Below are positions 1 to 64,000 of a stretch of DNA of 64,000 nucleotides, piece by piece; positions within the stretch are counted from its first letter, which is position 1; every line of letters starts with the position of its first letter. The notes below the pieces were generated by a model. The model was given only the letters and a program-made list of their open reading frames with translations, did no database searches and was not told the DNA's origin. Where the stretch lies: assembly GCA_024275195.1 (NCBI GenBank), contig JAJRZP010000160.1, positions 1-64,000 on the forward strand, read 5' to 3'. The stretch is from Chloroflexota bacterium (lineage in GTDB: Bacteria; Chloroflexota; Dehalococcoidia; Lucifugimonadales; Lucifugimonadaceae). The position numbers were made by a program, and so were the translations under genes.

Positions 1-913
1 GTAGCCGCGCAACGAGGTAGACAGAGAACATGATTGCAGCACGCGTCACCGAAGGGCTGAACCCCGCGAGAGCTGCGTAGATCCAGACTCCCAGACCCGG
101 TGCCAGCAGGTAGATCTGTCGTTGACGACCCAGCACCCAGACCGAAATCACCATGATGATTCCACCGATCATGGCGATGTGGAGCCCAGAAATCGCCAGA
201 ACATGCGAAAGCCCGGAGGCACGGAAACTGTCGATAGTTTCCGGTAGTAGTTTTGTTCGGTCTCCGACCAGCAACGCTGCTGCAAGTCCACCAGATTTCG
301 TGTCGAGAGTATCGGTCAAAGATTGCGAGATTCTTGAACGAGAATTGGCAACCATCGATCTGATCGAGTTTCCGTTACCTGTTTCCACCAACTCGACGCT
401 GGAGGTGGAGATAAGCCCGGCGATGTCGTCACGGTCGGGAGTAAGGATGAACCTGCCTGAGAACCGATACGAGTCACCGTACCTGAAATCGTTCGAACGG
501 CGATTTGAGTTGGAGAGATCATGAAGTCGATTGGTGTATACGTCGACCATGAACCGAGGTCTTGTGTCGGATGATGGTTCGATTTCCAGCCGGAGACGAA
601 CGCGTTCTTTCGACGGTGCAGGATCGCTGAGCAACAGGCCTTCGAGTGAAACCCGTTCTTCATTCCTGGGTATTTCGCTCCACGGAATGGCGAGCGACGA
701 GTCATCAGCGGTGATTGCGCGAACCATTCCGAGCATAAAGAGCAGGAGCAAGACTGCAACAGCAACGTATCTGCGAGCGAATATGGCCGCTGCAACTATC
801 AGCGAGCCAGCGATCAAAACCAATACGATTTCTTGACTCGCAGGAGTCGCATTCAGCGCACTTACGCTCGCGATTCCAAGCGTGAACACGATCGTTGCTC
901 TTAGCAGTTTCAC
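1..913 (-). CDS. comEC: ComEC/Rec2-type DNA uptake channel, N-terminal part (cut by window edge)
   Basis: This frame is missing from the ORF track because it runs off the left edge. I translated it from the reverse strand. A GTG start at 913 gives a product beginning MKLLRATIVF with early hydrophobic segments, a soluble DUF4131-like region (about residues 70-180), and then the ComEC competence domain. That domain shows the hallmark string GLSHVLAISGLHIAMIGG and further on AGFSPSVTRAAIMF. ComEC forms the inner-membrane channel that passes single-stranded DNA into the cell during transformation. About 304 residues are visible; the rest of the membrane domain and any metallo-beta-lactamase domain lie outside. 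The start overlaps the comEA stop by four bases (GTGA), so the two are translationally coupled in one operon. Family assignment is secure; the GTG start rests on the overlap. Confidence 0.9.
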   Translation of the reverse strand, partial: MKLLRATIVFTLGIASVSALNATPASQEIVLVLIAGSLIVAAAIFARRYVAVAVLLLLFMLGMVRAITADDSSLAIPWSEIPRNEERVSLEGLLLSDPAPSKERVRLRLEIEPSSDTRPRFMVDVYTNRLHDLSNSNRRSNDFRYGDSYRFSGRFILTPDRDDIAGLISTSSVELVETGNGNSIRSMVANSRSRISQSLTDTLDTKSGGLAAALLVGDRTKLLPETIDSFRASGLSHVLAISGLHIAMIGGIIMVISVWVLGRQRQIYLLAPGLGVWIYAALAGFSPSVTRAAIMFSVYLVARL

Positions 914-1575
914 GGTTGAATTACGTAGTCGCGTATTGACTCGATCGTTGCTGCTCCGATTCCGCTGATCGCCAGCAGATCGTCTACCGAGTTGATCAGG
1001 TTATTGGTGCGCCATTCGATTATTGAACTGGCTCGAACAGCTCCGATGCCGGGAAGTGCAACCAGTTGTTCTTTGGTCGCGGTGTTGAGGTCAACTTCGC
1101 CCACCGTTTTGCCTGTTGTGAAGGATGCGTCAGGGACTTCAAATGGAGAGCTTCCCCCTCTGTTGCCTTCGATACTGGTGTTGGAAAGTGCTTCGTTGGC
1201 GTCAAGGAGCGTAGGGATTACAACTTTTACACCATCTCGAACCCGGAGTGCGAGGTTGATCCGGTTCGTATCAGCATCCGGAGTGAGCCCACCGGCGATG
1301 TCGATCGCATCGTTGATGCGTGGCTCTCCTTCCAGCGAGTACACACCGGGTCGAATGACTTCGCCCGAAACCTGAAACGTCACTGGTGCCGGTGGCGGGA
1401 TGAGAATTTCGACGCCTACCTGCTCTGTGTCTCGACTCACCCACAACGTTATGACCACAGTGATCGCTACGACACCGGCCAGCGCCACCGCCTGGAACAG
1501 ACGGCTGTTTGTTCCGTTGGTGCCAGCAACAGGCTTCGCATCGACTGCTCGCTGGTTTTCGTATTGATCAGTCAC
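910..1575 (-). CDS. comEA: ComEA-type DNA-binding competence protein
   Basis: A 221-residue membrane-anchored DNA receptor for transformation. After a short cytoplasmic N-terminus there is one transmembrane helix (about residues 27-47). An SLBB domain follows (VSGEVIRPGVYSLEGEPRI), then a low-complexity linker, then a C-terminal double helix-hairpin-helix with DLNTATKEQLVALPGIG and a second LLAISGIGAATIESI. This order matches canonical ComEA proteins, which bind incoming double-stranded DNA outside the membrane and hand it to ComEC. The next gene on the same strand is comEC with a four-base overlap, which supports the function. No pilus or nuclease genes are visible here. Confidence is high. 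Confidence 0.93.
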   Translation of the reverse strand: MTDQYENQRAVDAKPVAGTNGTNSRLFQAVALAGVVAITVVITLWVSRDTEQVGVEILIPPPAPVTFQVSGEVIRPGVYSLEGEPRINDAIDIAGGLTPDADTNRINLALRVRDGVKVVIPTLLDANEALSNTSIEGNRGGSSPFEVPDASFTTGKTVGEVDLNTATKEQLVALPGIGAVRASSIIEWRTNNLINSVDDLLAISGIGAATIESIRDYVIQP

Positions 1576-1900
1576 TCACACGATCTCCATTTATGCGATG
1601 GTGCAACGAGGCGTGAGTATGACACAAAATTATTGATGCCGACGAATATCAGGTACAGCGTATGAGATTCGAGAGAATGACCGGGGTGTACAAGCGGAGC
1701 TACTTTCCTGTGGCGAGAATGACTGGATAAAGGTCGGTTCTGGTATTCGATCGATCTCCAGAACTACGCAGCGCGCAATTAGCAGGTATTCGCCTGTGGT
1801 TTCGAGGCGTGCGACAGCCTAGAATGCATCCCAAACTGGCGGACCGACGACCAACCCCTCGCTCACAATCGACACCACAAAGAAAGCCCGGCACATAAAA
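1576..1900. other. Divergent intergenic region, comEA / enolase-family gene
   Basis: About 325 bases without a convincing gene. It must hold promoters for both flanking genes. A weak candidate for the plus strand is TGGTTT, 17 bases, TAGAAT just upstream of the enolase-family gene. The minus ORF at 1700..2038 in the track overlaps that gene and has no family resemblance, so I treat it as a shadow. Confidence 0.4.
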
Positions 1901-3055
1901 ATGAAGATCGAGAAGATAGAAGTAACTACGTTCAAGACGACTACGAAGCAGGTCCACGACACCGACGGTCATTCTCATCCGGGCCCAGAGCACGACACCA
2001 ACATGGCGTTGCTGACTATCACCGATGATGAAGGGCATTCGGGATATTCATTTGGTTCGCCCGAAGCTTTACGGCCCTACATCATTGAAAATTTCGTGAA
2101 AAAAGTCTTCGTGGGTGAAGACCCGATGGACCGTGAAAAGCTATGGATTAATCTGGCGAAATGGCAAAGGGGTAGTGGAGCGAACCTGACGGACCGTTCA
2201 ATAGCTGTCGCAGAGATGGCTTTGTGGGACCTCGCTGGCCGGGCGCTGAACACACCGGTCTGGAAGATGCTGGGCGGCTACCGTGACAGGGTCGCTGCTT
2301 ATGGATCGACCATGTGTGGTGATGAAATGGAAGGTGGTCTCGCCACTCCCGAGGACTACGCAAACTTCGCTGAGTGGATGGTCAATCGCGGATACAAGGC
2401 GATCAAGCTGCACACCTGGATGCCACCCGTTTCTTGGGCTCCGAGCGTAAAGATGGACATCAAGGCGTGCGCCGCGGTTCGAGAAGCTGTTGGCCCCGAG
2501 TTTCCTCTCATGCTTGATGCGAACCACTGGTATTCGCGTATGGACGCGCTCGAACTGGGGAAAGGCATTCAGGATCTCGGGTACCACTGGTATGAAGAGC
2601 CAATGGACGAGCACTCGACCGAATCGTACCGTTGGCTCGCTGAGCAACTGGAAATTCCGGTAATCGGCCCTGAATACGCCTATGGAAAGTTTCACACCCG
2701 GGCGGAGTGGATCGCGAGCAAGGCGTGTGACATCGTCCGAGTCGGTGTCGCAGATGTAGGTGGTATTGGCCCAAGCATGAAAACTGCCCACCTCGCTGAG
2801 TCGTTCAACATGGATTGCGAAATTCACGGCGGTGGTGCCGGGAACCTGGCGGTTATCGGGGCGATCTCAAACACCACCTGGTACGAGCGCGGATTACTGC
2901 ATCCGTTCATAGATCACGATGAAGTTCCACCTCACCTCAACAGCATTGTCGATCCGATGGATTCCGACGGAATAATCCTGATGCCGACACTCCCGGGTCT
3001 GGGCGAGGACATCAATTTTGATTACATCGCCGAACGTAAAGTTTCGACACACTAG
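1901..3055 (+). CDS. Enolase-superfamily (mandelate racemase / muconate lactonizing type) enzyme
   Basis: A 384-residue protein with the two-domain enolase-superfamily fold: N-terminal capping domain (about 1-130) and C-terminal barrel. Visible catalytic features are a KxH pair at the end of a barrel strand (AIKLHTW, about K169/H171), metal ligands D206 (LMLDANHW), E232 (WYEEPM) and E258 (IGPEYAYG), then D285 and H309 (EIHGGG) as a possible His-Asp dyad. Such enzymes abstract a proton next to a carboxylate, usually as sugar-acid dehydratases or racemases. The substrate cannot be told from sequence. The N-terminus carries a His-rich loop (HDTDGHSHPGPEH) that is unusual and could bind metal. 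A second, different member of this superfamily lies at 31.7 kb. The gene stands alone on its strand before the ilvE leader. Confidence 0.85.
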   Translation: MKIEKIEVTTFKTTTKQVHDTDGHSHPGPEHDTNMALLTITDDEGHSGYSFGSPEALRPYIIENFVKKVFVGEDPMDREKLWINLAKWQRGSGANLTDRSIAVAEMALWDLAGRALNTPVWKMLGGYRDRVAAYGSTMCGDEMEGGLATPEDYANFAEWMVNRGYKAIKLHTWMPPVSWAPSVKMDIKACAAVREAVGPEFPLMLDANHWYSRMDALELGKGIQDLGYHWYEEPMDEHSTESYRWLAEQLEIPVIGPEYAYGKFHTRAEWIASKACDIVRVGVADVGGIGPSMKTAHLAESFNMDCEIHGGGAGNLAVIGAISNTTWYERGLLHPFIDHDEVPPHLNSIVDPMDSDGIILMPTLPGLGEDINFDYIAERKVSTH

Positions 3056-3113
3056 GTCTCGAGCGACCGGGCATACTGCACGGCTTATCACGGCGTAATT
3101 TCGTTGTTGGGTC

Positions 3114-3141
3114 TTGTTGCACGTCTAGTCACTCGTATAAT
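3114..3141 (+). promoter_or_regulatory. Predicted promoter of ilvE
   Basis: TTGTTG, a 16-base spacer and a perfect TATAAT lie about 135 bases before the ilvE start. The expected transcript starts near 3148 and would include the structured leader that follows. Confidence 0.55.
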
Positions 3142-3143
3142 TG

Positions 3144-3252
3144 GCGGCTGGCTAGTTCATCCGGCCGCAACTGAAGTGCAGTTACTTATTTGAGCTGACA
3201 CGCCCGCGCCTTCCGCATATTGAGTAGTTCAATGCGCAGAGGTTGCGGGCGT
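3144..3252 (+). promoter_or_regulatory. Structured 5' leader of ilvE (candidate cis-regulatory RNA)
   Basis: Three successive hairpins can be drawn in the ilvE leader. The first pairs GCGGCTGG (3144-3151) with CCGGCCGC (3161-3168). The second pairs AACTG with CAGTT (3169-3183). The third is long: ACGCCCGC (3200-3207) with GCGGGCGT (3245-3252), enclosing an inner CGCA-TTGA / TCAA-TGCG stem. The third ends just before the Shine-Dalgarno GGGAGA. I recognise no named riboswitch class; there is no T-box core sequence here. A role in ilvE control is inference. Confidence 0.4.
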
Positions 3253-3276
3253 TGTTACATATTGGGAGAAAAAATC

Positions 3277-4212
3277 ATGACGCAACAGACCTGGGCATTC
3301 CTCGGTGGGAAGCAAGTTCCCGAAGAGGACGCGAAGGTAGGCGTCAAGACTCATGCCCTGCACTACGGTACGGCGGTGTTCGAAGGAATTCGTGGTAACT
3401 GGAACGAGCGCCTCGGCAAGGTTGCCATCTTTCGATTGAAAGAGCACTATGAGCGGCTTCTTCGTGGTTGCCAGATTCTTCGAATCGAACTTCCGTACTC
3501 AGTTGATGATCTCTGCAAGATCACGACTGACCTTCTTGAGAAAAACGGATTCAGCGAAGACGTGTACATCCGCCCGCTTGCATACAAGGGGCAGGAGCTG
3601 GTGGCCAACCTCAATCTCAACTCCCTCGATGACGAGTTCATGCTCGTCATACTGCCGTTCGGTTCGTACATAGACAACAGTCGGCCATTGCGGTGCCAGA
3701 CTTCATCGTGGCGTCGGCCCATGGATTCTTCGATGCCGACCGGAGTCAAGATTTCAGGTCTGTACACAACGAGCATTCTGGCAAAGACGGAAGCACTGGC
3801 TGCCGGGTATGACGAGGCGATACTGCTGAATCAGGATGGATCGGTATCCGAAGGTTCGGGTGAGAATCTGTTCATGATTCGAGACGGAGTCATCAGCACC
3901 CCGGCCGAGACCGACAATTGCCTGCTTGGTATTACCCGAGACTCGGTCATCCAACTCGCCAAGAACGAGCTTGGCCTGGATGTTGTTCAACGCCACATTC
4001 ATCGCTCTGAGCTGTATCTCGCCGATGAAGTTTTCCTGACTGGTACCGCTGCGCACCTTACCTCGGTTGGAGAGTTGGACAATCGCAACATCGGTACGGG
4101 CGACACCGGGCCAATAACCAAAAGTCTTCAGGATCTGTACTTCTCAACAGTAGTTGGCGATAACGACAACTACGCAGAGTGGTGCACCATGGTTACGCCG
4201 TCGGGCGGTTAG
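3277..4212 (+). CDS. ilvE: Branched-chain amino acid aminotransferase
   Basis: Class IV PLP aminotransferase performing the last step of Ile, Val and Leu synthesis with glutamate as amino donor. The track starts at 3220, but the ATG at 3277 follows a GGGAGA ribosome binding site. It gives MTQQTWAFLGG and 311 residues, the usual size of this family. Signatures include HALHYGTAVFEGIRG near residue 30, the PLP lysine in GVKISGLY (about K158), and the phosphate-binding segment SEGSGENLF. It is separated from the T-box-controlled ilv/leu operon at 17.7 kb but would complete that pathway. A structured leader precedes it and two membrane-protein genes follow closely. Confidence in function is high. 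Confidence 0.92.
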   Translation: MTQQTWAFLGGKQVPEEDAKVGVKTHALHYGTAVFEGIRGNWNERLGKVAIFRLKEHYERLLRGCQILRIELPYSVDDLCKITTDLLEKNGFSEDVYIRPLAYKGQELVANLNLNSLDDEFMLVILPFGSYIDNSRPLRCQTSSWRRPMDSSMPTGVKISGLYTTSILAKTEALAAGYDEAILLNQDGSVSEGSGENLFMIRDGVISTPAETDNCLLGITRDSVIQLAKNELGLDVVQRHIHRSELYLADEVFLTGTAAHLTSVGELDNRNIGTGDTGPITKSLQDLYFSTVVGDNDNYAEWCTMVTPSGG

Positions 4213-4269
4213 TTTTGTCACGGTAATATTCAGATTTCCAGAGCAAAAGAGCAGAGCAAGGAAGACGAA

Positions 4270-4899
4270 GTGAATACCGACCCGAGCGTGGTGCAGGCTT
4301 TGTTTGCGGGTCACTACTTTTTGTTCGCATTTTTAACGGCTCTGGGAACGCTACAGATTGCAGTTTCCAACGCCGGGACTCGTGGACTCTGGCTAACATC
4401 TCGGGCAGGTATCACGCGATGGGTGGGTATCGCACTGATCCTCGCTGGAATAGCGATCTTTTTCTTGCAGCCGCTGTGGGTTGATGGTCCATGGGCTGCC
4501 GGGAGCGTCGAAGCAGATTCCCTGACACGCGAGTGGGGCAAATCCAGTTGGGATGAGTTCGCAGGTGCTCGAAACGTCAACGATATACACGGTGGTCTCG
4601 ACGGCACGAAACAGGCGATCTTGTTTCCACTTGCAGCAATATCTGCGTTCATCGTGTCGGCGATAGCCGGGACTTTGAATGTCCAATTTTTTACCAGGAC
4701 CAGGCGACGTGACGAGGGTGATCAACACCCAAGAATTACAGATGGGCTTGAAGGACTGGAAAGTCGTTCATATTTCTTGAATCTGCCAGTCTCCATGAGG
4801 CAGTTCAGATCAGAAATTGGTGAGTACTGGCGGAACGGGCTAGAAGATGCCGACCGGTGGAGCGTCGTTAAGGCATTATTTGGAAGGTCGCCCAGATGA
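4270..4899 (+). CDS. Membrane protein of unknown function
   Basis: A 209-residue protein starting at GTG. Three clear hydrophobic segments are visible: about residues 9-30 (HYFLFAFLTALGTLQIAV), 50-70 (VGIALILAGIAIFFLQPLWV) and 115-137 (LFPLAAISAFIVSAIAG). A positively charged stretch (TRTRRRD) and a soluble C-terminal tail follow. I do not recognise the family. It follows ilvE by 57 bases and overlaps the next gene by four bases (ATGA), so it is probably co-translated with the PAP2-like protein. That coupling suggests a shared role at the membrane, but no function can be named. Confidence 0.75.
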   Translation: MNTDPSVVQALFAGHYFLFAFLTALGTLQIAVSNAGTRGLWLTSRAGITRWVGIALILAGIAIFFLQPLWVDGPWAAGSVEADSLTREWGKSSWDEFAGARNVNDIHGGLDGTKQAILFPLAAISAFIVSAIAGTLNVQFFTRTRRRDEGDQHPRITDGLEGLESRSYFLNLPVSMRQFRSEIGEYWRNGLEDADRWSVVKALFGRSPR

Positions 4900-5483
4900 G
4901 CGCGATCGATCTGAACATAGTTCTCTGGTTGAACGGCTTCTCTGGCAACGTGAAGCTCTTTGACGATTTTATGCGAGTGGTAGCCAGCGACTACTTGATG
5001 CCCCTCGTTTTTTCGCTGGTAATGTTTGGGCTGTGGTTTTCAGGGAAGACTCCGCGGGAGCGGGTCAGGTATCAGCTAACGATGCTGATGGGGATCAGCG
5101 CGCTCGCGATCTCAAATGTTGTCGTGTGGCTGATCAACATCACGTGGAACCGTCCACGACCCTTCGTGGAGTATGGAGACCAGTTGAATCTGTTGTTCTA
5201 CCCACCCACAGATCCATCGTTTCCAGCGAACCCTGTTGCTGTGGGATTTGCGGTTGCAACCGCGGCGTGGACGATCAATCGAACGTTCGGTGGGTGGATG
5301 TTTGCGGCGGCGACACTCTTCGGATTTTCTCGGCTTTATGCCGGTGTTTTCTATCCCACCGACATCATCGGTGGAGCGGTTGTTGGTGTTGCAATATTCT
5401 GGTTTACAACCTACCTCCGACGATTACTTGAACCGCTGGTAACGGGGTTCGTTCGGCTCATCCGCGGTTTGTCAGCCGCCTAG
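4896..5483 (+). CDS. PAP2-superfamily membrane protein lacking catalytic residues
   Basis: A 195-residue membrane protein with the layout of PAP2 (type 2 phosphatidic acid or undecaprenyl-pyrophosphate) phosphatases, but degenerate in all three motifs. The KxxxxxxRP motif appears as NITWNRPRP, with Asn81 where Lys belongs. The PSGH motif appears as FPANP, so its His is Pro113. In SRxxxGHxxxD the segment reads SRLYAGVFYPTD, with Phe152 in place of the nucleophile His. Arg, Ser and Asp elsewhere are kept. It is therefore PAP2-like in fold but probably not an active phosphatase of the usual mechanism. It overlaps the upstream membrane protein by four bases and converges with the PHP gene, overlapping its end by 26 bases. 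Confidence 0.75.
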   Translation: MSAIDLNIVLWLNGFSGNVKLFDDFMRVVASDYLMPLVFSLVMFGLWFSGKTPRERVRYQLTMLMGISALAISNVVVWLINITWNRPRPFVEYGDQLNLLFYPPTDPSFPANPVAVGFAVATAAWTINRTFGGWMFAAATLFGFSRLYAGVFYPTDIIGGAVVGVAIFWFTTYLRRLLEPLVTGFVRLIRGLSAA

Positions 5484-6345
5484 CCAGTCGGAATCTCCGC
5501 TTCCATCTCCGGCGAGTTCGATCTGATACCGGATTACTAACCTCGATTTGTGGCATCCGCATCCAACTCCTTCGAAGTCGTGGACTGGAAATTCGTTCAC
5601 GTTGTGGCGACCGACCTTCGAGAATCATGTCGGGGTTCGTCTCGAATAGATCAACCGCTTCACGGTCGCCGACAAGTTCCGACACGATATCGAATGCTTC
5701 GCTCATAATCGGTGATCGGGGAGACCTTTCACTGTGCATTTCAGAAGAAATGACGTGAGCCATGCCCCTGCGGACAAACTGTTCGGCCGCTCTGCGTGCG
5801 CCACTACCGTTGAGCCCGGTCAGGCTGGCTGTGGCAATTTGGACAATAACGCCATCATCGATCAAATGTTGCAGTCGTTTCGGATTTCGCTGAAATTCGA
5901 TGTTACGTTCCGGGTGTGCCAGAACTGGTACCAGACGTTGAGTTATCAGTCGGCCGATTACATCTTCTATGTAAAGAGGGAGACGGTTGTACGGTGGCTC
6001 GACGAGGAGAAACCGTGTTCTATTCAGGGTTATCGCGTTTTCTGTATTCACCAGGTCAGGCAGTGAGGTATCGAGCCGGTGACTCATACCGGTCAAAATG
6101 CGAACCGATGGCGAGTTTCTGCGAACCGAGTCGCTACGCAGGGCGGCATTGAGAGTGTCGGTAAGCTCCCTGATAATCCTGCTAGATTTATGCTCCAACT
6201 CCATGTCACGAAAGTGCGGAGTCGCCACAATCACGTCAGTCCCGTCGCGTGCGGCCATACGAGCCATCGTAAGGCTTTCCTCAACTGTCACTGGCCCATC
6301 ATCGAGTCCGGGCAGTATGTGGGCGTGAATATCGACTCTTGGCAA
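5458..6345 (-). CDS. PHP-domain protein, CpsB/YwqE-type tyrosine phosphatase relative
   Basis: A 295-residue PHP-fold metal-dependent phosphoesterase. The N-terminus reads VDIHAHILPGLDDGP, the signature of the CpsB/CapC/YwqE family that dephosphorylates tyrosine kinases controlling exopolysaccharide export. ATPHF (H44) and LAHPER (H144) are kept. Two usual metal ligands differ: the Glu of the GxE motif is replaced in TGMSHRL, and the SDAH motif reads SSEMH, an Asp-to-Glu change. It starts at TTG, 16 bases after the PIG-L gene, so they form an operon. No tyrosine kinase or capsule locus is visible nearby, so the substrate is open. Family is clear, activity less so. Confidence 0.8.
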   Translation of the reverse strand: MPRVDIHAHILPGLDDGPVTVEESLTMARMAARDGTDVIVATPHFRDMELEHKSSRIIRELTDTLNAALRSDSVRRNSPSVRILTGMSHRLDTSLPDLVNTENAITLNRTRFLLVEPPYNRLPLYIEDVIGRLITQRLVPVLAHPERNIEFQRNPKRLQHLIDDGVIVQIATASLTGLNGSGARRAAEQFVRRGMAHVISSEMHSERSPRSPIMSEAFDIVSELVGDREAVDLFETNPDMILEGRSPQRERISSPRLRRSWMRMPQIEVSNPVSDRTRRRWKRRFRLARRLTNRG

Positions 6346-6361
6346 TTCGTTGTCGCTTTTT

Positions 6362-7114
6362 TCAGGTACGAGCAGTTAGTCGGCGGAACGTCTCACCATA
6401 TCGAAAGCCGTAGCTAGCAGCAGCATCCGTGTGACGACCTCTCAGTCGGGTGTCCATTTCAGAGCCGAAAGAAAGACCGGCAATCTGACTCTCGTGTCTG
6501 GCAAGAGCATTGATTTTAGTATCCACAGAATCGGTGACGTCGACAATCACATCTGGCGCATCAGAACCCCAAAAAAACAGGTGTTTCACTTTGTGGGGCT
6601 GAATGTCCCCAACGAGTTGTTCAGGGAAGTGCAGATGGTCGCGGGCGTAAGGGTATATCGCGTCCTGGACGGTGATTCCCGCATGCCGGTGATCGCGGTG
6701 CTGGAACCCGTTTACACGATGCTGGTCGTGCGTGAACACAACTTCTGGTCGGTATTTACGCAAGGCGTGAACAATCTCGCCAAGAAATACACGGTCGGCC
6801 TCAAGTTCGCCGTCCGGATGATCAAGTACTGCAATGTCAGCTACACCGATCACATCGGCCGCGGCGCGTTGTTCTGCCGCCCTGATTTCTACGATCCGCT
6901 CCGAGGTCATATCGGCATCGTTGCTGCCGCTGCTCCCGGTAGTGCACTGAACGTATGTGATCTCACATCCCTGAGACGCCCACAGCGCTGCGGTTGCACC
7001 CGCGCCGATCTCGGCGTCATCCGGGTGAGCGAATATCACCATCGCTCTCTCCGGTACCTGGTCGATAACTTCGTATTTCGTCACCCGATTCGGTGTCGAA
7101 AAAGGGTATGTCAT
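6362..7114 (-). CDS. PIG-L/LmbE-family zinc deacetylase
   Basis: A 250-residue protein of the N-acetylglucosaminylphosphatidylinositol deacetylase (PIG-L, LmbE) family. The zinc motif AHPDDAEIG sits near residue 30 and the C-terminal HRDH-type motif lies in GFQHRDHRHAG. The conserved RxxE region appears as EIRAAEQRAAADVIG. Relatives include MshB, Mca and BshB, which deacetylate sugar thiols or cleave their conjugates; others act on antibiotics or cell-surface sugars. Exact substrate cannot be assigned. It is first in a two-gene minus-strand operon with the PHP protein. Because MshA-like and MshD-like proteins occur 8-10 kb away, a low-molecular-weight thiol role is possible but unproven. Confidence 0.85.
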   Translation of the reverse strand: MTYPFSTPNRVTKYEVIDQVPERAMVIFAHPDDAEIGAGATAALWASQGCEITYVQCTTGSSGSNDADMTSERIVEIRAAEQRAAADVIGVADIAVLDHPDGELEADRVFLGEIVHALRKYRPEVVFTHDQHRVNGFQHRDHRHAGITVQDAIYPYARDHLHFPEQLVGDIQPHKVKHLFFWGSDAPDVIVDVTDSVDTKINALARHESQIAGLSFGSEMDTRLRGRHTDAAASYGFRYGETFRRLTART

Positions 7115-7253
7115 AGATTCTCCCGCTCAAGTCGGTCGTCCTCAACGTTCTGCGTAAGGCAACACAGCATATCGAGTAACGAAACGTAATCGGTGATTTC
7201 GGAGGGAAACGCCACGGACAATCAATTGTGGAGCTAGACTTTAATGCTGCGCT

Positions 7254-7274
7254 TGAATCTGGACTAGAGATTCA
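7254..7274 (+). promoter_or_regulatory. Inverted repeat upstream of glyA
   Basis: TGAATCT and AGATTCA form a perfect 7-base inverted repeat around GGACTAG, about 80 bases before the glyA start. It could be an operator or a leader hairpin. No known riboswitch is recognised in the 236-base gap between the PIG-L gene and glyA. Confidence 0.3.
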
Positions 7275-7351
7275 TCGAATTATCGATAGCAAGTTACAAG
7301 TTAACGGAGTCCGTGTGCAGAGGCACGGTACAACGCTGAATTGGAGATCCC

Positions 7352-8596
7352 ATGTCGGCAATCGCCACCTTTGATCCTGAGATCGCGAAAGTTATCGAGA
7401 ATGAACAGCGACGCCAGAGGGCTCAGTTGGTGATGATTGCTTCCGAGAACTACGCCAGTTCTGCGGTTCTCGAGACCGGAGGGTCGGTACTCACCAACAA
7501 ATACGCTGAAGGTTATCCGGGCCGTCGCTACTACGCTGGTTGTGAAAACGTTGACGTAAGCGAGCAGTTGGCGATAGATCGAGCGATGGAACTGTTCGGC
7601 GCCGAGCATGCCAATGTGCAACCACACTCGGGGTCGCAAGCGAACATGGCGGCATTTTTTACTCTGGCAAACCCCGGCGATCGAATTATGGCGATGTCAC
7701 TCGATCACGGTGGACACCTGACACACGGATCGCCGGTTAACTTTTCAGGCAAGCTTTATGAGTTTGGCCACTACGGTGTAGATCCCGATACTGAGGCACT
7801 GGATTACGGTGCTGTACAGAAACAGGCAGAAGAGTTCAAACCGGCAATCATAATCGCTGGCTATACCGCCTATTCCATGACTATCGATTTCAAGCGGTTT
7901 AGAGATATCGCCGATTCTGTCGGTGCCTATTTGCTGGTGGATATGGCGCACATCGCCGGGCTGATCGCCGGTGGTGCGCACCCTTCACCAGTTGAGTACG
8001 CCGATATCGTGACCAGTACGACTCACAAGACCTTGCGTGGCCCACGAGGAGCGATGGCACTTACGAAGAAAGAACTCAGGCGGAAATACAACTCGGCAGT
8101 ATTCCCGAATATGCAGGGCGGACCTATGGAGCATGTTATTGCCGGTAAGGCGGTCGCCTTCAAAGAGGCCATGCAACCCGAGTTCAAAAACTATGCCCAT
8201 CAAGTCGTCCAAAATGCCAAAGCGCTCGCCAGCGGGCTCTCTGCCGGCGGTCTTCGCATAGTTGCCGGAGGTACCGACAACCATATGATGCTCGTCGATA
8301 CCCGACCACTTGGACTGACAGGCCGGGATGCTGAGGCGGCCTTGATCGCCTCAGGCCTGGTGGTCAACAAGAACGCCATACCGTTTGACCCCGAACCGCC
8401 GATGGTTACTTCAGGAATTCGAATTGGAACCCCCGCGTTGACCTCGCGCGAATTGGATGTTGCTGACATGGAGAATGTTGCCGGTTATATTCTCGAAGCA
8501 TTGAGCGCACATGCCGACGCCTCCAGATTGTCGAAACTAAGTGCTGAAGTCGAAAAATTCGCGTCGAAATTCCCTGTACCGGGACTCGACTCGTAA
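7352..8596 (+). CDS. glyA: Serine hydroxymethyltransferase
   Basis: A 414-residue PLP enzyme interconverting serine and glycine with tetrahydrofolate, the main source of one-carbon units. Clear signatures are [14 protein letters not shown], the tetramer-loop region [14 protein letters not shown], and the PLP lysine in [15 protein letters not shown]. Length is normal for bacteria. It is preceded by a spaced GGAG ribosome binding site and followed by the rpsF operon with its own upstream region. Confidence is very high. Confidence 0.96.
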
Positions 8597-8729
8597 TCGG
8601 TGTCGCGGCCGAATTATGACAATGGATTTGGAACTGACGATTTGGTCTGTGAAAATGGTGACTGACGCGCGGTGATCGCGTGATAGACTGAATCGGTTTC
8701 GCGTAAATTTAGAAGAACACGGTGGATCG

Positions 8730-9047
8730 TTGAGAAAGTACGAATTAGTTTGGATTCTCGGTAGCGACGCTGATGAAGATCAGGGTGCCGAGTCCGTAGA
8801 GAAAATCACTTCACTTGTAACCGATATCGGTGGTGAAATTTCAGGCACCGATGTATGGGGCAAGCGCACTCTTGCTTACCCGATTCAGAAGAACACCGAG
8901 GGTTACTACCTGCAGGCAAACTTCGAGATCGACGGTGCAAAGGCTCCAGAGATTGAACGTGCAATTGGTGCCGATCAATCGATCATCCGACATCTTCTGG
9001 TTCGCGATGAGATCAAGCCGGTTGTAGTCGCAGACGCAGCCGAGTAG
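8730..9047 (+). CDS. rpsF: Ribosomal protein S6
   Basis: A 105-residue small-subunit protein beginning RKYELVWIL from a TTG codon with GGTGGA just upstream. The conserved central segment AYPIQKNTEGYYL and the C-terminal RHLLVRDE are present. S6 binds S18 on the 30S platform, and the gene order rpsF-ssb-rpsR seen here is the classic bacterial arrangement. The TTG start is the only one that keeps the conserved N-terminus. Rare start codons recur in this window. Confidence 0.94.
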   Translation: MRKYELVWILGSDADEDQGAESVEKITSLVTDIGGEISGTDVWGKRTLAYPIQKNTEGYYLQANFEIDGAKAPEIERAIGADQSIIRHLLVRDEIKPVVVADAAE

Positions 9048-9082
9048 AGTCTGACTTCCAGTCAGGCACGGACGATTTTCAA

Positions 9083-9541
9083 TTGAGTCTTAACCAGATA
9101 CTCCTCATAGGCCGGGCAGGTAACGATCCCGAGATGCGTTACACGCCGAGTGGCACGCCAGTTACGAGTTTCAGCCTTGCTGTAAATAACAACCGGCGCG
9201 ACCAGAACGGTGAATGGACTGAAGAGACCGAATGGTTCCGAGTTACGGCCTGGGAGCGTCAGGCGGAATCGGTGAATCAGTATCTGGCGAAAGGCCGACG
9301 AGTGTTTGTCGATGGCCGATTGTCTACGCGTCAATATACGAGCAGCTCGGGCGAAGCCCGAACATCGCTGGAAGTACGAGCGTTCAAGGTAGTGTTCCTC
9401 GACTCTCCTGGTGGTGAATCAACCGGCGCCGGTGCACCACCGGAAGCCCAATCTTATTCAGCGGGTTCATCAGGGGCATCAAGCTCAGACACTCCCGCCG
9501 CAAATAACCCATCTGAAGACGTGGAGGAGCTGCCCTGGTAG
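9083..9541 (+). CDS. ssb: Single-stranded DNA-binding protein
   Basis: A 152-residue SSB with an N-terminal OB fold (about residues 1-108: NQILLIGRAGNDPEMRY, then EWFRVTAWERQAE) and a disordered Gly/Ser/Ala-rich tail. It ends in an acidic tip, EDVEELPW, equivalent to the DDDIPF-type peptide that recruits replication and repair partners. It coats single-stranded DNA during replication, repair and transformation. It starts at TTG and lies between rpsF and rpsR. Confidence 0.95.
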   Translation: MSLNQILLIGRAGNDPEMRYTPSGTPVTSFSLAVNNNRRDQNGEWTEETEWFRVTAWERQAESVNQYLAKGRRVFVDGRLSTRQYTSSSGEARTSLEVRAFKVVFLDSPGGESTGAGAPPEAQSYSAGSSGASSSDTPAANNPSEDVEELPW

Positions 9542-9609
9542 CAGTTTCCATGTGGAGCAAGTCTGGCAAGTGGCCAGATGGTTCCAAGGTCCATTCCGCG
9601 AGGTAATAA

Positions 9610-10182
9610 ATGACAACCCCCCGAACAACCCAAGGCGGTGGCCGCCCAACATTTCGACGCGGAGGCCGACGCCGCCGGCAGTGCTTTTGCAAAGAAAGTA
9701 CGGTCGATTACAAGGATGTATCGAGCATCCGCCGATTTATAACTGACCGTGGCCGTATTGAAGCCGGTAAGAAATCGGGCAACTGTGCAAAGTGCCAGCG
9801 AACTCTAACTACTGCAATCAAGCGCGCACGTCATCTGGCGTTACTGCCATATGCCCCGGACCACTTACGAGTGACTGGTGCCATATCGACAAGTAGCAAG
9901 ATTTCTGAAGAAGAAAAAGAAGTTGCCGATGAGAAGGTAGCTGAGACTTCAGATGCACCAGAATCGTCAGAAGTCGCCGCCGTTTCGGAAGACGCACCAA
10001 CGACGGGTGAGGCTGAATCTGAAGCACCCGCGGCTGAAGCTGGCGACGCAGAAGAATCTGAAGCAGACGAAACCGAAGCCGATGCGGATGACGTTTCAAC
10101 TGACGAGAGTTCTAAGGTAGCAGATGGGGCTCCCGAATCCGAAGAATCAAAAGCCGACAGCTCTGATGAGGAAGACAAGTAG
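9610..10182 (+). CDS. rpsR: Ribosomal protein S18 with long acidic C-terminal extension
   Basis: Residues about 20-90 are a normal S18, with VDYKDVSSIRRFITDRGRI and KRARHLALLPYAPDH. It is the four-cysteine form, with CFC at about 25-27 and CAKC at about 59-62, which probably binds zinc. An approximately 95-residue tail then runs to the stop at residue 190. It is almost entirely Glu, Asp, Ser and Ala and therefore very acidic, whereas S18 proteins normally end within a few residues of the core at 75-100 total. The frame is continuous with no sign of frameshift, and the next gene begins 77 bases later. The tail would extend from the 30S platform near S6; its role is unknown. Confidence 0.93.
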   Translation: MTTPRTTQGGGRPTFRRGGRRRRQCFCKESTVDYKDVSSIRRFITDRGRIEAGKKSGNCAKCQRTLTTAIKRARHLALLPYAPDHLRVTGAISTSSKISEEEKEVADEKVAETSDAPESSEVAAVSEDAPTTGEAESEAPAAEAGDAEESEADETEADADDVSTDESSKVADGAPESEESKADSSDEEDK

Positions 10183-10259
10183 TCTCTTCTAGCTGGCGGC
10201 TCAACGTTGGTGAGGTTGGAGATTCGCTATTAATGTGACTCTGGCCGCCGCATTAGCAA

Positions 10260-11519
10260 GTGCCGAAAATGTCAACAGAAGATCGTAACGACGAACAATA
10301 TAATCCGGCTGAATGGCAATTGCCGGAAATGTCACCAAAAGATGATGACGAGGACCAAGCCAAGCCAGACGTAGTCGAGACCCCTATCCCTGACTACGAA
10401 GCCGGGCGACGAAGCATCACCGTTCGTGGCGGCAAAACTCGCCGCCAGATGGTGGACGAAAAACGTCGACTACAGTTGAAGGCGCGCCCGTTTCTCGTTA
10501 TATCGGTTGTCGTGCTGATCGGTCTCCTCACGATACCGGTATACGCGTATTTCCAGAATTTCGTGTTCCCGCCCCGCGAACTTGCCTTGAGGGTTGAAGG
10601 CACCGAGTACACACGCGGCGATGTAGTTAACTTCATCCGGTTCAATCAACGGATGAGCGAGAACCTCGGCGTCCCGTTTGAGATCGGCAACTCGCTATTT
10701 GACGCACTCCAGACGTTGCAAGAGAACGAGCTTGCGTTCCAGCTTGCTCCGAAGAACGGAATTACGGTTACTGCGGAGGAAGTGGACGAGAGGTTAGACA
10801 CTATTCTGGGATTTGTAGCTGTAACCGTCGCTGAGAGGGAATCCCGGGAGTACAAAGATAACTTAGAGGAAGCCAAGCGCCAGTTTATCCAACGCATCGG
10901 TATTGATGAAGTTATATTTCGCGACTTTATACGGAAAAGCATGTTCAAAGAGCGACTTCGCGGTGTGGTAGCCGAACAGATTCCTCGCGTTCAGGCGCAG
11001 GTTCATATGTACGAGATCATCAAACTCGACAACGACCCGGAAGAGAGACGGGCGATAGAACGCGATCTCGTCTCTGGTATGCCGATCGAGAGCATTGTGC
11101 TGAAGCAGTCTGAGGATCCAAACGTGAGGCGAGATCTCGGCAATCGCGGTTGGACTCCATTCGGTATCACTCCCGAGATAGATGCATTGCTATTTGGACT
11201 CGACGGTGACGGCAATCGCCTGCTTCCCATTCGCACGCCAAGCAGCCCTCGATTCGACGAAGAAAATGGCTGGTGGAGTTATCTGGTCGTAGAAGAAGTG
11301 CAGGATGCTCGCGAAGTGGATGAAGAGAGTTTTGAGGCTCTGACCACTCGTGCATTGACCATATTCTTCAACGAAGAGCGCGCCAACTTCGATCTCTATA
11401 TGGTTCTTGATAGCGAAATATTCGATTGGGTGAATGCTCAGGTACGGCTCTCTGCATTGATACCTACACCGACTCCAGTGCCGTTTGGATTTGGAACAGG
11501 TCTTCAGGGCGGTCCATAG
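10260..11519 (+). CDS. SurA-like, parvulin-type peptidyl-prolyl isomerase/chaperone, membrane-anchored
   Basis: A 419-residue protein with an acidic cytoplasmic N-terminus (about 1-75), one transmembrane helix (about 79-100, PFLVISVVVLIGLLTIPV) and an extracytoplasmic part. That part resembles SurA/PrsA chaperones: a helical SurA N-like region (about 115-245) and a degenerate parvulin domain (about 250-370, HMYEIIK, DLGNRGWTPFGITPEID). It likely helps fold exported proteins; whether it isomerises prolines is uncertain. The start is GTG at 10260 or the ATG three codons later; neither has a strong ribosome binding site. It lies between rpsR and hom, with hom starting three bases after its stop, so transcription with hom is likely. 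Confidence 0.72.
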   Translation: MPKMSTEDRNDEQYNPAEWQLPEMSPKDDDEDQAKPDVVETPIPDYEAGRRSITVRGGKTRRQMVDEKRRLQLKARPFLVISVVVLIGLLTIPVYAYFQNFVFPPRELALRVEGTEYTRGDVVNFIRFNQRMSENLGVPFEIGNSLFDALQTLQENELAFQLAPKNGITVTAEEVDERLDTILGFVAVTVAERESREYKDNLEEAKRQFIQRIGIDEVIFRDFIRKSMFKERLRGVVAEQIPRVQAQVHMYEIIKLDNDPEERRAIERDLVSGMPIESIVLKQSEDPNVRRDLGNRGWTPFGITPEIDALLFGLDGDGNRLLPIRTPSSPRFDEENGWWSYLVVEEVQDAREVDEESFEALTTRALTIFFNEERANFDLYMVLDSEIFDWVNAQVRLSALIPTPTPVPFGFGTGLQGGP

Positions 11520-11522
11520 CAA

Positions 11523-12839
11523 ATGTCGTCATCAGCACGGATGGATGTTCGGAGTATCGGTATAGGCCTACTTGGGCTTGGTGTCGTGGGGTCGGCCGTG
11601 GCAAAAGCTATCATCGAGCGACATCGTTCAACTGATCCGAACATCCCGCTTAGAGTCGCCTCCGCAGTAGTGCGTGATCCATCACGTAAGCGAGGAGTTG
11701 ACCTCGACCCGTCGACTGTTTCGACGAATATTGAATCTATTATTGCCAACCCGGAAGTCGATATCGTGGTCGAACTCATGGGTGGAGAAGACCCGGCTTT
11801 CGGCTACATGGCTAGCGCGCTCAAAGCAGGCCAGCACGTAGTCACAGCCAATAAAGAGGTGATGGCGAAGCGCGGCAGTGAACTATTAGCAATTGCCGCC
11901 GAGAACAACGTTCAACTGTGCTATGAGGCGAGTGTTGCAGGTGGAATACCAATCATCGGTCCGCTGATTAACGATCTCACTGCGAACAAGATCCAGAGTG
12001 TCCGCGGAATTATCAACGGCACAACTAATTTCATCCTGACAAAGATGGCGCACGAAGGTGCCGACTTCGACGACGTCCTGTCAGAAGCGCAGGCGCTTGG
12101 CTACGCTGAAGCCGACCCATCGGCAGATGTCGATGGCTTCGATGCACTCTACAAACTTTCTGTACTGGCTCGACTGGCATTCCATACCGAAGTACCGCTG
12201 GATGTCATTCATCGAGAAGGAATACGTGAGGTTCACGCAAAGGACTTCCGATACGCCAGCGAACTTGGTTACACAATCAAACTTCTCGCGGTGGCGCAGG
12301 CGAATTCCGATTCAGGAGTGCTTGCCCGCGTTCATCCAGCATTGATTCCGCTGGAAGTCCCGATGGCGTCGGTGAACGGCGTGCTGAATGCTGTCGAGGT
12401 TGAAGGCGACCTTGTCGGTTCGCTGTGGTTTCAGGGGCCAGGTGCAGGCCCGAACCCGACCGCCAGCGCGGTGATGGGAGATATTCTTCGGATTGCCAGA
12501 GGATCTTCGAGCGTCAGGTCCAACTCGACAACGCCGGAGCCGTTTGAGATTGCCGCGATGACCGATCATGTATGCCAGTACTACCTCCGCTTGACCGCAT
12601 CGGATCGACCCGGCGTGCTTGCCAGTGTTGCAAAGATACTGGGCGACGCAGACATTAGCATCAACTCAGTCCTGCAAAAAGATACCGACATAGAGAATGG
12701 TCACGCCGATCTAGTCATAATGACTCACCCGGCGCGAGAGTCTAATATGCAGAGTGCCGTGAGCTCGATAAAAGAACTCGATACCGTGCTTCGGTTCGAC
12801 AGCCTGCTGCGTGTCGAAACTTACGGCGACCGAACTTAG
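11523..12839 (+). CDS. hom: Homoserine dehydrogenase with ACT domain
   Basis: A 438-residue NAD(P)-dependent enzyme reducing aspartate semialdehyde to homoserine, the branch toward Thr, Met and Ile. Domains in order are the nucleotide-binding fold (IGLLGLGVVGSAVAKAI), the catalytic region (YEASVAGGIPIIGPL and RGIINGTTNFIL), and a C-terminal ACT domain (about 350-430, LRLTASDRPGVLASVAKIL) that in relatives gives threonine feedback inhibition. It starts three bases after the upstream stop and is followed 59 bases on by thrC. Confidence 0.95.
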   Translation: MSSSARMDVRSIGIGLLGLGVVGSAVAKAIIERHRSTDPNIPLRVASAVVRDPSRKRGVDLDPSTVSTNIESIIANPEVDIVVELMGGEDPAFGYMASALKAGQHVVTANKEVMAKRGSELLAIAAENNVQLCYEASVAGGIPIIGPLINDLTANKIQSVRGIINGTTNFILTKMAHEGADFDDVLSEAQALGYAEADPSADVDGFDALYKLSVLARLAFHTEVPLDVIHREGIREVHAKDFRYASELGYTIKLLAVAQANSDSGVLARVHPALIPLEVPMASVNGVLNAVEVEGDLVGSLWFQGPGAGPNPTASAVMGDILRIARGSSSVRSNSTTPEPFEIAAMTDHVCQYYLRLTASDRPGVLASVAKILGDADISINSVLQKDTDIENGHADLVIMTHPARESNMQSAVSSIKELDTVLRFDSLLRVETYGDRT

Positions 12840-12898
12840 TGAACGGTCGATAAGTAGCATCGAGTATTGACTCGACTTGATCAGGAGCGATCTTCTCG

Positions 12899-13963
12899 GT
12901 GATGACGATGCCCGGCGTAATAGACAGGTACCGTGAGTTTTTACCTGTCACCGATGCAACCCCGGCGGTCTCGCTTGGAGAGGGGACAACGCCCCTCGTG
13001 CGATCGCAGAACATCGGCGATTCACTTGGGTGTAAGGACCTTTATTTCAAACTTGAGGGCTGTAACCCGACAGGATCATTCAAAGACCGTGGCATGGTCG
13101 TGGCGGTCGCAAAAGCCCTTGAGGCCGGGAAGAAGCAGATAATCTGTGCTTCGACCGGCAACACGAGCGCCGCCGCTGCCGCATACGGTGCGCGCTATCA
13201 ACTCGAAACCCTTGTGCTCGTACCTGCAGGCGAAATAGCGCTCGGAAAGCTCGCACAGGCGATGGCGTATGGAGCGCGGATTCTGGCGGTCAATGGCAGT
13301 TTTGACGATGCACTAAACGCCGTCCGAAAAATCGTGGAAATAATGGATATCGAGCTGGTTAATTCGGTAAATCCGTACCGAATCGAAGGTCAGAAAACCG
13401 GTGCATTCGAAATAGTTGATGAACTCGGTGAAGCACCCGATATGCTCTGTATTCCAGTTGGCAATGCTGGGAATATTACTGCCTACTGGAAAGGCTTTAA
13501 CGAGTATCAAGCGATGGGACGTTCGGAGACGACTCCGAAGATGATGGGATTTCAGGCGGCAGGTGCAGCACCGATCGTTCGCGGTGAACCAGTGGCTAAA
13601 CCAGAAACCATCGCAACGGCAATTAGAATCGGAAATCCTGCCAGTTGGGAGAAGGCCGAGGCAGCCCGAGACGAGTCTGAAGGCATGATCGATATGGTAG
13701 ATGACAATGAAATCATCGATGCCTACCTTCGATTGTCCCGCGAAGAAGGTATCTTCTGTGAGCCAGCATCTTCCGCATCCGTCGCCGGATTGATCAAGTT
13801 ACCCGAACTGGGCGTTGACCTGACCGGAAAGACGGTGGTTTGCATCCTAACTGGTAACGGTTTGAAAGACCCGGGAACGGCTGAAAAGCGAGCTCTTGTC
13901 GAGTTAGAGTATGTTGAACCAGACATTGAATCAGTTATGAATGTACTGAACAGTGGCAAGTGA
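12899..13963 (+). CDS. thrC: Threonine synthase
   Basis: A 354-residue PLP enzyme converting O-phosphohomoserine to threonine. The PLP lysine is in [11 protein letters not shown], the phosphate-binding loop is [15 protein letters not shown], and the C-terminal region [15 protein letters not shown] follows. Its length matches the short class II threonine synthases. AGGAG lies 11 bases before the GTG at 12899; the ATG right after it is an equally good start. It forms an operon with hom. No homoserine kinase (thrB) is in the window. Confidence 0.94.
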
Positions 13964-14022
13964 CACACTACCGACTCAGGTTAGATTTCTGGAAATAACT
14001 CAGTAAAGGAACGACCGCTAAA

Positions 14023-15015
14023 TTGACTTGTTGCAGCGCGATGATTGAGCGTGGCTCTTTCGAGAGCCTTGCAGATCACTGGCAGCAGTTGATCAAGGAC
14101 TGTGTCGAACCGACATTCTTCGATCAGCAAACATGGCAGAAGGCGTGGTGGACAGAGTTTGGAGCCGGTTCCAAACTGATGCTCATGCTGGTGCGTTCCG
14201 ATTCGGGCGATGCGAACATGATTGCCCCGCTCATGGTTGACGGCTCCGAGATCAGTTTTCTGGGTAGCACCGACCTTGTCGACTATCACGATTTTATAAC
14301 CCGTGACCGCCATGACCCGAACTGTATCGAATCAGTTGTTGCGGCAATAAGCGAGATGTCGGAGATCGATACGATCTTGTTGCAGTCGCTCCCCGGTAAC
14401 TCACCGACTATCACTCAGTTTCGTGAGTCCGCTGAAAAAAATGGCTGGAGCGTGAAGATCGAGCAGGAGGATGTCGCTCCCCGACTCGAACTTCCTGAGA
14501 CGTGGGACGACTACATTTCGAGCCTTCGGAAGAAAGATCGTCACGAGCTACGTCGGAAGCTAAGACGGCTTGAAGCTGCCGGTGAAATCAGGCATGTCGA
14601 GCTAACAAGCCCTGTTGATGTCGAATCGGCAATGAGTGACTTCGTTCGTTTGCATCGCATGAGCACACCGGAGAAGAACGAGTTCATGACCAGTGAACGC
14701 GAACGTTTCTTCGTTAAGATAGCGATTGAGATGGCGGGCGAGGGCTCGACCCGACTCTGCTTCCTCGAAGTTGACGGTGTGCGAGAAGCGACATCCCTGT
14801 CTTTTGTCTCAGGCAAAGTGCGCTATCTGTACAACAGCGGGTACGATCCTGCCCGGTCAAAACTATCGGTTGGATTGCTGAACCATGCGCTGGCGATCAA
14901 AACTTCGATCGAAGAGGGGCACCGCGTGTTCGATTTCATGCGCGGAAACGAATCATACAAATACCACCTAGGCGGCATCGACCGGGAGATATACGCCTTA
15001 ACAGCTACTCGCTAG
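14023..15015 (+). CDS. CelD/BcsL-type GNAT-fold acetyltransferase
   Basis: A 330-residue protein with the architecture of the BcsL/CelD (Acetyltransf_6) family: an N-terminal half starting FFDQQTWQKAWW and a C-terminal GNAT domain. Recognisable elements are the basic helix RKKDRHELRRKLRRLE, SFVSGKVRYLYNSGYDP and FDFMRGNESYKYHLG. These proteins transfer acyl or aminoacyl groups to polysaccharides or lipids at the cell surface. The substrate is unknown. The TTG at 14023 has AAGGA 12 bases upstream; the ATG at 14041 is an alternative. It lies directly before an MshA-like glycosyltransferase, 38 bases away, suggesting a joint role. Confidence 0.75.
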   Translation: MTCCSAMIERGSFESLADHWQQLIKDCVEPTFFDQQTWQKAWWTEFGAGSKLMLMLVRSDSGDANMIAPLMVDGSEISFLGSTDLVDYHDFITRDRHDPNCIESVVAAISEMSEIDTILLQSLPGNSPTITQFRESAEKNGWSVKIEQEDVAPRLELPETWDDYISSLRKKDRHELRRKLRRLEAAGEIRHVELTSPVDVESAMSDFVRLHRMSTPEKNEFMTSERERFFVKIAIEMAGEGSTRLCFLEVDGVREATSLSFVSGKVRYLYNSGYDPARSKLSVGLLNHALAIKTSIEEGHRVFDFMRGNESYKYHLGGIDREIYALTATR

Positions 15016-15053
15016 CCATCGAGTAATTCCCTGTCAAAGTATTTTCATCTCTC

Positions 15054-16280
15054 ATGCATGTAGCAGTGATAACAGTCCACGGATGTCCAATGCGCCAGGC
15101 AGGCAGTAAAGACTCTGGCGGTATGAACATCTATGTCCTCGAGATGGCAAAGCGCCTCGCGGCACGCGGGGTTCAGGTCGACGTTTTCACGCGCCACCAC
15201 GACCCGCTCGACCCACAGGTCGTGATGCTTGCTCCGGGTGCGCGCCTCATTCATCTTCCGGCCGGACCCCCATCCCTCGACAAAGCCGACGTCTACGAAC
15301 TGTTACCACAGTTCTCTTCGCAGATGCGAAGATTCTGCGTGGCGAACCGATTGAGCTACGATCTTGTCAGCACCCACTACTGGCTTTCAGGGCTGGTCGG
15401 CATGCGACTTGCTTCGGAATGGGGCGTTCCGCACACGACCAGCTTCCACACCATGGCTGAGATGAAAAGGCGAGGCCGACCCGAAGAGAGAGAAGTTGAC
15501 CAGCGCGATTCTTCTGAAAATGCGATCGCGAAAGCTGCCGAGTCAGTTGTGGCATGGACCGAACACGAGAAGCGCGCGGTAGTCGAATATTGCGGTATCG
15601 ACCCTTCAAAGGTGATCGTAATTCCACCCGGGGTTGATCTCAGTCGCTTCCGCCCGTTGTCACAGGCCCAGTCGCGTGACTATTTGGGCTACGGTGACGA
15701 GAAAAATATTCTATTCGTGGGCCGTCTGGAGCCACTCAAGGGTCTCGACAACCTGATAAGAGCGGTGGCGAGCATTGATCACCCTGAGCCGATCACTCTC
15801 AGTGTGGTTGGCGGAGATGAGAACTCACAGGAGAAAACCCGACTACAAACGCTGGTGACCCAACTTCAGTTGGCTCAATCGGTGCGGTTCGTTGGGGCGG
15901 TAAGCCAGGACGATCTTCCTATCCACTACAACTCGGCTGATGTATGTGTGCTGCCGTCTCACTATGAAAGTTTTGGGCTGGCGGCACTTGAAGCGGCAGC
16001 ATGCGGTCGCCCCGTCGTCGCCTCAGAAGTCGGTGGCCTGCCGACCATCGTGGATAGTGGAACGACCGGCTTCCTTGTGCCGCCAAAGCGGATCGACGTG
16101 ATGGCAGAGCGTTTGTGCGAGTTGCTGAACGACGACCTGCTGCGTTCTCGTATGGGAGCGGCAGCGCGTCGACACGCCGAAACCTTGAGTTGGGATCGTT
16201 CCGCCGACTCGTTACTTGCCAGCTACCGAGCACTCTTGCCAGTCCCTGTTGCCGTGGCCGTCCCGGTTGCGGGTGGCTAG
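15054..16280 (+). CDS. GT4 glycosyltransferase, MshA-like
   Basis: A 408-residue GT-B retaining glycosyltransferase. The N-terminal segment HGCPMRQAGSKDSGGMNIYV closely follows the DSGGMNVYV signature of D-inositol-3-phosphate glycosyltransferase (MshA) and of sucrose-type synthases. The C-terminal donor site reads ILFVGRLEPLKG and then HYESFGLAALEAAACGRPVVAS, the E-x7-E motif of family GT4. MshA starts mycothiol synthesis by adding GlcNAc to inositol phosphate. Similarity alone cannot exclude another acceptor. It ends convergently with an MshD-like acetyltransferase; their stop codons share the four bases CTAG. Confidence 0.85.
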   Translation: MHVAVITVHGCPMRQAGSKDSGGMNIYVLEMAKRLAARGVQVDVFTRHHDPLDPQVVMLAPGARLIHLPAGPPSLDKADVYELLPQFSSQMRRFCVANRLSYDLVSTHYWLSGLVGMRLASEWGVPHTTSFHTMAEMKRRGRPEEREVDQRDSSENAIAKAAESVVAWTEHEKRAVVEYCGIDPSKVIVIPPGVDLSRFRPLSQAQSRDYLGYGDEKNILFVGRLEPLKGLDNLIRAVASIDHPEPITLSVVGGDENSQEKTRLQTLVTQLQLAQSVRFVGAVSQDDLPIHYNSADVCVLPSHYESFGLAALEAAACGRPVVASEVGGLPTIVDSGTTGFLVPPKRIDVMAERLCELLNDDLLRSRMGAAARRHAETLSWDRSADSLLASYRALLPVPVAVAVPVAGG

Positions 16281-17221
16281 AGCGAGCGCTCCCACCAGTT
16301 GACCTGACTGCTGGTTGTGAATCCCAGTGATGTGTAGATCTTCAACGCTGGTTTATTGGTTGCATCTACATCAAGCTCTATCTTCTTCACTCCCTGTCTC
16401 ACCAGGTGGTTGAACCCTGCGACGGCTATCGCCCGACCAAGTCCTCGTCCACGCGACGACGGCGATACACCTGTCATCCCCATGCGACCGACCTGGATTC
16501 CCTCACGGACTTGTACTTGCGTCCAGCAGTACGCGACAAGCTGTCCTTCCGAGTCGTGAATCATCAAGATATTGTCGATACTTGAGTTCGACGAGAGCAA
16601 TCGCGCCACTATCTCATCATCAGTATTCGGTGAGTATCCGAAGTGATCCTCGAACGCGGAATTCTGCAATATGGTGAGTTCAGGTACTTCATCGAGGCCC
16701 AGCATTGTTCTGAGAGTGAAACCATCTGGAACAGTTGAGGCGATGCTTTCAAGATTCGTTGTTATATCGAGTTTGAGATACTGTCTGACTTTCAGCCAAC
16801 CCATCTGGCTGACCAGCTTTTCAAGCTCGGTTTCGTGGTCTCTGGTAGAAAGGTGCGCTACTGGCGTCACTTCACTGGCACGATTCGTCGCCCAGTCCAG
16901 TAGCTGTTTTCGGATTGCAAGGCCGGTTCTGGTACTGCCGATCCCAATCACGGACCGTCCTATGTTTTTCTCAGGCTCAACGATCGCATATCCGATCAGC
17001 CCCGAGTCATCTCGCGCAAGCACGATGTTCTGCACTGGTCGGACACGCGGGTACTCAAGTTCAGTCCTTAGATCTTCAATGCTGCCTGGCCAATCCCTGT
17101 GACCATGACGACCCACGTCGTCCAGCAGTTGCCTGAATGCGGCGAGATCAGACCATTCGAATTTTCGCAGTTGTGGGGTTGCTTGCGCTGACAATTGATT
17201 CCGCTGGCTAATTTTGAACAA
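16277..17221 (-). CDS. Tandem GNAT acetyltransferase, MshD-like
   Basis: A 314-residue protein with two GNAT repeats, the same size and plan as mycothiol synthase MshD. The N-terminal repeat (about 15-150) lacks a clear acetyl-CoA loop, as in MshD. The C-terminal repeat shows MGMTGVSPSSRGRGLGRAIA (the acetyl-CoA loop) and ALKIYTSLGFTT. MshD acetylates Cys-GlcN-inositol; other double-GNAT proteins have different substrates, so this is a family-level call. It is convergent with and touches the MshA-like gene. Confidence 0.75.
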   Translation of the reverse strand: MFKISQRNQLSAQATPQLRKFEWSDLAAFRQLLDDVGRHGHRDWPGSIEDLRTELEYPRVRPVQNIVLARDDSGLIGYAIVEPEKNIGRSVIGIGSTRTGLAIRKQLLDWATNRASEVTPVAHLSTRDHETELEKLVSQMGWLKVRQYLKLDITTNLESIASTVPDGFTLRTMLGLDEVPELTILQNSAFEDHFGYSPNTDDEIVARLLSSNSSIDNILMIHDSEGQLVAYCWTQVQVREGIQVGRMGMTGVSPSSRGRGLGRAIAVAGFNHLVRQGVKKIELDVDATNKPALKIYTSLGFTTSSQVNWWERSL

Positions 17222-17318
17222 CCGGAAAAGTGTATTCCTGAACTCGTCATCGTGGTTTCGTATTCAACGGCGATTCATGAATAATTGATTTTGATTACTG
17301 CGCTACCCGTTGTGGTGA

Positions 17319-17348
17319 TTGCTTCTCGATGGCTCGAACACATATAAT
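17319..17348 (+). promoter_or_regulatory. Predicted promoter of the ilvB T-box operon
   Basis: TTGCTT, an 18-base spacer and a perfect TATAAT directly precede the T-box leader. Initiation would be expected near 17355. The 100 bases upstream of it, back to the MshD-like gene, show nothing else I can name. Confidence 0.55.
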
Positions 17349-17355
17349 TGTTGTT

Positions 17356-17622
17356 TGTGAAACGCTGTGAACGGGAGTAGTACCGAGCATGGTGCGTTAG
17401 AGAGAGCCGGTGGTTGGTGTGAACCGGTACGTGCCACTTCGAGAACTCGCCCATGAGCGGTCGATCTGAAGTCCGGTGAACCGGATATAGGATCGAACGG
17501 AATTGGCCACGTTACGGCTTTTCGAGCGGTCAGGCATTCGAGAGGAATCTGGATGCATGGCAATTGAAGGTGGTACCGCGGGATACAAGTCTCGTCCTTT
17601 GTGAGGGGCGGGATTTTTTTTT
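17356..17622 (+). promoter_or_regulatory. T-box riboswitch, leucine-type, upstream of ilvB
   Basis: The T-box core AAGGTGGTACCGCGG (17567-17581) is present, followed by a terminator whose arms TCTCGTCC (17590-17597) and GGGGCGGGA (17605-17613) end in nine T. Upstream are the Stem I features GGGAGTAGTA and the apical GGTGTGAACC region. The specifier loop appears to read GAA-CTC-G, making CUC (leucine) the likely codon. T-boxes bind uncharged tRNA; pairing of the tRNA acceptor end with the core prevents termination. Leucine starvation would thus turn on ilvB-ilvN-ilvC-leuA. The T-box call is firm; the specifier is read by alignment to the second T-box in this window. Confidence 0.92.
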
Positions 17623-17724
17623 GCCTGCCGCAATTGTGAGAACGATTCGATTTTTATTAGTTAGTTGCCAGTAGATGATAGGAAGGAATTGCCGAGTTAT
17701 TTCGGCGATCAACCGGGAACCGTT

Positions 17725-19407
17725 ATGTCCAAGCACCTCAGTGGAAGTCAGATTGTCTGTGAAGCCCTCCTTAACGAGGGTGTCAGCGTCGTATTTGGCA
17801 TTCCGGGTGGCGCGATTCTTCCGCTCTACGCCGTTCTTTCGCAGTACCCCGACCTGCGCCACATCCTGTCTCGACACGAGCAGGGAGCTGCACATTCAGC
17901 CGATGGATACGCACGTTCAACCGGTAAGGTCGGCGTCGCATTCGCTACTTCCGGCCCCGGTGCAACGAACCTCGTAACCGGGCTGGCAACTGCCATGATG
18001 GATTCTGTTCCGATGGTTGCTATTACAGGTCAGGTCGGTCGCGCCGCGATTGGTACTGACGCATTCCAGGAAACTGACATCACGGGCGCAACCCTGCCCG
18101 TCACGAAGCACAACTATCTCGTCATGCGTGCCGAAGATCTCGGTGCGACCATCCATGAGGCGTTCCATATCGCACGAACCGGTCGCCCCGGTCCTGTGCT
18201 GATCGACATCCCAAAGGACGTGTTCACTGAGATGGGTGAATACGATCCTGACGCGCCGATCGATCTGCCTGGATACAACGTTCCGGGCAAGGCAGATGAG
18301 TCACAGATTGACGCCGCCGCCAGATTGATCAACGAAGCTGAACGACCGGTGATTCTTGCTGGCCATGGCGTCGTGTTGTCGAGATCATTCGACGAATTGA
18401 AGGAACTTGCCGAGAAGGCGCAGATTCCAGTTGTCACAACACTACTTGGTATTTCCTCCTTCCCAGAAGATCACGTGCTTAGCACTGGATTTCCGGGCAT
18501 GCACGGTATGGCGTATGCGTCACTCGCCGTCGATCAGGCAGATTTGATAATCAATTTCGGTAGTCGATTTGACGACCGAATCGTTGGCGATGCCAAGCGA
18601 TTCTCGACTGGATCAAAGAAGATCCATGTCGATATTGACCCGGCTGAGATCAACAAGAGCATTCGTGTTGATGCGCCGGTTGTCGGCAACCTTAAAGATG
18701 TATTCGGTCAACTGATCCCCAAAGTGAAGCAGACCACACACGTAGAGTGGTTGCAGCACATTGAGCATTTGAAGGCCGAGCATCCCTCACTGAAGATCCC
18801 TGAGAGCGATCGCTTGATGGGTCAGCATGTCGTAAAAGCACTCTCTGATGTCACAAAGGGTGACGCGATCATCACTACAGGCGTGGGGCAGCACCAGATG
18901 TGGGCTGCCCAGCACTACCAGTTCAAGAACGCGAACTCATGGCTGTCCTCAGGTGGCGCTGGAACGATGGGTTACGAGGTTCCATCCGCGATTGGTGCGC
19001 AGGTCGGTAACCCGGACAAGCTGGTCTGGTCGATCTGTGGTGACGGTGGCTTTCAGATGACTCTGATGGAGCTTGCAACGGCTGTCGAGAACCACCTCCC
19101 GGTGAAATACGCGATTCTCAACAATAATCACCTTGGAATGATTACCCAGTGGCAGGGCTTCTTTTACAACGGTGATTATCAGGCGGAGACGTATACGGCC
19201 AACCCGGATTTCGTGAAGTTGGCAGAGGCCTACGGAATCAAGGGAATACGTGTCAGGACGCAAGACGAATTGGAGGCGGCGATCAATGAAGCAAACGCTC
19301 ACGACGGCCCGGTTGTTGTCGATTTCGTCATCGAGAAGGTTGATGACCTCTACCCAATGATTCCTGCAGGCCAAAGCGTTCAGGAATTGATCGAGGATCC
19401 GAACTAA
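17725..19407 (+). CDS. ilvB: Acetolactate synthase large subunit
   Basis: Thiamine-diphosphate enzyme making acetolactate and acetohydroxybutyrate, the common step to Val, Leu and Ile. Signatures are VVFGIPGGAILPLY, the catalytic Glu in SRHEQGAAHSADGYAR, SGPGATNLVTGLA, and the ThDP motif CGDGGFQMTLMELATAVEN ending near LNNNHLGM. The track begins at a TTG at 17665. The ATG at 17725 gives MSKHLSGSQIVCEAL, the usual family N-terminus, and 560 residues, so I prefer it. It is first in the T-box operon and its TAA overlaps the ilvN ATG by one base. Confidence 0.95.
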   Translation: MSKHLSGSQIVCEALLNEGVSVVFGIPGGAILPLYAVLSQYPDLRHILSRHEQGAAHSADGYARSTGKVGVAFATSGPGATNLVTGLATAMMDSVPMVAITGQVGRAAIGTDAFQETDITGATLPVTKHNYLVMRAEDLGATIHEAFHIARTGRPGPVLIDIPKDVFTEMGEYDPDAPIDLPGYNVPGKADESQIDAAARLINEAERPVILAGHGVVLSRSFDELKELAEKAQIPVVTTLLGISSFPEDHVLSTGFPGMHGMAYASLAVDQADLIINFGSRFDDRIVGDAKRFSTGSKKIHVDIDPAEINKSIRVDAPVVGNLKDVFGQLIPKVKQTTHVEWLQHIEHLKAEHPSLKIPESDRLMGQHVVKALSDVTKGDAIITTGVGQHQMWAAQHYQFKNANSWLSSGGAGTMGYEVPSAIGAQVGNPDKLVWSICGDGGFQMTLMELATAVENHLPVKYAILNNNHLGMITQWQGFFYNGDYQAETYTANPDFVKLAEAYGIKGIRVRTQDELEAAINEANAHDGPVVVDFVIEKVDDLYPMIPAGQSVQELIEDPN

Positions 19408-19997
19408 TGGCGTCAGGTAACGGAACACATCAAAGAACAATTTCGGCTCTGGTTCAGGACAAACCGGGCGTTCTCGCTCGTATTTCAGGGCTTTTCAGGA
19501 GGCGCGGATTTAACATCGCAAGTCTTGCGGTCGGTCGTTCGGAAAGACCTGGCTTTTCTCGAATGACATTTGTGGTTGAAGGGCCTGACGAGGTTGTTCG
19601 GCACGTGGCGGCGCAACTCGACCGCCTGATCGATGTTGTTGAAGTTCACGACATAACCGAAAGCAACATCGTCTGGCGTGAGTTGGCCCTGATAAAGGTT
19701 TCCGCACCTGCATCATCTCGAGGCGAGGTCCTCGAACTGACAAATGTGTACAGAGCAAACGTTATCGACATTGGTGTTGAGAGCCTGACGCTAGAAATTT
19801 CAGGCGGGCGACAGAAGATCGACTCGTTGATCGAACTGCTCAAAAGGTTCGGATTGTTGGAAGTTATCCGAACTGGCAGAGTCGCGACTCTGCGGGGAAC
19901 GCTTGTCGAGGGTGAAGACGATGGCCTGTTCCAGGCCGATGCCAGCAAGCCCACTTACATACTTCCAGTTCCAACCGGTGAAACCGGGAGCGTCTGA
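19407..19997 (+). CDS. ilvN: Acetolactate synthase small (regulatory) subunit
   Basis: A 196-residue protein with an N-terminal ACT domain (about 10-85, SALVQDKPGVLARISGLFRR, then RGFNIASLAVG) and the C-terminal ALS_ss domain. It binds valine and activates IlvB. Length fits the IlvH/IlvN long form. The ATG overlaps the last base of the ilvB stop, so translation is coupled. Confidence 0.94.
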   Translation: MASGNGTHQRTISALVQDKPGVLARISGLFRRRGFNIASLAVGRSERPGFSRMTFVVEGPDEVVRHVAAQLDRLIDVVEVHDITESNIVWRELALIKVSAPASSRGEVLELTNVYRANVIDIGVESLTLEISGGRQKIDSLIELLKRFGLLEVIRTGRVATLRGTLVEGEDDGLFQADASKPTYILPVPTGETGSV

Positions 19998-20077
19998 GAA
20001 CGTTCCAAAAGCACTTATTTCTGGCGGGACTGCCGCCGAAACGTAAAATCTACCTGCCCTGAGGCTGACAATTCGAA

Positions 20078-21076
20078 ATGGCTACTCTCACTTACGACAA
20101 AGATATTGACGATTCGATACTGCGTGACAAGACGATCGCAGTGCTGGGTTATGGATCGCAGGGCCACGCCCATGCACTGAACCTGAAAGACAGCGGCTTC
20201 AACGTAGTTGTCGGACTGTATGAGGGGAGCCGCAGCAAGCAGAAGGCAGAGGAAGAAGGGCTCGAAGTCCTTCCCAACGCCGAAGCAACGAAGAAGGCCG
20301 ACCTGATTTCGTTCTGCCTGCCAGACACCGTGCAGGCGAAGGTCTACCGCGAGGATGTCGAGCCGAACCTCACCGAAGGCAAGACCCTTCTCTTCGCCCA
20401 CGGGTTCACAATTTTCTATGACCAGATAACTCCGCCAGACAATGTCGATGTCGTAATGATTGCGCCCAAGGCACCGGGGCATCGGGTGCGCGCTGTCTAC
20501 GAGCGAGGGTTGGGCGTCCCCTGCCTCATCGCTGTCAATCAAGACGTTTCTGGAACCGCTCACGACCTCGCGCTTGCTTACGGCAAGGGGATTGGCGGCG
20601 GTCGGGCCGGCATTCTGGAAACGACGTTCAAGGAAGAGACCGAGACCGACCTGTTCGGCGAGCAGGCGGTTCTCTGTGGTGGTGTGAGTGAACTGGTGAA
20701 GACCGGATTCGACGTTCTTGTCGAAGCCGGGTATGAACCGGAATCTGCCTACTTCGAGGTTCTGCACGAACTCAAGCTCATTGTTGACCTCATGTACCAG
20801 GGTGGCCTCGGATACATGCGCTACTCGATCAGCGAGACCGCCGAGTACGGTGACTACACACGTGGCCCTGTCATCATCGATGCCAGCGTAAAGAAGAATA
20901 TGGAAAAGGTTCTTAAGCAGATTCAGTCTGGCGAATTCGCCCGTGAATGGATTGCCGAGAACGACGAAGGTCAGCACAAGTTCAAGCAGATGCGGGCTGA
21001 CAACGAGGTACATGGAGTTGAGAAAGTTGGCAAGGAACTTCGAGACATGATGCCCTGGTTGGAGTCGACTACATAG
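20078..21076 (+). CDS. ilvC: Ketol-acid reductoisomerase (NADP+), class I
   Basis: A 332-residue enzyme converting acetolactate to dihydroxyisovalerate. The N-terminal Rossmann domain has [19 protein letters not shown]. The C-terminal knotted domain carries the metal ligands in [13 protein letters not shown] and in the ETAEYGDY region ([11 protein letters not shown]). Length is that of class I enzymes. It is third in the ilv/leu operon, 80 bases after ilvN. Confidence 0.96.
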
Positions 21077-21180
21077 TCACTCCTTTTTCAAGGGAATATT
21101 GAGCCGGGTGATAGCGGCCGATATTCAAATCTGGCGGGTATGTACCCGCTACCAATAGGTCGAGCGCTGGAGGTAATCAC

Positions 21181-22749
21181 ATGGCGCAGCAAAGCGGTAC
21201 CGAAGACAAAGTAATAATTTTCGACACTACTCTACGCGACGGCGAGCAATCTGCCGGTGCGGGTCTGACTGTCGAGGAGAAACTTCGTATCGCCCACCAG
21301 CTAAACAAGCTGGGCGTCGACGTGATCGAGGCGGGATTTGCTGGCAGTTCACCCGGTGATTTCGAGGCGGTACGCCGTATCGCCAACGAGGTGAAAGGGC
21401 CAATCATTACTTCACTTGCCCGCGCCGTAGATGCCGACATTGACGCCGCCGGAAAAGCACTTGAGGGCGTGGAGAATGCGCGTATTCATACGTTTCTCTC
21501 CGCTTCCGACATCCACCTGATGCACCAGATGCGAAAAGACCGCGAAGCCATCATGGATATGGCTGTACGTGCTGTCGAGCATGCGAAGAAGTACGTCGAT
21601 GATGTCGAGTTCTCACCGATGGATGCCTCTCGTACCGAACCTGAGTACCTCTACACGATGGTTGAGGCAGTTATCAAAGCAGGGGCGACAACAGTCAACA
21701 TTCCGGACACGGTAGGGTATTCAACTCCTGAGGAGTTTGGAGCGTTGATCAGAGGCATCAAAGAAAACGTTCCCAATATCGATCAAGCCGTGATCAGTGT
21801 TCACTGTCACAACGATCTCGGAATGGCATCTGCCAACTCGCTTGCCGCGATCGAGAACGGTGCCCGACAGGTCGAAGGCTGTATCAACGGACTTGGCGAG
21901 CGCGCTGGCAACGCCGCACTTGAAGAAGTCATCATGGCTGTCGAGACCCGGCCCGATCACTATGGGGTTACCACAGGCATTAAAACCTCTGAAATTGGGA
22001 ACTCCAGCCGCATGGTCAGTTCGATATTCGGATTCCCGATACAGGCGAACAAAGCGATCGTTGGGCAGAATGCCTTCCGGCATTCATCCGGTATTCATCA
22101 GGATGCCTTCCTCAAGGAACGAACAACCTTCGAAATCATGGAGCCGGATACCGTTGGCTGGCGTGGACAGGCCCTCGTCCTGGGCAAGTTGTCTGGAAGG
22201 GCGGGTCTTCGATCGCGTCTGCACGAACTCGGTTACGACCTCTCGGACGAAGAACTCGCCAACGTGTTTGTCACGTTCAAGGTTCTTGCCGACACCAAGC
22301 GCGAAGTTACTGACATGGATCTTGAAGCTCTAATGTCGGAGCAACACCGCATGGACGACACCGACCGCAGATACAAGGTCAACTCTGTCCATGTCGTTTG
22401 CGGCAACGATACCGAACCAGAAGCAAGAATCACGCTTGACTGCCCGGATGGTGAATCCCGGACAGTCGAATCGAAGGGTACCGGTCCTGTCGATGCAGTT
22501 TGCAAGGCAATCGATCAGGTCGTCGGACTCAATATCGAACTGACTGAGTTTGCAGTTTCGGCTGTCACCGAAGGTATCGACTCCCTTGGTGAAGTGACTA
22601 TCAGGGTTGCCAAAGATGGCTCGGTATATTCGGGTCGCGGCTCCGATTCTGACATCGTAGTGGCATCGGCAAAGGCGTATATAAACGCCATCAACCGGCT
22701 TATCACGATTGGTGTGCAGGATCGATCGGCAACGACGGGTGCGGTGTAG
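21181..22749 (+). CDS. leuA: 2-isopropylmalate synthase
   Basis: A 522-residue enzyme condensing 2-ketoisovalerate and acetyl-CoA, the first committed step to leucine. The catalytic barrel begins IIFDTTLRDGEQSAGAGLT, has metal ligands in VISVHCHNDLGMA and NGLGERAGNA, and HSSGIHQDAFLK in the linker. The C-terminal regulatory domain (about 390-510) is where leucine feedback acts. AGGTAATCAC gives a good ribosome binding site before ATG. It is the last gene before an intrinsic terminator. It differs from the citramalate synthase at 34.4 kb. Confidence 0.95.
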   Translation: MAQQSGTEDKVIIFDTTLRDGEQSAGAGLTVEEKLRIAHQLNKLGVDVIEAGFAGSSPGDFEAVRRIANEVKGPIITSLARAVDADIDAAGKALEGVENARIHTFLSASDIHLMHQMRKDREAIMDMAVRAVEHAKKYVDDVEFSPMDASRTEPEYLYTMVEAVIKAGATTVNIPDTVGYSTPEEFGALIRGIKENVPNIDQAVISVHCHNDLGMASANSLAAIENGARQVEGCINGLGERAGNAALEEVIMAVETRPDHYGVTTGIKTSEIGNSSRMVSSIFGFPIQANKAIVGQNAFRHSSGIHQDAFLKERTTFEIMEPDTVGWRGQALVLGKLSGRAGLRSRLHELGYDLSDEELANVFVTFKVLADTKREVTDMDLEALMSEQHRMDDTDRRYKVNSVHVVCGNDTEPEARITLDCPDGESRTVESKGTGPVDAVCKAIDQVVGLNIELTEFAVSAVTEGIDSLGEVTIRVAKDGSVYSGRGSDSDIVVASAKAYINAINRLITIGVQDRSATTGAV

Positions 22750-22781
22750 ATAGCTACTCTGACACTGATACATACAGGTAA

Positions 22782-22812
22782 CGGCATCCCTTTTTTGAGG
22801 GATGCCGTTTTT
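22782..22812 (+). terminator. Intrinsic terminator between leuA and leuC
   Basis: CGGCATCCCT and AGGGATGCCG form a perfect 10-base stem around TTTTTG, followed by five T. It would end the T-box operon after leuA, so leuC onward needs read-through or its own promoter. Confidence 0.85.
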
Positions 22813-22837
22813 ACGCTACTATTTCTGCTCGTATTAG
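22810..22837 (+). promoter_or_regulatory. Possible promoter of leuC
   Basis: TTTACG, 16 bases, TATTAG lies immediately after the terminator and 56 bases before the chosen leuC start. The match is only moderate; its position is the main argument. Confidence 0.35.
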
Positions 22838-22892
22838 GCTGTTGTGGGCGAACTGTTCACATCGCGGGCAAGTTTTTGGGAGATACGCGCAC

Positions 22893-24302
22893 ATGGCAAA
22901 GACCATGTTTGAAAAAATCTGGGAACAGCACATCGTTGCCGAGCCTGAGGATCAGCCATCTCTGATCTATATTGACCTACACCTCGTACACGAAGTGACT
23001 TCACCGCAGGCATTCGAGGCGCTGCGCGAGAAAAACCGAAAGGTTCGTCGACCCGATCTGACGATCTCCACCGTCGATCACAATTTACCTACCGACGATA
23101 CCCGAGCGGATGTAATCAAAGATCCGATTGCGCGGGTGCAGGTCGACACACTACGCCGAAACTGCAAAGAGACGGGCGTAGTCCTCTACGACGTAGATTC
23201 ACCGGCGCAGGGAATCGTCCATGTGATCGGCCCAGAACAGGGCTACACGCAACCCGGGATGACGATAGTTTGCGGCGACTCGCACACATCGACACACGGT
23301 GCATTTGGATCACTGGCTTTCGGTATCGGAACCTCGGAAGTCGAACACGTACTCGCCACCCAAACTCTCAGGCAGGCAAAGCCGAAGACGATGGAGATTC
23401 GCTTCAACGGCGAATTGAAACATGGTGTAACGGCAAAGGATATGATCCTTGCAGCCATTGGTAAGATGGGTACAGCCGGTGGTACCGGATACGTGGTTGA
23501 GTACACAGGCGAAGCCATCAAGCAGCTCAACATGGCAGGCCGCATGACGGTGTGCAACATGACGATTGAGGCGGGAGCCCGAGCCGGGCTTATCGCTCCT
23601 GACGACACCACGTTCGATTGGATGCGAGGTCGCCGATTTGTTCCGAAAGGCGATGATTTCGATAAAGCAGTAGCTGAATGGCGAGAACTGGCGTCTGACG
23701 AAGGCGCTGAATACGACGAACTGCTGGAAATCGACTGCGATGAACTCGAGCCGCATGTTAGCTGGGGGACAAACCCCGGTCAGGTAGTTCGTGTTTCCGA
23801 CACAGTGCCATCGCCGGATGACTTCGACGATCCAGCCGATAAATCGTCGGCAGAGCGGGCTCTCGAGTACATGGGCCTCACGGGCGGAACCGCTATCGAG
23901 GATATCGAAATCGACCGTGTGTTCATCGGATCTTGCACGAATGCCCGAATCGAGGATCTTCGCTCAGCTTCGCTGATCGTGAAGGGGCGAAAAGTTGCAT
24001 CAACCGTGCGTGCTCAGATCATGCCGGGTTCGACGCTCACGAAGATGCTGGCAGAAAGAGAAGGCCTTGACGAGATTTTCAAGGAAGCCGGATTCGAATG
24101 GCGTGAATCGGGTTGTTCGATGTGCCTGGGTATGAACCCCGACATTCTTGTGCCCGGTGAACGGTGCGCATCAACATCGAATCGAAACTTCGAAGGCCGA
24201 CAGGGCAAGGGCGGACGTACACACCTTGTGAGCCCTGAAATGGCCGCCGCCGCTGCCATAGAAGGACACTTCGTTGATGTAAGGGACTGGAATAACGAGT
24301 AA
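22893..24302 (+). CDS. leuC: 3-isopropylmalate dehydratase large subunit
   Basis: The [4Fe-4S] subunit of isopropylmalate isomerase. The track start at 22842 adds 17 residues; the ATG at 22893 with GGGAGA upstream gives [15 protein letters not shown] and 469 residues, the family's normal length and N-terminus. Cluster cysteines are visible in [13 protein letters not shown] and [11 protein letters not shown]; substrate-site elements include [12 protein letters not shown]. It works with LeuD, encoded one gene downstream. Its stop overlaps the ATG of the DUF4328 protein (TAATG). Confidence 0.95.
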
Positions 24303-25438
24303 TGCCTGAATCTGGCGACAAACCAAAATCGAGTTTCGACCCCCGGCCACCGCGAGAGAGGAGGGGATCCGGCGAAGACCCTGTGAAGAGGGGACGGCGG
24401 TCACGCGACGGTCTCGATGGCCCAATCGCCGGTGGTGGCGGGATTATGAGTCGCATCACGGGTCGCTCCGAGATGGATCGAGCCAAAGCCAAGCGTTATG
24501 AACCTTACGGATATGAGTCGAACAGCACTCAGGTCAAATGGGTGGTATTTGCCCTTCTGGTGTGGGTCGTGGTGGGGCTCGCGCTTGCGTGGCAGGACCG
24601 TTCGACCGCCACATATTTGAGCGAACTGCGCGATCAAGGCGTGACCAACGTACCGCCAACCCAGCAGTCGTCACAGCGCGATGTTGGCGAAATCCTCACA
24701 TTTGCCGAGGCAGAAGGAATAGCCTGCAATACTGAACTCGACATTATTTCGTTGACTCCAGAGTGTAGTCGCCTGCTCGAAATTCAGGACAAATACACAT
24801 CGGTCAAAGACACCGGATCAATGTTATTCGTACTGCTTATGGCAGTATTTCTTGTCAACACGTTTGCGTTTGGCGCGTACACGCACCGTGCCAGTCGCAA
24901 CCTGCTCACCCTGAAAAGCAAGGGGCAGGGGTTCTCTCCCGAGAAAACGGTTCTCTGGTTCTTCATTCCGGTGTTCAATTTGGTGAAACCCTGGCAGGTG
25001 TTCAAAGAGTTGTTCCGCGGCAGCGACCCCGATGTGACAACAAGTGATGAAACTGCCTGGAGGACGAAGGGCAAAGTTCCACCCATCGTGCATGTGTGGG
25101 CGGCGATATTTGTTGCAGTCGCCCTGTTCAATCCGAGGACAATCGGCTGGTTCTGGTACTCGATTCGCGAATCGATCGACGATGTAGTCGTTGCGCACCA
25201 GCGATTGATAATCGCTGATTTGCTTCTGGTCGTTCTGGGAATCGCGGCGATCTTCGTAGTTATCGAGCTCCACAAGCGGCAGGAGGCGCGTCACGCTAAA
25301 GTCGGAGATATAACTGTCACACCCCCGCTGCCAGTCGACCCGCTCGAAGAGGCGTTGAAAGAGGGCATACGGCGGAAAGAACTTGAGAACAGACGTGCAC
25401 GATCAAAACGGCGCAAGTCAAACAGTGAGACGAAGTAG
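24302..25438 (+). CDS. DUF4328-type membrane protein inserted in the leu operon
   Basis: A 378-residue protein with a basic, disordered N-terminus (about 1-75), a TM helix (about 79-98), an extracytoplasmic loop with two Cys, a second TM (about 172-194), and the DUF4328 signature THRASRNLLTLKSKGQGFSP followed by WFFIPVFNLVKPWQ. Two more TM helices and a very basic C-terminal tail complete it. Function of DUF4328 is unknown. It starts within the leuC stop and ends 20 bases before leuD, splitting the two subunits of one enzyme, so it must be transcribed with them. No catalytic motif is visible. Confidence 0.8.
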   Translation: MPESGDKPKSSFDPRPPRERRGSGEDPVKRGRRSRDGLDGPIAGGGGIMSRITGRSEMDRAKAKRYEPYGYESNSTQVKWVVFALLVWVVVGLALAWQDRSTATYLSELRDQGVTNVPPTQQSSQRDVGEILTFAEAEGIACNTELDIISLTPECSRLLEIQDKYTSVKDTGSMLFVLLMAVFLVNTFAFGAYTHRASRNLLTLKSKGQGFSPEKTVLWFFIPVFNLVKPWQVFKELFRGSDPDVTTSDETAWRTKGKVPPIVHVWAAIFVAVALFNPRTIGWFWYSIRESIDDVVVAHQRLIIADLLLVVLGIAAIFVVIELHKRQEARHAKVGDITVTPPLPVDPLEEALKEGIRRKELENRRARSKRRKSNSETK

Positions 25439-25458
25439 TCAGGCCAGAAGGTAGTAAA

Positions 25459-26055
25459 TTGGAAAAGTTCACCAAGCTCACAAGCATCGTTGCACCGCTC
25501 GATCGAGCCAATGTCGATACCGATCAGATAATCCCGAAGCAGTTCCTCAAACGAATCGAGCGAACAGGGTTTGGCGAGTTCGCATTCTTCGATTGGCGGT
25601 ATCTCGAAGATGGTGTGTTGAACCCTAATTTCATCCTGAACGAAGACCGCTATCAGAATGCAAATATCCTCGTTAGTGGTCGAAACTTTGGTTCGGGCTC
25701 ATCGCGTGAGCACGCACCATGGGCATTGAAGGAAATGGGCTACAAAGCGATTATCGCTACGAGCTTCGCCGATATATTCCGCAACAACTGCATGCAAAAC
25801 GGTCTGCTTCCCGTCATCCTCAACGAGCGTGAGGTAGACACGGTCATGGCCCGGGCACTGCGTGGCAGAGGCTACAAAGTAACGGTCGATCTGGAATCGC
25901 AGCGCGTTACTGACGATCAGGGATTGGACGCCAGCTTCGTAGTCGACCCGTTCCGGAAAAACTCTCTTCTCAACGGATTGGATGATATCGGAATTACCCT
26001 TGAGCTCAACGAAGCGATCGACTCATTCGAGGAAAAACGTACCGCTCGCTGGTAG
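25459..26055 (+). CDS. leuD: 3-isopropylmalate dehydratase small subunit
   Basis: A 198-residue swivel-domain partner of LeuC. It starts at TTG with GAAGG upstream and shows DRANVDTDQIIPKQFLK, GRNFGSGSSREHAPWAL and FADIFRNNCMQNG, all hallmark LeuD segments. Length is normal for proteobacterial-type LeuD. Confidence 0.94.
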   Translation: MEKFTKLTSIVAPLDRANVDTDQIIPKQFLKRIERTGFGEFAFFDWRYLEDGVLNPNFILNEDRYQNANILVSGRNFGSGSSREHAPWALKEMGYKAIIATSFADIFRNNCMQNGLLPVILNEREVDTVMARALRGRGYKVTVDLESQRVTDDQGLDASFVVDPFRKNSLLNGLDDIGITLELNEAIDSFEEKRTARW

Positions 26056-26182
26056 GCGGTCAGTGTCGGTTTAAGCACACGACACAGATAATTGTGGAGA
26101 CTGAGCCAACGCGCTGTTAGACTTCGCAGGTTGTTTTTACAGAAAAGACCCATTTTCAAGTACCGAAAGCAGAGCTTTTTAG

Positions 26183-27292
26183 ATGGACGTACGGATCGCA
26201 GTTCTTGGTGGCGACGGCATTGGACCAGAGGTCACGGCCGAATCGGTAAAGGTTCTCGATGCCATTGCGCGTCGATTCGGGCATGAGTTCACGTACGTGA
26301 CTGGCCCAGTTGGCGGTGCCGCCATAGATGCGACTGGGAGTGCGCTACCAGCCGATACGATGAACATCGTCCTTGGTTCGGATGCTGTGCTTTTCGGAGC
26401 TGTAGGCGGGCCGAAATGGGACGACCCACTTGCGAAGATACGACCTGAAGACGGTATTCTTGCTCTCCGAAAAGGACTCGGGCTATTCGCCAATCTTCGA
26501 CCCGCCCGAGTGTACAAACAGCTAATCGACTGTTCTCCGTTGCGCCCGGAGCTTCTTGTCGATGTCGACTTCATCATTGTTCGAGAGCTTACCGGTGGTC
26601 TCTATTTCGGCAAGCCTAAGCGTCGGTGGGAGAACTCCCGTGGTCGCCGAGCAGTCGACACTCTCGCTTACTCAGAAAAAGAGATTGAGCGAGTCGTTCG
26701 AGTAGCATTCGAGTTGGCGCGAGATCGTAAGAAGCGAGTTCACTCGCTCGACAAGATGAATGTAATGGAGTCTTCACGGCTCTGGCGCGAAATCGCAACA
26801 GAGGTCGGAATCGAGTATCCCGATGTCGAGTTGATCCACATGCTGGCCGACAACGCCGCGATGCAGATCATCACGAACCCGGTGATATTCGATGTAATTG
26901 TTGCCGAGAACACGTTTGGTGACATCATTTCCGATGAAGCGGCTGTTATCGGCGGCTCACTCGGTATGTTGCCATCGGCTTCCCTGTCGTCGCTCCCTCC
27001 GAAGAACGGACGACGCAGGCGCGGTGGAAAGCCGGCGTTGTACGAACCGATTCATGGTTCAGCTCCAGATATCGCCGGTAAATCGCTTGCGAATCCGATG
27101 GCTTCGATTCTGAGCGCAGCAATGTTACTCCGCCTGTCACTTGGTTTGAACGCCGAGGCTGAAGCCATCGAAAACGCCGTGGATTCGATCCTCTCTGAAG
27201 GCTACCGCACCAGCGATATTGCCACGGGTGGCGAGCGACCCCTCACCACCAACCAGGTTGGCGATATGATCGCCGGTCTTGTCGCCGGTTAG
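26183..27292 (+). CDS. leuB: 3-isopropylmalate dehydrogenase
   Basis: A 369-residue NAD-dependent oxidative decarboxylase for the third leucine step. It begins IAVLGGDGIGPEVTAE, has the substrate region RELTGGLYFG, DKMNVMESSRLWR, and the NAD site EPIHGSAPDIAGKSLANP. An insertion of about six charged residues (KNGRRRRGGK) precedes that last motif. It ends the leu gene run, 127 bases after leuD; that gap shows no clear structure. Confidence 0.95.
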   Translation: MDVRIAVLGGDGIGPEVTAESVKVLDAIARRFGHEFTYVTGPVGGAAIDATGSALPADTMNIVLGSDAVLFGAVGGPKWDDPLAKIRPEDGILALRKGLGLFANLRPARVYKQLIDCSPLRPELLVDVDFIIVRELTGGLYFGKPKRRWENSRGRRAVDTLAYSEKEIERVVRVAFELARDRKKRVHSLDKMNVMESSRLWREIATEVGIEYPDVELIHMLADNAAMQIITNPVIFDVIVAENTFGDIISDEAAVIGGSLGMLPSASLSSLPPKNGRRRRGGKPALYEPIHGSAPDIAGKSLANPMASILSAAMLLRLSLGLNAEAEAIENAVDSILSEGYRTSDIATGGERPLTTNQVGDMIAGLVAG

Positions 27293-27301
27293 TCTGAGCG
27301 G

Positions 27302-28465
27302 CTAATCAAGCTCGTCGAAGCGGTCGCCCCAGAACTGGGTGTGAGGATTGAAGCCTTCCCATGCCCAGTAGTAAGCCGATATGAACGGCGCTCGCTGAAG
27401 TATCGTGCCCTTCAGAGGTCCCTCGGTTGCAACACCGGCTTCGATATCCCACGTGGAGCCAGTTTCCGTGTCCGCAACTCGCCTGCCTGACGACAACCCA
27501 GAGCCTTCGACAATCTCGAATGTCAGACGATCAGGCAACGCCTCCGGTCCGTTAAGTCCGGTTATTGGGGTTCGCAGGAAGACATGGATTACGCGCGAGT
27601 CCCTGTCGGCGAAGACTGCAACCGGGAACTCTCCAACAGATTCATTCACGACACCTTCGATCGCCGAAGATGCGAAGTAGAAACCCTTGGCGGCATCTCC
27701 TATCGACACACCGATAACGAATCTGTCTATTGGGCTAAAGCCTCTGTATTCGAGATTGGCCCGCTCGTCGACCAGAAGCTTCGTTTCTGGCTGACGACTA
27801 AGCCACGTTTTCCACGGGACAAACTCGTACGGAAGGAGCGTCAGCCGAGTTCCGGTCAACTCGCCCTCGATCGCGGCCCCCCACGGCTGCGACCATACGC
27901 TTTTGGTCTCCCAATCCCACCACGTCATCGCGCTTTTGAACAGCGCTCCTTCGTTCCCGAAGGTGTATTCTTCTCCATCGATTCGCCGATCATGCACGAG
28001 ACCGGTGTAGCAAATCGGTCACCAACTGACCAGCACCGGGGTACCACCTACCTCGTCATTGACCATCTCTCTGACACGGAGGAGGCCGATTGGATACGCT
28101 CTGGCATCGCCGTTGATAACCAGCCCCATGACCATCTCATCCATGCGAAGCGTCGACTCACTCGGCGAAACGAACTTCGGCGTGTAGATCGGTTCGATCG
28201 CATCTCTGGGGAGTCGCTCTCGCTCATAGAAGCCAAGATCAATTTCGCGGTCAAGCTGGCGGATTTCAGGGTTAGGGTTCAACTCGACGAACGGCTCTAC
28301 GTCGAATTCGGGCAATGAAGGTGGCGCCGTCGCTGACGGCTCGACTTGGGCAGTCGGTTGAGCGGTGGTCGTGGCGCAGGCAACTGCCAGTCCGACAACT
28401 GACAAACTTATCGCGAGGACGAACCATCGCCCCAACAACGCCGACCGCGGCGAACTTGAAATCAT
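27302..28465 (-). CDS. DUF3179 lipoprotein with in-frame UGA, candidate selenoprotein (Sec149)
   Basis: The track splits this gene into two minus ORFs (28019..28465 and 27302..27997). Both are in one frame, separated only by a TGA at 28021-28019 and seven sense codons. Read through, the protein has 387 residues: a lipoprotein signal with lipobox LAVAC near residue 30, a Pro/Ala linker, and a full DUF3179 domain (IEPIYTPKFVS, RAYPIGLLRVREMVNDEVGG, then VSW-UGA-PICYTG, HDRRIDGEEYTFGNEGALF, SVWSQPWG). DUF3179 proteins normally read CPxC here, so the UGA replaces the first Cys and gives a UxxC redox pair (Sec149, Cys152). No other lesion is seen and a SECIS-like hairpin follows. Function of the family is unknown; a redox role on the outer membrane face is inference. 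The alternative is a recent nonsense mutation. Confidence 0.75.
27986..28018 (-). promoter_or_regulatory. Candidate bacterial SECIS element in the DUF3179 gene
   Basis: Directly after the UGA the mRNA can fold with 5' arm CCGAUUUGC and 3' arm GCA-U-GAUCGG, nine pairs with a bulged U. Above it come a second bulged U on the 5' side, two pairs (AC:GU) and an apical loop ACCGGUCUC. E. coli fdhF has the same upper plan: a bulged U, two base pairs and a loop containing GGUCU. GGUCU starts 16 bases after the UGA here versus 19 in fdhF. Folding was done by eye. Confidence 0.65.
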
Positions 28466-28693
28466 CTGGAGTGAATATCCATATGATTTTGATGCACGTA
28501 GTCGGCAATTGGTTGCTGAGTTCGAACGTCGATCACGCGCGCTTTCACTTCGAGAATCGTTATACGAGTGAGGACTGGTTCTCAGATTTGGCTCAGGTCG
28601 ACCTCAAAAGCCTTCGGTCGTTCCTTGACACAGGCGAACCGCCGAATAGAGTACCCGGGTCGGGAACCACCAATATGACTCGATCGAGAAGAC
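28466..28693. other. Divergent gap between the DUF3179 and acylase genes
   Basis: About 230 bases with no gene I can support; the track ORFs here (for example 28315..28713) have no recognisable content and are out of phase with both neighbours. Promoters for both divergent genes must lie here, but no strong match stands out. Confidence 0.4.
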
Positions 28694-31039
28694 ATGACAA
28701 ACCAGATAACTGAAGCCGATCTACAGAGCGCACTACCTGATGTTGAGTCAGATCAAAAGCTATCTGGAATTACCGGCGAGGCAACGATTCATCGTGATGA
28801 ATGGGGCATTCCGCACATCACGGCTGAAAACGAAGCCGACTTGTTCTTTGCACAGGGATTTGCGACTGCACAGGATCGCCTATTTCAGATGGATTTCGAT
28901 CGTCTACGCTGCCTGGGCCGATCCTCCGAACATCTGGGTGTCCACGGACTTGCCCAGGACAGGCTCATGCGACGTCGGTCGCTGAGGATAGTCTCGAAGC
29001 GCGATCTCGAAGTTTGCAGTACCGAGGCCCGGGCGATGATCACTGCCTACACCGCTGGCGTAAACGCTTTTATCGAATCGGACTCCCCGCTTCCCGTTGA
29101 GTACACGCTGACCGGCACGAAGCCCGAGAAATGGGAAGACTGGCACTGTATTCTGGTCTACAAGGTGCGGAACACGGCTGAGGGTTCGTTTCAGGCGAAG
29201 CTCTGGCTGGCAAAACTTGCAGCCGAGATAGGACCCGAGCGCACTGCGGCGATCTCTCCCGGGAGTCAACCGGGCGCTTTGATGACTGTGCCTCCGGGTG
29301 CTGAATACTCTGGCCCAGCGTTGAATGCCATCGAAGAACTGACCAACGTTGTGAACGCCACACAGTCGCTCCGTGAGACTGACGGCGGATCGAACGGTTG
29401 GGCCATTTCTGGCGACCGCACGGAATCAGGGCTTCCTCTCGTGGCCGGCGATTCCCATCGCGGGCTGGAAGTTCCCAACGTCTACTATCAGGTACATCTC
29501 AAATCACCCGATTTTCAGGTTCTCGGACATTCGATCCCCGGTGTTCCTATGGCGATGCATTTCGCCCACAACGAGAATATTGGATGGGGCATGACGCATG
29601 GAGGCGCTGACACTCAGGATCTCTATGTTGAGCAACTTCGCCGAGCAGACGGCAAGGTCGAGTACCTCTTCGAAGGAAACTGGCTCGAAGCGGTCCGTTC
29701 GGTCGAAACGATATCAGTAAGGAAAGGAAAATCTGAGGAAGTCGAAATCGTCGAAACCCATCACGGTTCGATAATTTCCGGTAGCGTCGATTCCGGTTGG
29801 GGAATTGCGATTTCTGACCCCGGTTCGAGGAGCGGAACCAGATGGGTCGATGCCGCATATGGGGCTATGAAATCGTACTCTGCCGACGAACTGGAGAAGG
29901 CGTTCGATACGTGGACCGATCGCGTCAACAACTACCCCTATGCCGACATTCACGGAAATTTCGGCTACCTGTTCAAAGGGCGAGTGCCAGCCAGAAGTGC
30001 AGTGAATGGCTGGGGGCCGGTGCCGGGTTGGACAGGGGAGCACGAATGGAGCGGATTCATCCCGAATCCAGATTTACCGCGCTCGAAGAACCCTGATTCA
30101 GGCTGGATCGTTACCTGCAACCAGCGTGTTGTCGACCACGACTACGAACACTATCTGACCCACCTGTATGGAACAGACTACCGGGCGCGGCGGATACGAG
30201 ATCGCATCAATGACCTGTCGGACCGTAAAGCAAGTGTCGAGGATATGTCTTCGATCCACGCCGATACTGTGTCGATACCCGCTGCGGCTCTCAGCAACGC
30301 GATCATCGCTCTTCCGTCGCTGGACGGCATATACGCAGCGGCGGCAGCCTTGTTGGTCGAATGGGATCACGACCTGAAGGAAGATTCATCGGCTGCTGCG
30401 GTGTATGGCGCAGCGAATCGCGAGCTCAACAAACAACTTGCGATCGCCGCGTACGGATCCCTTGCTGGAGGGGTGACGGGGGAGACGGTCGATGCCGGTG
30501 CGGAAGATCAACTGCGTCGGCAACTTAAACCGGATTTCATTCGACGGCTCGGCGATAGCTCACTTGCGGACGCACCATATGGGTTCGACACTGATGAGAT
30601 TGTTGAGAAATCATTCAGGGCGGGAGTCGATTATCTCGTCGAACGTCTCGGCGACAACTCCGACAAATGGCGTTGGGGCGATCTGCACAAGACCGAGCAC
30701 GTACACCCACTGGCAGGCGCGTTCCCAGAATCGGCCGACCAGCTCAACCCCCCAAGGGTAGAGGCGTCGGGCGACGGTGATGTGCCGTTCGCCAGCGCAA
30801 GCCCGACCCCTTCCGAGTTCGCGATAAAAACTGGACCGATCAACAGGTATATCCACGACCCCTCGAACTGGAGCAACGGTCGCTGGATAGTTCCGCTCGG
30901 ATCCTCCGGGCACCCGGCTAGCCCGCACTACTCCGACCAGCAGGAAAAATGGGCAAAAGTTGAGACGATACCGCAACTCTGGGACTGGGCGGAGATCGCA
31001 GCCAGTGCCTTATCGACCCAGCGCTTGCTGCCCGAATAA
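28694..31039 (+). CDS. Penicillin acylase (Ntn-hydrolase) family protein
   Basis: A 781-residue member of the penicillin amidase / acyl-homoserine-lactone acylase family (peptidase S45). The alpha part starts VTIHRD-like (GEATIHRDEWGIPHI) and includes FATAQDRLFQMD. The autocatalytic cleavage site and N-terminal nucleophile are in GGSNGWAISG (about Ser233), followed by VAGDSHRGLEVPNVYYQ and, in the beta part, YADIHGNFGYLFKGRVP. These enzymes hydrolyse amides of aromatic or fatty acids; the substrate cannot be assigned. Unlike secreted relatives, no signal peptide is visible after the ATG (MTNQITEADL). GAAG precedes the start. A stem-loop follows the stop. Confidence 0.88.
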   Translation: MTNQITEADLQSALPDVESDQKLSGITGEATIHRDEWGIPHITAENEADLFFAQGFATAQDRLFQMDFDRLRCLGRSSEHLGVHGLAQDRLMRRRSLRIVSKRDLEVCSTEARAMITAYTAGVNAFIESDSPLPVEYTLTGTKPEKWEDWHCILVYKVRNTAEGSFQAKLWLAKLAAEIGPERTAAISPGSQPGALMTVPPGAEYSGPALNAIEELTNVVNATQSLRETDGGSNGWAISGDRTESGLPLVAGDSHRGLEVPNVYYQVHLKSPDFQVLGHSIPGVPMAMHFAHNENIGWGMTHGGADTQDLYVEQLRRADGKVEYLFEGNWLEAVRSVETISVRKGKSEEVEIVETHHGSIISGSVDSGWGIAISDPGSRSGTRWVDAAYGAMKSYSADELEKAFDTWTDRVNNYPYADIHGNFGYLFKGRVPARSAVNGWGPVPGWTGEHEWSGFIPNPDLPRSKNPDSGWIVTCNQRVVDHDYEHYLTHLYGTDYRARRIRDRINDLSDRKASVEDMSSIHADTVSIPAAALSNAIIALPSLDGIYAAAAALLVEWDHDLKEDSSAAAVYGAANRELNKQLAIAAYGSLAGGVTGETVDAGAEDQLRRQLKPDFIRRLGDSSLADAPYGFDTDEIVEKSFRAGVDYLVERLGDNSDKWRWGDLHKTEHVHPLAGAFPESADQLNPPRVEASGDGDVPFASASPTPSEFAIKTGPINRYIHDPSNWSNGRWIVPLGSSGHPASPHYSDQQEKWAKVETIPQLWDWAEIAASALSTQRLLPE

Positions 31040-31040
31040 C

Positions 31041-31087
31041 ATGCCCGAATGATCACAGGTCGAATACCGACTGCCTGTTTCGGGCAT
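31041..31087 (+). terminator. Stem-loop after the acylase gene, without T-run
   Basis: ATGCCCGAA (31041-31049) pairs with TTCGGGCAT (31079-31087), with an inner ACAGG/CCTGT stem. It begins one base after the stop codon. No T-tract follows, so it may protect the 3' end or act as a factor-dependent terminator. Confidence 0.45.
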
Positions 31088-31195
31088 TACGGTCTCGCAA
31101 GTACTCAACCGCTTACATAAAAGAGTGGCGAAAATCCTCAGTGAGTTCACAGAATTCGCTGCGCTTAGTGGAAACCAGCTAAGCAAGCCCTCGAA

Positions 31196-31285
31196 TGCGA
31201 CGAATATCGCACCCTGCAAGAGTAGTGCCTCGCCTGTTCGTAGCATATGCGTTGTTATCAGTTGTTTACATGACGAATATCGTCA
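31196..31285. promoter_or_regulatory. Pair of operator-like palindromes sharing GACGAATATCG
   Basis: TGCGA-CGAATA-TCGCA (31196-31211) and TGACGA-ATA-TCGTCA (31271-31285) are both inverted repeats and share the 11-base string GACGAATATCG. The copies are 73 bases apart, close to seven helical turns. The second sits just upstream of an extended -10 promoter. A repressor or activator binding both is inference. Confidence 0.4.
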
Positions 31286-31292
31286 CGAAACC

Positions 31293-31301
31293 TGCTATAA
31301 T
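31293..31301 (+). promoter_or_regulatory. Extended -10 promoter of the small ORF
   Basis: TGCTATAAT is a perfect extended -10 box about 97 bases before the TTG of the 54-residue ORF. The palindrome at 31271 overlaps where a -35 element or regulator would sit. Confidence 0.5.
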
Positions 31302-31397
31302 TGATCTCAGTTCACCGGATGGAAAATAACGAAATCCACTGGTAGGACGCTAAACGGTACGGAATCCGTTTTGTAGTTTTCGCAAAGAGAGAACAAA

Positions 31398-31562
31398 TTG
31401 AGTAATGTCATCCGTCTCGCAATCAGGCGGCTTGGCCATGCATTCGACACACGACTCGTGTCATCGAAAGAGCTGGACCATGCAATCATGCTTGGTGAAA
31501 AGGTCGCACGATACAGTCGCTACACGCCGAATGACGTTCGTCGCGGCTACCGAGTTGACTAG
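31398..31562 (+). CDS. Small basic protein of unknown function
   Basis: Too short for the track. A TTG start with AGAGAG about 8 bases upstream opens a 54-residue frame ending at TAG: MSNVIRLAIRRLGH, then SKELDHAIMLGEKVARYSRY, then NDVRRGYRVD. It is rich in Arg, has no TM segment and could form amphipathic helices. It sits between an extended -10 promoter with operator-like repeats and a strong terminator, which makes a transcribed unit plausible in an otherwise empty 650-base gap. I recognise no family. Confidence 0.45.
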   Translation: MSNVIRLAIRRLGHAFDTRLVSSKELDHAIMLGEKVARYSRYTPNDVRRGYRVD

Positions 31563-31630
31563 TACCCATCAATAATCCTCCTGATGGGATAGAAATCAAA
31601 TCGGATAGTGCACTGACGATGTGCAAAAAG

Positions 31631-31660
31631 AAGCCCTCGATCACAATGATCGGGGGCTTT
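31631..31660. terminator. Bidirectional terminator
   Basis: AAGCCCTCGATCA and TGATCGGGGGCTT form a 13-pair stem with loop CAA. CTTT follows on the plus strand, and an A-tract before it gives a T-run on the minus strand. It would end both the small plus-strand ORF and the minus-strand enolase-family gene. Confidence 0.75.
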
Positions 31661-31691
31661 CTCGTTAACCGACCAATTCCAGCCAACACGG

Positions 31692-32846
31692 TTAGTGCCA
31701 GCGGCGTTCGTCTTCCACCGTTCGAATATTTCTCGGAGGGAACGGTTTGTACGGATGCTCGGCAAGTTTTGATTCATCTATCTCGATACCGAGTCCCGGC
31801 TCGGTCGGCAGTTCGATATAGCTGTTGTGCGGTTCGAGGTATCCCTTCGTCATGTCGCGGCAGACATCCTCGACATTGACGAAGTATTCATAGATGAGGA
31901 AGTTTGGAATCGTCGCCGAAGCGTGGATGGCGGCTGCACTACCGATCGATGTCGAGTTGTACCCATGTGGAGAAACGCCGATGTAGTGTGGTTGAGCCAT
32001 CGCTGCGATCTGGGTCAGTTCGAGAATGCCACCGGTGTTGCAGATATCGGGGTTAATGATGTCGACCGCCCGCTTTTCGAGAATATCGCGGAAGCCGTTC
32101 CGGGTGTAGTGAGCTTCGCCGGTCACGATAGGGATGGTCGTGTTGTCTTTCACTTCCCGGATCGCATCGATATTGTCGGGAGGGCAGGGCTCTTCAAACC
32201 AATACGGGTTGTACTGTTCCATCATTTTCGCCGCTCGAATGGCGTGATTTGGTGCGAGTCGGCGATGCACCTCGACCAGTAGCTCAACATCGGGGCCGAC
32301 AGCATCTCGAACTTTTCCCACAGTGTGGGCGGCTTCGACTAGTTCGTCCCTATTCTGATACTCTCGCCAGGGACCAGGAAAAGGATCGAACTTGAGGGCG
32401 TTGAAACCGCGTTGTTCGACCAGTCGAGCGGCTTCCTGTGCCACATCGTCAGCGTCGCCTCTTGCCCATCCGTTCGCATAGACACGAATGTGGGGTCTTA
32501 CCGGGCCTCCGATGAGGTTATAGATAGGTTGACCGACAGCTTTTCCAACAATGTCCCACATTGCGATTTCGATGCCGCTGAGGGCGCAATGGAGATCCAT
32601 CGCCGACCGTTTTGTGGCGAAATCTTCGTGGGCCACATGCATGAAGTGGCGAATGTGGAACGGATCGCGATCGACGAGGTATCGTGCCAGTTGATCGACA
32701 TGGGCTTCGACCTGTGTATCGCGGTCTGACTGCGAATATGCCTCGCCCCAGCCGGTGATTCCTGCGTCGGTCGAAAGCTTCACGAATATGAAGTTCTTTC
32801 CTGCGCCCGGATTCCACTTGATTACCTCGATATCGGTGATTTTCAA
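31692..32846 (-). CDS. Enolase-superfamily dehydratase, galactonate/mannonate dehydratase-like
   Basis: A mandelate-racemase-type enzyme. The track starts at a TTG at 32912, but the TTG at 32846 has GGAG seven bases upstream and gives MKITDIEVIKW and 384 residues, matching the family N-terminus. Catalytic features (numbered from 32846): ALKFDPF (K152), metal ligands in LVEVHRR (E192), WFEEPCPP (E218) and VTGEAHYTR (E244), then NPDICNTGG (D267) and VSPHGYNS (H294). This pattern resembles sugar-acid dehydratases of the D-galactonate group; the real substrate is unknown. It lies downstream of an MhpD-type hydratase on the same strand, suggesting a catabolic operon. Confidence 0.87.
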   Translation of the reverse strand: MKITDIEVIKWNPGAGKNFIFVKLSTDAGITGWGEAYSQSDRDTQVEAHVDQLARYLVDRDPFHIRHFMHVAHEDFATKRSAMDLHCALSGIEIAMWDIVGKAVGQPIYNLIGGPVRPHIRVYANGWARGDADDVAQEAARLVEQRGFNALKFDPFPGPWREYQNRDELVEAAHTVGKVRDAVGPDVELLVEVHRRLAPNHAIRAAKMMEQYNPYWFEEPCPPDNIDAIREVKDNTTIPIVTGEAHYTRNGFRDILEKRAVDIINPDICNTGGILELTQIAAMAQPHYIGVSPHGYNSTSIGSAAAIHASATIPNFLIYEYFVNVEDVCRDMTKGYLEPHNSYIELPTEPGLGIEIDESKLAEHPYKPFPPRNIRTVEDERRWH

Positions 32847-32945
32847 TGTGCCGCTCCAGAGTCGTGTGCGCAATTCGTTCAGTAACGCAGCGGCATCATA
32901 TACCCGATACAAGCGGAGTGATGTCTCGCGGCAGGGCAGGTCGAT

Positions 32946-33749
32946 TTACACGAACTTTACGAGAGCACCACCGACTCCCTCTATCTCTACAGAAACCTCG
33001 TCTCCGGGCATGACCCAGTGTGTTTCGACCACGCTACCAAGCATGACAACCTCACCGGCTTTCAGGTGCTTGCCACGAGCCGCGAGTGAATTCGCCAGCC
33101 ATGCCAGCGCTTCGTATGGATGCCCAAGGATTTCACCGGTGGAACCCTCACCGACCTTCTTGCCATTAACTGTCATCTGCCCGATCGCCTTGCTCAGGTC
33201 GGGAGCCTCTTTAGCCGGTTTGGGTTTGCTGAGCACGATACCTGATGCAAAGAAATCGTCGGCAACCAAAGTTGGTGTGTCGACCCGCTTGTATTCAGTC
33301 CATCGATCATCGACGATCTCTATCGCACCAAACAACGCCTGAACAGCGGGAGCGACCGATTCTCGGGTAAAAGGTGAACCGTCGATGGCGGGATGTAGGT
33401 CATCTCCAACAAATGCCGCAATTTCGCACTCGACACCGGGTCGTGAGAAATTCTGAAATTGTGCTGAAGTGGCGATGTAGTTGGTCGAGGTGTTGAACAC
33501 CCCCCCAGCACAGGGATTTCCGATGCCGAGATATTGCTGCATCACCGGCGTAGTACAGCCGATCTTGTAACCGACACGTTTGCCGTAGCCAGCTTCATCG
33601 AGCAACGAGTGGAGTTGCTCCTGTACCGCGTAAGCCTCTGCTTCGTCGGAGGGCCGGAACTCTTCAGGGAGTCCGTCGATGGTTTGGTTACGCACACGAG
33701 TCAACGCGAGCACGCCTGCAGATTGCTTGAGTTGTTCCTGATTCATCAC
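32946..33749 (-). CDS. 2-keto-4-pentenoate hydratase family (MhpD/FAH-like) protein
   Basis: A 267-residue member of the hydratase/decarboxylase branch of the fumarylacetoacetate hydrolase superfamily. Visible features are KRVGYKIGCTTPVMQQYLG, the metal-ligand region GVECEIAAFVG, VADDFFASGIVLS and EILGHPYEALAWLAN. Such enzymes hydrate 2-hydroxypenta-2,4-dienoate or decarboxylate oxalocrotonate in aromatic breakdown. No ring-cleavage gene is near, so the true substrate may be a related 2-keto acid. It is first in a minus-strand pair with an enolase-family dehydratase, which would supply or use a 2-keto acid. Confidence 0.85.
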   Translation of the reverse strand: MMNQEQLKQSAGVLALTRVRNQTIDGLPEEFRPSDEAEAYAVQEQLHSLLDEAGYGKRVGYKIGCTTPVMQQYLGIGNPCAGGVFNTSTNYIATSAQFQNFSRPGVECEIAAFVGDDLHPAIDGSPFTRESVAPAVQALFGAIEIVDDRWTEYKRVDTPTLVADDFFASGIVLSKPKPAKEAPDLSKAIGQMTVNGKKVGEGSTGEILGHPYEALAWLANSLAARGKHLKAGEVVMLGSVVETHWVMPGDEVSVEIEGVGGALVKFV

Positions 33750-33888
33750 GGTGTTGAGTAGTGTCTCCCGACCGTCACTTGCTTTGGTCGAATTCGATAA
33801 ACAGATTCTATGGCTGTCCGTATAATCACGCAGCCGCTAATTTTTACACGGATGAGTAGTTGTCCGGCAGTAGCCACCATTCTTCGAT

Positions 33889-34338
33889 GTGAGAACTTTG
33901 TCCATCAAAATACCGCGCCGTCTACTGGCAGAACTTATCACGCATGCACTTCAAGATGATCCCAAAGAGATCTGTGGTCTGCTGTTCGGAACGGCAGACG
34001 AAGCCGATGAACTGCATCAGATGACGAATATCAGCAAAAAGCCGATCAGTAGATACTCGATGCAACCTGGCGAACTGCTGGAGGCTCAGGAAAAGGCTAA
34101 GAATTCAGATCGGGAGTTTGTGGCCATCTACCATTCCCACACCTTTACGCAGGGCTACCCATCGAAAACCGACATTAAAAACGCGCTGAAAGTGTCGAGT
34201 ATCGCCACCCGGCACGTGATCGTTTCGCTCGTCGAGAAGACACGTCCGGTGGTTCGTGCATTCTCGATAAACAGTGACTCCGAGGTGAGAGAGCTTGTCA
34301 TTCAGACAGACGGTGAACCTTACCGTGCTTCGGATTAG
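33889..34338 (+). CDS. JAMM/MPN-type zinc peptidase (M67 family, Mec-like)
   Basis: A 149-residue JAB/MPN-domain protein with a complete JAMM motif: catalytic Glu in DPKEICGLLFG and HSHTFTQGYPSKTD (HxH, S and D in the right spacing). Stand-alone bacterial members such as Mec cleave a sulfur-carrier protein from cysteine or process ubiquitin-like proteins. No ThiS/CysO-like carrier or cysteine synthase is next to it here, so the partner is unknown. It starts at GTG; the TTG three codons later is an alternative. Its end converges with cimA across a palindromic stem. Confidence 0.85.
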   Translation: MRTLSIKIPRRLLAELITHALQDDPKEICGLLFGTADEADELHQMTNISKKPISRYSMQPGELLEAQEKAKNSDREFVAIYHSHTFTQGYPSKTDIKNALKVSSIATRHVIVSLVEKTRPVVRAFSINSDSEVRELVIQTDGEPYRASD

Positions 34339-34370
34339 AACGGCAGTCAGCGTCGATCAAGAACTCTCAA

Positions 34371-34408
34371 CCGCCGTTACAGGATGATGATGCCTCCTGT
34401 AACGGCGG
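34371..34408. terminator. Perfect 14-base stem between converging genes
   Basis: CCGCCGTTACAGGA pairs with TCCTGTAACGGCGG around a 10-base loop, between the stops of the JAMM gene and cimA. No T-run follows on either strand, so it is a likely bidirectional 3'-end signal of the weaker kind. Confidence 0.55.
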
Positions 34409-34422
34409 AGTAGACGTAGTTT

Positions 34423-36048
34423 CTAAGCCCCTGTCAGAACACCGTTCCGGAACAGCCACCATTCGAAACTATCGGAGAGGGCCAACCAACTGGCTTCGAG
34501 GATATTCGTCGAAGCACCAACCGTGTACCAGACGTCCTTGTCGTCGGCTGATTCGATGACCACCCGCACCGCAGCGCCAGTGCCCACGCCTTCGTTCACA
34601 ACTCGAACCTTGTAGTCCGTCAGCCGAATGGCACTCAGTTGAGGGTATGCGTCTGTCAATCCCTTACGTAACGCTCCGTCGAGCGCACCGACTGGACCAT
34701 CACCCTCGGCCGCAGTGTGCTGGATTACATCGCCGACCCGTACCTTCACGGTGGCTTCGGAGAGCATCGGGTGTTCGAGACCGTCTTTTCGCCAGCCCGT
34801 CCCAAACGAAGAGCGTCGACGGTTTTCGACTATCACCATGAAATCAACAAGCTCGAACGGAGCCTCGTAGTTCGGCAATGCCCGGCGAAGCACAAGATCG
34901 AATGATGCATTTGCACCCTCGTACGAAAACCCCTTCGACTCTTGATCTTTTACATGCTGAACAATTCGGAGCGCATCGGCATCATCAAGATCGGCGTCGA
35001 GTCCCATCTCCCGAATGCGGTGGATGACATTTCCTCGACCTGAAAGCTCGGAAATCACGACATCATTCGAATTGCCGACCAGTGATGGCTCGATGTGCTG
35101 ATAAGCCTGTACCGATTTTTGCGTGGCGGCCGCGTGGAGCCCGCCCTTGTGCGAGAACGCGCTGGAACCGACAAATGGCTGGAAGGGGAACGGGCTTCTG
35201 TTCACCCGCTCGGAGACGAAGTTGGAAACCTCGGTCAACGTAGCCAACTGCTCTTCCGAGATCGCACTGATGCCCATTTTCAGGTTCAGGTTGGCAATAA
35301 CGCTGACCATGTTGGCATTACCGGTGCGTTCGCCGTATCCGTTAATACAGCCCTGCACTTGAATTGCACCCGCCTCGACCGCAGCGATGGCCGTGGCCAC
35401 GGCGGTATCGGTATCGTTGTGCGAGTGAATGCCGATCGCAGCTTTGTCACCCAGATCGGTCTTTATCTGCTTGACGATTTCAGCGACTTCACTTGGCAGA
35501 GTCCCGCCATTCGTGTCGCACAGAATGATCCGTTCTGCTCCAGCATCCATCGCGACTCGCAGGGTCTGAACTGCGTATTCAGGGTTCATCTTGTAGCCGT
35601 CAAAGAAGTGCTCGGCATCGAAGAAGACCCGCCGACCTTTTTCTTTCAGATAGCGGACAGAATCGGCGATCATCGCCAGATTCTCCTCAAGGGAAGTCCG
35701 CAGAACGTCCTGAACCTGATACTCCGATGACTTGCCCACCAGGGTCACTATCGGTGCCTCGGTATCGAGCAACGCCTTCAGGGTTGGGTCGGATTCGGCA
35801 TCGATGTTCGCACGCCGCGTATTGCCGAAAGCCGCGATCTGGGCGTGTTTGAGGTCGAGAGATTGAACCCGTTGAAAGTATTCGTCGTCCTTCGGGTTGG
35901 CGCCGGCGTATCCACCTTCGATCACATCGATTCCCAGTTGATCGAGACGCTCGGTAATAGCGAGCTTGTCCTCAACAGAAAGCGAAATTCCTTCCTGTTG
36001 GGTTCCGTCACGAAGTGTCGTGTCGTACAGCTCAACTTTGATTGTCAT
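34423..36048 (-). CDS. cimA: (R)-citramalate synthase
   Basis: A 541-residue LeuA-family enzyme of the long citramalate synthase type, which condenses pyruvate and acetyl-CoA to start isoleucine synthesis without threonine. It begins VELYDTTLRDGTQQEGISLS and has VIEGGYAGANPKDDEYF, AIGIHSHNDTDTAVA, GCINGYGERTGNANM and SAFSHKGGLHAA. The last replaces the HSSGIHQDA of LeuA. A C-terminal regulatory domain follows. Its leader is an isoleucine-type T-box, which supports the citramalate rather than homocitrate or isopropylmalate role. No threonine deaminase gene is in the window. Confidence 0.88.
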   Translation of the reverse strand: MTIKVELYDTTLRDGTQQEGISLSVEDKLAITERLDQLGIDVIEGGYAGANPKDDEYFQRVQSLDLKHAQIAAFGNTRRANIDAESDPTLKALLDTEAPIVTLVGKSSEYQVQDVLRTSLEENLAMIADSVRYLKEKGRRVFFDAEHFFDGYKMNPEYAVQTLRVAMDAGAERIILCDTNGGTLPSEVAEIVKQIKTDLGDKAAIGIHSHNDTDTAVATAIAAVEAGAIQVQGCINGYGERTGNANMVSVIANLNLKMGISAISEEQLATLTEVSNFVSERVNRSPFPFQPFVGSSAFSHKGGLHAAATQKSVQAYQHIEPSLVGNSNDVVISELSGRGNVIHRIREMGLDADLDDADALRIVQHVKDQESKGFSYEGANASFDLVLRRALPNYEAPFELVDFMVIVENRRRSSFGTGWRKDGLEHPMLSEATVKVRVGDVIQHTAAEGDGPVGALDGALRKGLTDAYPQLSAIRLTDYKVRVVNEGVGTGAAVRVVIESADDKDVWYTVGASTNILEASWLALSDSFEWWLFRNGVLTGA

Positions 36049-36125
36049 GGCGCGCTAGAACTCCTGAATTATGCGCTTCGATATTCAATTCATGGGTTCT
36101 TCCGTGCCCTGTAGTTTTCAGGCAC

Positions 36126-36405
36126 AAAAAAACCCATCCCGGAAAGGGACGGGTCGAAATGACTCGCGGTACCACCCTCGTTTCCCGAATCAGCTTTCGT
36201 TCATCGGGACACTCAGTAGAGCACAGTGATTATGCTCTCGTACCTGATAACGGGGCACGAACCCGGTTGCGCCTACTTGCTGGTCAGTTACATCCAACTT
36301 TCGGGCAACGACTGTGGAGTGATTTTCTATCGGTCTTCAGGTACCCGCTCTCACCGTACCGGGCTCGCTCCAACCGTTTACGACCGATGTACTCTTCTCC
36401 GTAGC
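36126..36405 (-). promoter_or_regulatory. T-box riboswitch, isoleucine-type, upstream of cimA
   Basis: On the minus strand the core GAGGGTGGTACCGCGAGTC (around 36161-36180) is followed by a terminator with arms ACCCGTCCC and GGGATGGGT and a T-run. Stem I begins GGAGAAGAGTACA, has AGCGAGCC with a GTGAGAGCGGG apical part, and a specifier loop reading AGAAA-ATC-ACTCC. ATC makes it an isoleucine sensor. Uncharged tRNA-Ile would allow read-through into cimA. It fills most of the 490-base gap between cimA and the DUF3090 gene. Confidence 0.92.
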
Positions 36406-36540
36406 GCAAAACAAAAGTTTCACATCGCCTTGAGTAACAATGCTATCACTTGTGGTGACGGAGCAAACAATCGCAAATCCAGCAAACCCTGACAACCAAT
36501 CTGGAAATTCGATTGGCGGGTTGAGAGTCTCATCCCTAGA

Positions 36541-37155
36541 ATGTGCGAGCGGTTTGCCGGTAATAAATTACAGTTATGGAGCGTTGAAGAGCATTCGGAG
36601 CAATATTTGAAAGAGTTTGAGCGCAACGATCTGGGTCTTGTCGACTACCTTCATTGCGAGTCGATTGGTGAACCCGGACAACGTACATTCAACATCACCG
36701 CCCGCAGCGAACGTGGCGAGGCTGTGGTGTGGATGGAAAAAGAACAACTCTTCCAAGTTGGTGTCTCACTGCGGCAATTTCTGGCAACACGTGAAATACC
36801 ACCGGATCCAGCACCCTTCGACGTGCCTCCCATAGATTCTCCGGTTCCGGTTCATGTCGAGTTCAAGACCGGAGAAATGTCCTTGCGTCACGATCCGGCT
36901 TCCGGCGTGTTTACGCTGGTTGCAAGTGATATTCCACAGGAAGAGTCGGAGTCAGAATCGGTGGTGGAGATCACGTTTAGTTTTCAGCGGCATCAGGCGG
37001 AAGAGATATCCAAGCGTTCTGTCAACATCGTTGCCGCAGGACGCAAGCCATGTGCGCTGTGTGAAGCTCCCCTGACCCCCGGTGAAAGCCACTTTTGCGT
37101 GAAGGTAAATGGATACAACCGCTCAGAGAATCTCATTGGTGAAGAACACCATTGA
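36541..37155 (+). CDS. DUF3090 family protein
   Basis: A 204-residue protein of the DUF3090 family. Features are the central GEPGQRTFNITARSERGE, WMEKEQLFQVGVSLRQFL, and the C-terminal zinc-like motif RKPCALCEAPLTPGESHFC (CxxC with a further Cys), followed by KVNGYNR. The family has no known activity. In actinobacteria DUF3090 genes sit beside an SCO1664-type gene and often mshC. Here the SCO1664-like gene follows with a four-base overlap. The ATG at 36541 gives about 15 residues before the conserved domain. Confidence 0.82.
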   Translation: MCERFAGNKLQLWSVEEHSEQYLKEFERNDLGLVDYLHCESIGEPGQRTFNITARSERGEAVVWMEKEQLFQVGVSLRQFLATREIPPDPAPFDVPPIDSPVPVHVEFKTGEMSLRHDPASGVFTLVASDIPQEESESESVVEITFSFQRHQAEEISKRSVNIVAAGRKPCALCEAPLTPGESHFCVKVNGYNRSENLIGEEHH

Positions 37156-37988
37156 GTGTGAACAGAAAATATCGCCGCGCAGCTTATCCGCGTGATGTTG
37201 ATGAGATCGATGAAGATACTCTCGTACAGCGATTGTCTGAATGGCCGATTACAGGAATCGGACTGCATCCGGGCGGTTCAAACTACGTTTTCGTCGTACA
37301 ACTGACCAACCCCGAGAAACACAAAGAAGATGAGCCGCCCGATCTCGTCTCTGAAGCTGATGACTCTGCCTCGATTTTTGGAATCTACAAGCCACAGGCT
37401 GGCGAGCGACCGTTGCGTGATTTTCCGGGAGGCACATTGCACTATCGAGAGCGAGCCGCCTACCTGATTTCTCGCGAACTTGGCTGGCCACGAATTCCGC
37501 CTACCGTGATCAGAACGGGTCCGCATGGAGAAGGTAGTCTCCAACTATTTATCGACGCTGCTTCGAAAGCAGAGACTGACGAGCCAGACAGCTTTTTCTC
37601 GCTACGCGACGAGCGTCTGAGCGACTTTCGAGATATGGCGATGTTCGATGCCCTTGTCCACAATGCCGATCGCAAAGGTGGCTCATGCATTGTTTCCGGT
37701 GACGGGTTGCTGTGGGCGATAGATCATGGTCTTACATTCAATCAATCTGCCCGTCGAAGAACGGTGATGTTCGAGTTCAACGGGACCGAGTACCCTTCCC
37801 CTCTGCTTGACGATGTGGATTCACTGGTTGGAGTTATCGATTCCGAATCCGTCTTACGAAACAGGCTGAAGGAATTACTCAGTCAGGCAGAAATAGATGA
37901 TCTTGTGAAACGTGGCCGAGCGATGATCGAAAGTGGGCACTACCCTGTCCTCGACCCGAACGCCAACGTCCCATGGCCAATGGTCTGA
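37152..37988 (+). CDS. SCO1664-family protein (PI3/4-kinase-like fold)
   Basis: A 278-residue protein of the SCO1664 family. Kinase-like elements are GGSNYVFVVQL, IYKPQAGERPLRDFPGGTL (a P-loop-like start with the ATP-site Lys), FDALVHNADRKGGSC (the catalytic HNADRK motif) and AIDHGLTFN (metal-binding Asp). This is the layout of HipA/PI4-kinase-like phosphotransferases, but the substrate is unknown. It starts at TTG overlapping the DUF3090 stop, so the two are coupled. The pairing is conserved in actinobacteria. Confidence 0.8.
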   Translation: MSVNRKYRRAAYPRDVDEIDEDTLVQRLSEWPITGIGLHPGGSNYVFVVQLTNPEKHKEDEPPDLVSEADDSASIFGIYKPQAGERPLRDFPGGTLHYRERAAYLISRELGWPRIPPTVIRTGPHGEGSLQLFIDAASKAETDEPDSFFSLRDERLSDFRDMAMFDALVHNADRKGGSCIVSGDGLLWAIDHGLTFNQSARRRTVMFEFNGTEYPSPLLDDVDSLVGVIDSESVLRNRLKELLSQAEIDDLVKRGRAMIESGHYPVLDPNANVPWPMV

Positions 37989-38011
37989 CTGAAGACACGA
38001 ACCTGTAAAAC

Positions 38012-39202
38012 ATGCCCTTATCCCTTTCGAAACAGGAAGCAAAACGAATCGCCATTCGGGCACAAGGGTTGGCAGGTAGTCGTCCAGATCGAGGAATCAC
38101 GATTGAAGATGTGAGGCAGTCGGTACGAGCGATGGGGTTGCTGCAGATCGACTCGGTAAACGTGTGCGTGAGATCACACTACGTGCCATTGTTCTCCCGC
38201 CTCGGTATCTACGAACAGGATCTTCTGGATCAGCTTGTTTACAGGGAAAAAGCCCTGTTCGAAACCTGGGCTCACGCCGCCTGTTTCGTACCTGTCGAGG
38301 ATTATCGGCTGTTCAAACCACGGATGGCGACTCACAAGCCTCGGCATCGCGTCGCAGAATTGATGAAAGAGAAGCCCGGCTATCTTGATGACGTTCTGGA
38401 ACAGGTGCGAGTCCGAGGTCAATTGACGGCTTCAGAACTCGAAGACGCTGGTACCCGTAGTGGCCCCTGGTGGGGCTATACATCAGGCAAGGTCGCAATG
38501 GAATGGCACTTTGCGGTCGGCAATCTGTCAATCGCCGATCGAAAGAACTTCGCTCGTTACTACGATCTGACCGAACGGGTTGTGGCTGCGCAGCATCTAA
38601 ACGGTGTGGTTCCGACAGTTGAGGATTCACATCGAGAGATGATGCGTCTTGCCGTTCGGGCACACGGGATCGGAACTGCCGAAGACTTCGCCGACTACTA
38701 CCACATCAAGAATGGACAGGCCAGAGATCGCCTTGCTGAGCTGGTCGAATCGGGCGACATTCAAGTAGTCAGAGTCGAAGGGTGGGACGAGATTGCGTAT
38801 GCTCCGACGACAATCGAATCGAGTGATCCTGTCGATGCGCACGCTCTGCTGACCCCGTTCGACCCACTGGTGTGGAGCCGAGACCGAATCGAACGACTAT
38901 TCGACTTCTACTATCGAATCGAAATCTACGTCCCCGCCAACAAACGGCAGTTCGGCTACTACGTCTACCCGTTTGTGCTGGGTGAAGATATCGTAGCGCG
39001 TGTCGATCTGAAAGCCGAAAGAGACAACGGCGTTCTCAGAGTTAAAGGAGCTTTTGTTGAACCGGGATTCGAGCATGACTATGTCGCTTCGAATCTCGCA
39101 GACGAGTTGCGATTGATGGCCAGATGGTTGGGACTCACACGTGTCGTAGCCGGTAAAAAAGGAAATCTCATCCCATCTTTGCGCGCAGCGCTGGCGCGAT
39201 AG
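38012..39202 (+). CDS. YcaQ/AlkX-type DNA glycosylase (HTH_42 winged-helix protein)
   Basis: A 396-residue member of the HTH_42 family, which includes AlkZ and E. coli YcaQ, DNA glycosylases that unhook interstrand crosslinks or remove bulky alkylated bases. The catalytic loop reads LLQIDSVNV, the QxD motif of the YcaQ/AlkX branch rather than the QxQ of AlkZ. Further conserved stretches are FETWAHAACFVPVEDY, ARYYDLTERVV, LTPFDPLVWSRDRIERLFDF and FGYYVYPFVLG. It follows the SCO1664-like gene by 23 bases, so co-transcription is likely. Confidence 0.85.
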   Translation: MPLSLSKQEAKRIAIRAQGLAGSRPDRGITIEDVRQSVRAMGLLQIDSVNVCVRSHYVPLFSRLGIYEQDLLDQLVYREKALFETWAHAACFVPVEDYRLFKPRMATHKPRHRVAELMKEKPGYLDDVLEQVRVRGQLTASELEDAGTRSGPWWGYTSGKVAMEWHFAVGNLSIADRKNFARYYDLTERVVAAQHLNGVVPTVEDSHREMMRLAVRAHGIGTAEDFADYYHIKNGQARDRLAELVESGDIQVVRVEGWDEIAYAPTTIESSDPVDAHALLTPFDPLVWSRDRIERLFDFYYRIEIYVPANKRQFGYYVYPFVLGEDIVARVDLKAERDNGVLRVKGAFVEPGFEHDYVASNLADELRLMARWLGLTRVVAGKKGNLIPSLRAALAR

Positions 39203-39298
39203 ACACGATCGTTCTGTCACAGAGCGGCCATGGCCAGCCAACCTTTAGACACGCAGTGGGGGGATCGTGTAGTTATGTCAGATCGAGCGGTTCTTGAA

Positions 39299-40300
39299 CT
39301 ACTTTGCGAACCGGGAGGTGAATAGAGCCCGGGTACTGAGGTCTCGCTCCAGATAGATCACCGCAAACATGTTGTCGGCGTCAGTCCAGACATTTTTCAC
39401 GTTGAGACTAACCTCGTTCGCCATCCGCCTGAACGCCTCGACCTTGTACTTGTGGGAGTACTCGGTCAGGACGGATTCATTTTCGTCGAACTCGAACGTG
39501 TACCCGCAGATATTCACCGTCTGTCGCTCAGTCGACACCAGATGCATTTCAATACATGAGTGGTAATCGTTGAATATCGCATTGTGACGGAACTTGTCCA
39601 GAATGAAACTACCGCCGAGTTCGTTGTTGATCCGCCTCAGGACATTGAGGTTGAACTGGGCGGTAATGCCTTTGGAGTCGTTGTACGCTGCCCGAAGCAC
39701 GTCCCGATTCTTATCAAGGTCGACACCAACAAGCACACCGCCACCCTCGCCAGCCATCTCGGCCATTCTTGCAAGTAGTGCCTTGGCGTCGTTCCTCTGG
39801 AAATTTCCGATTGTCGAACCTGGAAAGTAGATAACACGGCGAGTTTCGGCGTCGTTTGGAGAAGGTATTTCAAATGACTTTGTAAAATCGGCAACGACCG
39901 GCATGACTTCGATCTGAGGGAATTCGGCCTGAAGCGAATCGCCGACTTGCGAAAGGTACTCACCGGATATATCGATCGGCACGTAACCTGCTGGTCTGTC
40001 CAAATTCCGAAGTAGCAGTCGAGTCTTCAACGAACTGCCGCTCCCATACTCCACCAACAGTACGTTTGGGCCGATCACTGTCGCGATATCTGCAACGCGC
40101 TCCTGCATCAACGAGCTTTCGGTACGTGTCACGTAGTACTCGTCCAACTCACAGATGTCATCGAACAATTTTGATCCGCGTTCATCGTAGAAATACTTGC
40201 TCGGCAGAGTTTTCTGATCCTGAGAAAGTCCCGCGATAACCTCTTCCAACATTGTGTGGAGTGCTGTTGCTGTCCCTGGAGCGGAAGTTGCGATCATCAT
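39299..40300 (-). CDS. egtD: L-histidine N(alpha)-methyltransferase (ergothioneine)
   Basis: A SAM-dependent enzyme trimethylating histidine to hercynine. The track ORF extends to 40870, but its first 190 residues are an out-of-frame shadow of egtB. The ATG at 40300 follows GAGGAA and gives 333 residues, the EgtD length. Signatures are LPSKYFYDERGSKLFDDIC, LVEYGSGSSLKTRLLL (SAM site), YFPGSTIGNF and AAYNDSKGITAQFNLN. It is the last gene of a three-gene minus-strand cluster after egtB. Confidence 0.94.
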   Translation of the reverse strand: MMIATSAPGTATALHTMLEEVIAGLSQDQKTLPSKYFYDERGSKLFDDICELDEYYVTRTESSLMQERVADIATVIGPNVLLVEYGSGSSLKTRLLLRNLDRPAGYVPIDISGEYLSQVGDSLQAEFPQIEVMPVVADFTKSFEIPSPNDAETRRVIYFPGSTIGNFQRNDAKALLARMAEMAGEGGGVLVGVDLDKNRDVLRAAYNDSKGITAQFNLNVLRRINNELGGSFILDKFRHNAIFNDYHSCIEMHLVSTERQTVNICGYTFEFDENESVLTEYSHKYKVEAFRRMANEVSLNVKNVWTDADNMFAVIYLERDLSTRALFTSRFAK

Positions 40301-40346
40301 GTACTGGAAATTCCTCAAGGGCTGAGTAACGGGATCGAAAAAACGG

Positions 40347-41681
40347 CTATGCGTCGCGGGCGAGTCGGAATCCCATGAACTGCCACTTGTTTTGGGCGTA
40401 GAAGAAGTTGCGGTATGTTGGGCGGATATGGTTTTGCGGTGTTGCGGCCGATCCACCACGCAGGACGATCTGGTTTGCCATGAACTTTCCGTTGTACTCG
40501 CCAATCGCCCCTTCCACGACCTTGAAACCCGGATAAGGGCTGTAAGCGCTGTTTGTCCATTCCCAGACGTCACCGAACATCTGGTGCAACCGACCCGATT
40601 GAGCATCGACCGACAACGGTCGTGGATGGAACCGCAGCGAGTCGGAGTATGTTCCACCTTCGATATCGGCATCGGCTGAGGCGATCTCCCATTCGGCCTC
40701 AGTCGGGAGGCGGGCACCCGCCCACCTTGCATAGGCATCGGCCTCGAAGAAGCTGACATGAGCCACCGGCTCGTCAGGGTGAACCACCCTCGGACCGGCC
40801 AGCGTGTACTGCATCCAGCCATCGTCGCTCTTGAACCAGTAGAGCGGCTTGTCGAACTTTTCCCACTCATGTTCTTTCAGGCTGTTTTCTTGAACCTCAG
40901 CCCAACCCAGAGAAAGCCAGACGTCCGGGCGTTGGTATCCGCCATCATTCATAAACTCGAGGAACTCACCGTTAGTGACCAGCCGCGATCCGAGTTCGAA
41001 CGCGTTCACGTACTCCTTGTGCTCCGGCCCTTCGTTGTCGAATGAAAACCGGGTAGCGTCCCAGCCGATGTCGTAAAGACCCTCTTCATACCTGAGCCAT
41101 TCGAGTTTCGGAACACCAATTGGCTCTGGGTCGGCAGGGCGGGCGTAGAGAGTGGGGCGAAGCGGGTTCATCGATAGTACATGCTTGATATCGGTTGCCA
41201 TTAATTCCTGATGCTGCTGCTCATGGTTGGCACCGAGAACGATGGTGTCTCTCAGTGAATCAAGCCCGCCATCTCGCCCCAGACGAGAGATCAGGTCGAC
41301 CATCTTCTCATCGACGTAGTGGCGGTACTGGTAGATCTCTGCCACCGTGGGGCGCGAGATTTGACCCCGCCGGGGTCGGCAAAACTGTTCACCAACGGCG
41401 TTGTAGTAGGAATTGAACAAATAGTTGTACTGCTTGTTCAACGGTTCATAGTTTGGATAATTGTTGCCGAGTACGAAAGTCTCGAAAAACCAGGTCGTAT
41501 GTGCCAGGTGCCATTTGGTCGGGCTTACGTCAGGCATCGATTGAATGACATAGTCCTCGTTCACCATCGGCTCGCACATTTTTTCGGTGAAACTGCGAAC
41601 ACTCTGGTAGTACTCAATTAGGCCTTCGGGTGTTTTCGGGTCGGAATTGATGATTTTTGTTGGGCTGTCTGCGATAGTCAT
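40347..41681 (-). CDS. egtB: Ergothioneine sulfoxide synthase EgtB
   Basis: A 444-residue non-haem iron enzyme joining hercynine to a thiol. The N-terminal DinB-like domain supplies the three iron His: WHLAHTTWFFE (about H61) and NHEQQHQEL (about H153, H157). The C-terminal FGE-sulfatase-like domain includes RLPTEAEWEIA, GDVWEWTNSAY and LRGGSAATP. Without egtA and egtC here it may use cysteine directly, as some bacterial EgtB do, rather than gamma-glutamylcysteine; that is inference. egtD lies 46 bases downstream and a disulfide reductase relative 58 bases upstream. Confidence 0.94.
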   Translation of the reverse strand: MTIADSPTKIINSDPKTPEGLIEYYQSVRSFTEKMCEPMVNEDYVIQSMPDVSPTKWHLAHTTWFFETFVLGNNYPNYEPLNKQYNYLFNSYYNAVGEQFCRPRRGQISRPTVAEIYQYRHYVDEKMVDLISRLGRDGGLDSLRDTIVLGANHEQQHQELMATDIKHVLSMNPLRPTLYARPADPEPIGVPKLEWLRYEEGLYDIGWDATRFSFDNEGPEHKEYVNAFELGSRLVTNGEFLEFMNDGGYQRPDVWLSLGWAEVQENSLKEHEWEKFDKPLYWFKSDDGWMQYTLAGPRVVHPDEPVAHVSFFEADAYARWAGARLPTEAEWEIASADADIEGGTYSDSLRFHPRPLSVDAQSGRLHQMFGDVWEWTNSAYSPYPGFKVVEGAIGEYNGKFMANQIVLRGGSAATPQNHIRPTYRNFFYAQNKWQFMGFRLARDA

Positions 41682-41739
41682 TGGTTTGTGGATCCGTATT
41701 TTCTTGAGAAGTTTTAATTCGAAATCGGGATTTCAGCCC

Positions 41740-43134
41740 TTAGAGTCCGTAGGCCTCAAGCAGCCTCAGCCAGAATTCACTAATCGTGGGGAACGCCGGC
41801 GTGGCGTGCCACAACTCGTCTAAAGTGATCTTGCTGATGATTGCGATCGTCGCCGCGTGGAGCATTTCTCCCGCACCCGGCCCGACGAATGTGGCTCCAA
41901 CAATGGTTCTCGTGTCCTCGTCGACGACTATCCGTACATTGCCTTCGATTCCCTCACCTGTGGTCGATGCACCGGCGGTCCAACCAAACCCGTAGTCGAC
42001 AGTTCTTACGGTCAATCCTTGAGTCGTTGCGCGCTCCTCGGTGAGTCCGACCGCTGCGACATGTGGGTCGCTGAAAACTACACGGGGAGACGCCACTATG
42101 TCGCCATAGGCTCGTGCACCCTTTTCAGGGCTGGCTATCACATCACCGACGATCCTCGCCTGATATTTCCCGTCATGGGTGAGAAGACTGCGTCCGTTGG
42201 CATCACCGACAGCATAAAGCCAATCGCCGCTCACCTCTGTCACCCTCATCTGATCGTCAACCTGAACGAACGCCCCCGGCTCCAATCCGGCTGATTCGAG
42301 GCCAATATCGAACGTTTGTGGTTTTCGACCGGTTGCAACCAGAATTTCGTCTGCTTCAATCTGCTTGTCATCGCAGGTAACGACAACACTTCCATCTACT
42401 CGTTCAACCTTCGTGCAATCGGCACTGGTCAGAACGTTGATGCCGTATTCCTCAGTAAACACTTTTTCGATGTGTTCACCGGCAAACGGTTCCTCTCTTT
42501 CGAGCAGGCGAGATCCACGTTCGATGATCGTGACGCTCTCCGTGCCGAGATCATGCCACGCCTGAGCCATCTCGACGCCGACAACTCCTCCACCGATGAT
42601 GATCAGGCTTGCAGGAGGCTTATCGAGTGTGGTGATGACGCGCGAGTCCCAGGCATCCGATTCAGATAGCCCCGAGATCGGCGGCGTAACTGAAACTGAC
42701 CCTGTGGAGATGACAACGGCTTTGCTGGCGGTGATGTCGGTCACTGTGCCGTCTTCATGCGTGACCTGAACCTGTCTCTTGCCAGCGATCCGGCCGTGCC
42801 CACGGACAAGTTCAATGTTGTTATCGACGAGCCACTTGACCTGCCATTTGTCATCGAGATTCGAGATCATCGCATCTCTACGCTTCAGTGATTCTGAAAG
42901 ATCGATTTCTCCGGTGACTGCCTCGCGAGCCCCCGGCACTCTTCGAACCATTCTGAGGGCCTCGCCCGGTCGCAAAAGAGCCTTGCTGGGCATGCAGGCC
43001 CAGTAACTGCATTCGCCACCAACCAACCCGCTCTCGATCACAACCGCGCTCAGTCCGGCCTTGACAACTCTGTCGGCAACGTTCTCGCCAGCGGGGCCCG
43101 CGCCGATTACGACGACATCGAAAGATTCAGCCAT
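41740..43134 (-). CDS. FAD-dependent pyridine nucleotide-disulfide oxidoreductase (Lpd/MerA-like)
   Basis: A class I flavoprotein disulfide reductase. The track starts at 43266; the ATG at 43134 gives MAESFDVVVIGAGPAG and 464 residues. The FAD site is VVIGAGPAGENVA, the redox-active pair is in GGECSYWACMPSK, the NAD(P) site is LIIIGGGVVGVEMAQAW, and the second FAD motif is YAVGDANG. The C-terminal active-site motif, usually HPTxSE, reads AFPTISE, so the catalytic base His is Phe. It is first in an apparent operon with egtB and egtD, 58 bases apart, so a thiol or ergothioneine-disulfide substrate is plausible but unproven. Confidence 0.87.
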   Translation of the reverse strand: MAESFDVVVIGAGPAGENVADRVVKAGLSAVVIESGLVGGECSYWACMPSKALLRPGEALRMVRRVPGAREAVTGEIDLSESLKRRDAMISNLDDKWQVKWLVDNNIELVRGHGRIAGKRQVQVTHEDGTVTDITASKAVVISTGSVSVTPPISGLSESDAWDSRVITTLDKPPASLIIIGGGVVGVEMAQAWHDLGTESVTIIERGSRLLEREEPFAGEHIEKVFTEEYGINVLTSADCTKVERVDGSVVVTCDDKQIEADEILVATGRKPQTFDIGLESAGLEPGAFVQVDDQMRVTEVSGDWLYAVGDANGRSLLTHDGKYQARIVGDVIASPEKGARAYGDIVASPRVVFSDPHVAAVGLTEERATTQGLTVRTVDYGFGWTAGASTTGEGIEGNVRIVVDEDTRTIVGATFVGPGAGEMLHAATIAIISKITLDELWHATPAFPTISEFWLRLLEAYGL

Positions 43135-43351
43135 AGATATAGATCGCTCCGTGCTCGTTGATATCACTACCGCTGAGTAGCCTGAAAATTCAGATGCACG
43201 TGAATCCAGATCGGTGCGGGCCGCGGAAAATCGTTCGAGGCGCATCTGTTCGCGAGCGGCTTGCATCTGACTGCATAGTGATTCGGCAGCAAACCATTGT
43301 CGAGCTTGTGGAATCGCAGCTCGCGAGGTACGGAAGTGGGAGATTCGCCAG

Positions 43352-43636
43352 ATGGTGAAAGCGTTGTTAAACGGTACGGTTGTAGCAGAAACCGAAGACT
43401 ACGAGGTAGTGGAAGGGAATATTTACTTTCCACCCAATTCGCTGAAAAAGGAATATTTTTCCGAAAGCGGTCTCCACACCACATGCCCCTGGAAAGGTCT
43501 TGCTAACTACTACTCACTGAATGTCGATGGACAGGAAGCCCGCGATGTAGCCTGGTACTACCCGGAGCCATCGGCGGCGGCAAGCAACATCAAAGATCAT
43601 GTCGCCTTCTATCCACAGGTCGTGATCGAGGGTTGA
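43352..43636 (+). CDS. DUF427 domain protein
   Basis: A 94-residue single-domain protein of the DUF427 family, with VKALLNGTVVAETEDYEVVEGN, YFPPNSLKKEYF, TTCPWKGLANYYSLN and DVAWYYPEPS. The family forms a small beta-barrel of unknown function and is common beside redox or stress genes. It is divergent from the flavin reductase gene. Length is typical. Confidence 0.87.
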   Translation: MVKALLNGTVVAETEDYEVVEGNIYFPPNSLKKEYFSESGLHTTCPWKGLANYYSLNVDGQEARDVAWYYPEPSAAASNIKDHVAFYPQVVIEG

Positions 43637-43740
43637 AAGTCCGGCTGGCTGGGTACTCTGCGAAAGTTACTGGGCGTATGACCGGAACTGATGCGTTACC
43701 TGGACCACGCTAGTGACCGTCTCTCGCGGCGAGATCGAGA

Positions 43741-44718
43741 TTATGAGCCTACGAGCGATGCGATTCTACCCAGTATCCCTTTCCGCCTCGGATGAAGGTT
43801 GGCTGCGATGAAATCTACGGTTGTTGGATTGCCGGTGAGTAGAAGGCCACCCCATTTTCGCAGTCGGCCATAGGTGGCAGAATCATTGGAGTAGTTGTCA
43901 CTCCATCCGTGAAACTCGCCGAAATTGCGAGTTGAGTCGAGCGCCAGCACCTTGCCACCTGCTTCCCTGACTAGAAGCACTGCGGCCGCGAAATCCCAGA
44001 TTCGGGCAAATCCAGTGATAGCGAACTGCATAGTGCCGTTCGCCACAAGAAACTGCTCATAACAGGCACTCCCTAAAATCCTGATCTCACCGAAATGCCC
44101 GTTGAGCGGTTTCCCGACTTTGAACATTCGACTTAGCCAGCCGGGTCGAGCCGATAGCACACCGGCGATTGGCTCACCCATTTCACTCGGCTCGTGGACA
44201 TGGACACGGGCATCGCCAATCCAGCAGCCGTGCCCCTTTCTGGCGTGCATCAGAAGATATCCGTCGGCATTCGGCCACGGGATCCAGATCGCGCCTGCCG
44301 CAGGTTCTCCTCGATACATGGCCGCGACCGAAACGGCATGAATAGCCGATGAATTGACATAGTTTGTTGTGCCGTCGATCGGATCGACCACCCACAGCCA
44401 GTCAGCAGCGGCAGGTTCTTGAACCGGCGGGTCTTCTTCACCCAGCAACATGTGATCAGGGCACGTCTCAGCCATGATGTCGGCAATTAGTTGCTGGCTC
44501 TCCCGGTCTACATCGGTGACAAGATCTTTACCGGGTTTGTCGCCTTTGTTCGTTACTTCCAGATTTCCGCCAAAACGCCTTGAAACAAGTGCTCCTGCTT
44601 CTCTGGCTGCACGAATCACCGCACGTTCGATGCTTTCAAGTTCCGAGCCAGAAAACTGATCCAGCGCGCCGCCTGATGGTTGTACGGTCAATCTGATGCG
44701 ACTCCAATTCCGTATCAA
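43741..44718 (-). CDS. Inositol monophosphatase family protein
   Basis: A 325-residue magnesium-dependent phosphatase of the IMPase/FBPase fold. Metal-site motifs are LLGEEDPP (Glu), WVVDPIDGTTNYVN and WDFAAAVLLVREAGG. Members hydrolyse inositol phosphate, histidinol phosphate (HisN type), or PAP/FBP. With a his cluster lacking an obvious phosphatase at 58.7-63 kb, HisN is one possibility; inositol phosphate for an MshA-like pathway is another. It is slightly longer than usual at the N-terminus, and a later start near LDQFSGSELESIE is possible. Confidence 0.85.
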   Translation of the reverse strand: MIRNWSRIRLTVQPSGGALDQFSGSELESIERAVIRAAREAGALVSRRFGGNLEVTNKGDKPGKDLVTDVDRESQQLIADIMAETCPDHMLLGEEDPPVQEPAAADWLWVVDPIDGTTNYVNSSAIHAVSVAAMYRGEPAAGAIWIPWPNADGYLLMHARKGHGCWIGDARVHVHEPSEMGEPIAGVLSARPGWLSRMFKVGKPLNGHFGEIRILGSACYEQFLVANGTMQFAITGFARIWDFAAAVLLVREAGGKVLALDSTRNFGEFHGWSDNYSNDSATYGRLRKWGGLLLTGNPTTVDFIAANLHPRRKGILGRIASLVGS

Positions 44719-44840
44719 AAGATGCTCGTGTGATGTTGGAACGCTGTACGCGCTATCGATTCACACGCATTCGGGCTGAGAATTTATTTCTCGATCTGCC
44801 GACACTCCGGTAAGATTCTACGTGCAAGATTGGATGTGAG

Positions 44841-44864
44841 ACCGCAGGATTGGTTAACTGCGGT
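44841..44864 (+). promoter_or_regulatory. Hairpin just before the htpX ribosome binding site
   Basis: ACCGCAG and CTGCGGT form a 7-pair stem ending two bases before GAGGTGA, the Shine-Dalgarno of htpX. Its position could modulate translation, for example in response to temperature or membrane stress; that is inference. Confidence 0.3.
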
Positions 44865-44878
44865 TTGAGGTGATTACA

Positions 44879-45799
44879 TTGACTTCAACCACTACTAGAA
44901 AATTCCATAAAGATCGCGGTCTGGTCACGCGCATGTACTTCACGATGTTCATGCTCGGAATTCTTTACGCGGTTTTCGCACTCTTCCTGCTCGGAGCCGG
45001 AACCCCACTCATATTTGTCGCTCCGATCGTGGGCATCATGATCGTTGTCCAGTACTATATGTCCGACAAGTTGATCTTGATGTCTACTGGCGCGAAAGAG
45101 GTTTCTGCCGAGCAACAGCCTGAGTTACATCGGATGGTGAAGCTGTTGGCTGACCGATACGGCATGCCGATGCCCAGAGTCGCCATCATCGACACAGCGA
45201 TTCCCAACGCGTTTGCCACAGGTCGAAATCCGAAGAATGCCCTGGTAGCGGTGACGACAGGCATCCAGCAACGACTGAGTGAACGTGAGCTTCAGGCAGT
45301 GATCGGCCATGAGCTTGCGCACGTAGCCAACCGTGATATGCGTGTTCTGGCGATTGCCAATTTCCTGGTCACCCTCACCAGCTTCTTGATGACGATGCTG
45401 TTCTGGAACATGCTCTTTGGAGGCATGGGAGGCCGGAGAAGCAACAATGGTGGCGGGATGATGATGGTCTACCTTGTCACGATCATCGTGTACTTCATCG
45501 GCCAACTGCTTGTCCTCGCTCTTACTCGATACCGGGAATATGGTGCCGATCATACGGGTGCTGAAATTTCGGGCGATCCGGGTGCGCTTGCCGACGCACT
45601 TGAAAAAATTAGCGGTACGGTTGCCGGTATTCCAGATAAGGATCTTCGGAAACTGCAGACCGCTAACGCATTCTTGATAATTCCAGCAGCGTTGAAAGGT
45701 CAAGGATCGATGAACCTTTTCTCGACCCACCCACCCCTGCAAGAACGTGTCAAACGGCTACGCGAGCTTGAGGCGCGCATGCGCTACGGACTTCGTTAG
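44879..45799 (+). CDS. htpX: Membrane zinc protease HtpX
   Basis: A 306-residue M48 metalloprotease for quality control of membrane proteins. The track starts at GTG 44870, but that codon lies inside the Shine-Dalgarno GAGGTGA; the TTG at 44879 has ideal spacing. Two TM helices (about 20-58) precede the catalytic HELAHVANRD, with two further hydrophobic segments and the third zinc Glu in REYGADHTGAE. The C-terminus has FSTHPPLQERV. A PspAB-like gene follows two bases after the stop, a pairing also known in actinobacteria. Confidence 0.92.
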   Translation: MTSTTTRKFHKDRGLVTRMYFTMFMLGILYAVFALFLLGAGTPLIFVAPIVGIMIVVQYYMSDKLILMSTGAKEVSAEQQPELHRMVKLLADRYGMPMPRVAIIDTAIPNAFATGRNPKNALVAVTTGIQQRLSERELQAVIGHELAHVANRDMRVLAIANFLVTLTSFLMTMLFWNMLFGGMGGRRSNNGGGMMMVYLVTIIVYFIGQLLVLALTRYREYGADHTGAEISGDPGALADALEKISGTVAGIPDKDLRKLQTANAFLIIPAALKGQGSMNLFSTHPPLQERVKRLRELEARMRYGLR

Positions 45800-45801
45800 A
45801 T

Positions 45802-46398
45802 ATGGGGATATTCGGCGGAAGTAAAACTCCAAAAAACGACTGGTCGGCGATGTCGACCGTGATCAAGGCTGAGGCGAAACTTCAGGCCCTTGGCGAAATT
45901 ACTCCGGCACGACGCGCGGGCGTCATCTACAGGAATGATGACGAGAACGGGTTCCTGAAAGACATCGACCGGGAACTTAATACGATTCTGTACGTCGGTC
46001 AGGGCGCAACAAAAACTGCATTTGAGATTGAGGACGACGATCGCGGAATGCGGTGGATTGTTCTCGAAGATGGCAACTTCAACGACCTCGTATCCAGCGT
46101 ATACACAGTCGGCAACGCGATTAGTGCGAACGACGCCTCGGAAAATCTACTGGCTGCAGTATTCGAACTCTATTTCACTGGAACTGTGGAAGACAACACG
46201 TATCGCTCGGGGCTTCGGACCTACTGGATATACCGGTATGACCGAAAGACGTTCTATCCGTTCGTACCGACTGGGGAGAGCGAGGGTGAAAGAGACCGGC
46301 CAACTGAAGCCCGGATGGGGCATGACCTGCGCAAGCATGGTCTGGCAGTTGAGAAGTCGCTAACCGAGTGGATGGGGCTCTGGGGCATCCCGTTCTAG
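45802..46398 (+). CDS. PspAB-like (PspA-associated) protein
   Basis: A 198-residue soluble protein. The start GIFGGSKTPKNDWSAMSTV and internal KTAFEIEDDDRGMRWIVLED, FNDLVSSVYTVGNAI and TYWIYRYDRKTFYPFVP resemble the PspAB family, associated with PspA-type envelope stress systems and often encoded beside htpX. Recognition is from memory of the family pattern and the neighbourhood; no PspA gene is in the window. It begins two bases after htpX, so co-translation is likely. Confidence 0.6.
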   Translation: MGIFGGSKTPKNDWSAMSTVIKAEAKLQALGEITPARRAGVIYRNDDENGFLKDIDRELNTILYVGQGATKTAFEIEDDDRGMRWIVLEDGNFNDLVSSVYTVGNAISANDASENLLAAVFELYFTGTVEDNTYRSGLRTYWIYRYDRKTFYPFVPTGESEGERDRPTEARMGHDLRKHGLAVEKSLTEWMGLWGIPF

Positions 46399-46472
46399 TG
46401 TCGGTTTCCGGTTTCACAGATGTCTGAAAATGCCCTCCACCACAGAGCCGTCGATCGATGAAGTGATGCTGG

Positions 46473-47084
46473 ATGAGTAGTCTCGTTCGTGTTGGCTTGC
46501 TTGTGCGTTCCGGTGAGAACCCGCAACCCTATGGAGATGCCGTCGCGCACGGGGACGGTGAGGCGGTTGTGCTTACGGCTGCTGGGAACCTCCCCGACAA
46601 TGTTGGCGGATTGTTGATCGCAGGTGAAGGTGCGTATGAATCTTCCGAGACAGTCCCCGGGGCACTCATACAAGCAATAGAAGGCGGCTTTCCTGTACTT
46701 GGCATCGGGTGGGGTATGCATACCCTCAACATCGCCCTCGGGGGGCAGCCTCCGATAAGACTGGAAGGGCACGGCGATCCGTTCGAAAAGCCGGTCAAGC
46801 ACCCGGTGTTTATGGCTCCGGGTGGAAAAGTTGGCTACACAATCGGGGGATCTGGATGGGTGACAGTTCCTTCGGCCCACACTCATGGCTTGCTCCCCGC
46901 TCAAGTAGCCGACGGGCTTCTCTCATCGGTATATGCGGAGGATCGGGTCGTGGAAGCTATCGAGAAACCCGGTCGCGAATGGTTGATCGGCATTCAATGG
47001 CCCGCCCATCTACCTGCCCTTACCCCGAAAGGTTTCGACAGCCTGCTGCTCGCCCTCGTCGAACGTAGCGAGCAACAACACTGA
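46473..47084 (+). CDS. Class I glutamine amidotransferase-like protein (C26 type) lacking catalytic residues
   Basis: A 203-residue protein with the fold pattern of gamma-glutamyl-GABA hydrolase (PuuD, peptidase C26): GGLLIAGEGAYE, FPVLGIGWGMHTLNIALGG, SAHTHGL and EWLIGIQWPAHL. In active members the nucleophile elbow is GICxGMQ; here the Cys is Gly79. The terminal QWHPE is QWPAH, so the triad His and Glu are also changed. It is thus probably a non-catalytic relative, binding a ligand or regulating a partner. It follows the PspAB-like gene by 74 bases. Confidence 0.65.
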   Translation: MSSLVRVGLLVRSGENPQPYGDAVAHGDGEAVVLTAAGNLPDNVGGLLIAGEGAYESSETVPGALIQAIEGGFPVLGIGWGMHTLNIALGGQPPIRLEGHGDPFEKPVKHPVFMAPGGKVGYTIGGSGWVTVPSAHTHGLLPAQVADGLLSSVYAEDRVVEAIEKPGREWLIGIQWPAHLPALTPKGFDSLLLALVERSEQQH

Positions 47085-47104
47085 AAATAAAACACTCCCG
47101 CGGG

Positions 47105-47133
47105 CATGCGCGCGCACGTTGCGCGTACGCATG
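47105..47133 (+). terminator. GC-rich hairpin upstream of gyrA
   Basis: CATGCG-CGCGCA pairs with TGCGCG-TA-CGCATG, 12 pairs with a two-base bulge and loop CGT. It lies 20 bases after the amidotransferase-like stop. It has no T-run, so it may end that transcript only weakly, or lie upstream of a gyrA promoter. Confidence 0.4.
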
Positions 47134-47223
47134 GGAAAGCGTAGTGTTGAAGCATTAAATTCCGTACTGCGCTTATGTTTGGCGCGTACTGGGCTGAACT
47201 CACACCCGTAGCCGGAGATATTT

Positions 47224-49830
47224 ATGGTCAATAGCGACCTCGGCAGCATCAGGCTAATTGGCATTGAAGATGAGATGAAGGCGTCCTACCTCGACTACGC
47301 GATGAGCGTCATCGTGTCGAGGGCACTGCCAGATGTTCGTGACGGCCTCAAGCCGGTTCAGCGACGAATTCTGTACGCAATGCACGATCAGGGGATGAGG
47401 CCAACGTCGTCGTATAAAAAGAGCGCTCGGCTCGTTGGTGAAGTACTCGGTAAGTATCATCCGCATGGCGACCAGTCGGTCTACGATGCTCAGGTGCGTA
47501 TGGCACAGCCATTTTCGCTCCGGTATCCGCTTGTCGACGGGCAGGGTAACTACGGCTCTGTGGATGGCGATCCAGCCGCTGCGATGCGGTACACAGAGTG
47601 TCGTCTTTCGTCGATTACCGAAATGATGCTGGGCGACATAGATCGCGATACCGTCGACTGGGGAGAAAACTTCGACCAGTCGCTGAAAGAACCAACCGTG
47701 CTGCCGGCGCGATTGCCTGCACTTCTGGTAAACGGCGCATCAGGAATCGCAGTGGGCATGGCGACAAACATCCCGCCGCACAATACGACTGAAATCTGTG
47801 ACGCCATCGTTCATCTGATTGGTCATCCGGATGCTTCTGTCGACGACCTGATGCAGTACGTCACAGGGCCCGACTTCCCAACCGGGGCGCACATCTGGGG
47901 GCAAGAGGGCATACGGAACGCCTACGTGACCGGTCGTGGACGCGTGATGGTTCAGGCCGATCACAAGGTTGAAGACATCCCGCGTCAAGAACGTAAACGT
48001 CTTGTATTCAACGAGATTCCGTTCCAGGTAAACAAGGCGAATCTCGTCGCAAAGATCGCCGACCTGATCAAGGCTCGCAAGATCGAAGGAATCAGCGAAG
48101 TCCGAGATGAGTCGGATCGTAAGGGAATGAGGATAGTCCTCGAGCTTCGACGTGGTGCTCACGTGCCGGTGGTGCTGAACAATCTGTACAAACACACGAA
48201 TCTGCGAAATTCGTTCTCAGTCAATATGATCGCCCTGGTTGATGGGACACCGCGTGTTCTTACGCTAAAGCAGTCGCTCCGCCACTACATCGATTTCCGT
48301 ATCGAAGTCGTTCGCAGGCGCGCCGAGTTCGACTTGAAGAAGGCAAAGGCACGATTGCACGTGCTGGAAGGTCTCCGAATTGCGATCGACAACCTCGACA
48401 AGGTAATTGCATTGATTCGAGCCTCGGCTGATGTCGAAGAGGCACGTTCTGGCTTGATGGCCGCGTTCGATCTGTCGGAGATTCAGGCCCAGGCCATTCT
48501 CGACATGCAGCTACGCCGTCTGGCGGCTCTTGAGCGTGAGAAGATCGAGAACGAGTACAACGATCTCACGACTCTTGTCGCTGAACTTGAGGAGCTACTG
48601 AGCGACAGCGCCATGGTACTGGCTGTCGTCCGAAAAGAAACCCACGAGCTTAAACGCAAGTACGGCGATGAGCGCCGTACTGAAGTTCATCCCGAAGAAC
48701 TTGGCGAATGGCGTCGTGAGGATACCGAACCGCACGATGATGTCGTTATCACTCTCAGTCGCAATGGCTATGTGAAACGAGTCAAGCTCGATACTTACAA
48801 GAAACAACACCGCGGTGGAAAGGGCGTGCGCGGTCAGAGAATGACCAAGGAAGACGACGTTACCCCACATCTACAGATCGCCGATACACACGACTATCTG
48901 TTGTTCTTCACAGATCGTGGTCGAGTATTTTCGTCACGCGTTTTTGAACTCCCCGCAGATCAGTCAAGAAACTCTCGTGGCACTCCGGTACAAAACCTCG
49001 GGTTCAACATGGAGCCGAGAGAGGAAGTTCACGCGGTCGTGGCGGTATCCAGCTATCTCGAAGATACCTATCTGGTGATGGCAACGAAACAGGGCCAGGT
49101 AAAACGGATGCATTTACCGTTGTTGCGGAACATGAATCGCAGTGGTCTTCGATGTTTCAACCTTAAAGGTGATGATGCCCTAATTGGTGCCGTACTCGCG
49201 AACGAAGATGAGGATGTGATCCTTGTTTCGAAAGAAGGCATGTCCATCAGGTTCAAGTCTTCTGAGGTTCGCGCACGCCAGCGTGCCGCTGGTGGGATGA
49301 AGGGTATGAACGTTCAGAACAAGGACGAGATTGTCTCAATGAACGTTGTCGACGATGAAGGCTATCTTCTCATCGTTAGCCAGAAGGGCTATGGAAAACT
49401 TTCACTCCTGCGGCACTACACCCAGCAGCGTCGGGGTGGCAAGGGCCTGATTACTCTCAAAGTTACGACGAAGACGGGTAAAGTTGCGGACTCCGCTGTA
49501 GTAAGTGAGGAAATCAGAACCGACTCGACGGGCATGTTAGTTCTTGTAAGTGAGAAAGCACAGGTTATTCGCACCAACCTCGGCGAAATTCGTTCGACAG
49601 GTCGAATAGCTCAAGGTGTGAAAATTCAGATGCCGGAGGCAGGAGATAAAATCTCTGCAATCAGGGTGATCGACGAACGTCGAGAAGCTGCTGCGGAGAT
49701 CGATCCAACCATCCTTGAGAATGGCAACGGAGTCAGTGATTCTGACTCAGATTCAGAAGTTGAGAATGCAGTTCCGGTTGGAACCGACGAAGAGGCAAGC
49801 GACGAGTCAACGGATTCGTCTGAAGACTAA
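47224..49830 (+). CDS. gyrA: DNA gyrase subunit A
   Basis: An 868-residue type II topoisomerase subunit that breaks and rejoins DNA for negative supercoiling. The catalytic Tyr is in [11 protein letters not shown] (about Y123), and the winged-helix start is [21 protein letters not shown]. The C-terminal pinwheel has the GyrA box QQRRGGKG and a related QHRGGKG in an earlier blade, identifying gyrase rather than ParC. It ends in an acidic Asp/Glu/Ser tail. In the quinolone-binding stretch it reads GDQSVYD, with Gln at the position of E. coli Ser83. gyrB is not in the window. GGAGA precedes the ATG. Confidence 0.96.
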
Positions 49831-49855
49831 CCGAAGAGTTTTGAAACGATGATCG

Positions 49856-49892
49856 ACCGGGCTGCTCTGGGCATCAGGGCAGCCCGGTTTTC
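49856..49892 (+). terminator. Intrinsic terminator of gyrA
   Basis: ACCGGGCTGC and GCAGCCCGGT form a 10-pair stem, followed by TTT-C-T, about 25 bases after the gyrA stop. Confidence 0.85.
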
Positions 49893-50006
49893 TCTTGAAG
49901 ATCACTTGAATACGAACTGCTGTCCGATAAGTCTGTAGCCATATCTCCTACGTAAAGTCCTTTGAACATACCGGCATCCACTCAGCGAATAGATCAGACT
50001 TAGCAA

Positions 50007-52223
50007 ATGCTCACTGCAATCGGTGCGTACGTCATCCGGCGCAAATATCTGGTTCTGGGTATATGGGTAGTTGTGATCCTCGCCGCGCTACCGTTTTTCA
50101 CGCGTGCAGACGAGTTTCTGAAGCCGGGTGGATTCTCGAACGAGTCGTTCCCCTCAGTCAAAGCGCGCAAAGTTTTACAGGAGCGGCTTGAGCTAACGAC
50201 ACTCACAGTGGACTTTGTGTTCAGCCACCCTGAATGGTCGCCCTTCGATCCTCGTTTTTCCAGCGCAGTTGAGACCGCTGTCGAAGGACTGACTGATTAC
50301 GATGAAATTTCTTCAGTTGTAACTCATCTCGACGATCCGACACGGGCATCGGTATTCAGCAACACTGTCCACGTTACTGCGGGACTAACTCTCGAACTCG
50401 ACGAATCACTCGATTTTCTCGAAACGATTACTGAGCAGGTCGATCCCGGGCCACTCGATCTGCTCGTGACAGGCGGGCCTGCTCTATATCGCGATATTTC
50501 ACTGGCCAGCGAACGTGATCTTCGTCGTGGTGAGACCGTCGCATTCCCAATCGCCACTCTGGTGCTGCTACTGGTTTTCGGAACACTGGTCGCAGCGATC
50601 CTTCCGGCGGCGGTAGGTGGGGGCGGGGTTTTAGTTGGAGTGGCGGTCGTATTCTTCATGTCACAGGGCATCGATATGTCGGTCTTCGCCCTGAATATCG
50701 TCAGCTTGTTGGGCATCGGCATCGGAATCGACTACTCGTTGTTTTACACATCGAGATTCCAAGAAGAGCTGCGTAATGGCAAGTCGGTCGATGACGCCGT
50801 GTTAGCGGCTCATTCCCGCGCTGGGCAGGCGATACTTTTCTCGGCTGTTACGAGCCTGATCGGACTCCTGAGCCTGGTTGCGTTCGACGTGATGATGCTG
50901 CGATCAGTCGGCATTGGTGCAGTAGCGGTGATTTTTGCCGCGCTGCTGGCTGCGCTGACCTTGATGCCCGCCATACTTGCGATTCTGGGAGAGCGGGTCA
51001 ACCGATTCCGAATCGGACCTGACTGGAGCAGACGGAAGAGTTTCTGGGTTCCGCTATCTGGTTGGGTGATGAAGCGCCCCTGGCTGGTGCTGATACCGAC
51101 TTCAACCGTATTGATTTTGCTGGCAGTGCCTGCCCTCTCGATGCGACTGGGCACTGTCGACGCGACGATCCTTCCGGACTCCCTTGAGTCTCGTCAGGGC
51201 TTTGATGTACTCCGCGAAGAGTTCGGCTTCGCAATTCGAACCGTTATTCCAGTTGCCTACATCTTCGGAGAGAACGGCGACGACGACCCGTTCTCAAGAG
51301 GGAACCTCGATCGTGCATTTGATATTGGTCGTGAGCTTGAACGACTCGATGGCGTAACGAAGGTAACGAGCATCGTTAACCTTGAACCGTCGTTTGGTCC
51401 TGAACAGTACGAGCTTCTGTACCAGAACCCGGAGTCCATCACCGATGTTGCTGCTGCCCGAATCGTCAACGAAGCAGTCCGTAACGGCGCGATTCTTTTC
51501 CTGGTTCAAAGCGACCTTCACCCGTTTTGGCCCGAAACCCGGCAACTGGTGACAGATATGCGGGCGTTGAGAGTTCCAGAGGGTGAGTTGTACGTCAACG
51601 GTGGTGCCAGCGAGATCACCGATATCGTGAACGCACTGTACGGAAAATTCCCGTACATCGTAGCGGTGGTGCTGGGCGTGACCTACCTGTCACTGATGCT
51701 GTTGTTCAGGTCGGTCATCCTGCCATTGAAGGCGGTGCTGCTAAACGTTCTTTCAATCCTTGCCAGTTACGGCGCGTTGGTGTTTGTATTCCAGGAGGGC
51801 AACTTCAGCGGTGTGTTGAATTTCGAAGCCATGGGCGTTATCGAGGCAACGTTACCAATTCTGCTATTTGCGATTATTTTCGGATTGAGCATGGACTATG
51901 AGATATTCCTGCTCTCGAGAGTTGCGGAGGCGTACGAGCGCACTGGAGACAATACCGCAAGCGTGGCAGAAGGACTGCAGCGGAGCGGACTAATTATTAC
52001 CGGTGCTGCATCGATCCTCATCGTCGTCGCCGCCAGTTTCGTACTTGCCGATGTCGTTGTCGTGAAGGCGATCGGTCTCGGGTTGGCGATCGCCGTCTTT
52101 GTCGACGTAACCCTGGTTCGAGCGCTCGTCGCGCCCGCGATCATGCGGATCGCTGGCCCGTGGAACTGGTGGCTACCCGAATGGCTCGACCGAATTCTTC
52201 CACAGGTGAAACGTGTCGAATAA
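50007..52223 (+). CDS. MMPL-family RND transporter
   Basis: A 738-residue exporter with two MMPL repeats, each an N-terminal TM helix, an extracytoplasmic loop and five TM helices. The TM4 motif with the proton-relay Asp-Tyr pair appears twice: GIGIGIDYSLFYTSRF and FGLSMDYEIFLLSR. MMPL proteins export lipids, glycolipids or hydrophobic molecules by proton antiport. It overlaps the start of a lipocalin-like lipoprotein gene by 11 bases, suggesting the two act together on a hydrophobic substrate. Confidence 0.9.
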   Translation: MLTAIGAYVIRRKYLVLGIWVVVILAALPFFTRADEFLKPGGFSNESFPSVKARKVLQERLELTTLTVDFVFSHPEWSPFDPRFSSAVETAVEGLTDYDEISSVVTHLDDPTRASVFSNTVHVTAGLTLELDESLDFLETITEQVDPGPLDLLVTGGPALYRDISLASERDLRRGETVAFPIATLVLLLVFGTLVAAILPAAVGGGGVLVGVAVVFFMSQGIDMSVFALNIVSLLGIGIGIDYSLFYTSRFQEELRNGKSVDDAVLAAHSRAGQAILFSAVTSLIGLLSLVAFDVMMLRSVGIGAVAVIFAALLAALTLMPAILAILGERVNRFRIGPDWSRRKSFWVPLSGWVMKRPWLVLIPTSTVLILLAVPALSMRLGTVDATILPDSLESRQGFDVLREEFGFAIRTVIPVAYIFGENGDDDPFSRGNLDRAFDIGRELERLDGVTKVTSIVNLEPSFGPEQYELLYQNPESITDVAAARIVNEAVRNGAILFLVQSDLHPFWPETRQLVTDMRALRVPEGELYVNGGASEITDIVNALYGKFPYIVAVVLGVTYLSLMLLFRSVILPLKAVLLNVLSILASYGALVFVFQEGNFSGVLNFEAMGVIEATLPILLFAIIFGLSMDYEIFLLSRVAEAYERTGDNTASVAEGLQRSGLIITGAASILIVVAASFVLADVVVVKAIGLGLAIAVFVDVTLVRALVAPAIMRIAGPWNWWLPEWLDRILPQVKRVE

Positions 52224-53313
52224 ACGCACCTACCTCACGCTGTTCCTGTTACCAGTTCTGTTGGTACTAACGGCCTGTGTGACCACGGCCGAACCACGCG
52301 GTGTGCCGACTGGTGCCTCTCCCGATGCAACTGCCACACCCGCACCGATCACCTTTCCGCAAGATGAGTTGGCGCATGATTCACGGATCGAGTGGTGGTA
52401 CCACAATGGCCACCTGATTTCTGAGTCAGGTCGAGAATTTGGGTTTCATTTCGTGCTTTTCAAGTCCGATGATGGTCTGGGCGAGCCAAATCTGGTAGCC
52501 CAACTAGGGATCCTCGATGTCGAAACAGGCGAGTATTACGATTTTTCTAGAGCTGAAGCTGGAATGCGGACGATCGGTGATGGACCATTGGAATTGGGGA
52601 TTGCCAACTGGGAATACCGTGTGGACGAGACCGCTGGCAGCCAGAGCTTCAAAGCGGTTACCGACAACGCGAGTCTTTCACTCCAACTTACTGCTGCTTC
52701 ACCCGTAATGCTTCACAACGGAATCGGCTGGCTGCCCACCAAGGCAGGTGCTACCTACTACTACTCGTGGCCACGGCAGGTGGCGTCCGGGGAGCTCATA
52801 CTCAACGGCGAAAAATATTCAGTCTCAGGTTCAGCATGGTTTGATCACCAGTGGGGTGACTTCTTTGTACTGGGTAAACCGGCCGGATGGCAATGGTTCG
52901 CCCTGCAACTCGCCGACGGTGGCTCGCTTATGATCTCCCAGTCACGAGGAATCGACGGCGAGATTGAGGAGACTTACGGCACATACATGGCACCGGACGG
53001 CACCGTCAGCGACATTCGGCAGGATGTTGATGGAATCGATCTGACAGTGCTTGGAGAGTGGACGAGTCCCGACAGCGGGGGAACGTATCCCTCGGGCTGG
53101 TCGCTGACGGTCGAATCACTGGGGCTTGAGCTGACGCTGGAGCCGGTGGCGGTCGATCAGGAAGTTCAGGCTGGACTACCCTCCAACTCAACCTACTGGG
53201 AAGGCAAGGCAAGAATAACCGGTTCACAGAACGGAAAACCGATCGGTGGAGACGCCTACGTTGAGCTATCCGGTTACGTAGACCCTGAACCGATCGAGTG
53301 GATGCAACGATAG
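52213..53313 (+). CDS. CrtC/AttH lipocalin-like lipoprotein
   Basis: A 366-residue exported protein. It has a lipoprotein signal (basic start, hydrophobic stretch, lipobox VLTAC near residue 22), a Thr/Ala/Pro linker, and two lipocalin-type halves of the AttH/CrtC family. Family signatures are DSRIEWWYHNGHL, FHFVLFK and SGSAWFDHQWGDF. Relatives are carotenoid hydratase CrtC and AttH, usually coded with ABC exporters. Here the partner is an MMPL exporter with an 11-base overlap. It probably binds or hydrates a hydrophobic ligand outside the membrane; no catalytic proof. Confidence 0.85.
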   Translation: MSNKRTYLTLFLLPVLLVLTACVTTAEPRGVPTGASPDATATPAPITFPQDELAHDSRIEWWYHNGHLISESGREFGFHFVLFKSDDGLGEPNLVAQLGILDVETGEYYDFSRAEAGMRTIGDGPLELGIANWEYRVDETAGSQSFKAVTDNASLSLQLTAASPVMLHNGIGWLPTKAGATYYYSWPRQVASGELILNGEKYSVSGSAWFDHQWGDFFVLGKPAGWQWFALQLADGGSLMISQSRGIDGEIEETYGTYMAPDGTVSDIRQDVDGIDLTVLGEWTSPDSGGTYPSGWSLTVESLGLELTLEPVAVDQEVQAGLPSNSTYWEGKARITGSQNGKPIGGDAYVELSGYVDPEPIEWMQR

Positions 53314-53332
53314 TAGAACAAGCCGTGGCGTC

Positions 53333-53440
53333 TATAATCTCGCCATCGGTTCGTTTGGCGGCGTGTGTCCCGGTTCGTCTCCGGGCTTGAGAGCCCAAGA
53401 ATACTCGTGGGAGTATCTTCGGGCAGGGGAGCAGTAAAGA
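53333..53440 (+). promoter_or_regulatory. Promoter -10 and structured leader with alternative stems before flavin reductase
   Basis: A perfect TATAAT (53333-53338) is followed by a structured leader. Hairpins: CGCCA/TGGCG; CCCGG (53369-53373) with CCGGG (53381-53385); GGGCT (53383-53387) with AGCCC (53392-53396); ATACTC/GAGTAT (53401-53416). The second and third exclude each other because they share GGG. GCCC (53393-53396) can also pair with GGGC (53421-53424) beside the Shine-Dalgarno. This switch-like layout suggests a riboswitch or attenuator, class unknown. Confidence 0.4.
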
Positions 53441-53953
53441 TTGCAGACGGCTCAGACTATTAGCGAGTTATACCGCAATGCGTGGTCAAGTTTCGCAACC
53501 GGGGTGACGGTGATAACCACTGTGGAGCCAGATGGGCTGGTGCATGGGATGACAGCGAGCAGTGTGACCTCGGTATCGCTCGATCCACCACTGGTTCTGG
53601 CGGTGATCGGTGAATCGAGGCAATCGCATGGTTTGATCGAATCTACCGGTCGATTCGGAATGAGTATTCTCGATGCCGCCCAGACAGACATTGCAAAACA
53701 CTTCGCCACTCCACCCGAATCACGCGGCGATCTGGATTCGAGCAAGATTGCTCAGCTCGCCGGAACACCGATAATCGCGAACTCCATCGCCGCGATGGAC
53801 TGCAAGGTTTCTGCTGCCTACAAGGCTGGCGATCACACCGTATTTGTCGGTGAAGTTGAGGCAATCGAAGTCGGTACGGGTGATCCGTTGGTGTGGTTTC
53901 AGCGTCAGTTCGGTGGATTCGCTGATCAGGGATCCGGCAGCGAATTCAAGTAG
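53441..53953 (+). CDS. Flavin reductase-like, FMN-binding oxidoreductase
   Basis: A 170-residue protein of the flavin_Reduct family (HpaC/RutF type). The FMN-binding region reads WSSFATGVTVITT, MTASSVTSVSLDPPLVLAVI, and FGMSILDAAQTDIAKHFA; a C-terminal HTVFVGEVEAIEVG and PLVWFQRQFGGF complete it. Such proteins supply reduced flavin to monooxygenases or act on flavin-bound substrates. It starts at TTG with AGGGGAG upstream. The oxygenase partner, if any, is not in the window. A glycosyltransferase gene starts eight bases after its stop. Confidence 0.88.
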   Translation: MQTAQTISELYRNAWSSFATGVTVITTVEPDGLVHGMTASSVTSVSLDPPLVLAVIGESRQSHGLIESTGRFGMSILDAAQTDIAKHFATPPESRGDLDSSKIAQLAGTPIIANSIAAMDCKVSAAYKAGDHTVFVGEVEAIEVGTGDPLVWFQRQFGGFADQGSGSEFK

Positions 53954-53961
53954 GTGGGAAC

Positions 53962-55353
53962 GTGCGAATCGCCGTAATATCTGTCGCTCCAGTTTTTTCG
54001 GACTACGTAATCGGCGGATCACAGAAAATTCTCGCTGATGTAGCGGCGGGTCTTCGGAATTCCGGACACGACGTCCAGATCTGGTGTACCGGGACTGCCA
54101 AACATTCTGGTGAGTTTGAGCTAAAGGGTGTCCCGACTCATCCAGAGTTGATGCTTCGCGGCTCGTTTCCTGCCACTCATCAGGTTTCACCAGTTGCTCT
54201 GGCTCGAACGGTCGATGTGCTGAAGAAAGCCGCCGCTTGGGCAGATCGTGTATATCTTCACGCCGACGCTATCTATCTCCGCGAGGCTCTCGATGACGCT
54301 GAAATAGTTCGATCAATCCACGATCTGGTATATGAAGAAGCGCTGCTCTCGACACTGACGCTTCCGACGAGAGCGACCATCGTCCCGAGTGCATATCTGA
54401 AACGGTGTGTTGAGGCTACGGTTGCGCTTGCCGGTCGGAAAACGATCGAACCGGTGATCGTGGTTCCGAACGGAATACAGGTCCCTCACAGAGAGCCGCA
54501 GGCGTTCCTGCCCCCAGACGTCAGTCCACGGCAGGCTGATGATCTGATCCTCCTATTCCCTCATCGCCCCGAGCCGACCAAAGGTGTCCGGGAAGCGATT
54601 TCATCTGCTCTGCAGGTTCAGCGGCTCGAACCAACGAGAAGCATCAGACTGCTGATGCCGCTCTATCCACCAGATTCAGCTCTGGACGAAGCTGCCAATA
54701 CGGCGCAAGACGTTTTACGACTTGCGCACGAACTGGGTGCCGTTGGAATCGTGGAACTCCACAGGTGGTTGGGTCCGTCGGAAATGCCCGGTTACCTCGC
54801 GGCTGGCGATGTGACTCTGTGCGTTGGTTCGTTCATTGAATCGTTTGGGCTCGTGCCGATAGAGTCAGTCGTCAACGGCACTCCCGCGGTGTGTGCGCGG
54901 GTTGGGGCAATGAGGCAGTTTGACGATATCGACGGAATCACATTGCTTCCTCAAGGAGATATTTCCGGCACGGCAGAAGCGATATTGCTTGCCGCCACAG
55001 AGTGTGATGAGAATACAGATTCGGGCCGCGATCAGATAATTTCACGCTACTCGTCTGAGGCGATGATCACCGGTTACGAGTCCGCAATCACCGGGCGATT
55101 GCCACAGCATCGTTCTCTGCGGAAGATCAGCGAAAGCCAGTGGGAGCTTGCACCCTGGTGTGATGTTCAGGGCAACCGGATATACGATGACTATGCAGGC
55201 GAATTCAGAAGGTTCACGCGGCTGACCGCAGAGCTAAAACTGAACCAAAATCGAGTCAGCATCGACTCGACGATTTCAGCTTCGGAACTCAATTCGGAAA
55301 TCGACAGCGCTATCTCGGCGGGAATTCTCGTCCCGCAGATCGCTATTGAGTAG
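53962..55353 (+). CDS. GT4-like glycosyltransferase
   Basis: A 463-residue GT-B glycosyltransferase starting at GTG: VISVAPVFSDYVIGGSQKI at the N-terminal nucleotide fold, VVPNGIQVPHREP in the middle, LFPHRPEPTKGVREAI and the donor motif FIESFGLVPIESVVNGTPAV (E-x7-E) near the C-terminus. About 80 extra residues after the GT domain are not recognised. Acceptor is unknown. It sits eight bases after the flavin reductase gene. Confidence 0.82.
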   Translation: MRIAVISVAPVFSDYVIGGSQKILADVAAGLRNSGHDVQIWCTGTAKHSGEFELKGVPTHPELMLRGSFPATHQVSPVALARTVDVLKKAAAWADRVYLHADAIYLREALDDAEIVRSIHDLVYEEALLSTLTLPTRATIVPSAYLKRCVEATVALAGRKTIEPVIVVPNGIQVPHREPQAFLPPDVSPRQADDLILLFPHRPEPTKGVREAISSALQVQRLEPTRSIRLLMPLYPPDSALDEAANTAQDVLRLAHELGAVGIVELHRWLGPSEMPGYLAAGDVTLCVGSFIESFGLVPIESVVNGTPAVCARVGAMRQFDDIDGITLLPQGDISGTAEAILLAATECDENTDSGRDQIISRYSSEAMITGYESAITGRLPQHRSLRKISESQWELAPWCDVQGNRIYDDYAGEFRRFTRLTAELKLNQNRVSIDSTISASELNSEIDSAISAGILVPQIAIE

Positions 55354-55359
55354 CCGAAA

Positions 55360-56607
55360 CTAACCCACGTAGCTGCGTATCTTTATCGTCTCCGCAACCC
55401 TGCTAACCGCGACGTCGAACGCAGCTTTACGCATCGAACTGCCGTTTTTATCTGCACGAGCTTTGGTTACGTCGTAGGCTTCGTTCATCTTCTTGTCGAG
55501 TTCGCGGTTTACTCGTTCAAGCTCCCAGTTGAACACCTGCACATTCTGGGCCCATTCGAAGTACGACGCTACAACGCCACCGGCATTGGCGAGAATGTCG
55601 GGAATGATGTTTATCCCGGCTTCAACCAGAATCTCGTCGGCATCAGATGTAATAGGACGATTCGCACCTTCGACAATGATTCCTGCCCTGACATCCGAAG
55701 CGTTTTGCACTGAGATTACGTCTTCAATGGCAGCCGGTATCAACACATCGCAATCAAGTAGCAGTAGCGCGTCGTTGTCCAGCGCATCTGCGTCGGCGTA
55801 ATCAGATACAGTCCCGCCCTCGCTCACAAGCCGCTCAAGTGCAGGTATATCCAGACCGGATGTATTGAGAATGGCGCCGTCCACATCGGAGACTGCGATA
55901 ATCTTCGCACCGTCGTCGAACAACGTCCTTGCGGCAGATGCCCCGACTGCACCGAAGCCCTGCACCGCCACCGTGCTCGCCCCTGGTGTCGACCCTGAAT
56001 CTACTATCGCCCGACACCCGATTACCGCGGCCCCTCGTCCGGGTGCTTCCGCTCTGCCGAGCGAACCACCGAGTTCGATTGGCTTGCCCGTCACAATACC
56101 CGGTGTGTGACCGTGTATCGATCCATATGCATCCATGATCCATGCCATCGTCTGTGCGTTGGTGCCAAGATCGGGTGCAGGGATATCTCGATTCACACCG
56201 AGAACGTGGTGCATGCTCATCGTGTAGCGGCGGGTCAGGCGGTTCAGTTCGCTTGTCGAAAGCTTCCGTGGGTCTACAATCACGCCGCCCTTTGCGCCAC
56301 CGAAAGGTACATCGGCCAGTGCTGTCTTCCAGGTCATCAACATTCCGAGTGCCCGCGTGTGATCGAGATCGGCGTTCGGGTGGTATCTAATCCCACCCTT
56401 GTACGGCCCACGAGCGGCGTTGTGCTGGGAGCGGTATCCGTGGAACACGCGTACTTTGCCATCATCCATTCGGACAGGTAACCCGACCTGAATTTCGCGC
56501 CATGGTTCAACAAGCACCTGACGCATGTCGTCTTCAAGGCCGAGGCTGCGAACTGCGGCGTCGATGCTTGCGATCGTGCCATCGAGCATTGAACTGTCGT
56601 GGGCCAT
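55360..56607 (-). CDS. gdhA: Glutamate (Glu/Leu/Phe/Val-type) dehydrogenase
   Basis: A 415-residue NAD(P)-dependent amino-acid dehydrogenase. The substrate and catalytic lysines lie in ARGPYKGGIRYHP, MTWKTALADVPFGGAKGGV, and the nucleotide fold has VAVQGFGAVGASAARTL. Length and PFGGAKGGV match hexameric glutamate dehydrogenases linking ammonia and 2-oxoglutarate. Distinguishing Glu from Leu or Val specificity needs alignment of binding-site residues. It converges with the glycosyltransferase gene, six bases between stops, and diverges from rplU. Confidence 0.92.
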   Translation of the reverse strand: MAHDSSMLDGTIASIDAAVRSLGLEDDMRQVLVEPWREIQVGLPVRMDDGKVRVFHGYRSQHNAARGPYKGGIRYHPNADLDHTRALGMLMTWKTALADVPFGGAKGGVIVDPRKLSTSELNRLTRRYTMSMHHVLGVNRDIPAPDLGTNAQTMAWIMDAYGSIHGHTPGIVTGKPIELGGSLGRAEAPGRGAAVIGCRAIVDSGSTPGASTVAVQGFGAVGASAARTLFDDGAKIIAVSDVDGAILNTSGLDIPALERLVSEGGTVSDYADADALDNDALLLLDCDVLIPAAIEDVISVQNASDVRAGIIVEGANRPITSDADEILVEAGINIIPDILANAGGVVASYFEWAQNVQVFNWELERVNRELDKKMNEAYDVTKARADKNGSSMRKAAFDVAVSRVAETIKIRSYVG

Positions 56608-56702
56608 TGCGAATCTCCTATCAGATGCTCTTAGATTTTGCTTCTTACGCCATTGAGGACGGTTTCAACGTAAATGTAGGTGTAAATCAACTAAAAATGA
56701 AA

Positions 56703-56732
56703 TTGACCGTGGCGATCACTCGTACTTAGAAT
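56703..56732 (+). promoter_or_regulatory. Promoter of rplU-rpmA
   Basis: TTGACC, an 18-base spacer and TAGAAT lie 33 bases before the rplU start, a good sigma-70-type match in the divergent gap after the gdhA start. Confidence 0.6.
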
Positions 56733-56764
56733 AGTCTGGTTGGGCAACGAACGGATAAACACGC

Positions 56765-57088
56765 ATGGCAATAGATTACGCAATAATTAACACGGGTGGG
56801 AAGCAGTACCGAGTTCGCGAAGGCGACACGGTATCTGTCGAAACCCTCGAAGGTGAAGTCGGTTCTGACTTCACCTTCGATCGAGTGCTGATGACATCAG
56901 TGGGCGGAAAACTTTCGATCGGAACTCCATCTGTTGCTGGTGCAACGGTCGTTGGCGAGATTTCCGAGCATGGCAAGGCCGACAAGGTTATCTCGCTTCG
57001 CTACAAGAATAAGACTCGCCAGCGCGTTAAGCGCGGTCATCGGCAGAACTTCACGTCGGTATTGATAAAGTCGATTTCGGCGAAATAG
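56765..57088 (+). CDS. rplU: Ribosomal protein L21
   Basis: A 107-residue large-subunit protein: YAIINTGGKQYRVREGD at the N-terminus and KTRQRVKRGHRQNFTSV at the C-terminus, the L21 signature. It is followed by rpmA, the standard order. Length is normal. Confidence 0.96.
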   Translation: MAIDYAIINTGGKQYRVREGDTVSVETLEGEVGSDFTFDRVLMTSVGGKLSIGTPSVAGATVVGEISEHGKADKVISLRYKNKTRQRVKRGHRQNFTSVLIKSISAK

Positions 57089-57126
57089 TCCACCACTGCA
57101 TCTCCACAGCAGACTGGAACATCTAA

Positions 57127-57387
57127 ATGGCACATAAAAAAGGTGGCGGGACTTCCCGCAACGGTCGAGATAGCGCAGGCAAACGTCTGGGCGTCAAGGC
57201 ATTCGCCGGCGAACACGTCACGGCTGGAGCGATTATCGTTCGACAGCGCGGGACGAAGTTTCACACCGGTGCAAATGTCGGAATCGGCCGAGATCACACC
57301 ATCTATTCACTAGTCGATGGTCAAGTCCGGTTCGACTATGCACGCAAAGACACCAAGCGTGTGAATGTCGATCCCTCGGCTTCCTAG
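57127..57387 (+). CDS. rpmA: Ribosomal protein L27
   Basis: An 86-residue protein starting [19 protein letters not shown], whose N-terminus reaches the peptidyl-transferase centre in known ribosomes, followed by [19 protein letters not shown]. There is no cleavable N-terminal extension as in Firmicutes. It follows rplU by 38 bases. Confidence 0.96.
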
Positions 57388-57404
57388 TCAGGCATTAAAG
57401 AATT

Positions 57405-57632
57405 ATGAAAGCCAATATTCATCCGACTTACCATAAGAGCGCTACGGTTACGTGTGCGTGCGGCAATATCTGGGAAGTAGGATCGACTCAGGAGAGTTTG
57501 CGAACGGAAATCTGTAGCAAATGCCACCCGTTCTGGACCGGCGAGCAACGAATCGTCGACACCGAGGGTCGTGTCGAACGCATGATGCGTCGATACAATC
57601 TTGGCGGGGACGGCTCCACCGACAAGAGCTAA
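57405..57632 (+). CDS. rpmE: Ribosomal protein L31, zinc-binding form
   Basis: A 75-residue L31 of the C+ type with four cysteines (CAC at about 16-18 and CSKC further on, [12 protein letters not shown]), which bind zinc. It begins [16 protein letters not shown]. It lies 17 bases after rpmA and directly before a strong terminator. The C-terminal part [11 protein letters not shown] is normal. Confidence 0.95.
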
Positions 57633-57635
57633 CAG

Positions 57636-57663
57636 AAAAGGGGCGCCATTCGGCGCCCCTTTT
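57636..57663 (+). terminator. Intrinsic terminator after rpmE
   Basis: AAAAGGGGCGCC and GGCGCCCCTTTT form a 12-pair stem with loop ATTC; the T-run is part of the second arm. It starts three bases after the rpmE stop and precedes the DUF1385 gene. Confidence 0.9.
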
Positions 57664-57675
57664 CTCTATCCGACT

Positions 57676-58716
57676 TTGCCCCCACCACAATCCTCAAAAC
57701 AACGTCCAGTTCTTTACGGCGGCCAGGCGGTCATCGAAGGGGTAATGATCCGAGGTCAGTCGCGCGCAGCACTGGCAGTGCGACGACCGGATGGCATCAT
57801 CATCCGTCGGTCGATTCCACTCGAAAGCTGGGCCAACTCATCGCTTCGGCGAGTCTTCTTGTTGAGGGGAGTGCTGGTACTGCTCGAAACTCTGCTCGTT
57901 GGAATGAAGTCGCTAACGATCTCAGCCAACGAGGCAGCCACGGACGAAAACCCTGAAGAAGACCAACAGATTTCATCGCTGGCGATGGCATCGCTGTTGA
58001 CCGTCTCGCTGGTGTTAGGAGTTGTCATATTCTTCCTGATACCCGTGTTAGTATCTCGTCTGGTTGAGAATGCTGGGGCCAACAATTTCTTTGCCAACTT
58101 AGTCGAGGGAGGGATTCGCCTCGTTCTGTTCATAGGCTACGTTTATGCGATTGGCAAAATGAACGATATCAAGCGTGTTTTTGGCTACCACGGCGCCGAG
58201 CACATGGTCGTACACGCACATGAGGCGCGCGAGCCGCTAACAGTCGAATCGGTTCGGCGGTTCCCGCCGGCTCACCCACGTTGCGGGACGTCATTCCTGA
58301 TGACCGTTGTTATCGTGTCGATAATTATGTTCATGTTCTTCCCGCGGGATCCGTTCTGGTTTCTCGTGGCCTCCAGAATCGTCCTGGTTCCCATCATTGC
58401 TGGCATAAGTTATGAGCTAATTCGGTACGCGGGTACCCACCAGAACAATCTCTGGATACGCCTGTTCAACTCACCGAACATCCTGCTGCAAGATCTGACC
58501 ACACGTGAGCCCGATGAAGGAATGATGGAAGTCGCAATCACTGCCATCGAGTACGCAATCGCAATGGATGAAAAGCGAGCGACACCAAGCGATGACGTGT
58601 CCGAATTGTCGTCCACCCCGTTTATACCCCTCGGTGCCACCTCCGCAACCATCGACGACGATGCGGAACCATCGATCGATCCACCACCACCACCACCACA
58701 GCTACCCGGGGGCTAG
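57676..58716 (+). CDS. DUF1385 (YqhQ-like) membrane protein
   Basis: A membrane protein of the DUF1385/YqhQ family. The track start at 57601 runs through the rpmE terminator; the TTG at 57676 gives PPPQSSKQRPVLYGGQAVIEGVMIRG, the family N-terminus, and 346 residues. After it come a positively charged region, TM helices (about 90-120, 140-165, 225-265), the conserved YHGAEHMVVHAHE, and RFPPAHPRCGTSFLM. A poly-Pro tail ends it. Function is unknown; the gene is often near rpmE and prfA. Its stop shares CTAG with the hisIE stop. Confidence 0.86.
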   Translation: MPPPQSSKQRPVLYGGQAVIEGVMIRGQSRAALAVRRPDGIIIRRSIPLESWANSSLRRVFLLRGVLVLLETLLVGMKSLTISANEAATDENPEEDQQISSLAMASLLTVSLVLGVVIFFLIPVLVSRLVENAGANNFFANLVEGGIRLVLFIGYVYAIGKMNDIKRVFGYHGAEHMVVHAHEAREPLTVESVRRFPPAHPRCGTSFLMTVVIVSIIMFMFFPRDPFWFLVASRIVLVPIIAGISYELIRYAGTHQNNLWIRLFNSPNILLQDLTTREPDEGMMEVAITAIEYAIAMDEKRATPSDDVSELSSTPFIPLGATSATIDDDAEPSIDPPPPPPQLPGG

Positions 58717-59339
58717 CCGCGTCTGCTGGCGAGAACTTCCCAGACTTTGTCGGCAGTCATGTCGAGGGATTTGAGCAGCACCATGCAGTGGTACAGCATG
58801 TCGCCCATTTCGTTGGCCACATCGTCTTGCGTTTGGCTCACCGCCGCGATAGCTGTCTCTCCCGCCTCTTCAACAATTTTCTGAGCTACACGCCCGGTGC
58901 CTTCATCAAGTAGCTGGACGGTGTACGAGCCCTCGGGTTTTTCTGTCGCCCGGTGCTTGATCACATCGATGAGTTCCTGAAGAACTCCGGGGCCGAGTTT
59001 TTCGTTTGATCCGCCGGATTCAAGTAACGCCGAATCAAGCACACCCGAATCGAAGCAAGATACGGCATCGGTGTGGCACGCAGGCCCAACGGGATTGACT
59101 TTTACTACGACAGCATCGCCATCGCAGTCTTGCTCGACCTCCACGACTTTCAGGTAGTTGCCGGAGGTTTCTCCCTTGTGCCACAACTCCTGCCGACTAC
59201 GGGAATAGAACCACACATCAGGGCCTTCAAGCGTACGCTTCAGCGCATCTTCGTTCATATACGCGTGCATCAAAACCCGACCGGAATCGGCGTCTTGAAC
59301 AATTGCTGCCAGCAATCCGCGATCATCGAACTGGATCAT
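58713..59339 (-). CDS. hisIE: Bifunctional phosphoribosyl-AMP cyclohydrolase / phosphoribosyl-ATP pyrophosphatase
   Basis: A 208-residue fusion for steps 2 and 3 of histidine synthesis. The HisI domain (about 1-115) has FYSRSRQELWHKGETSGN, the zinc cysteines in EQDCDGD and PACHT. The HisE domain (about 120-208) has QKIVEEAGETAIAA and DVANEMGDMLYHCMVLL. It is the last visible gene of the minus-strand his cluster and converges with the DUF1385 gene. Confidence 0.95.
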   Translation of the reverse strand: MIQFDDRGLLAAIVQDADSGRVLMHAYMNEDALKRTLEGPDVWFYSRSRQELWHKGETSGNYLKVVEVEQDCDGDAVVVKVNPVGPACHTDAVSCFDSGVLDSALLESGGSNEKLGPGVLQELIDVIKHRATEKPEGSYTVQLLDEGTGRVAQKIVEEAGETAIAAVSQTQDDVANEMGDMLYHCMVLLKSLDMTADKVWEVLASRRG

Positions 59340-59444
59340 TTCGAACTTCCTCGTACCTGTACGCGTACCGTGTTAGGTAGAAGTTGACTACCTGAATGGT
59401 TTCTGAACAATATCTGATAGTACGGCAGTTCAACCTGCCGTGGC

Positions 59445-60188
59445 CTACCCGCCTATATGTTCGAGTATCCCTGAAAGCTCACGTAAATCAGTGATCTCGA
59501 TATCGGGTGCTGGCTCTCGATCTACTTCTTCGCCGTTGCGGTTTATCCACACCGTGGTCGCCCCGGCGCGATATCCACCCAACACATCATCGAATAGCTG
59601 ATCGCCCACGTACCAGACTTTTACGGGTTCGGTTCTCAGGCCTTCAAAGAGGTGTTCGAAGGCGGCAAGCGCTGGCTTGTACACCCCGGCTGACTGCGAA
59701 CTGGCCACGAAATCGAACTCCAGTCTTTCACTGGCGAGCAATGGCAGCAGACCTTCATCGTCGGCATTTGAGAACACGCCCAACTTGACCCGTCCTTTGA
59801 GAAGTTCCAATGCCTCGACAGTGTCGGGGTAAACAGGGCGATCAGTCATGTGCAGCGACGCCCGATCTCCGGCCGCCACCGCGTCCGCATCCAATCCCAT
59901 TTCGTCGAATACCTGTTGGAAGCACTCTGTCCATGCCTGACGGTACGATTTGAACGGTGGGCTATCGAATGGTCGGCCGAGATCAGTTCGAATTTTACGA
60001 AAATTTACTTCGTACTTACGCCATCTGGTCCAGAACTCCTCGGAGTCCATCGGAAGGTTCTGCGCCTCGATAATTTCACCGAAAGTAAGCTTCCAGTCGT
60101 CATGTGAGTTGTCGAACAACGTTCGATAACAGTCGAAAGCTATCGCCTCAGGTAGCTCGGGTTGTCCCGATCTCAAAGTTACCGCCAA
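59445..60188 (-). CDS. HAD-superfamily hydrolase in the his cluster
   Basis: A 247-residue HAD phosphatase/dehalogenase-type enzyme. Motif I is AIAFDCYRTLFD (nucleophile Asp, with Tyr at +2 instead of the usual Asp), motif II is LGVFSNADD, motif III Lys in VYKPALAAF, and motif IV YVGDQLFDDVLGG. The DxY motif I is typical of haloacid-dehalogenase-type members, so phosphatase activity is not certain. It sits four bases from hisF inside the his cluster, so it could supply the histidinol-phosphatase step. Confidence 0.8.
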   Translation of the reverse strand: MAVTLRSGQPELPEAIAFDCYRTLFDNSHDDWKLTFGEIIEAQNLPMDSEEFWTRWRKYEVNFRKIRTDLGRPFDSPPFKSYRQAWTECFQQVFDEMGLDADAVAAGDRASLHMTDRPVYPDTVEALELLKGRVKLGVFSNADDEGLLPLLASERLEFDFVASSQSAGVYKPALAAFEHLFEGLRTEPVKVWYVGDQLFDDVLGGYRAGATTVWINRNGEEVDREPAPDIEITDLRELSGILEHIGG

Positions 60189-60191
60189 CGT

Positions 60192-60998
60192 CTAGACCTC
60201 CCGTACTGGAATCCCACGTTCCGCGAGATACGATTTGACCTCAGAGACCCGCAGTTCACCGAAGTGGAATAGTGATGCGGCAAGAACCGCGTCAGATTTA
60301 CCTTCAACTAGCGCGTCATAGAAATGATCAAGTTGCCCGGCGCCGCCACTTGCGATAACCGGAACGGTTACTGCTCTAGAGATAACCCGCAGTAGCTCAT
60401 TGTCGTAGCCGGATTTCTGTCCATCGGTGTCCATGCTCGTAACCAGTAGCTCACCCGCGCCCGACTCAGTCGCAAGCTTCGCCCATTTCACGGCATCCAG
60501 AGCAGTAGGCCGGCGACCACCGTGGGTCACGATTTGAAACAATGCTTCGGCAGGCACCTCACCGTATTTTTCGAAGTTGCCCAGAATCGGGTCATCGACT
60601 CGCTTGACGTCCATTGCAAGAACCACGCATTGCGAGCCGAACTCCTTTGCGCAGTCTTCAACAAGTCGAGGATTGGCAACTGCTGCCGAGTTGACCGAAA
60701 CCTTGTCGGCTCCGGCTTCGAGCATTTTGCGCATATCATCGACCGACCGGATCCCGCCGCCAACGGTTAAAGGAATGAATACTTCAGATGACACCTTCTC
60801 GACAACGTCGACCATAGTGTTGCGGGCATCTGACGATGCGGTGATGTCGAGAAAAACAAGTTCGTCGGCACCTTCTGCGTTGTAGAAAGCGGCAAGTTCG
60901 GCGGGGTCACCTGCATCTCGGATGTCGACAAAGCTGACACCCTTCACGACCCTACCGTGATCGACATCCAGACATGGAATGACGCGGCGCGTCAGCAT
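60192..60998 (-). CDS. hisF: Imidazole glycerol phosphate synthase, cyclase subunit
   Basis: A 268-residue (beta/alpha)8 barrel using ammonia from HisH to make IGP and AICAR. Catalytic Asp in [15 protein letters not shown], then [29 protein letters not shown] and [13 protein letters not shown]. It is about 15 residues longer than usual because of an insertion ([15 protein letters not shown]) after [11 protein letters not shown]. It works with hisH at the head of the cluster. Confidence 0.95.
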
Positions 60999-61013
60999 CG
61001 TGGGTACTCCGGT

Positions 61014-61589
61014 CTACTTACGAGCGACGATGATGTATCGGTGTGGAGTTAGCTGTCGCGAGGTCAGTGTCGTGAATCCAAGTGCTTCAACCGCTTCCCG
61101 CATCTCTTGTTGCACCACCCGGTTTGACGCTGCCGGACCTACTACGGCTTTGCCTTCAATCGGCAACCACTCGACAATGGATATCCAGCCGGCCTTCTTG
61201 AGGAGTCGGGCTGCTTCTTTGATCAGCGTTTTCGGTCGGCTTGCTTCGTTCAGAACGCTGGAAAGTACGACACCATCGAGCGATGCATCGTCGAGTGGAA
61301 TCTGGTTCTCTTTTGACACGAGGGTTTTGATATTGCCAAGTCGAGCTGCTTTCCCCTGGATCTTCACGTGCTTCAGCATGGCTTCTTGCACGTCTACGGC
61401 ATAACACGTGCCCGCGTACAGGTATTTTGCGAGTGGAATGGTCAGCCAGCCCGGCCCGGAGCCGATGTCGGCCACCTTCTGATCGTTGTGAATCGGTACC
61501 AACGCAATCATCGATTGAGGGTCGTATGTCTCCTCAAGCTTCGGGTGCAGTAGAGCTTCTACTTTGTCTACTGAGGTTTTCGTTGGCAT
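61014..61589 (-). CDS. Class I SAM-dependent methyltransferase
   Basis: A 191-residue methyltransferase with motif I VADIGSGPGWLTIPLA, the acidic loop AVDVQEAM and a post-motif LDGVVLSSVLNEAS. Substrate is not evident. It is inserted between hisA and hisF, 15 bases before hisF and 39 after hisA, so it is transcribed with histidine genes although no methylation step exists in that pathway. It has no clear metal or zinc motif. Confidence 0.8.
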   Translation of the reverse strand: MPTKTSVDKVEALLHPKLEETYDPQSMIALVPIHNDQKVADIGSGPGWLTIPLAKYLYAGTCYAVDVQEAMLKHVKIQGKAARLGNIKTLVSKENQIPLDDASLDGVVLSSVLNEASRPKTLIKEAARLLKKAGWISIVEWLPIEGKAVVGPAASNRVVQQEMREAVEALGFTTLTSRQLTPHRYIIVARK

Positions 61590-61628
61590 TCGTGTCTTTT
61601 CCGTTCAAGCAGTATTGTCGTCCGGGAT

Positions 61629-62366
61629 TTATCCACCCGCGACGGTCATTTCGTCAATTGTTTCGATCGCGCGCTTTAAATCCAGCGCGCCAGAGTAGAT
61701 GGCCATGCCGGATATAGCGCCTTCCACACCCAGCTTCGCCAGTCCGACGAGGTCATCGATTGAGGCGATTCCACCAGCCACGATAACAGGATATCGCACG
61801 TTTTCGGATAGTTCGGCTACTGCGTCGAAATTTGGATGGGTCAATGTGCCATCCCGACTTGTATCCGTGTAGATAAAACGGCGCACACCCCGCTCGACCA
61901 TCCGCTCCGCAAGTTCGATGGCCGTAACATCCGACTGCTCCAGCCAGCCACGAGTTTGCACCATGCCGTCTTTAGCATCGATACCGACGATCACACACTC
62001 GGCTCCGAGTTCATCGACTGCTGCCTGAACTTCATCCGGTGCTTCAATAGCTGCCGTGCCAATAATGACACGATCCACACCCATGTCGATGAGGCGATGC
62101 GCTTCGGCTGCGTCTCGGACGCCGCCGCCGAGTTGTACAGGTATGTCGATAGCATCGATAATTGCTTCGATCGCGGCTGCGTTGCCACGAACGCCATCTC
62201 TGGCTCCATCGAGATCAACAACATGAATCCGGCGCGCACCCTGAGCAACCCAGCGCTTTGCGACAGCAGCCGGGTCACTGTCGAATATGGTCTCGCGTTC
62301 ATAGTCGCCCTGAGTAAGGCGCACGCAGTTTCCGTCCCGCAGGTCGATTGCTGGCAATATTTCCAT
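61629..62366 (-). CDS. hisA: ProFAR isomerase
   Basis: A 245-residue barrel enzyme for the fourth histidine step. It begins EILPAIDLRDGNCVRLTQGDY, with the catalytic Asp in AIDLRDG, and has IPVQLGGGVRDAAEAHR, RFIYTDTSRDGTLTHPN and VIVAGGIASIDDL. Length is normal. It lies eight bases after hisH. Confidence 0.95.
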   Translation of the reverse strand: MEILPAIDLRDGNCVRLTQGDYERETIFDSDPAAVAKRWVAQGARRIHVVDLDGARDGVRGNAAAIEAIIDAIDIPVQLGGGVRDAAEAHRLIDMGVDRVIIGTAAIEAPDEVQAAVDELGAECVIVGIDAKDGMVQTRGWLEQSDVTAIELAERMVERGVRRFIYTDTSRDGTLTHPNFDAVAELSENVRYPVIVAGGIASIDDLVGLAKLGVEGAISGMAIYSGALDLKRAIETIDEMTVAGG

Positions 62367-62374
62367 TTGGGTTG

Positions 62375-63067
62375 CTATTTCGTTCCGTTCGGACTACTCG
62401 ACATTGTCGCGGCGAGATCGAGAAAGTTCTTGTATATCTGGAGCCCCACTTCACCGCTTTTCTCGGGGTGGAACTGGGTTCCCACCACATTGCCTTGAGC
62501 AATGGCGGCACAGATTTCCACCCCGTAGTTAGTTGTAGCGGCTATCTCAGCACGTTTGTCGGGGACGCATCGGTAGGAGTGCACGAAGTAGAAATGTGAT
62601 CCCTGAGGAATTCCTCTGAACAACCGGTTGCGATTCTCTTCATCTTCAGTGAACTGAACCTCGTTCCACCCCATGTGCGGTACCTTCATTGCGAAGCCCA
62701 GATCGTCTGTCATACCGGTCGGAATCAGTTGCACTGTCCCCTCGACCAGGCCGAGTCCGGCAAGTTCGCCTTCTTCGGAGCTTTCGAACAGCACCTGCAA
62801 ACCCACGCATACACAGAGAAGCGGTTTCCCCGAGGCTGCAAACTCTTTTACAGGCTCGACCATCTTCAGTGTGTTGAGTGCCTTCATTACGGCGTCACTT
62901 GCGCCGACGCCAGGCAAAACGGCAGCATCAGCAGACGCCAACTCGGCAGGGTCACTCGTCACAACCGGGTCGGCTCCGACTTTACGCAACGCCTTCTCGA
63001 CACTGTGTACATTTGCTGCCCGCGTGTTGAGGACAACGATGCGGGGGTTGTTGTAATTCTCGGTCAA
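62375..63067 (-). CDS. hisH: Imidazole glycerol phosphate synthase, glutaminase subunit
   Basis: A 230-residue class I amidotransferase feeding ammonia to HisF. Nucleophile Cys in LLCVCVGLQVLFE (about C87), the HisH-specific PHMGWNEVQF, and the His/Glu pair in VGTQFHPEKSGEVG. It is first of the visible minus-strand his genes, 187 bases from the divergent IscA-type gene. Other his genes (hisB, C, D, G) are not in the window. Confidence 0.95.
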   Translation of the reverse strand: MTENYNNPRIVVLNTRAANVHSVEKALRKVGADPVVTSDPAELASADAAVLPGVGASDAVMKALNTLKMVEPVKEFAASGKPLLCVCVGLQVLFESSEEGELAGLGLVEGTVQLIPTGMTDDLGFAMKVPHMGWNEVQFTEDEENRNRLFRGIPQGSHFYFVHSYRCVPDKRAEIAATTNYGVEICAAIAQGNVVGTQFHPEKSGEVGLQIYKNFLDLAATMSSSPNGTK

Positions 63068-63254
63068 TCAGGTGTTCCTGTGAAATTCTGGCAAAGAGGA
63101 GTTACTTATTTCGAAGTATCAATTGTAGTTCGAAATACATCCAATCACCGCTGTTAAAGACTTTACGCGAATTTTTTGCGCGAAAGTCAGTTACGCGCGA
63201 GAATAGACGGCGTAGCATGAGTAGAGTCAGAACTACCACAGCAGGTAAAAAACT

Positions 63255-63614
63255 ATGACGATGGCACCGGAACGTTCAGTACCGATCAATACGATTGAGA
63301 TTACTGAAAAAGCGGCCAGCAAGGTCAAGCAGTTTGCAGCCGACAAAGGTATGGAGAAATTCGGCCTGAAGGTCGCTGTAAAGGGTGGCGGTTGCTCGGG
63401 TTTGACGTACGTCCTCGACATCGTCGATGGTCCAGAGGCTGACGATAAACTCATCATGCACCACGGAGTCGAGGTCTATGTGCCGAAGAAGGCATTCGTG
63501 TTCCTCGCCGGGACTGTGCTCGATTTCTCAGATGGCCTGAATGGCAAGGGTTTTGAGTTCTCGAACCCCAATGCTGCACGAACTTGCGGCTGCGGCACAT
63601 CGTTCTCGGTCTAG
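63255..63614 (+). CDS. IscA/ErpA-type iron-sulfur cluster assembly protein
   Basis: A 119-residue A-type carrier delivering Fe-S clusters to apoproteins. The three cysteines are present: VKGGGCSGLTYVLD and the C-terminal ARTCGCGTSFSV, with FSNPNA between them. ErpA, IscA and SufA cannot be separated by eye. It may serve targets such as LeuC, encoded in this window. It precedes the GcvT/YgfZ-like gene by 41 bases, another Fe-S related factor in many genomes, which supports an Fe-S role for both. Confidence 0.93.
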   Translation: MTMAPERSVPINTIEITEKAASKVKQFAADKGMEKFGLKVAVKGGGCSGLTYVLDIVDGPEADDKLIMHHGVEVYVPKKAFVFLAGTVLDFSDGLNGKGFEFSNPNAARTCGCGTSFSV

Positions 63615-63655
63615 CAGTTGTGTTGTCCGATTTGAACTGACTTTAGGTCGAACCT

Positions 63656-64000
63656 TTGCAATCAACAACAACTCTTCGAGCAGACCAGTCACAACAGGAC
63701 GCTATGGTGAATGGGTGCGGTCTGTTTCGTTGGGGAAAATCGACGATCGTGCGGCACATCGGTCCTGATGCACTGGATTTGCTGCATCGTCTGACTACGA
63801 GAGACCTCCTGTGTGTTGCTCCGGGTCGTACTCGACGAACTGTACTCACATCAGATCGTGGCAGGGTAGTCGATGTTTTACTTGTGGCCCACGTTTCGAA
63901 CAATCAGTTGCTTCTTGTTTCTGATTCGGACGATCCCGACCGGACAGTCTCGGCTATCGATTACTACACCATCATCGCGGACGCACAACTTTCAGACGTC
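63656..64000 (+). CDS. GcvT/YgfZ-type folate-binding protein, N-terminal part (cut by window edge)
   Basis: This frame is open at the right edge, so the track omits it. Translation gives DAMVNGCGLFRWGKSTIVRH, then HIGPDALDLLHRLTTRDL, a phosphate-loop-like VAPGRTRRTVLTSDRGRVVD and DVLLVAHVSNNQLLL. This is the N-terminal pattern of the aminomethyltransferase/YgfZ family. The TTG at 63656 keeps the helix before the conserved GCGLF; the ATG at 63704 would cut it. YgfZ members use folate in Fe-S cluster repair and often lie near A-type carriers, as here; GcvT would act in glycine cleavage. About 115 residues are visible. Confidence 0.75.
   Translation, partial: MQSTTTLRADQSQQDAMVNGCGLFRWGKSTIVRHIGPDALDLLHRLTTRDLLCVAPGRTRRTVLTSDRGRVVDVLLVAHVSNNQLLLVSDSDDPDRTVSAIDYYTIIADAQLSDV

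Follow-up and report, generated by a model that had tools for sequence, protein, structure and literature searches.

The DNA analysed here, which we call the window, is a stretch of 64,000 nucleotides in the 2.7 Mb genome, assembled into 171 contigs, of a SAR202 bacterium from the deep ocean. On its minus strand, positions 28465 to 27302 form a single frame of 387 residues that ends at a TAG and is interrupted by one internal stop, a TGA at 28021-28019. This codon divides the gene into two open reading frames (28019-28465 and 27302-27997, both minus strand), and apart from it the 387 codons contain no lesion. The translation thus agrees with a preliminary description of this DNA, which had proposed one continuous frame encoding an intact DUF3179 lipoprotein. 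The read-through product matches DUF3179 (PF11376) in a profile search with an E-value of 1.5e-56 and 192.5 bits, against a curated cut-off of 27. The predicted N-terminal signal peptide (28465-28369) includes a lipobox-like LAVAC, and a Cys is found at this position in eight of the nine aligned orthologues; the signal type is deduced from the sequence. The TGA is codon 149 and lies in the context VSW-UGA-PIC-YTG, where it would supply the U of a UPIC motif. The C of the same motif, a putative resolving Cys, is residue 152 and is encoded by the TGC at 28012-28010.

The gene is flanked on one side by a convergent leuB-type isopropylmalate dehydrogenase (26183-27292, plus strand) and on the other by a penicillin-acylase-like gene (28694-31039, plus strand), both named from their sequences, and this arrangement is conserved in the orthologous SAR202 loci. 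A search of the neighbourhood and a fusion scan found no redox partner gene, and the conserved leu operon and acylase suggest none. Elsewhere in the window, a T-box leader occurs at 17358-17602, upstream of an open reading frame at 17665-19407. A scan of the window for further read-through genes gave no convincing candidate, but it is not exhaustive, as even the known DUF3179 gene was removed by the overlap filter used.

DUF3179 is present in 38 of the 60 related genomes that were searched, and dozens of the copies contain exactly one TGA. When the TGA is read through, 54 distinct homologues from many genera and families have U at the motif column and Cys at +3, and another 34 distinct homologues have Cys at both positions. 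These two groups bear out the earlier proposal that the TGA replaces the first Cys of a CPxC motif, and they include the homologues with TGA at the same codon that the preliminary description had advised looking for. Besides VSW-U-PIC, the motif types include VTW-U-PLC, VTY-U-TLC and VTY-U-ILC, and either UxxC or CxxC is almost invariant at the site. One paralogue subgroup (L036, L038 and L057) has SPVTYSARAF in place of CPLC, and hence no Cys pair.

The source genome itself has at least five DUF3179 genes, three of which contain the TGA (those in the window and on contigs C68 and C167). The named relatives that have an orthologue are SAR202 Chloroflexota, including Candidatus Lucifugimonas marina JH1073, and Ca. 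L. marina encodes several TGA copies of the family. Among other Chloroflexota outside the class, six genomes have TGA copies at the motif and all six are selA-positive, whereas the four DUF3179 genomes that lack selA have no TGA copies. The same contrast is uninformative among near relatives, where DUF3179 is entirely absent from the seven genomes that have no selA above the cut-off. In one further Chloroflexota genome (G132), the copy contains both a TGA and a TAG, neither of them at the motif, and looks broken. The UxxC also occurs in a match from an Armatimonadetes MAG. A contig labelled as proteobacterial (L118, JACZSK010000016.1) has the SAR202 gene order around its DUF3179 gene and is probably misbinned or mislabelled.

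Judged from sequence profiles, DUF3179 is an internal tandem duplication in which the Cys/Sec pair is kept only in the first repeat. Repeat 1 (about residues 111-233; 28135-27766, minus strand) bears the UxxC, while repeat 2 (about residues 246-379; 27730-27330) is without it, and the two match each other with an E-value of 6e-33 over 119 columns in a profile comparison with hhalign. Two AlphaFold models, with pLDDT values of 68 and 81 and pTM values of 0.53 and 0.69, also delimit the repeats. The only credible Foldseek matches of both models are Rieske proteins (probability 0.84-0.96 for the Rieske ferredoxins, none reaching an E-value of 0.001), and the best are Rieske-type ferredoxins and oxygenases (PDB 3gce, 5cxm and 3gkq). 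Profile comparison with Rieske proteins by hhalign lends this weak support; the score of repeat 2 was reached by one of 120 column shuffles and that of repeat 1 by 19 of 120. By eye, the DxETGSxWDxxxGxxxxGP of repeat 2 resembles the Rieske loop 2 pattern CxxHGSxFDxxTGxxxxGP, which suggests a tentative loop-2 register for repeat 2; the UxxC is tentatively placed in Rieske loop 1. Unlike the Rieske proteins, DUF3179 is tandemly duplicated and has UxxC; the window protein contains no CxH or CxxH cluster ligands, the Rieske His ligands included, and has the UPIC motif instead. DUF3179 shares the Sec-x-x-Cys motif and a likely redox role with the thioredoxin-like UxxC selenoproteins; however, neither Pfam nor the Foldseek hits listed gave a thioredoxin fold. 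Sequence searches of the PDB returned nothing usable, and a viral structure library gave one match below an E-value of 0.001, to an uncharacterised protein. We tentatively suggest, at somewhat less than even confidence, that the tandem fold of DUF3179 derives from Rieske proteins and has lost their Fe-S ligands, that its first cluster-binding loop is now a Sec-x-x-Cys redox site, and that it expanded among SAR202 lipoproteins.

What the Sec/Cys pair does can be read in two ways. The first is that Sec149 and Cys152 have a selenenylsulfide redox role outside the cytoplasm, which we consider probable. The second is that the pair (CPLC in the Cys forms) acts as a metal-binding site in place of the Fe-S ligands of a Rieske-like fold and is not a thiol redox switch. 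The predicted Rieske-like fold would suit such a site, and CxxC pairs often bind metal; the missing Rieske His ligands argue against it. A further argument against it is that many described bacterial UxxC selenoproteins are thiol oxidoreductases (PMC2398784), and overall a metal site appears unlikely, at perhaps one chance in a few. The most likely function is that of an exported, lipid-anchored Sec-Cys redox protein.

A candidate SECIS hairpin lies within the coding region at 28005-27986 (minus strand), with the stem CCGGUC/GAUCGG and the loop UCGUGCAU. The published bacterial SECIS model places the loop 16-37 nucleotides from the UGA and a G within the first two loop positions. If a U-A pair closes the loop, the loop becomes CGUGC, 20 nucleotides after the UGA, and the hairpin agrees with the model; with a plain 6-bp stem the G would be at the third loop position. 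Ordinary minimum free energy folding showed no signal in the 106 nucleotides surrounding the TGA (z 0.21), which made a synonymous-recoding test on the hairpin region necessary, and an Rfam search found no match to a SECIS family. In the recoding test, the 27 nucleotides from +10 to +36 of each gene were folded and compared with 400 synonymous recodings. The mean z was -1.93 in the TGA genes versus -0.08 in the Cys genes (Mann-Whitney p 3.8e-11, an optimistic value since the sequences are related); the window's own hairpin taken alone is borderline (p 0.052). Among 18 sequences of the window type, the stem CCGGUC/GACCGG pairs throughout except for one C-A in one sequence, and the window's copy has a G-U pair. 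Synonymous identity across ten orthologues of the window's subfamily is 0.88 in the hairpin codons versus 0.42 elsewhere, and when 235 six-codon segments are ranked by conservation, the top eight all start +1 to +8 past the TGA.

Purifying selection on the amino acid sequence also appears to be similar before and after the TGA. After it, pN is 0.15-0.33 versus a pS of 0.58-0.75, and the values before it are similar; dS is saturated, and so these ratios are indicative only. Some window-type copies in the same genus have decayed: L063 and L113 are broken by frameshifts in genomes G004 and G010, with multiple lesions in G010. The gene is therefore dispensable in the genus, and its role is probably conditional. 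In the G010 copy, the +3 Cys is replaced by Ser. The Ca. L. marina orthologue (CP046147.1; L116, 6379-6438) has an extra in-frame TGA eight codons upstream of the Sec codon and not at a Cys column; this is more likely a nonsense mutation than a second Sec codon. Paralogues of the Cys type VTFCPLC (L065, L066, L067 and L068) are split over frames in several genomes of the genus.

These broken copies, the MAG origin of the sequence and the single base that separates TGC or TGT from TGA would all fit a pseudogene or a sequencing error, with a Cys codon turned into a stop by chance. Such a change was already thought unlikely in the preliminary description, and independent mutations to a stop cannot account for a TGA that recurs at this very codon across many genera and families, far beyond chance. 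The 54 homologues with this TGA include some from single-contig genomes, the hairpin and the synonymous freezing follow the TGA, and the window gene has no second lesion and intact selection past the TGA. We regard a pseudogene or error as very improbable.

The source genome has the selenocysteine machinery for which the preliminary description had proposed a search. It contains a tRNA-Sec with the TCA anticodon (UCA), and profile searches found selA (511 bits), the N-terminal part of selB (283 bits) and selD (371 bits), each above its own cut-off. The selB gene is in two pieces, an N-terminal part and a C-terminal one, each located at a contig end, as expected of a single gene that the assembly broke. 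The selD gene itself has one in-frame TGA (G000:C68:7591-8628, L190) and lies about 3.2 kb from a second TGA-containing DUF3179 gene. Reassignment or general read-through of TGA, for example as Trp, is hardly credible: TGA does end only four of the 37 window open reading frames of at least 250 amino acids that have a stop, but it still terminates genes, including orthologous DUF3179 genes with an internal TGA, its column aligns with Cys and not Trp, and the selenocysteine machinery is complete.

Taken from sequence evidence, the reading of TGA 149 as selenocysteine is strongly supported. SelB with Sec-tRNA(UCA) would decode the UGA, steered by the hairpin 13-32 nucleotides downstream, and the product, given its lipoprotein-like N-terminus, would be exported and lipid-anchored. 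The models predict two pseudo-repeats, each probably of a Rieske-like beta fold, and Sec149-Pro-Ile-Cys152 of the first would most likely serve as an extracytoplasmic redox centre that cycles between selenol/thiol and selenenylsulfide. We are confident of the general conclusion that the gene encodes a SECIS-guided, exported and lipid-anchored selenoprotein of the known DUF3179 family, with repeats that are probably Rieske-like and a UxxC that is probably redox-active.

Contrary to what the preliminary description had supposed, the family is not new. A DUF3179 domain-containing protein (pfam11376, UxxC/T) is among the selenoprotein families listed in two reviews, from 2022 (PMC9312934) and 2026 (PMC13188914), and the former cites Zhang and Gladyshev 2007, which studied a deltaproteobacterial symbiont of Olavius. 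The window gene has the same Pfam domain, UxxC and Cys homologues at the Sec column and so is very likely a solid new member. It differs from the listed case in its SAR202 Chloroflexota origin, its multi-paralogue expansion and its own SECIS type. What is new here is the SAR202-wide expansion, the conserved SECIS type, the internal duplication and the finding that the only credible fold matches are Rieske proteins.

Ca. L. marina, a relative of the source, is in culture (PMC10444878) and has several TGA copies; therefore, selenium use and the role of DUF3179 are directly testable. Automatic annotation would split such genes and so hide a multi-copy selenoprotein group of widespread ocean bacteria. 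If true, a Sec-Cys centre on a Rieske-like scaffold would be an unusual redox design.
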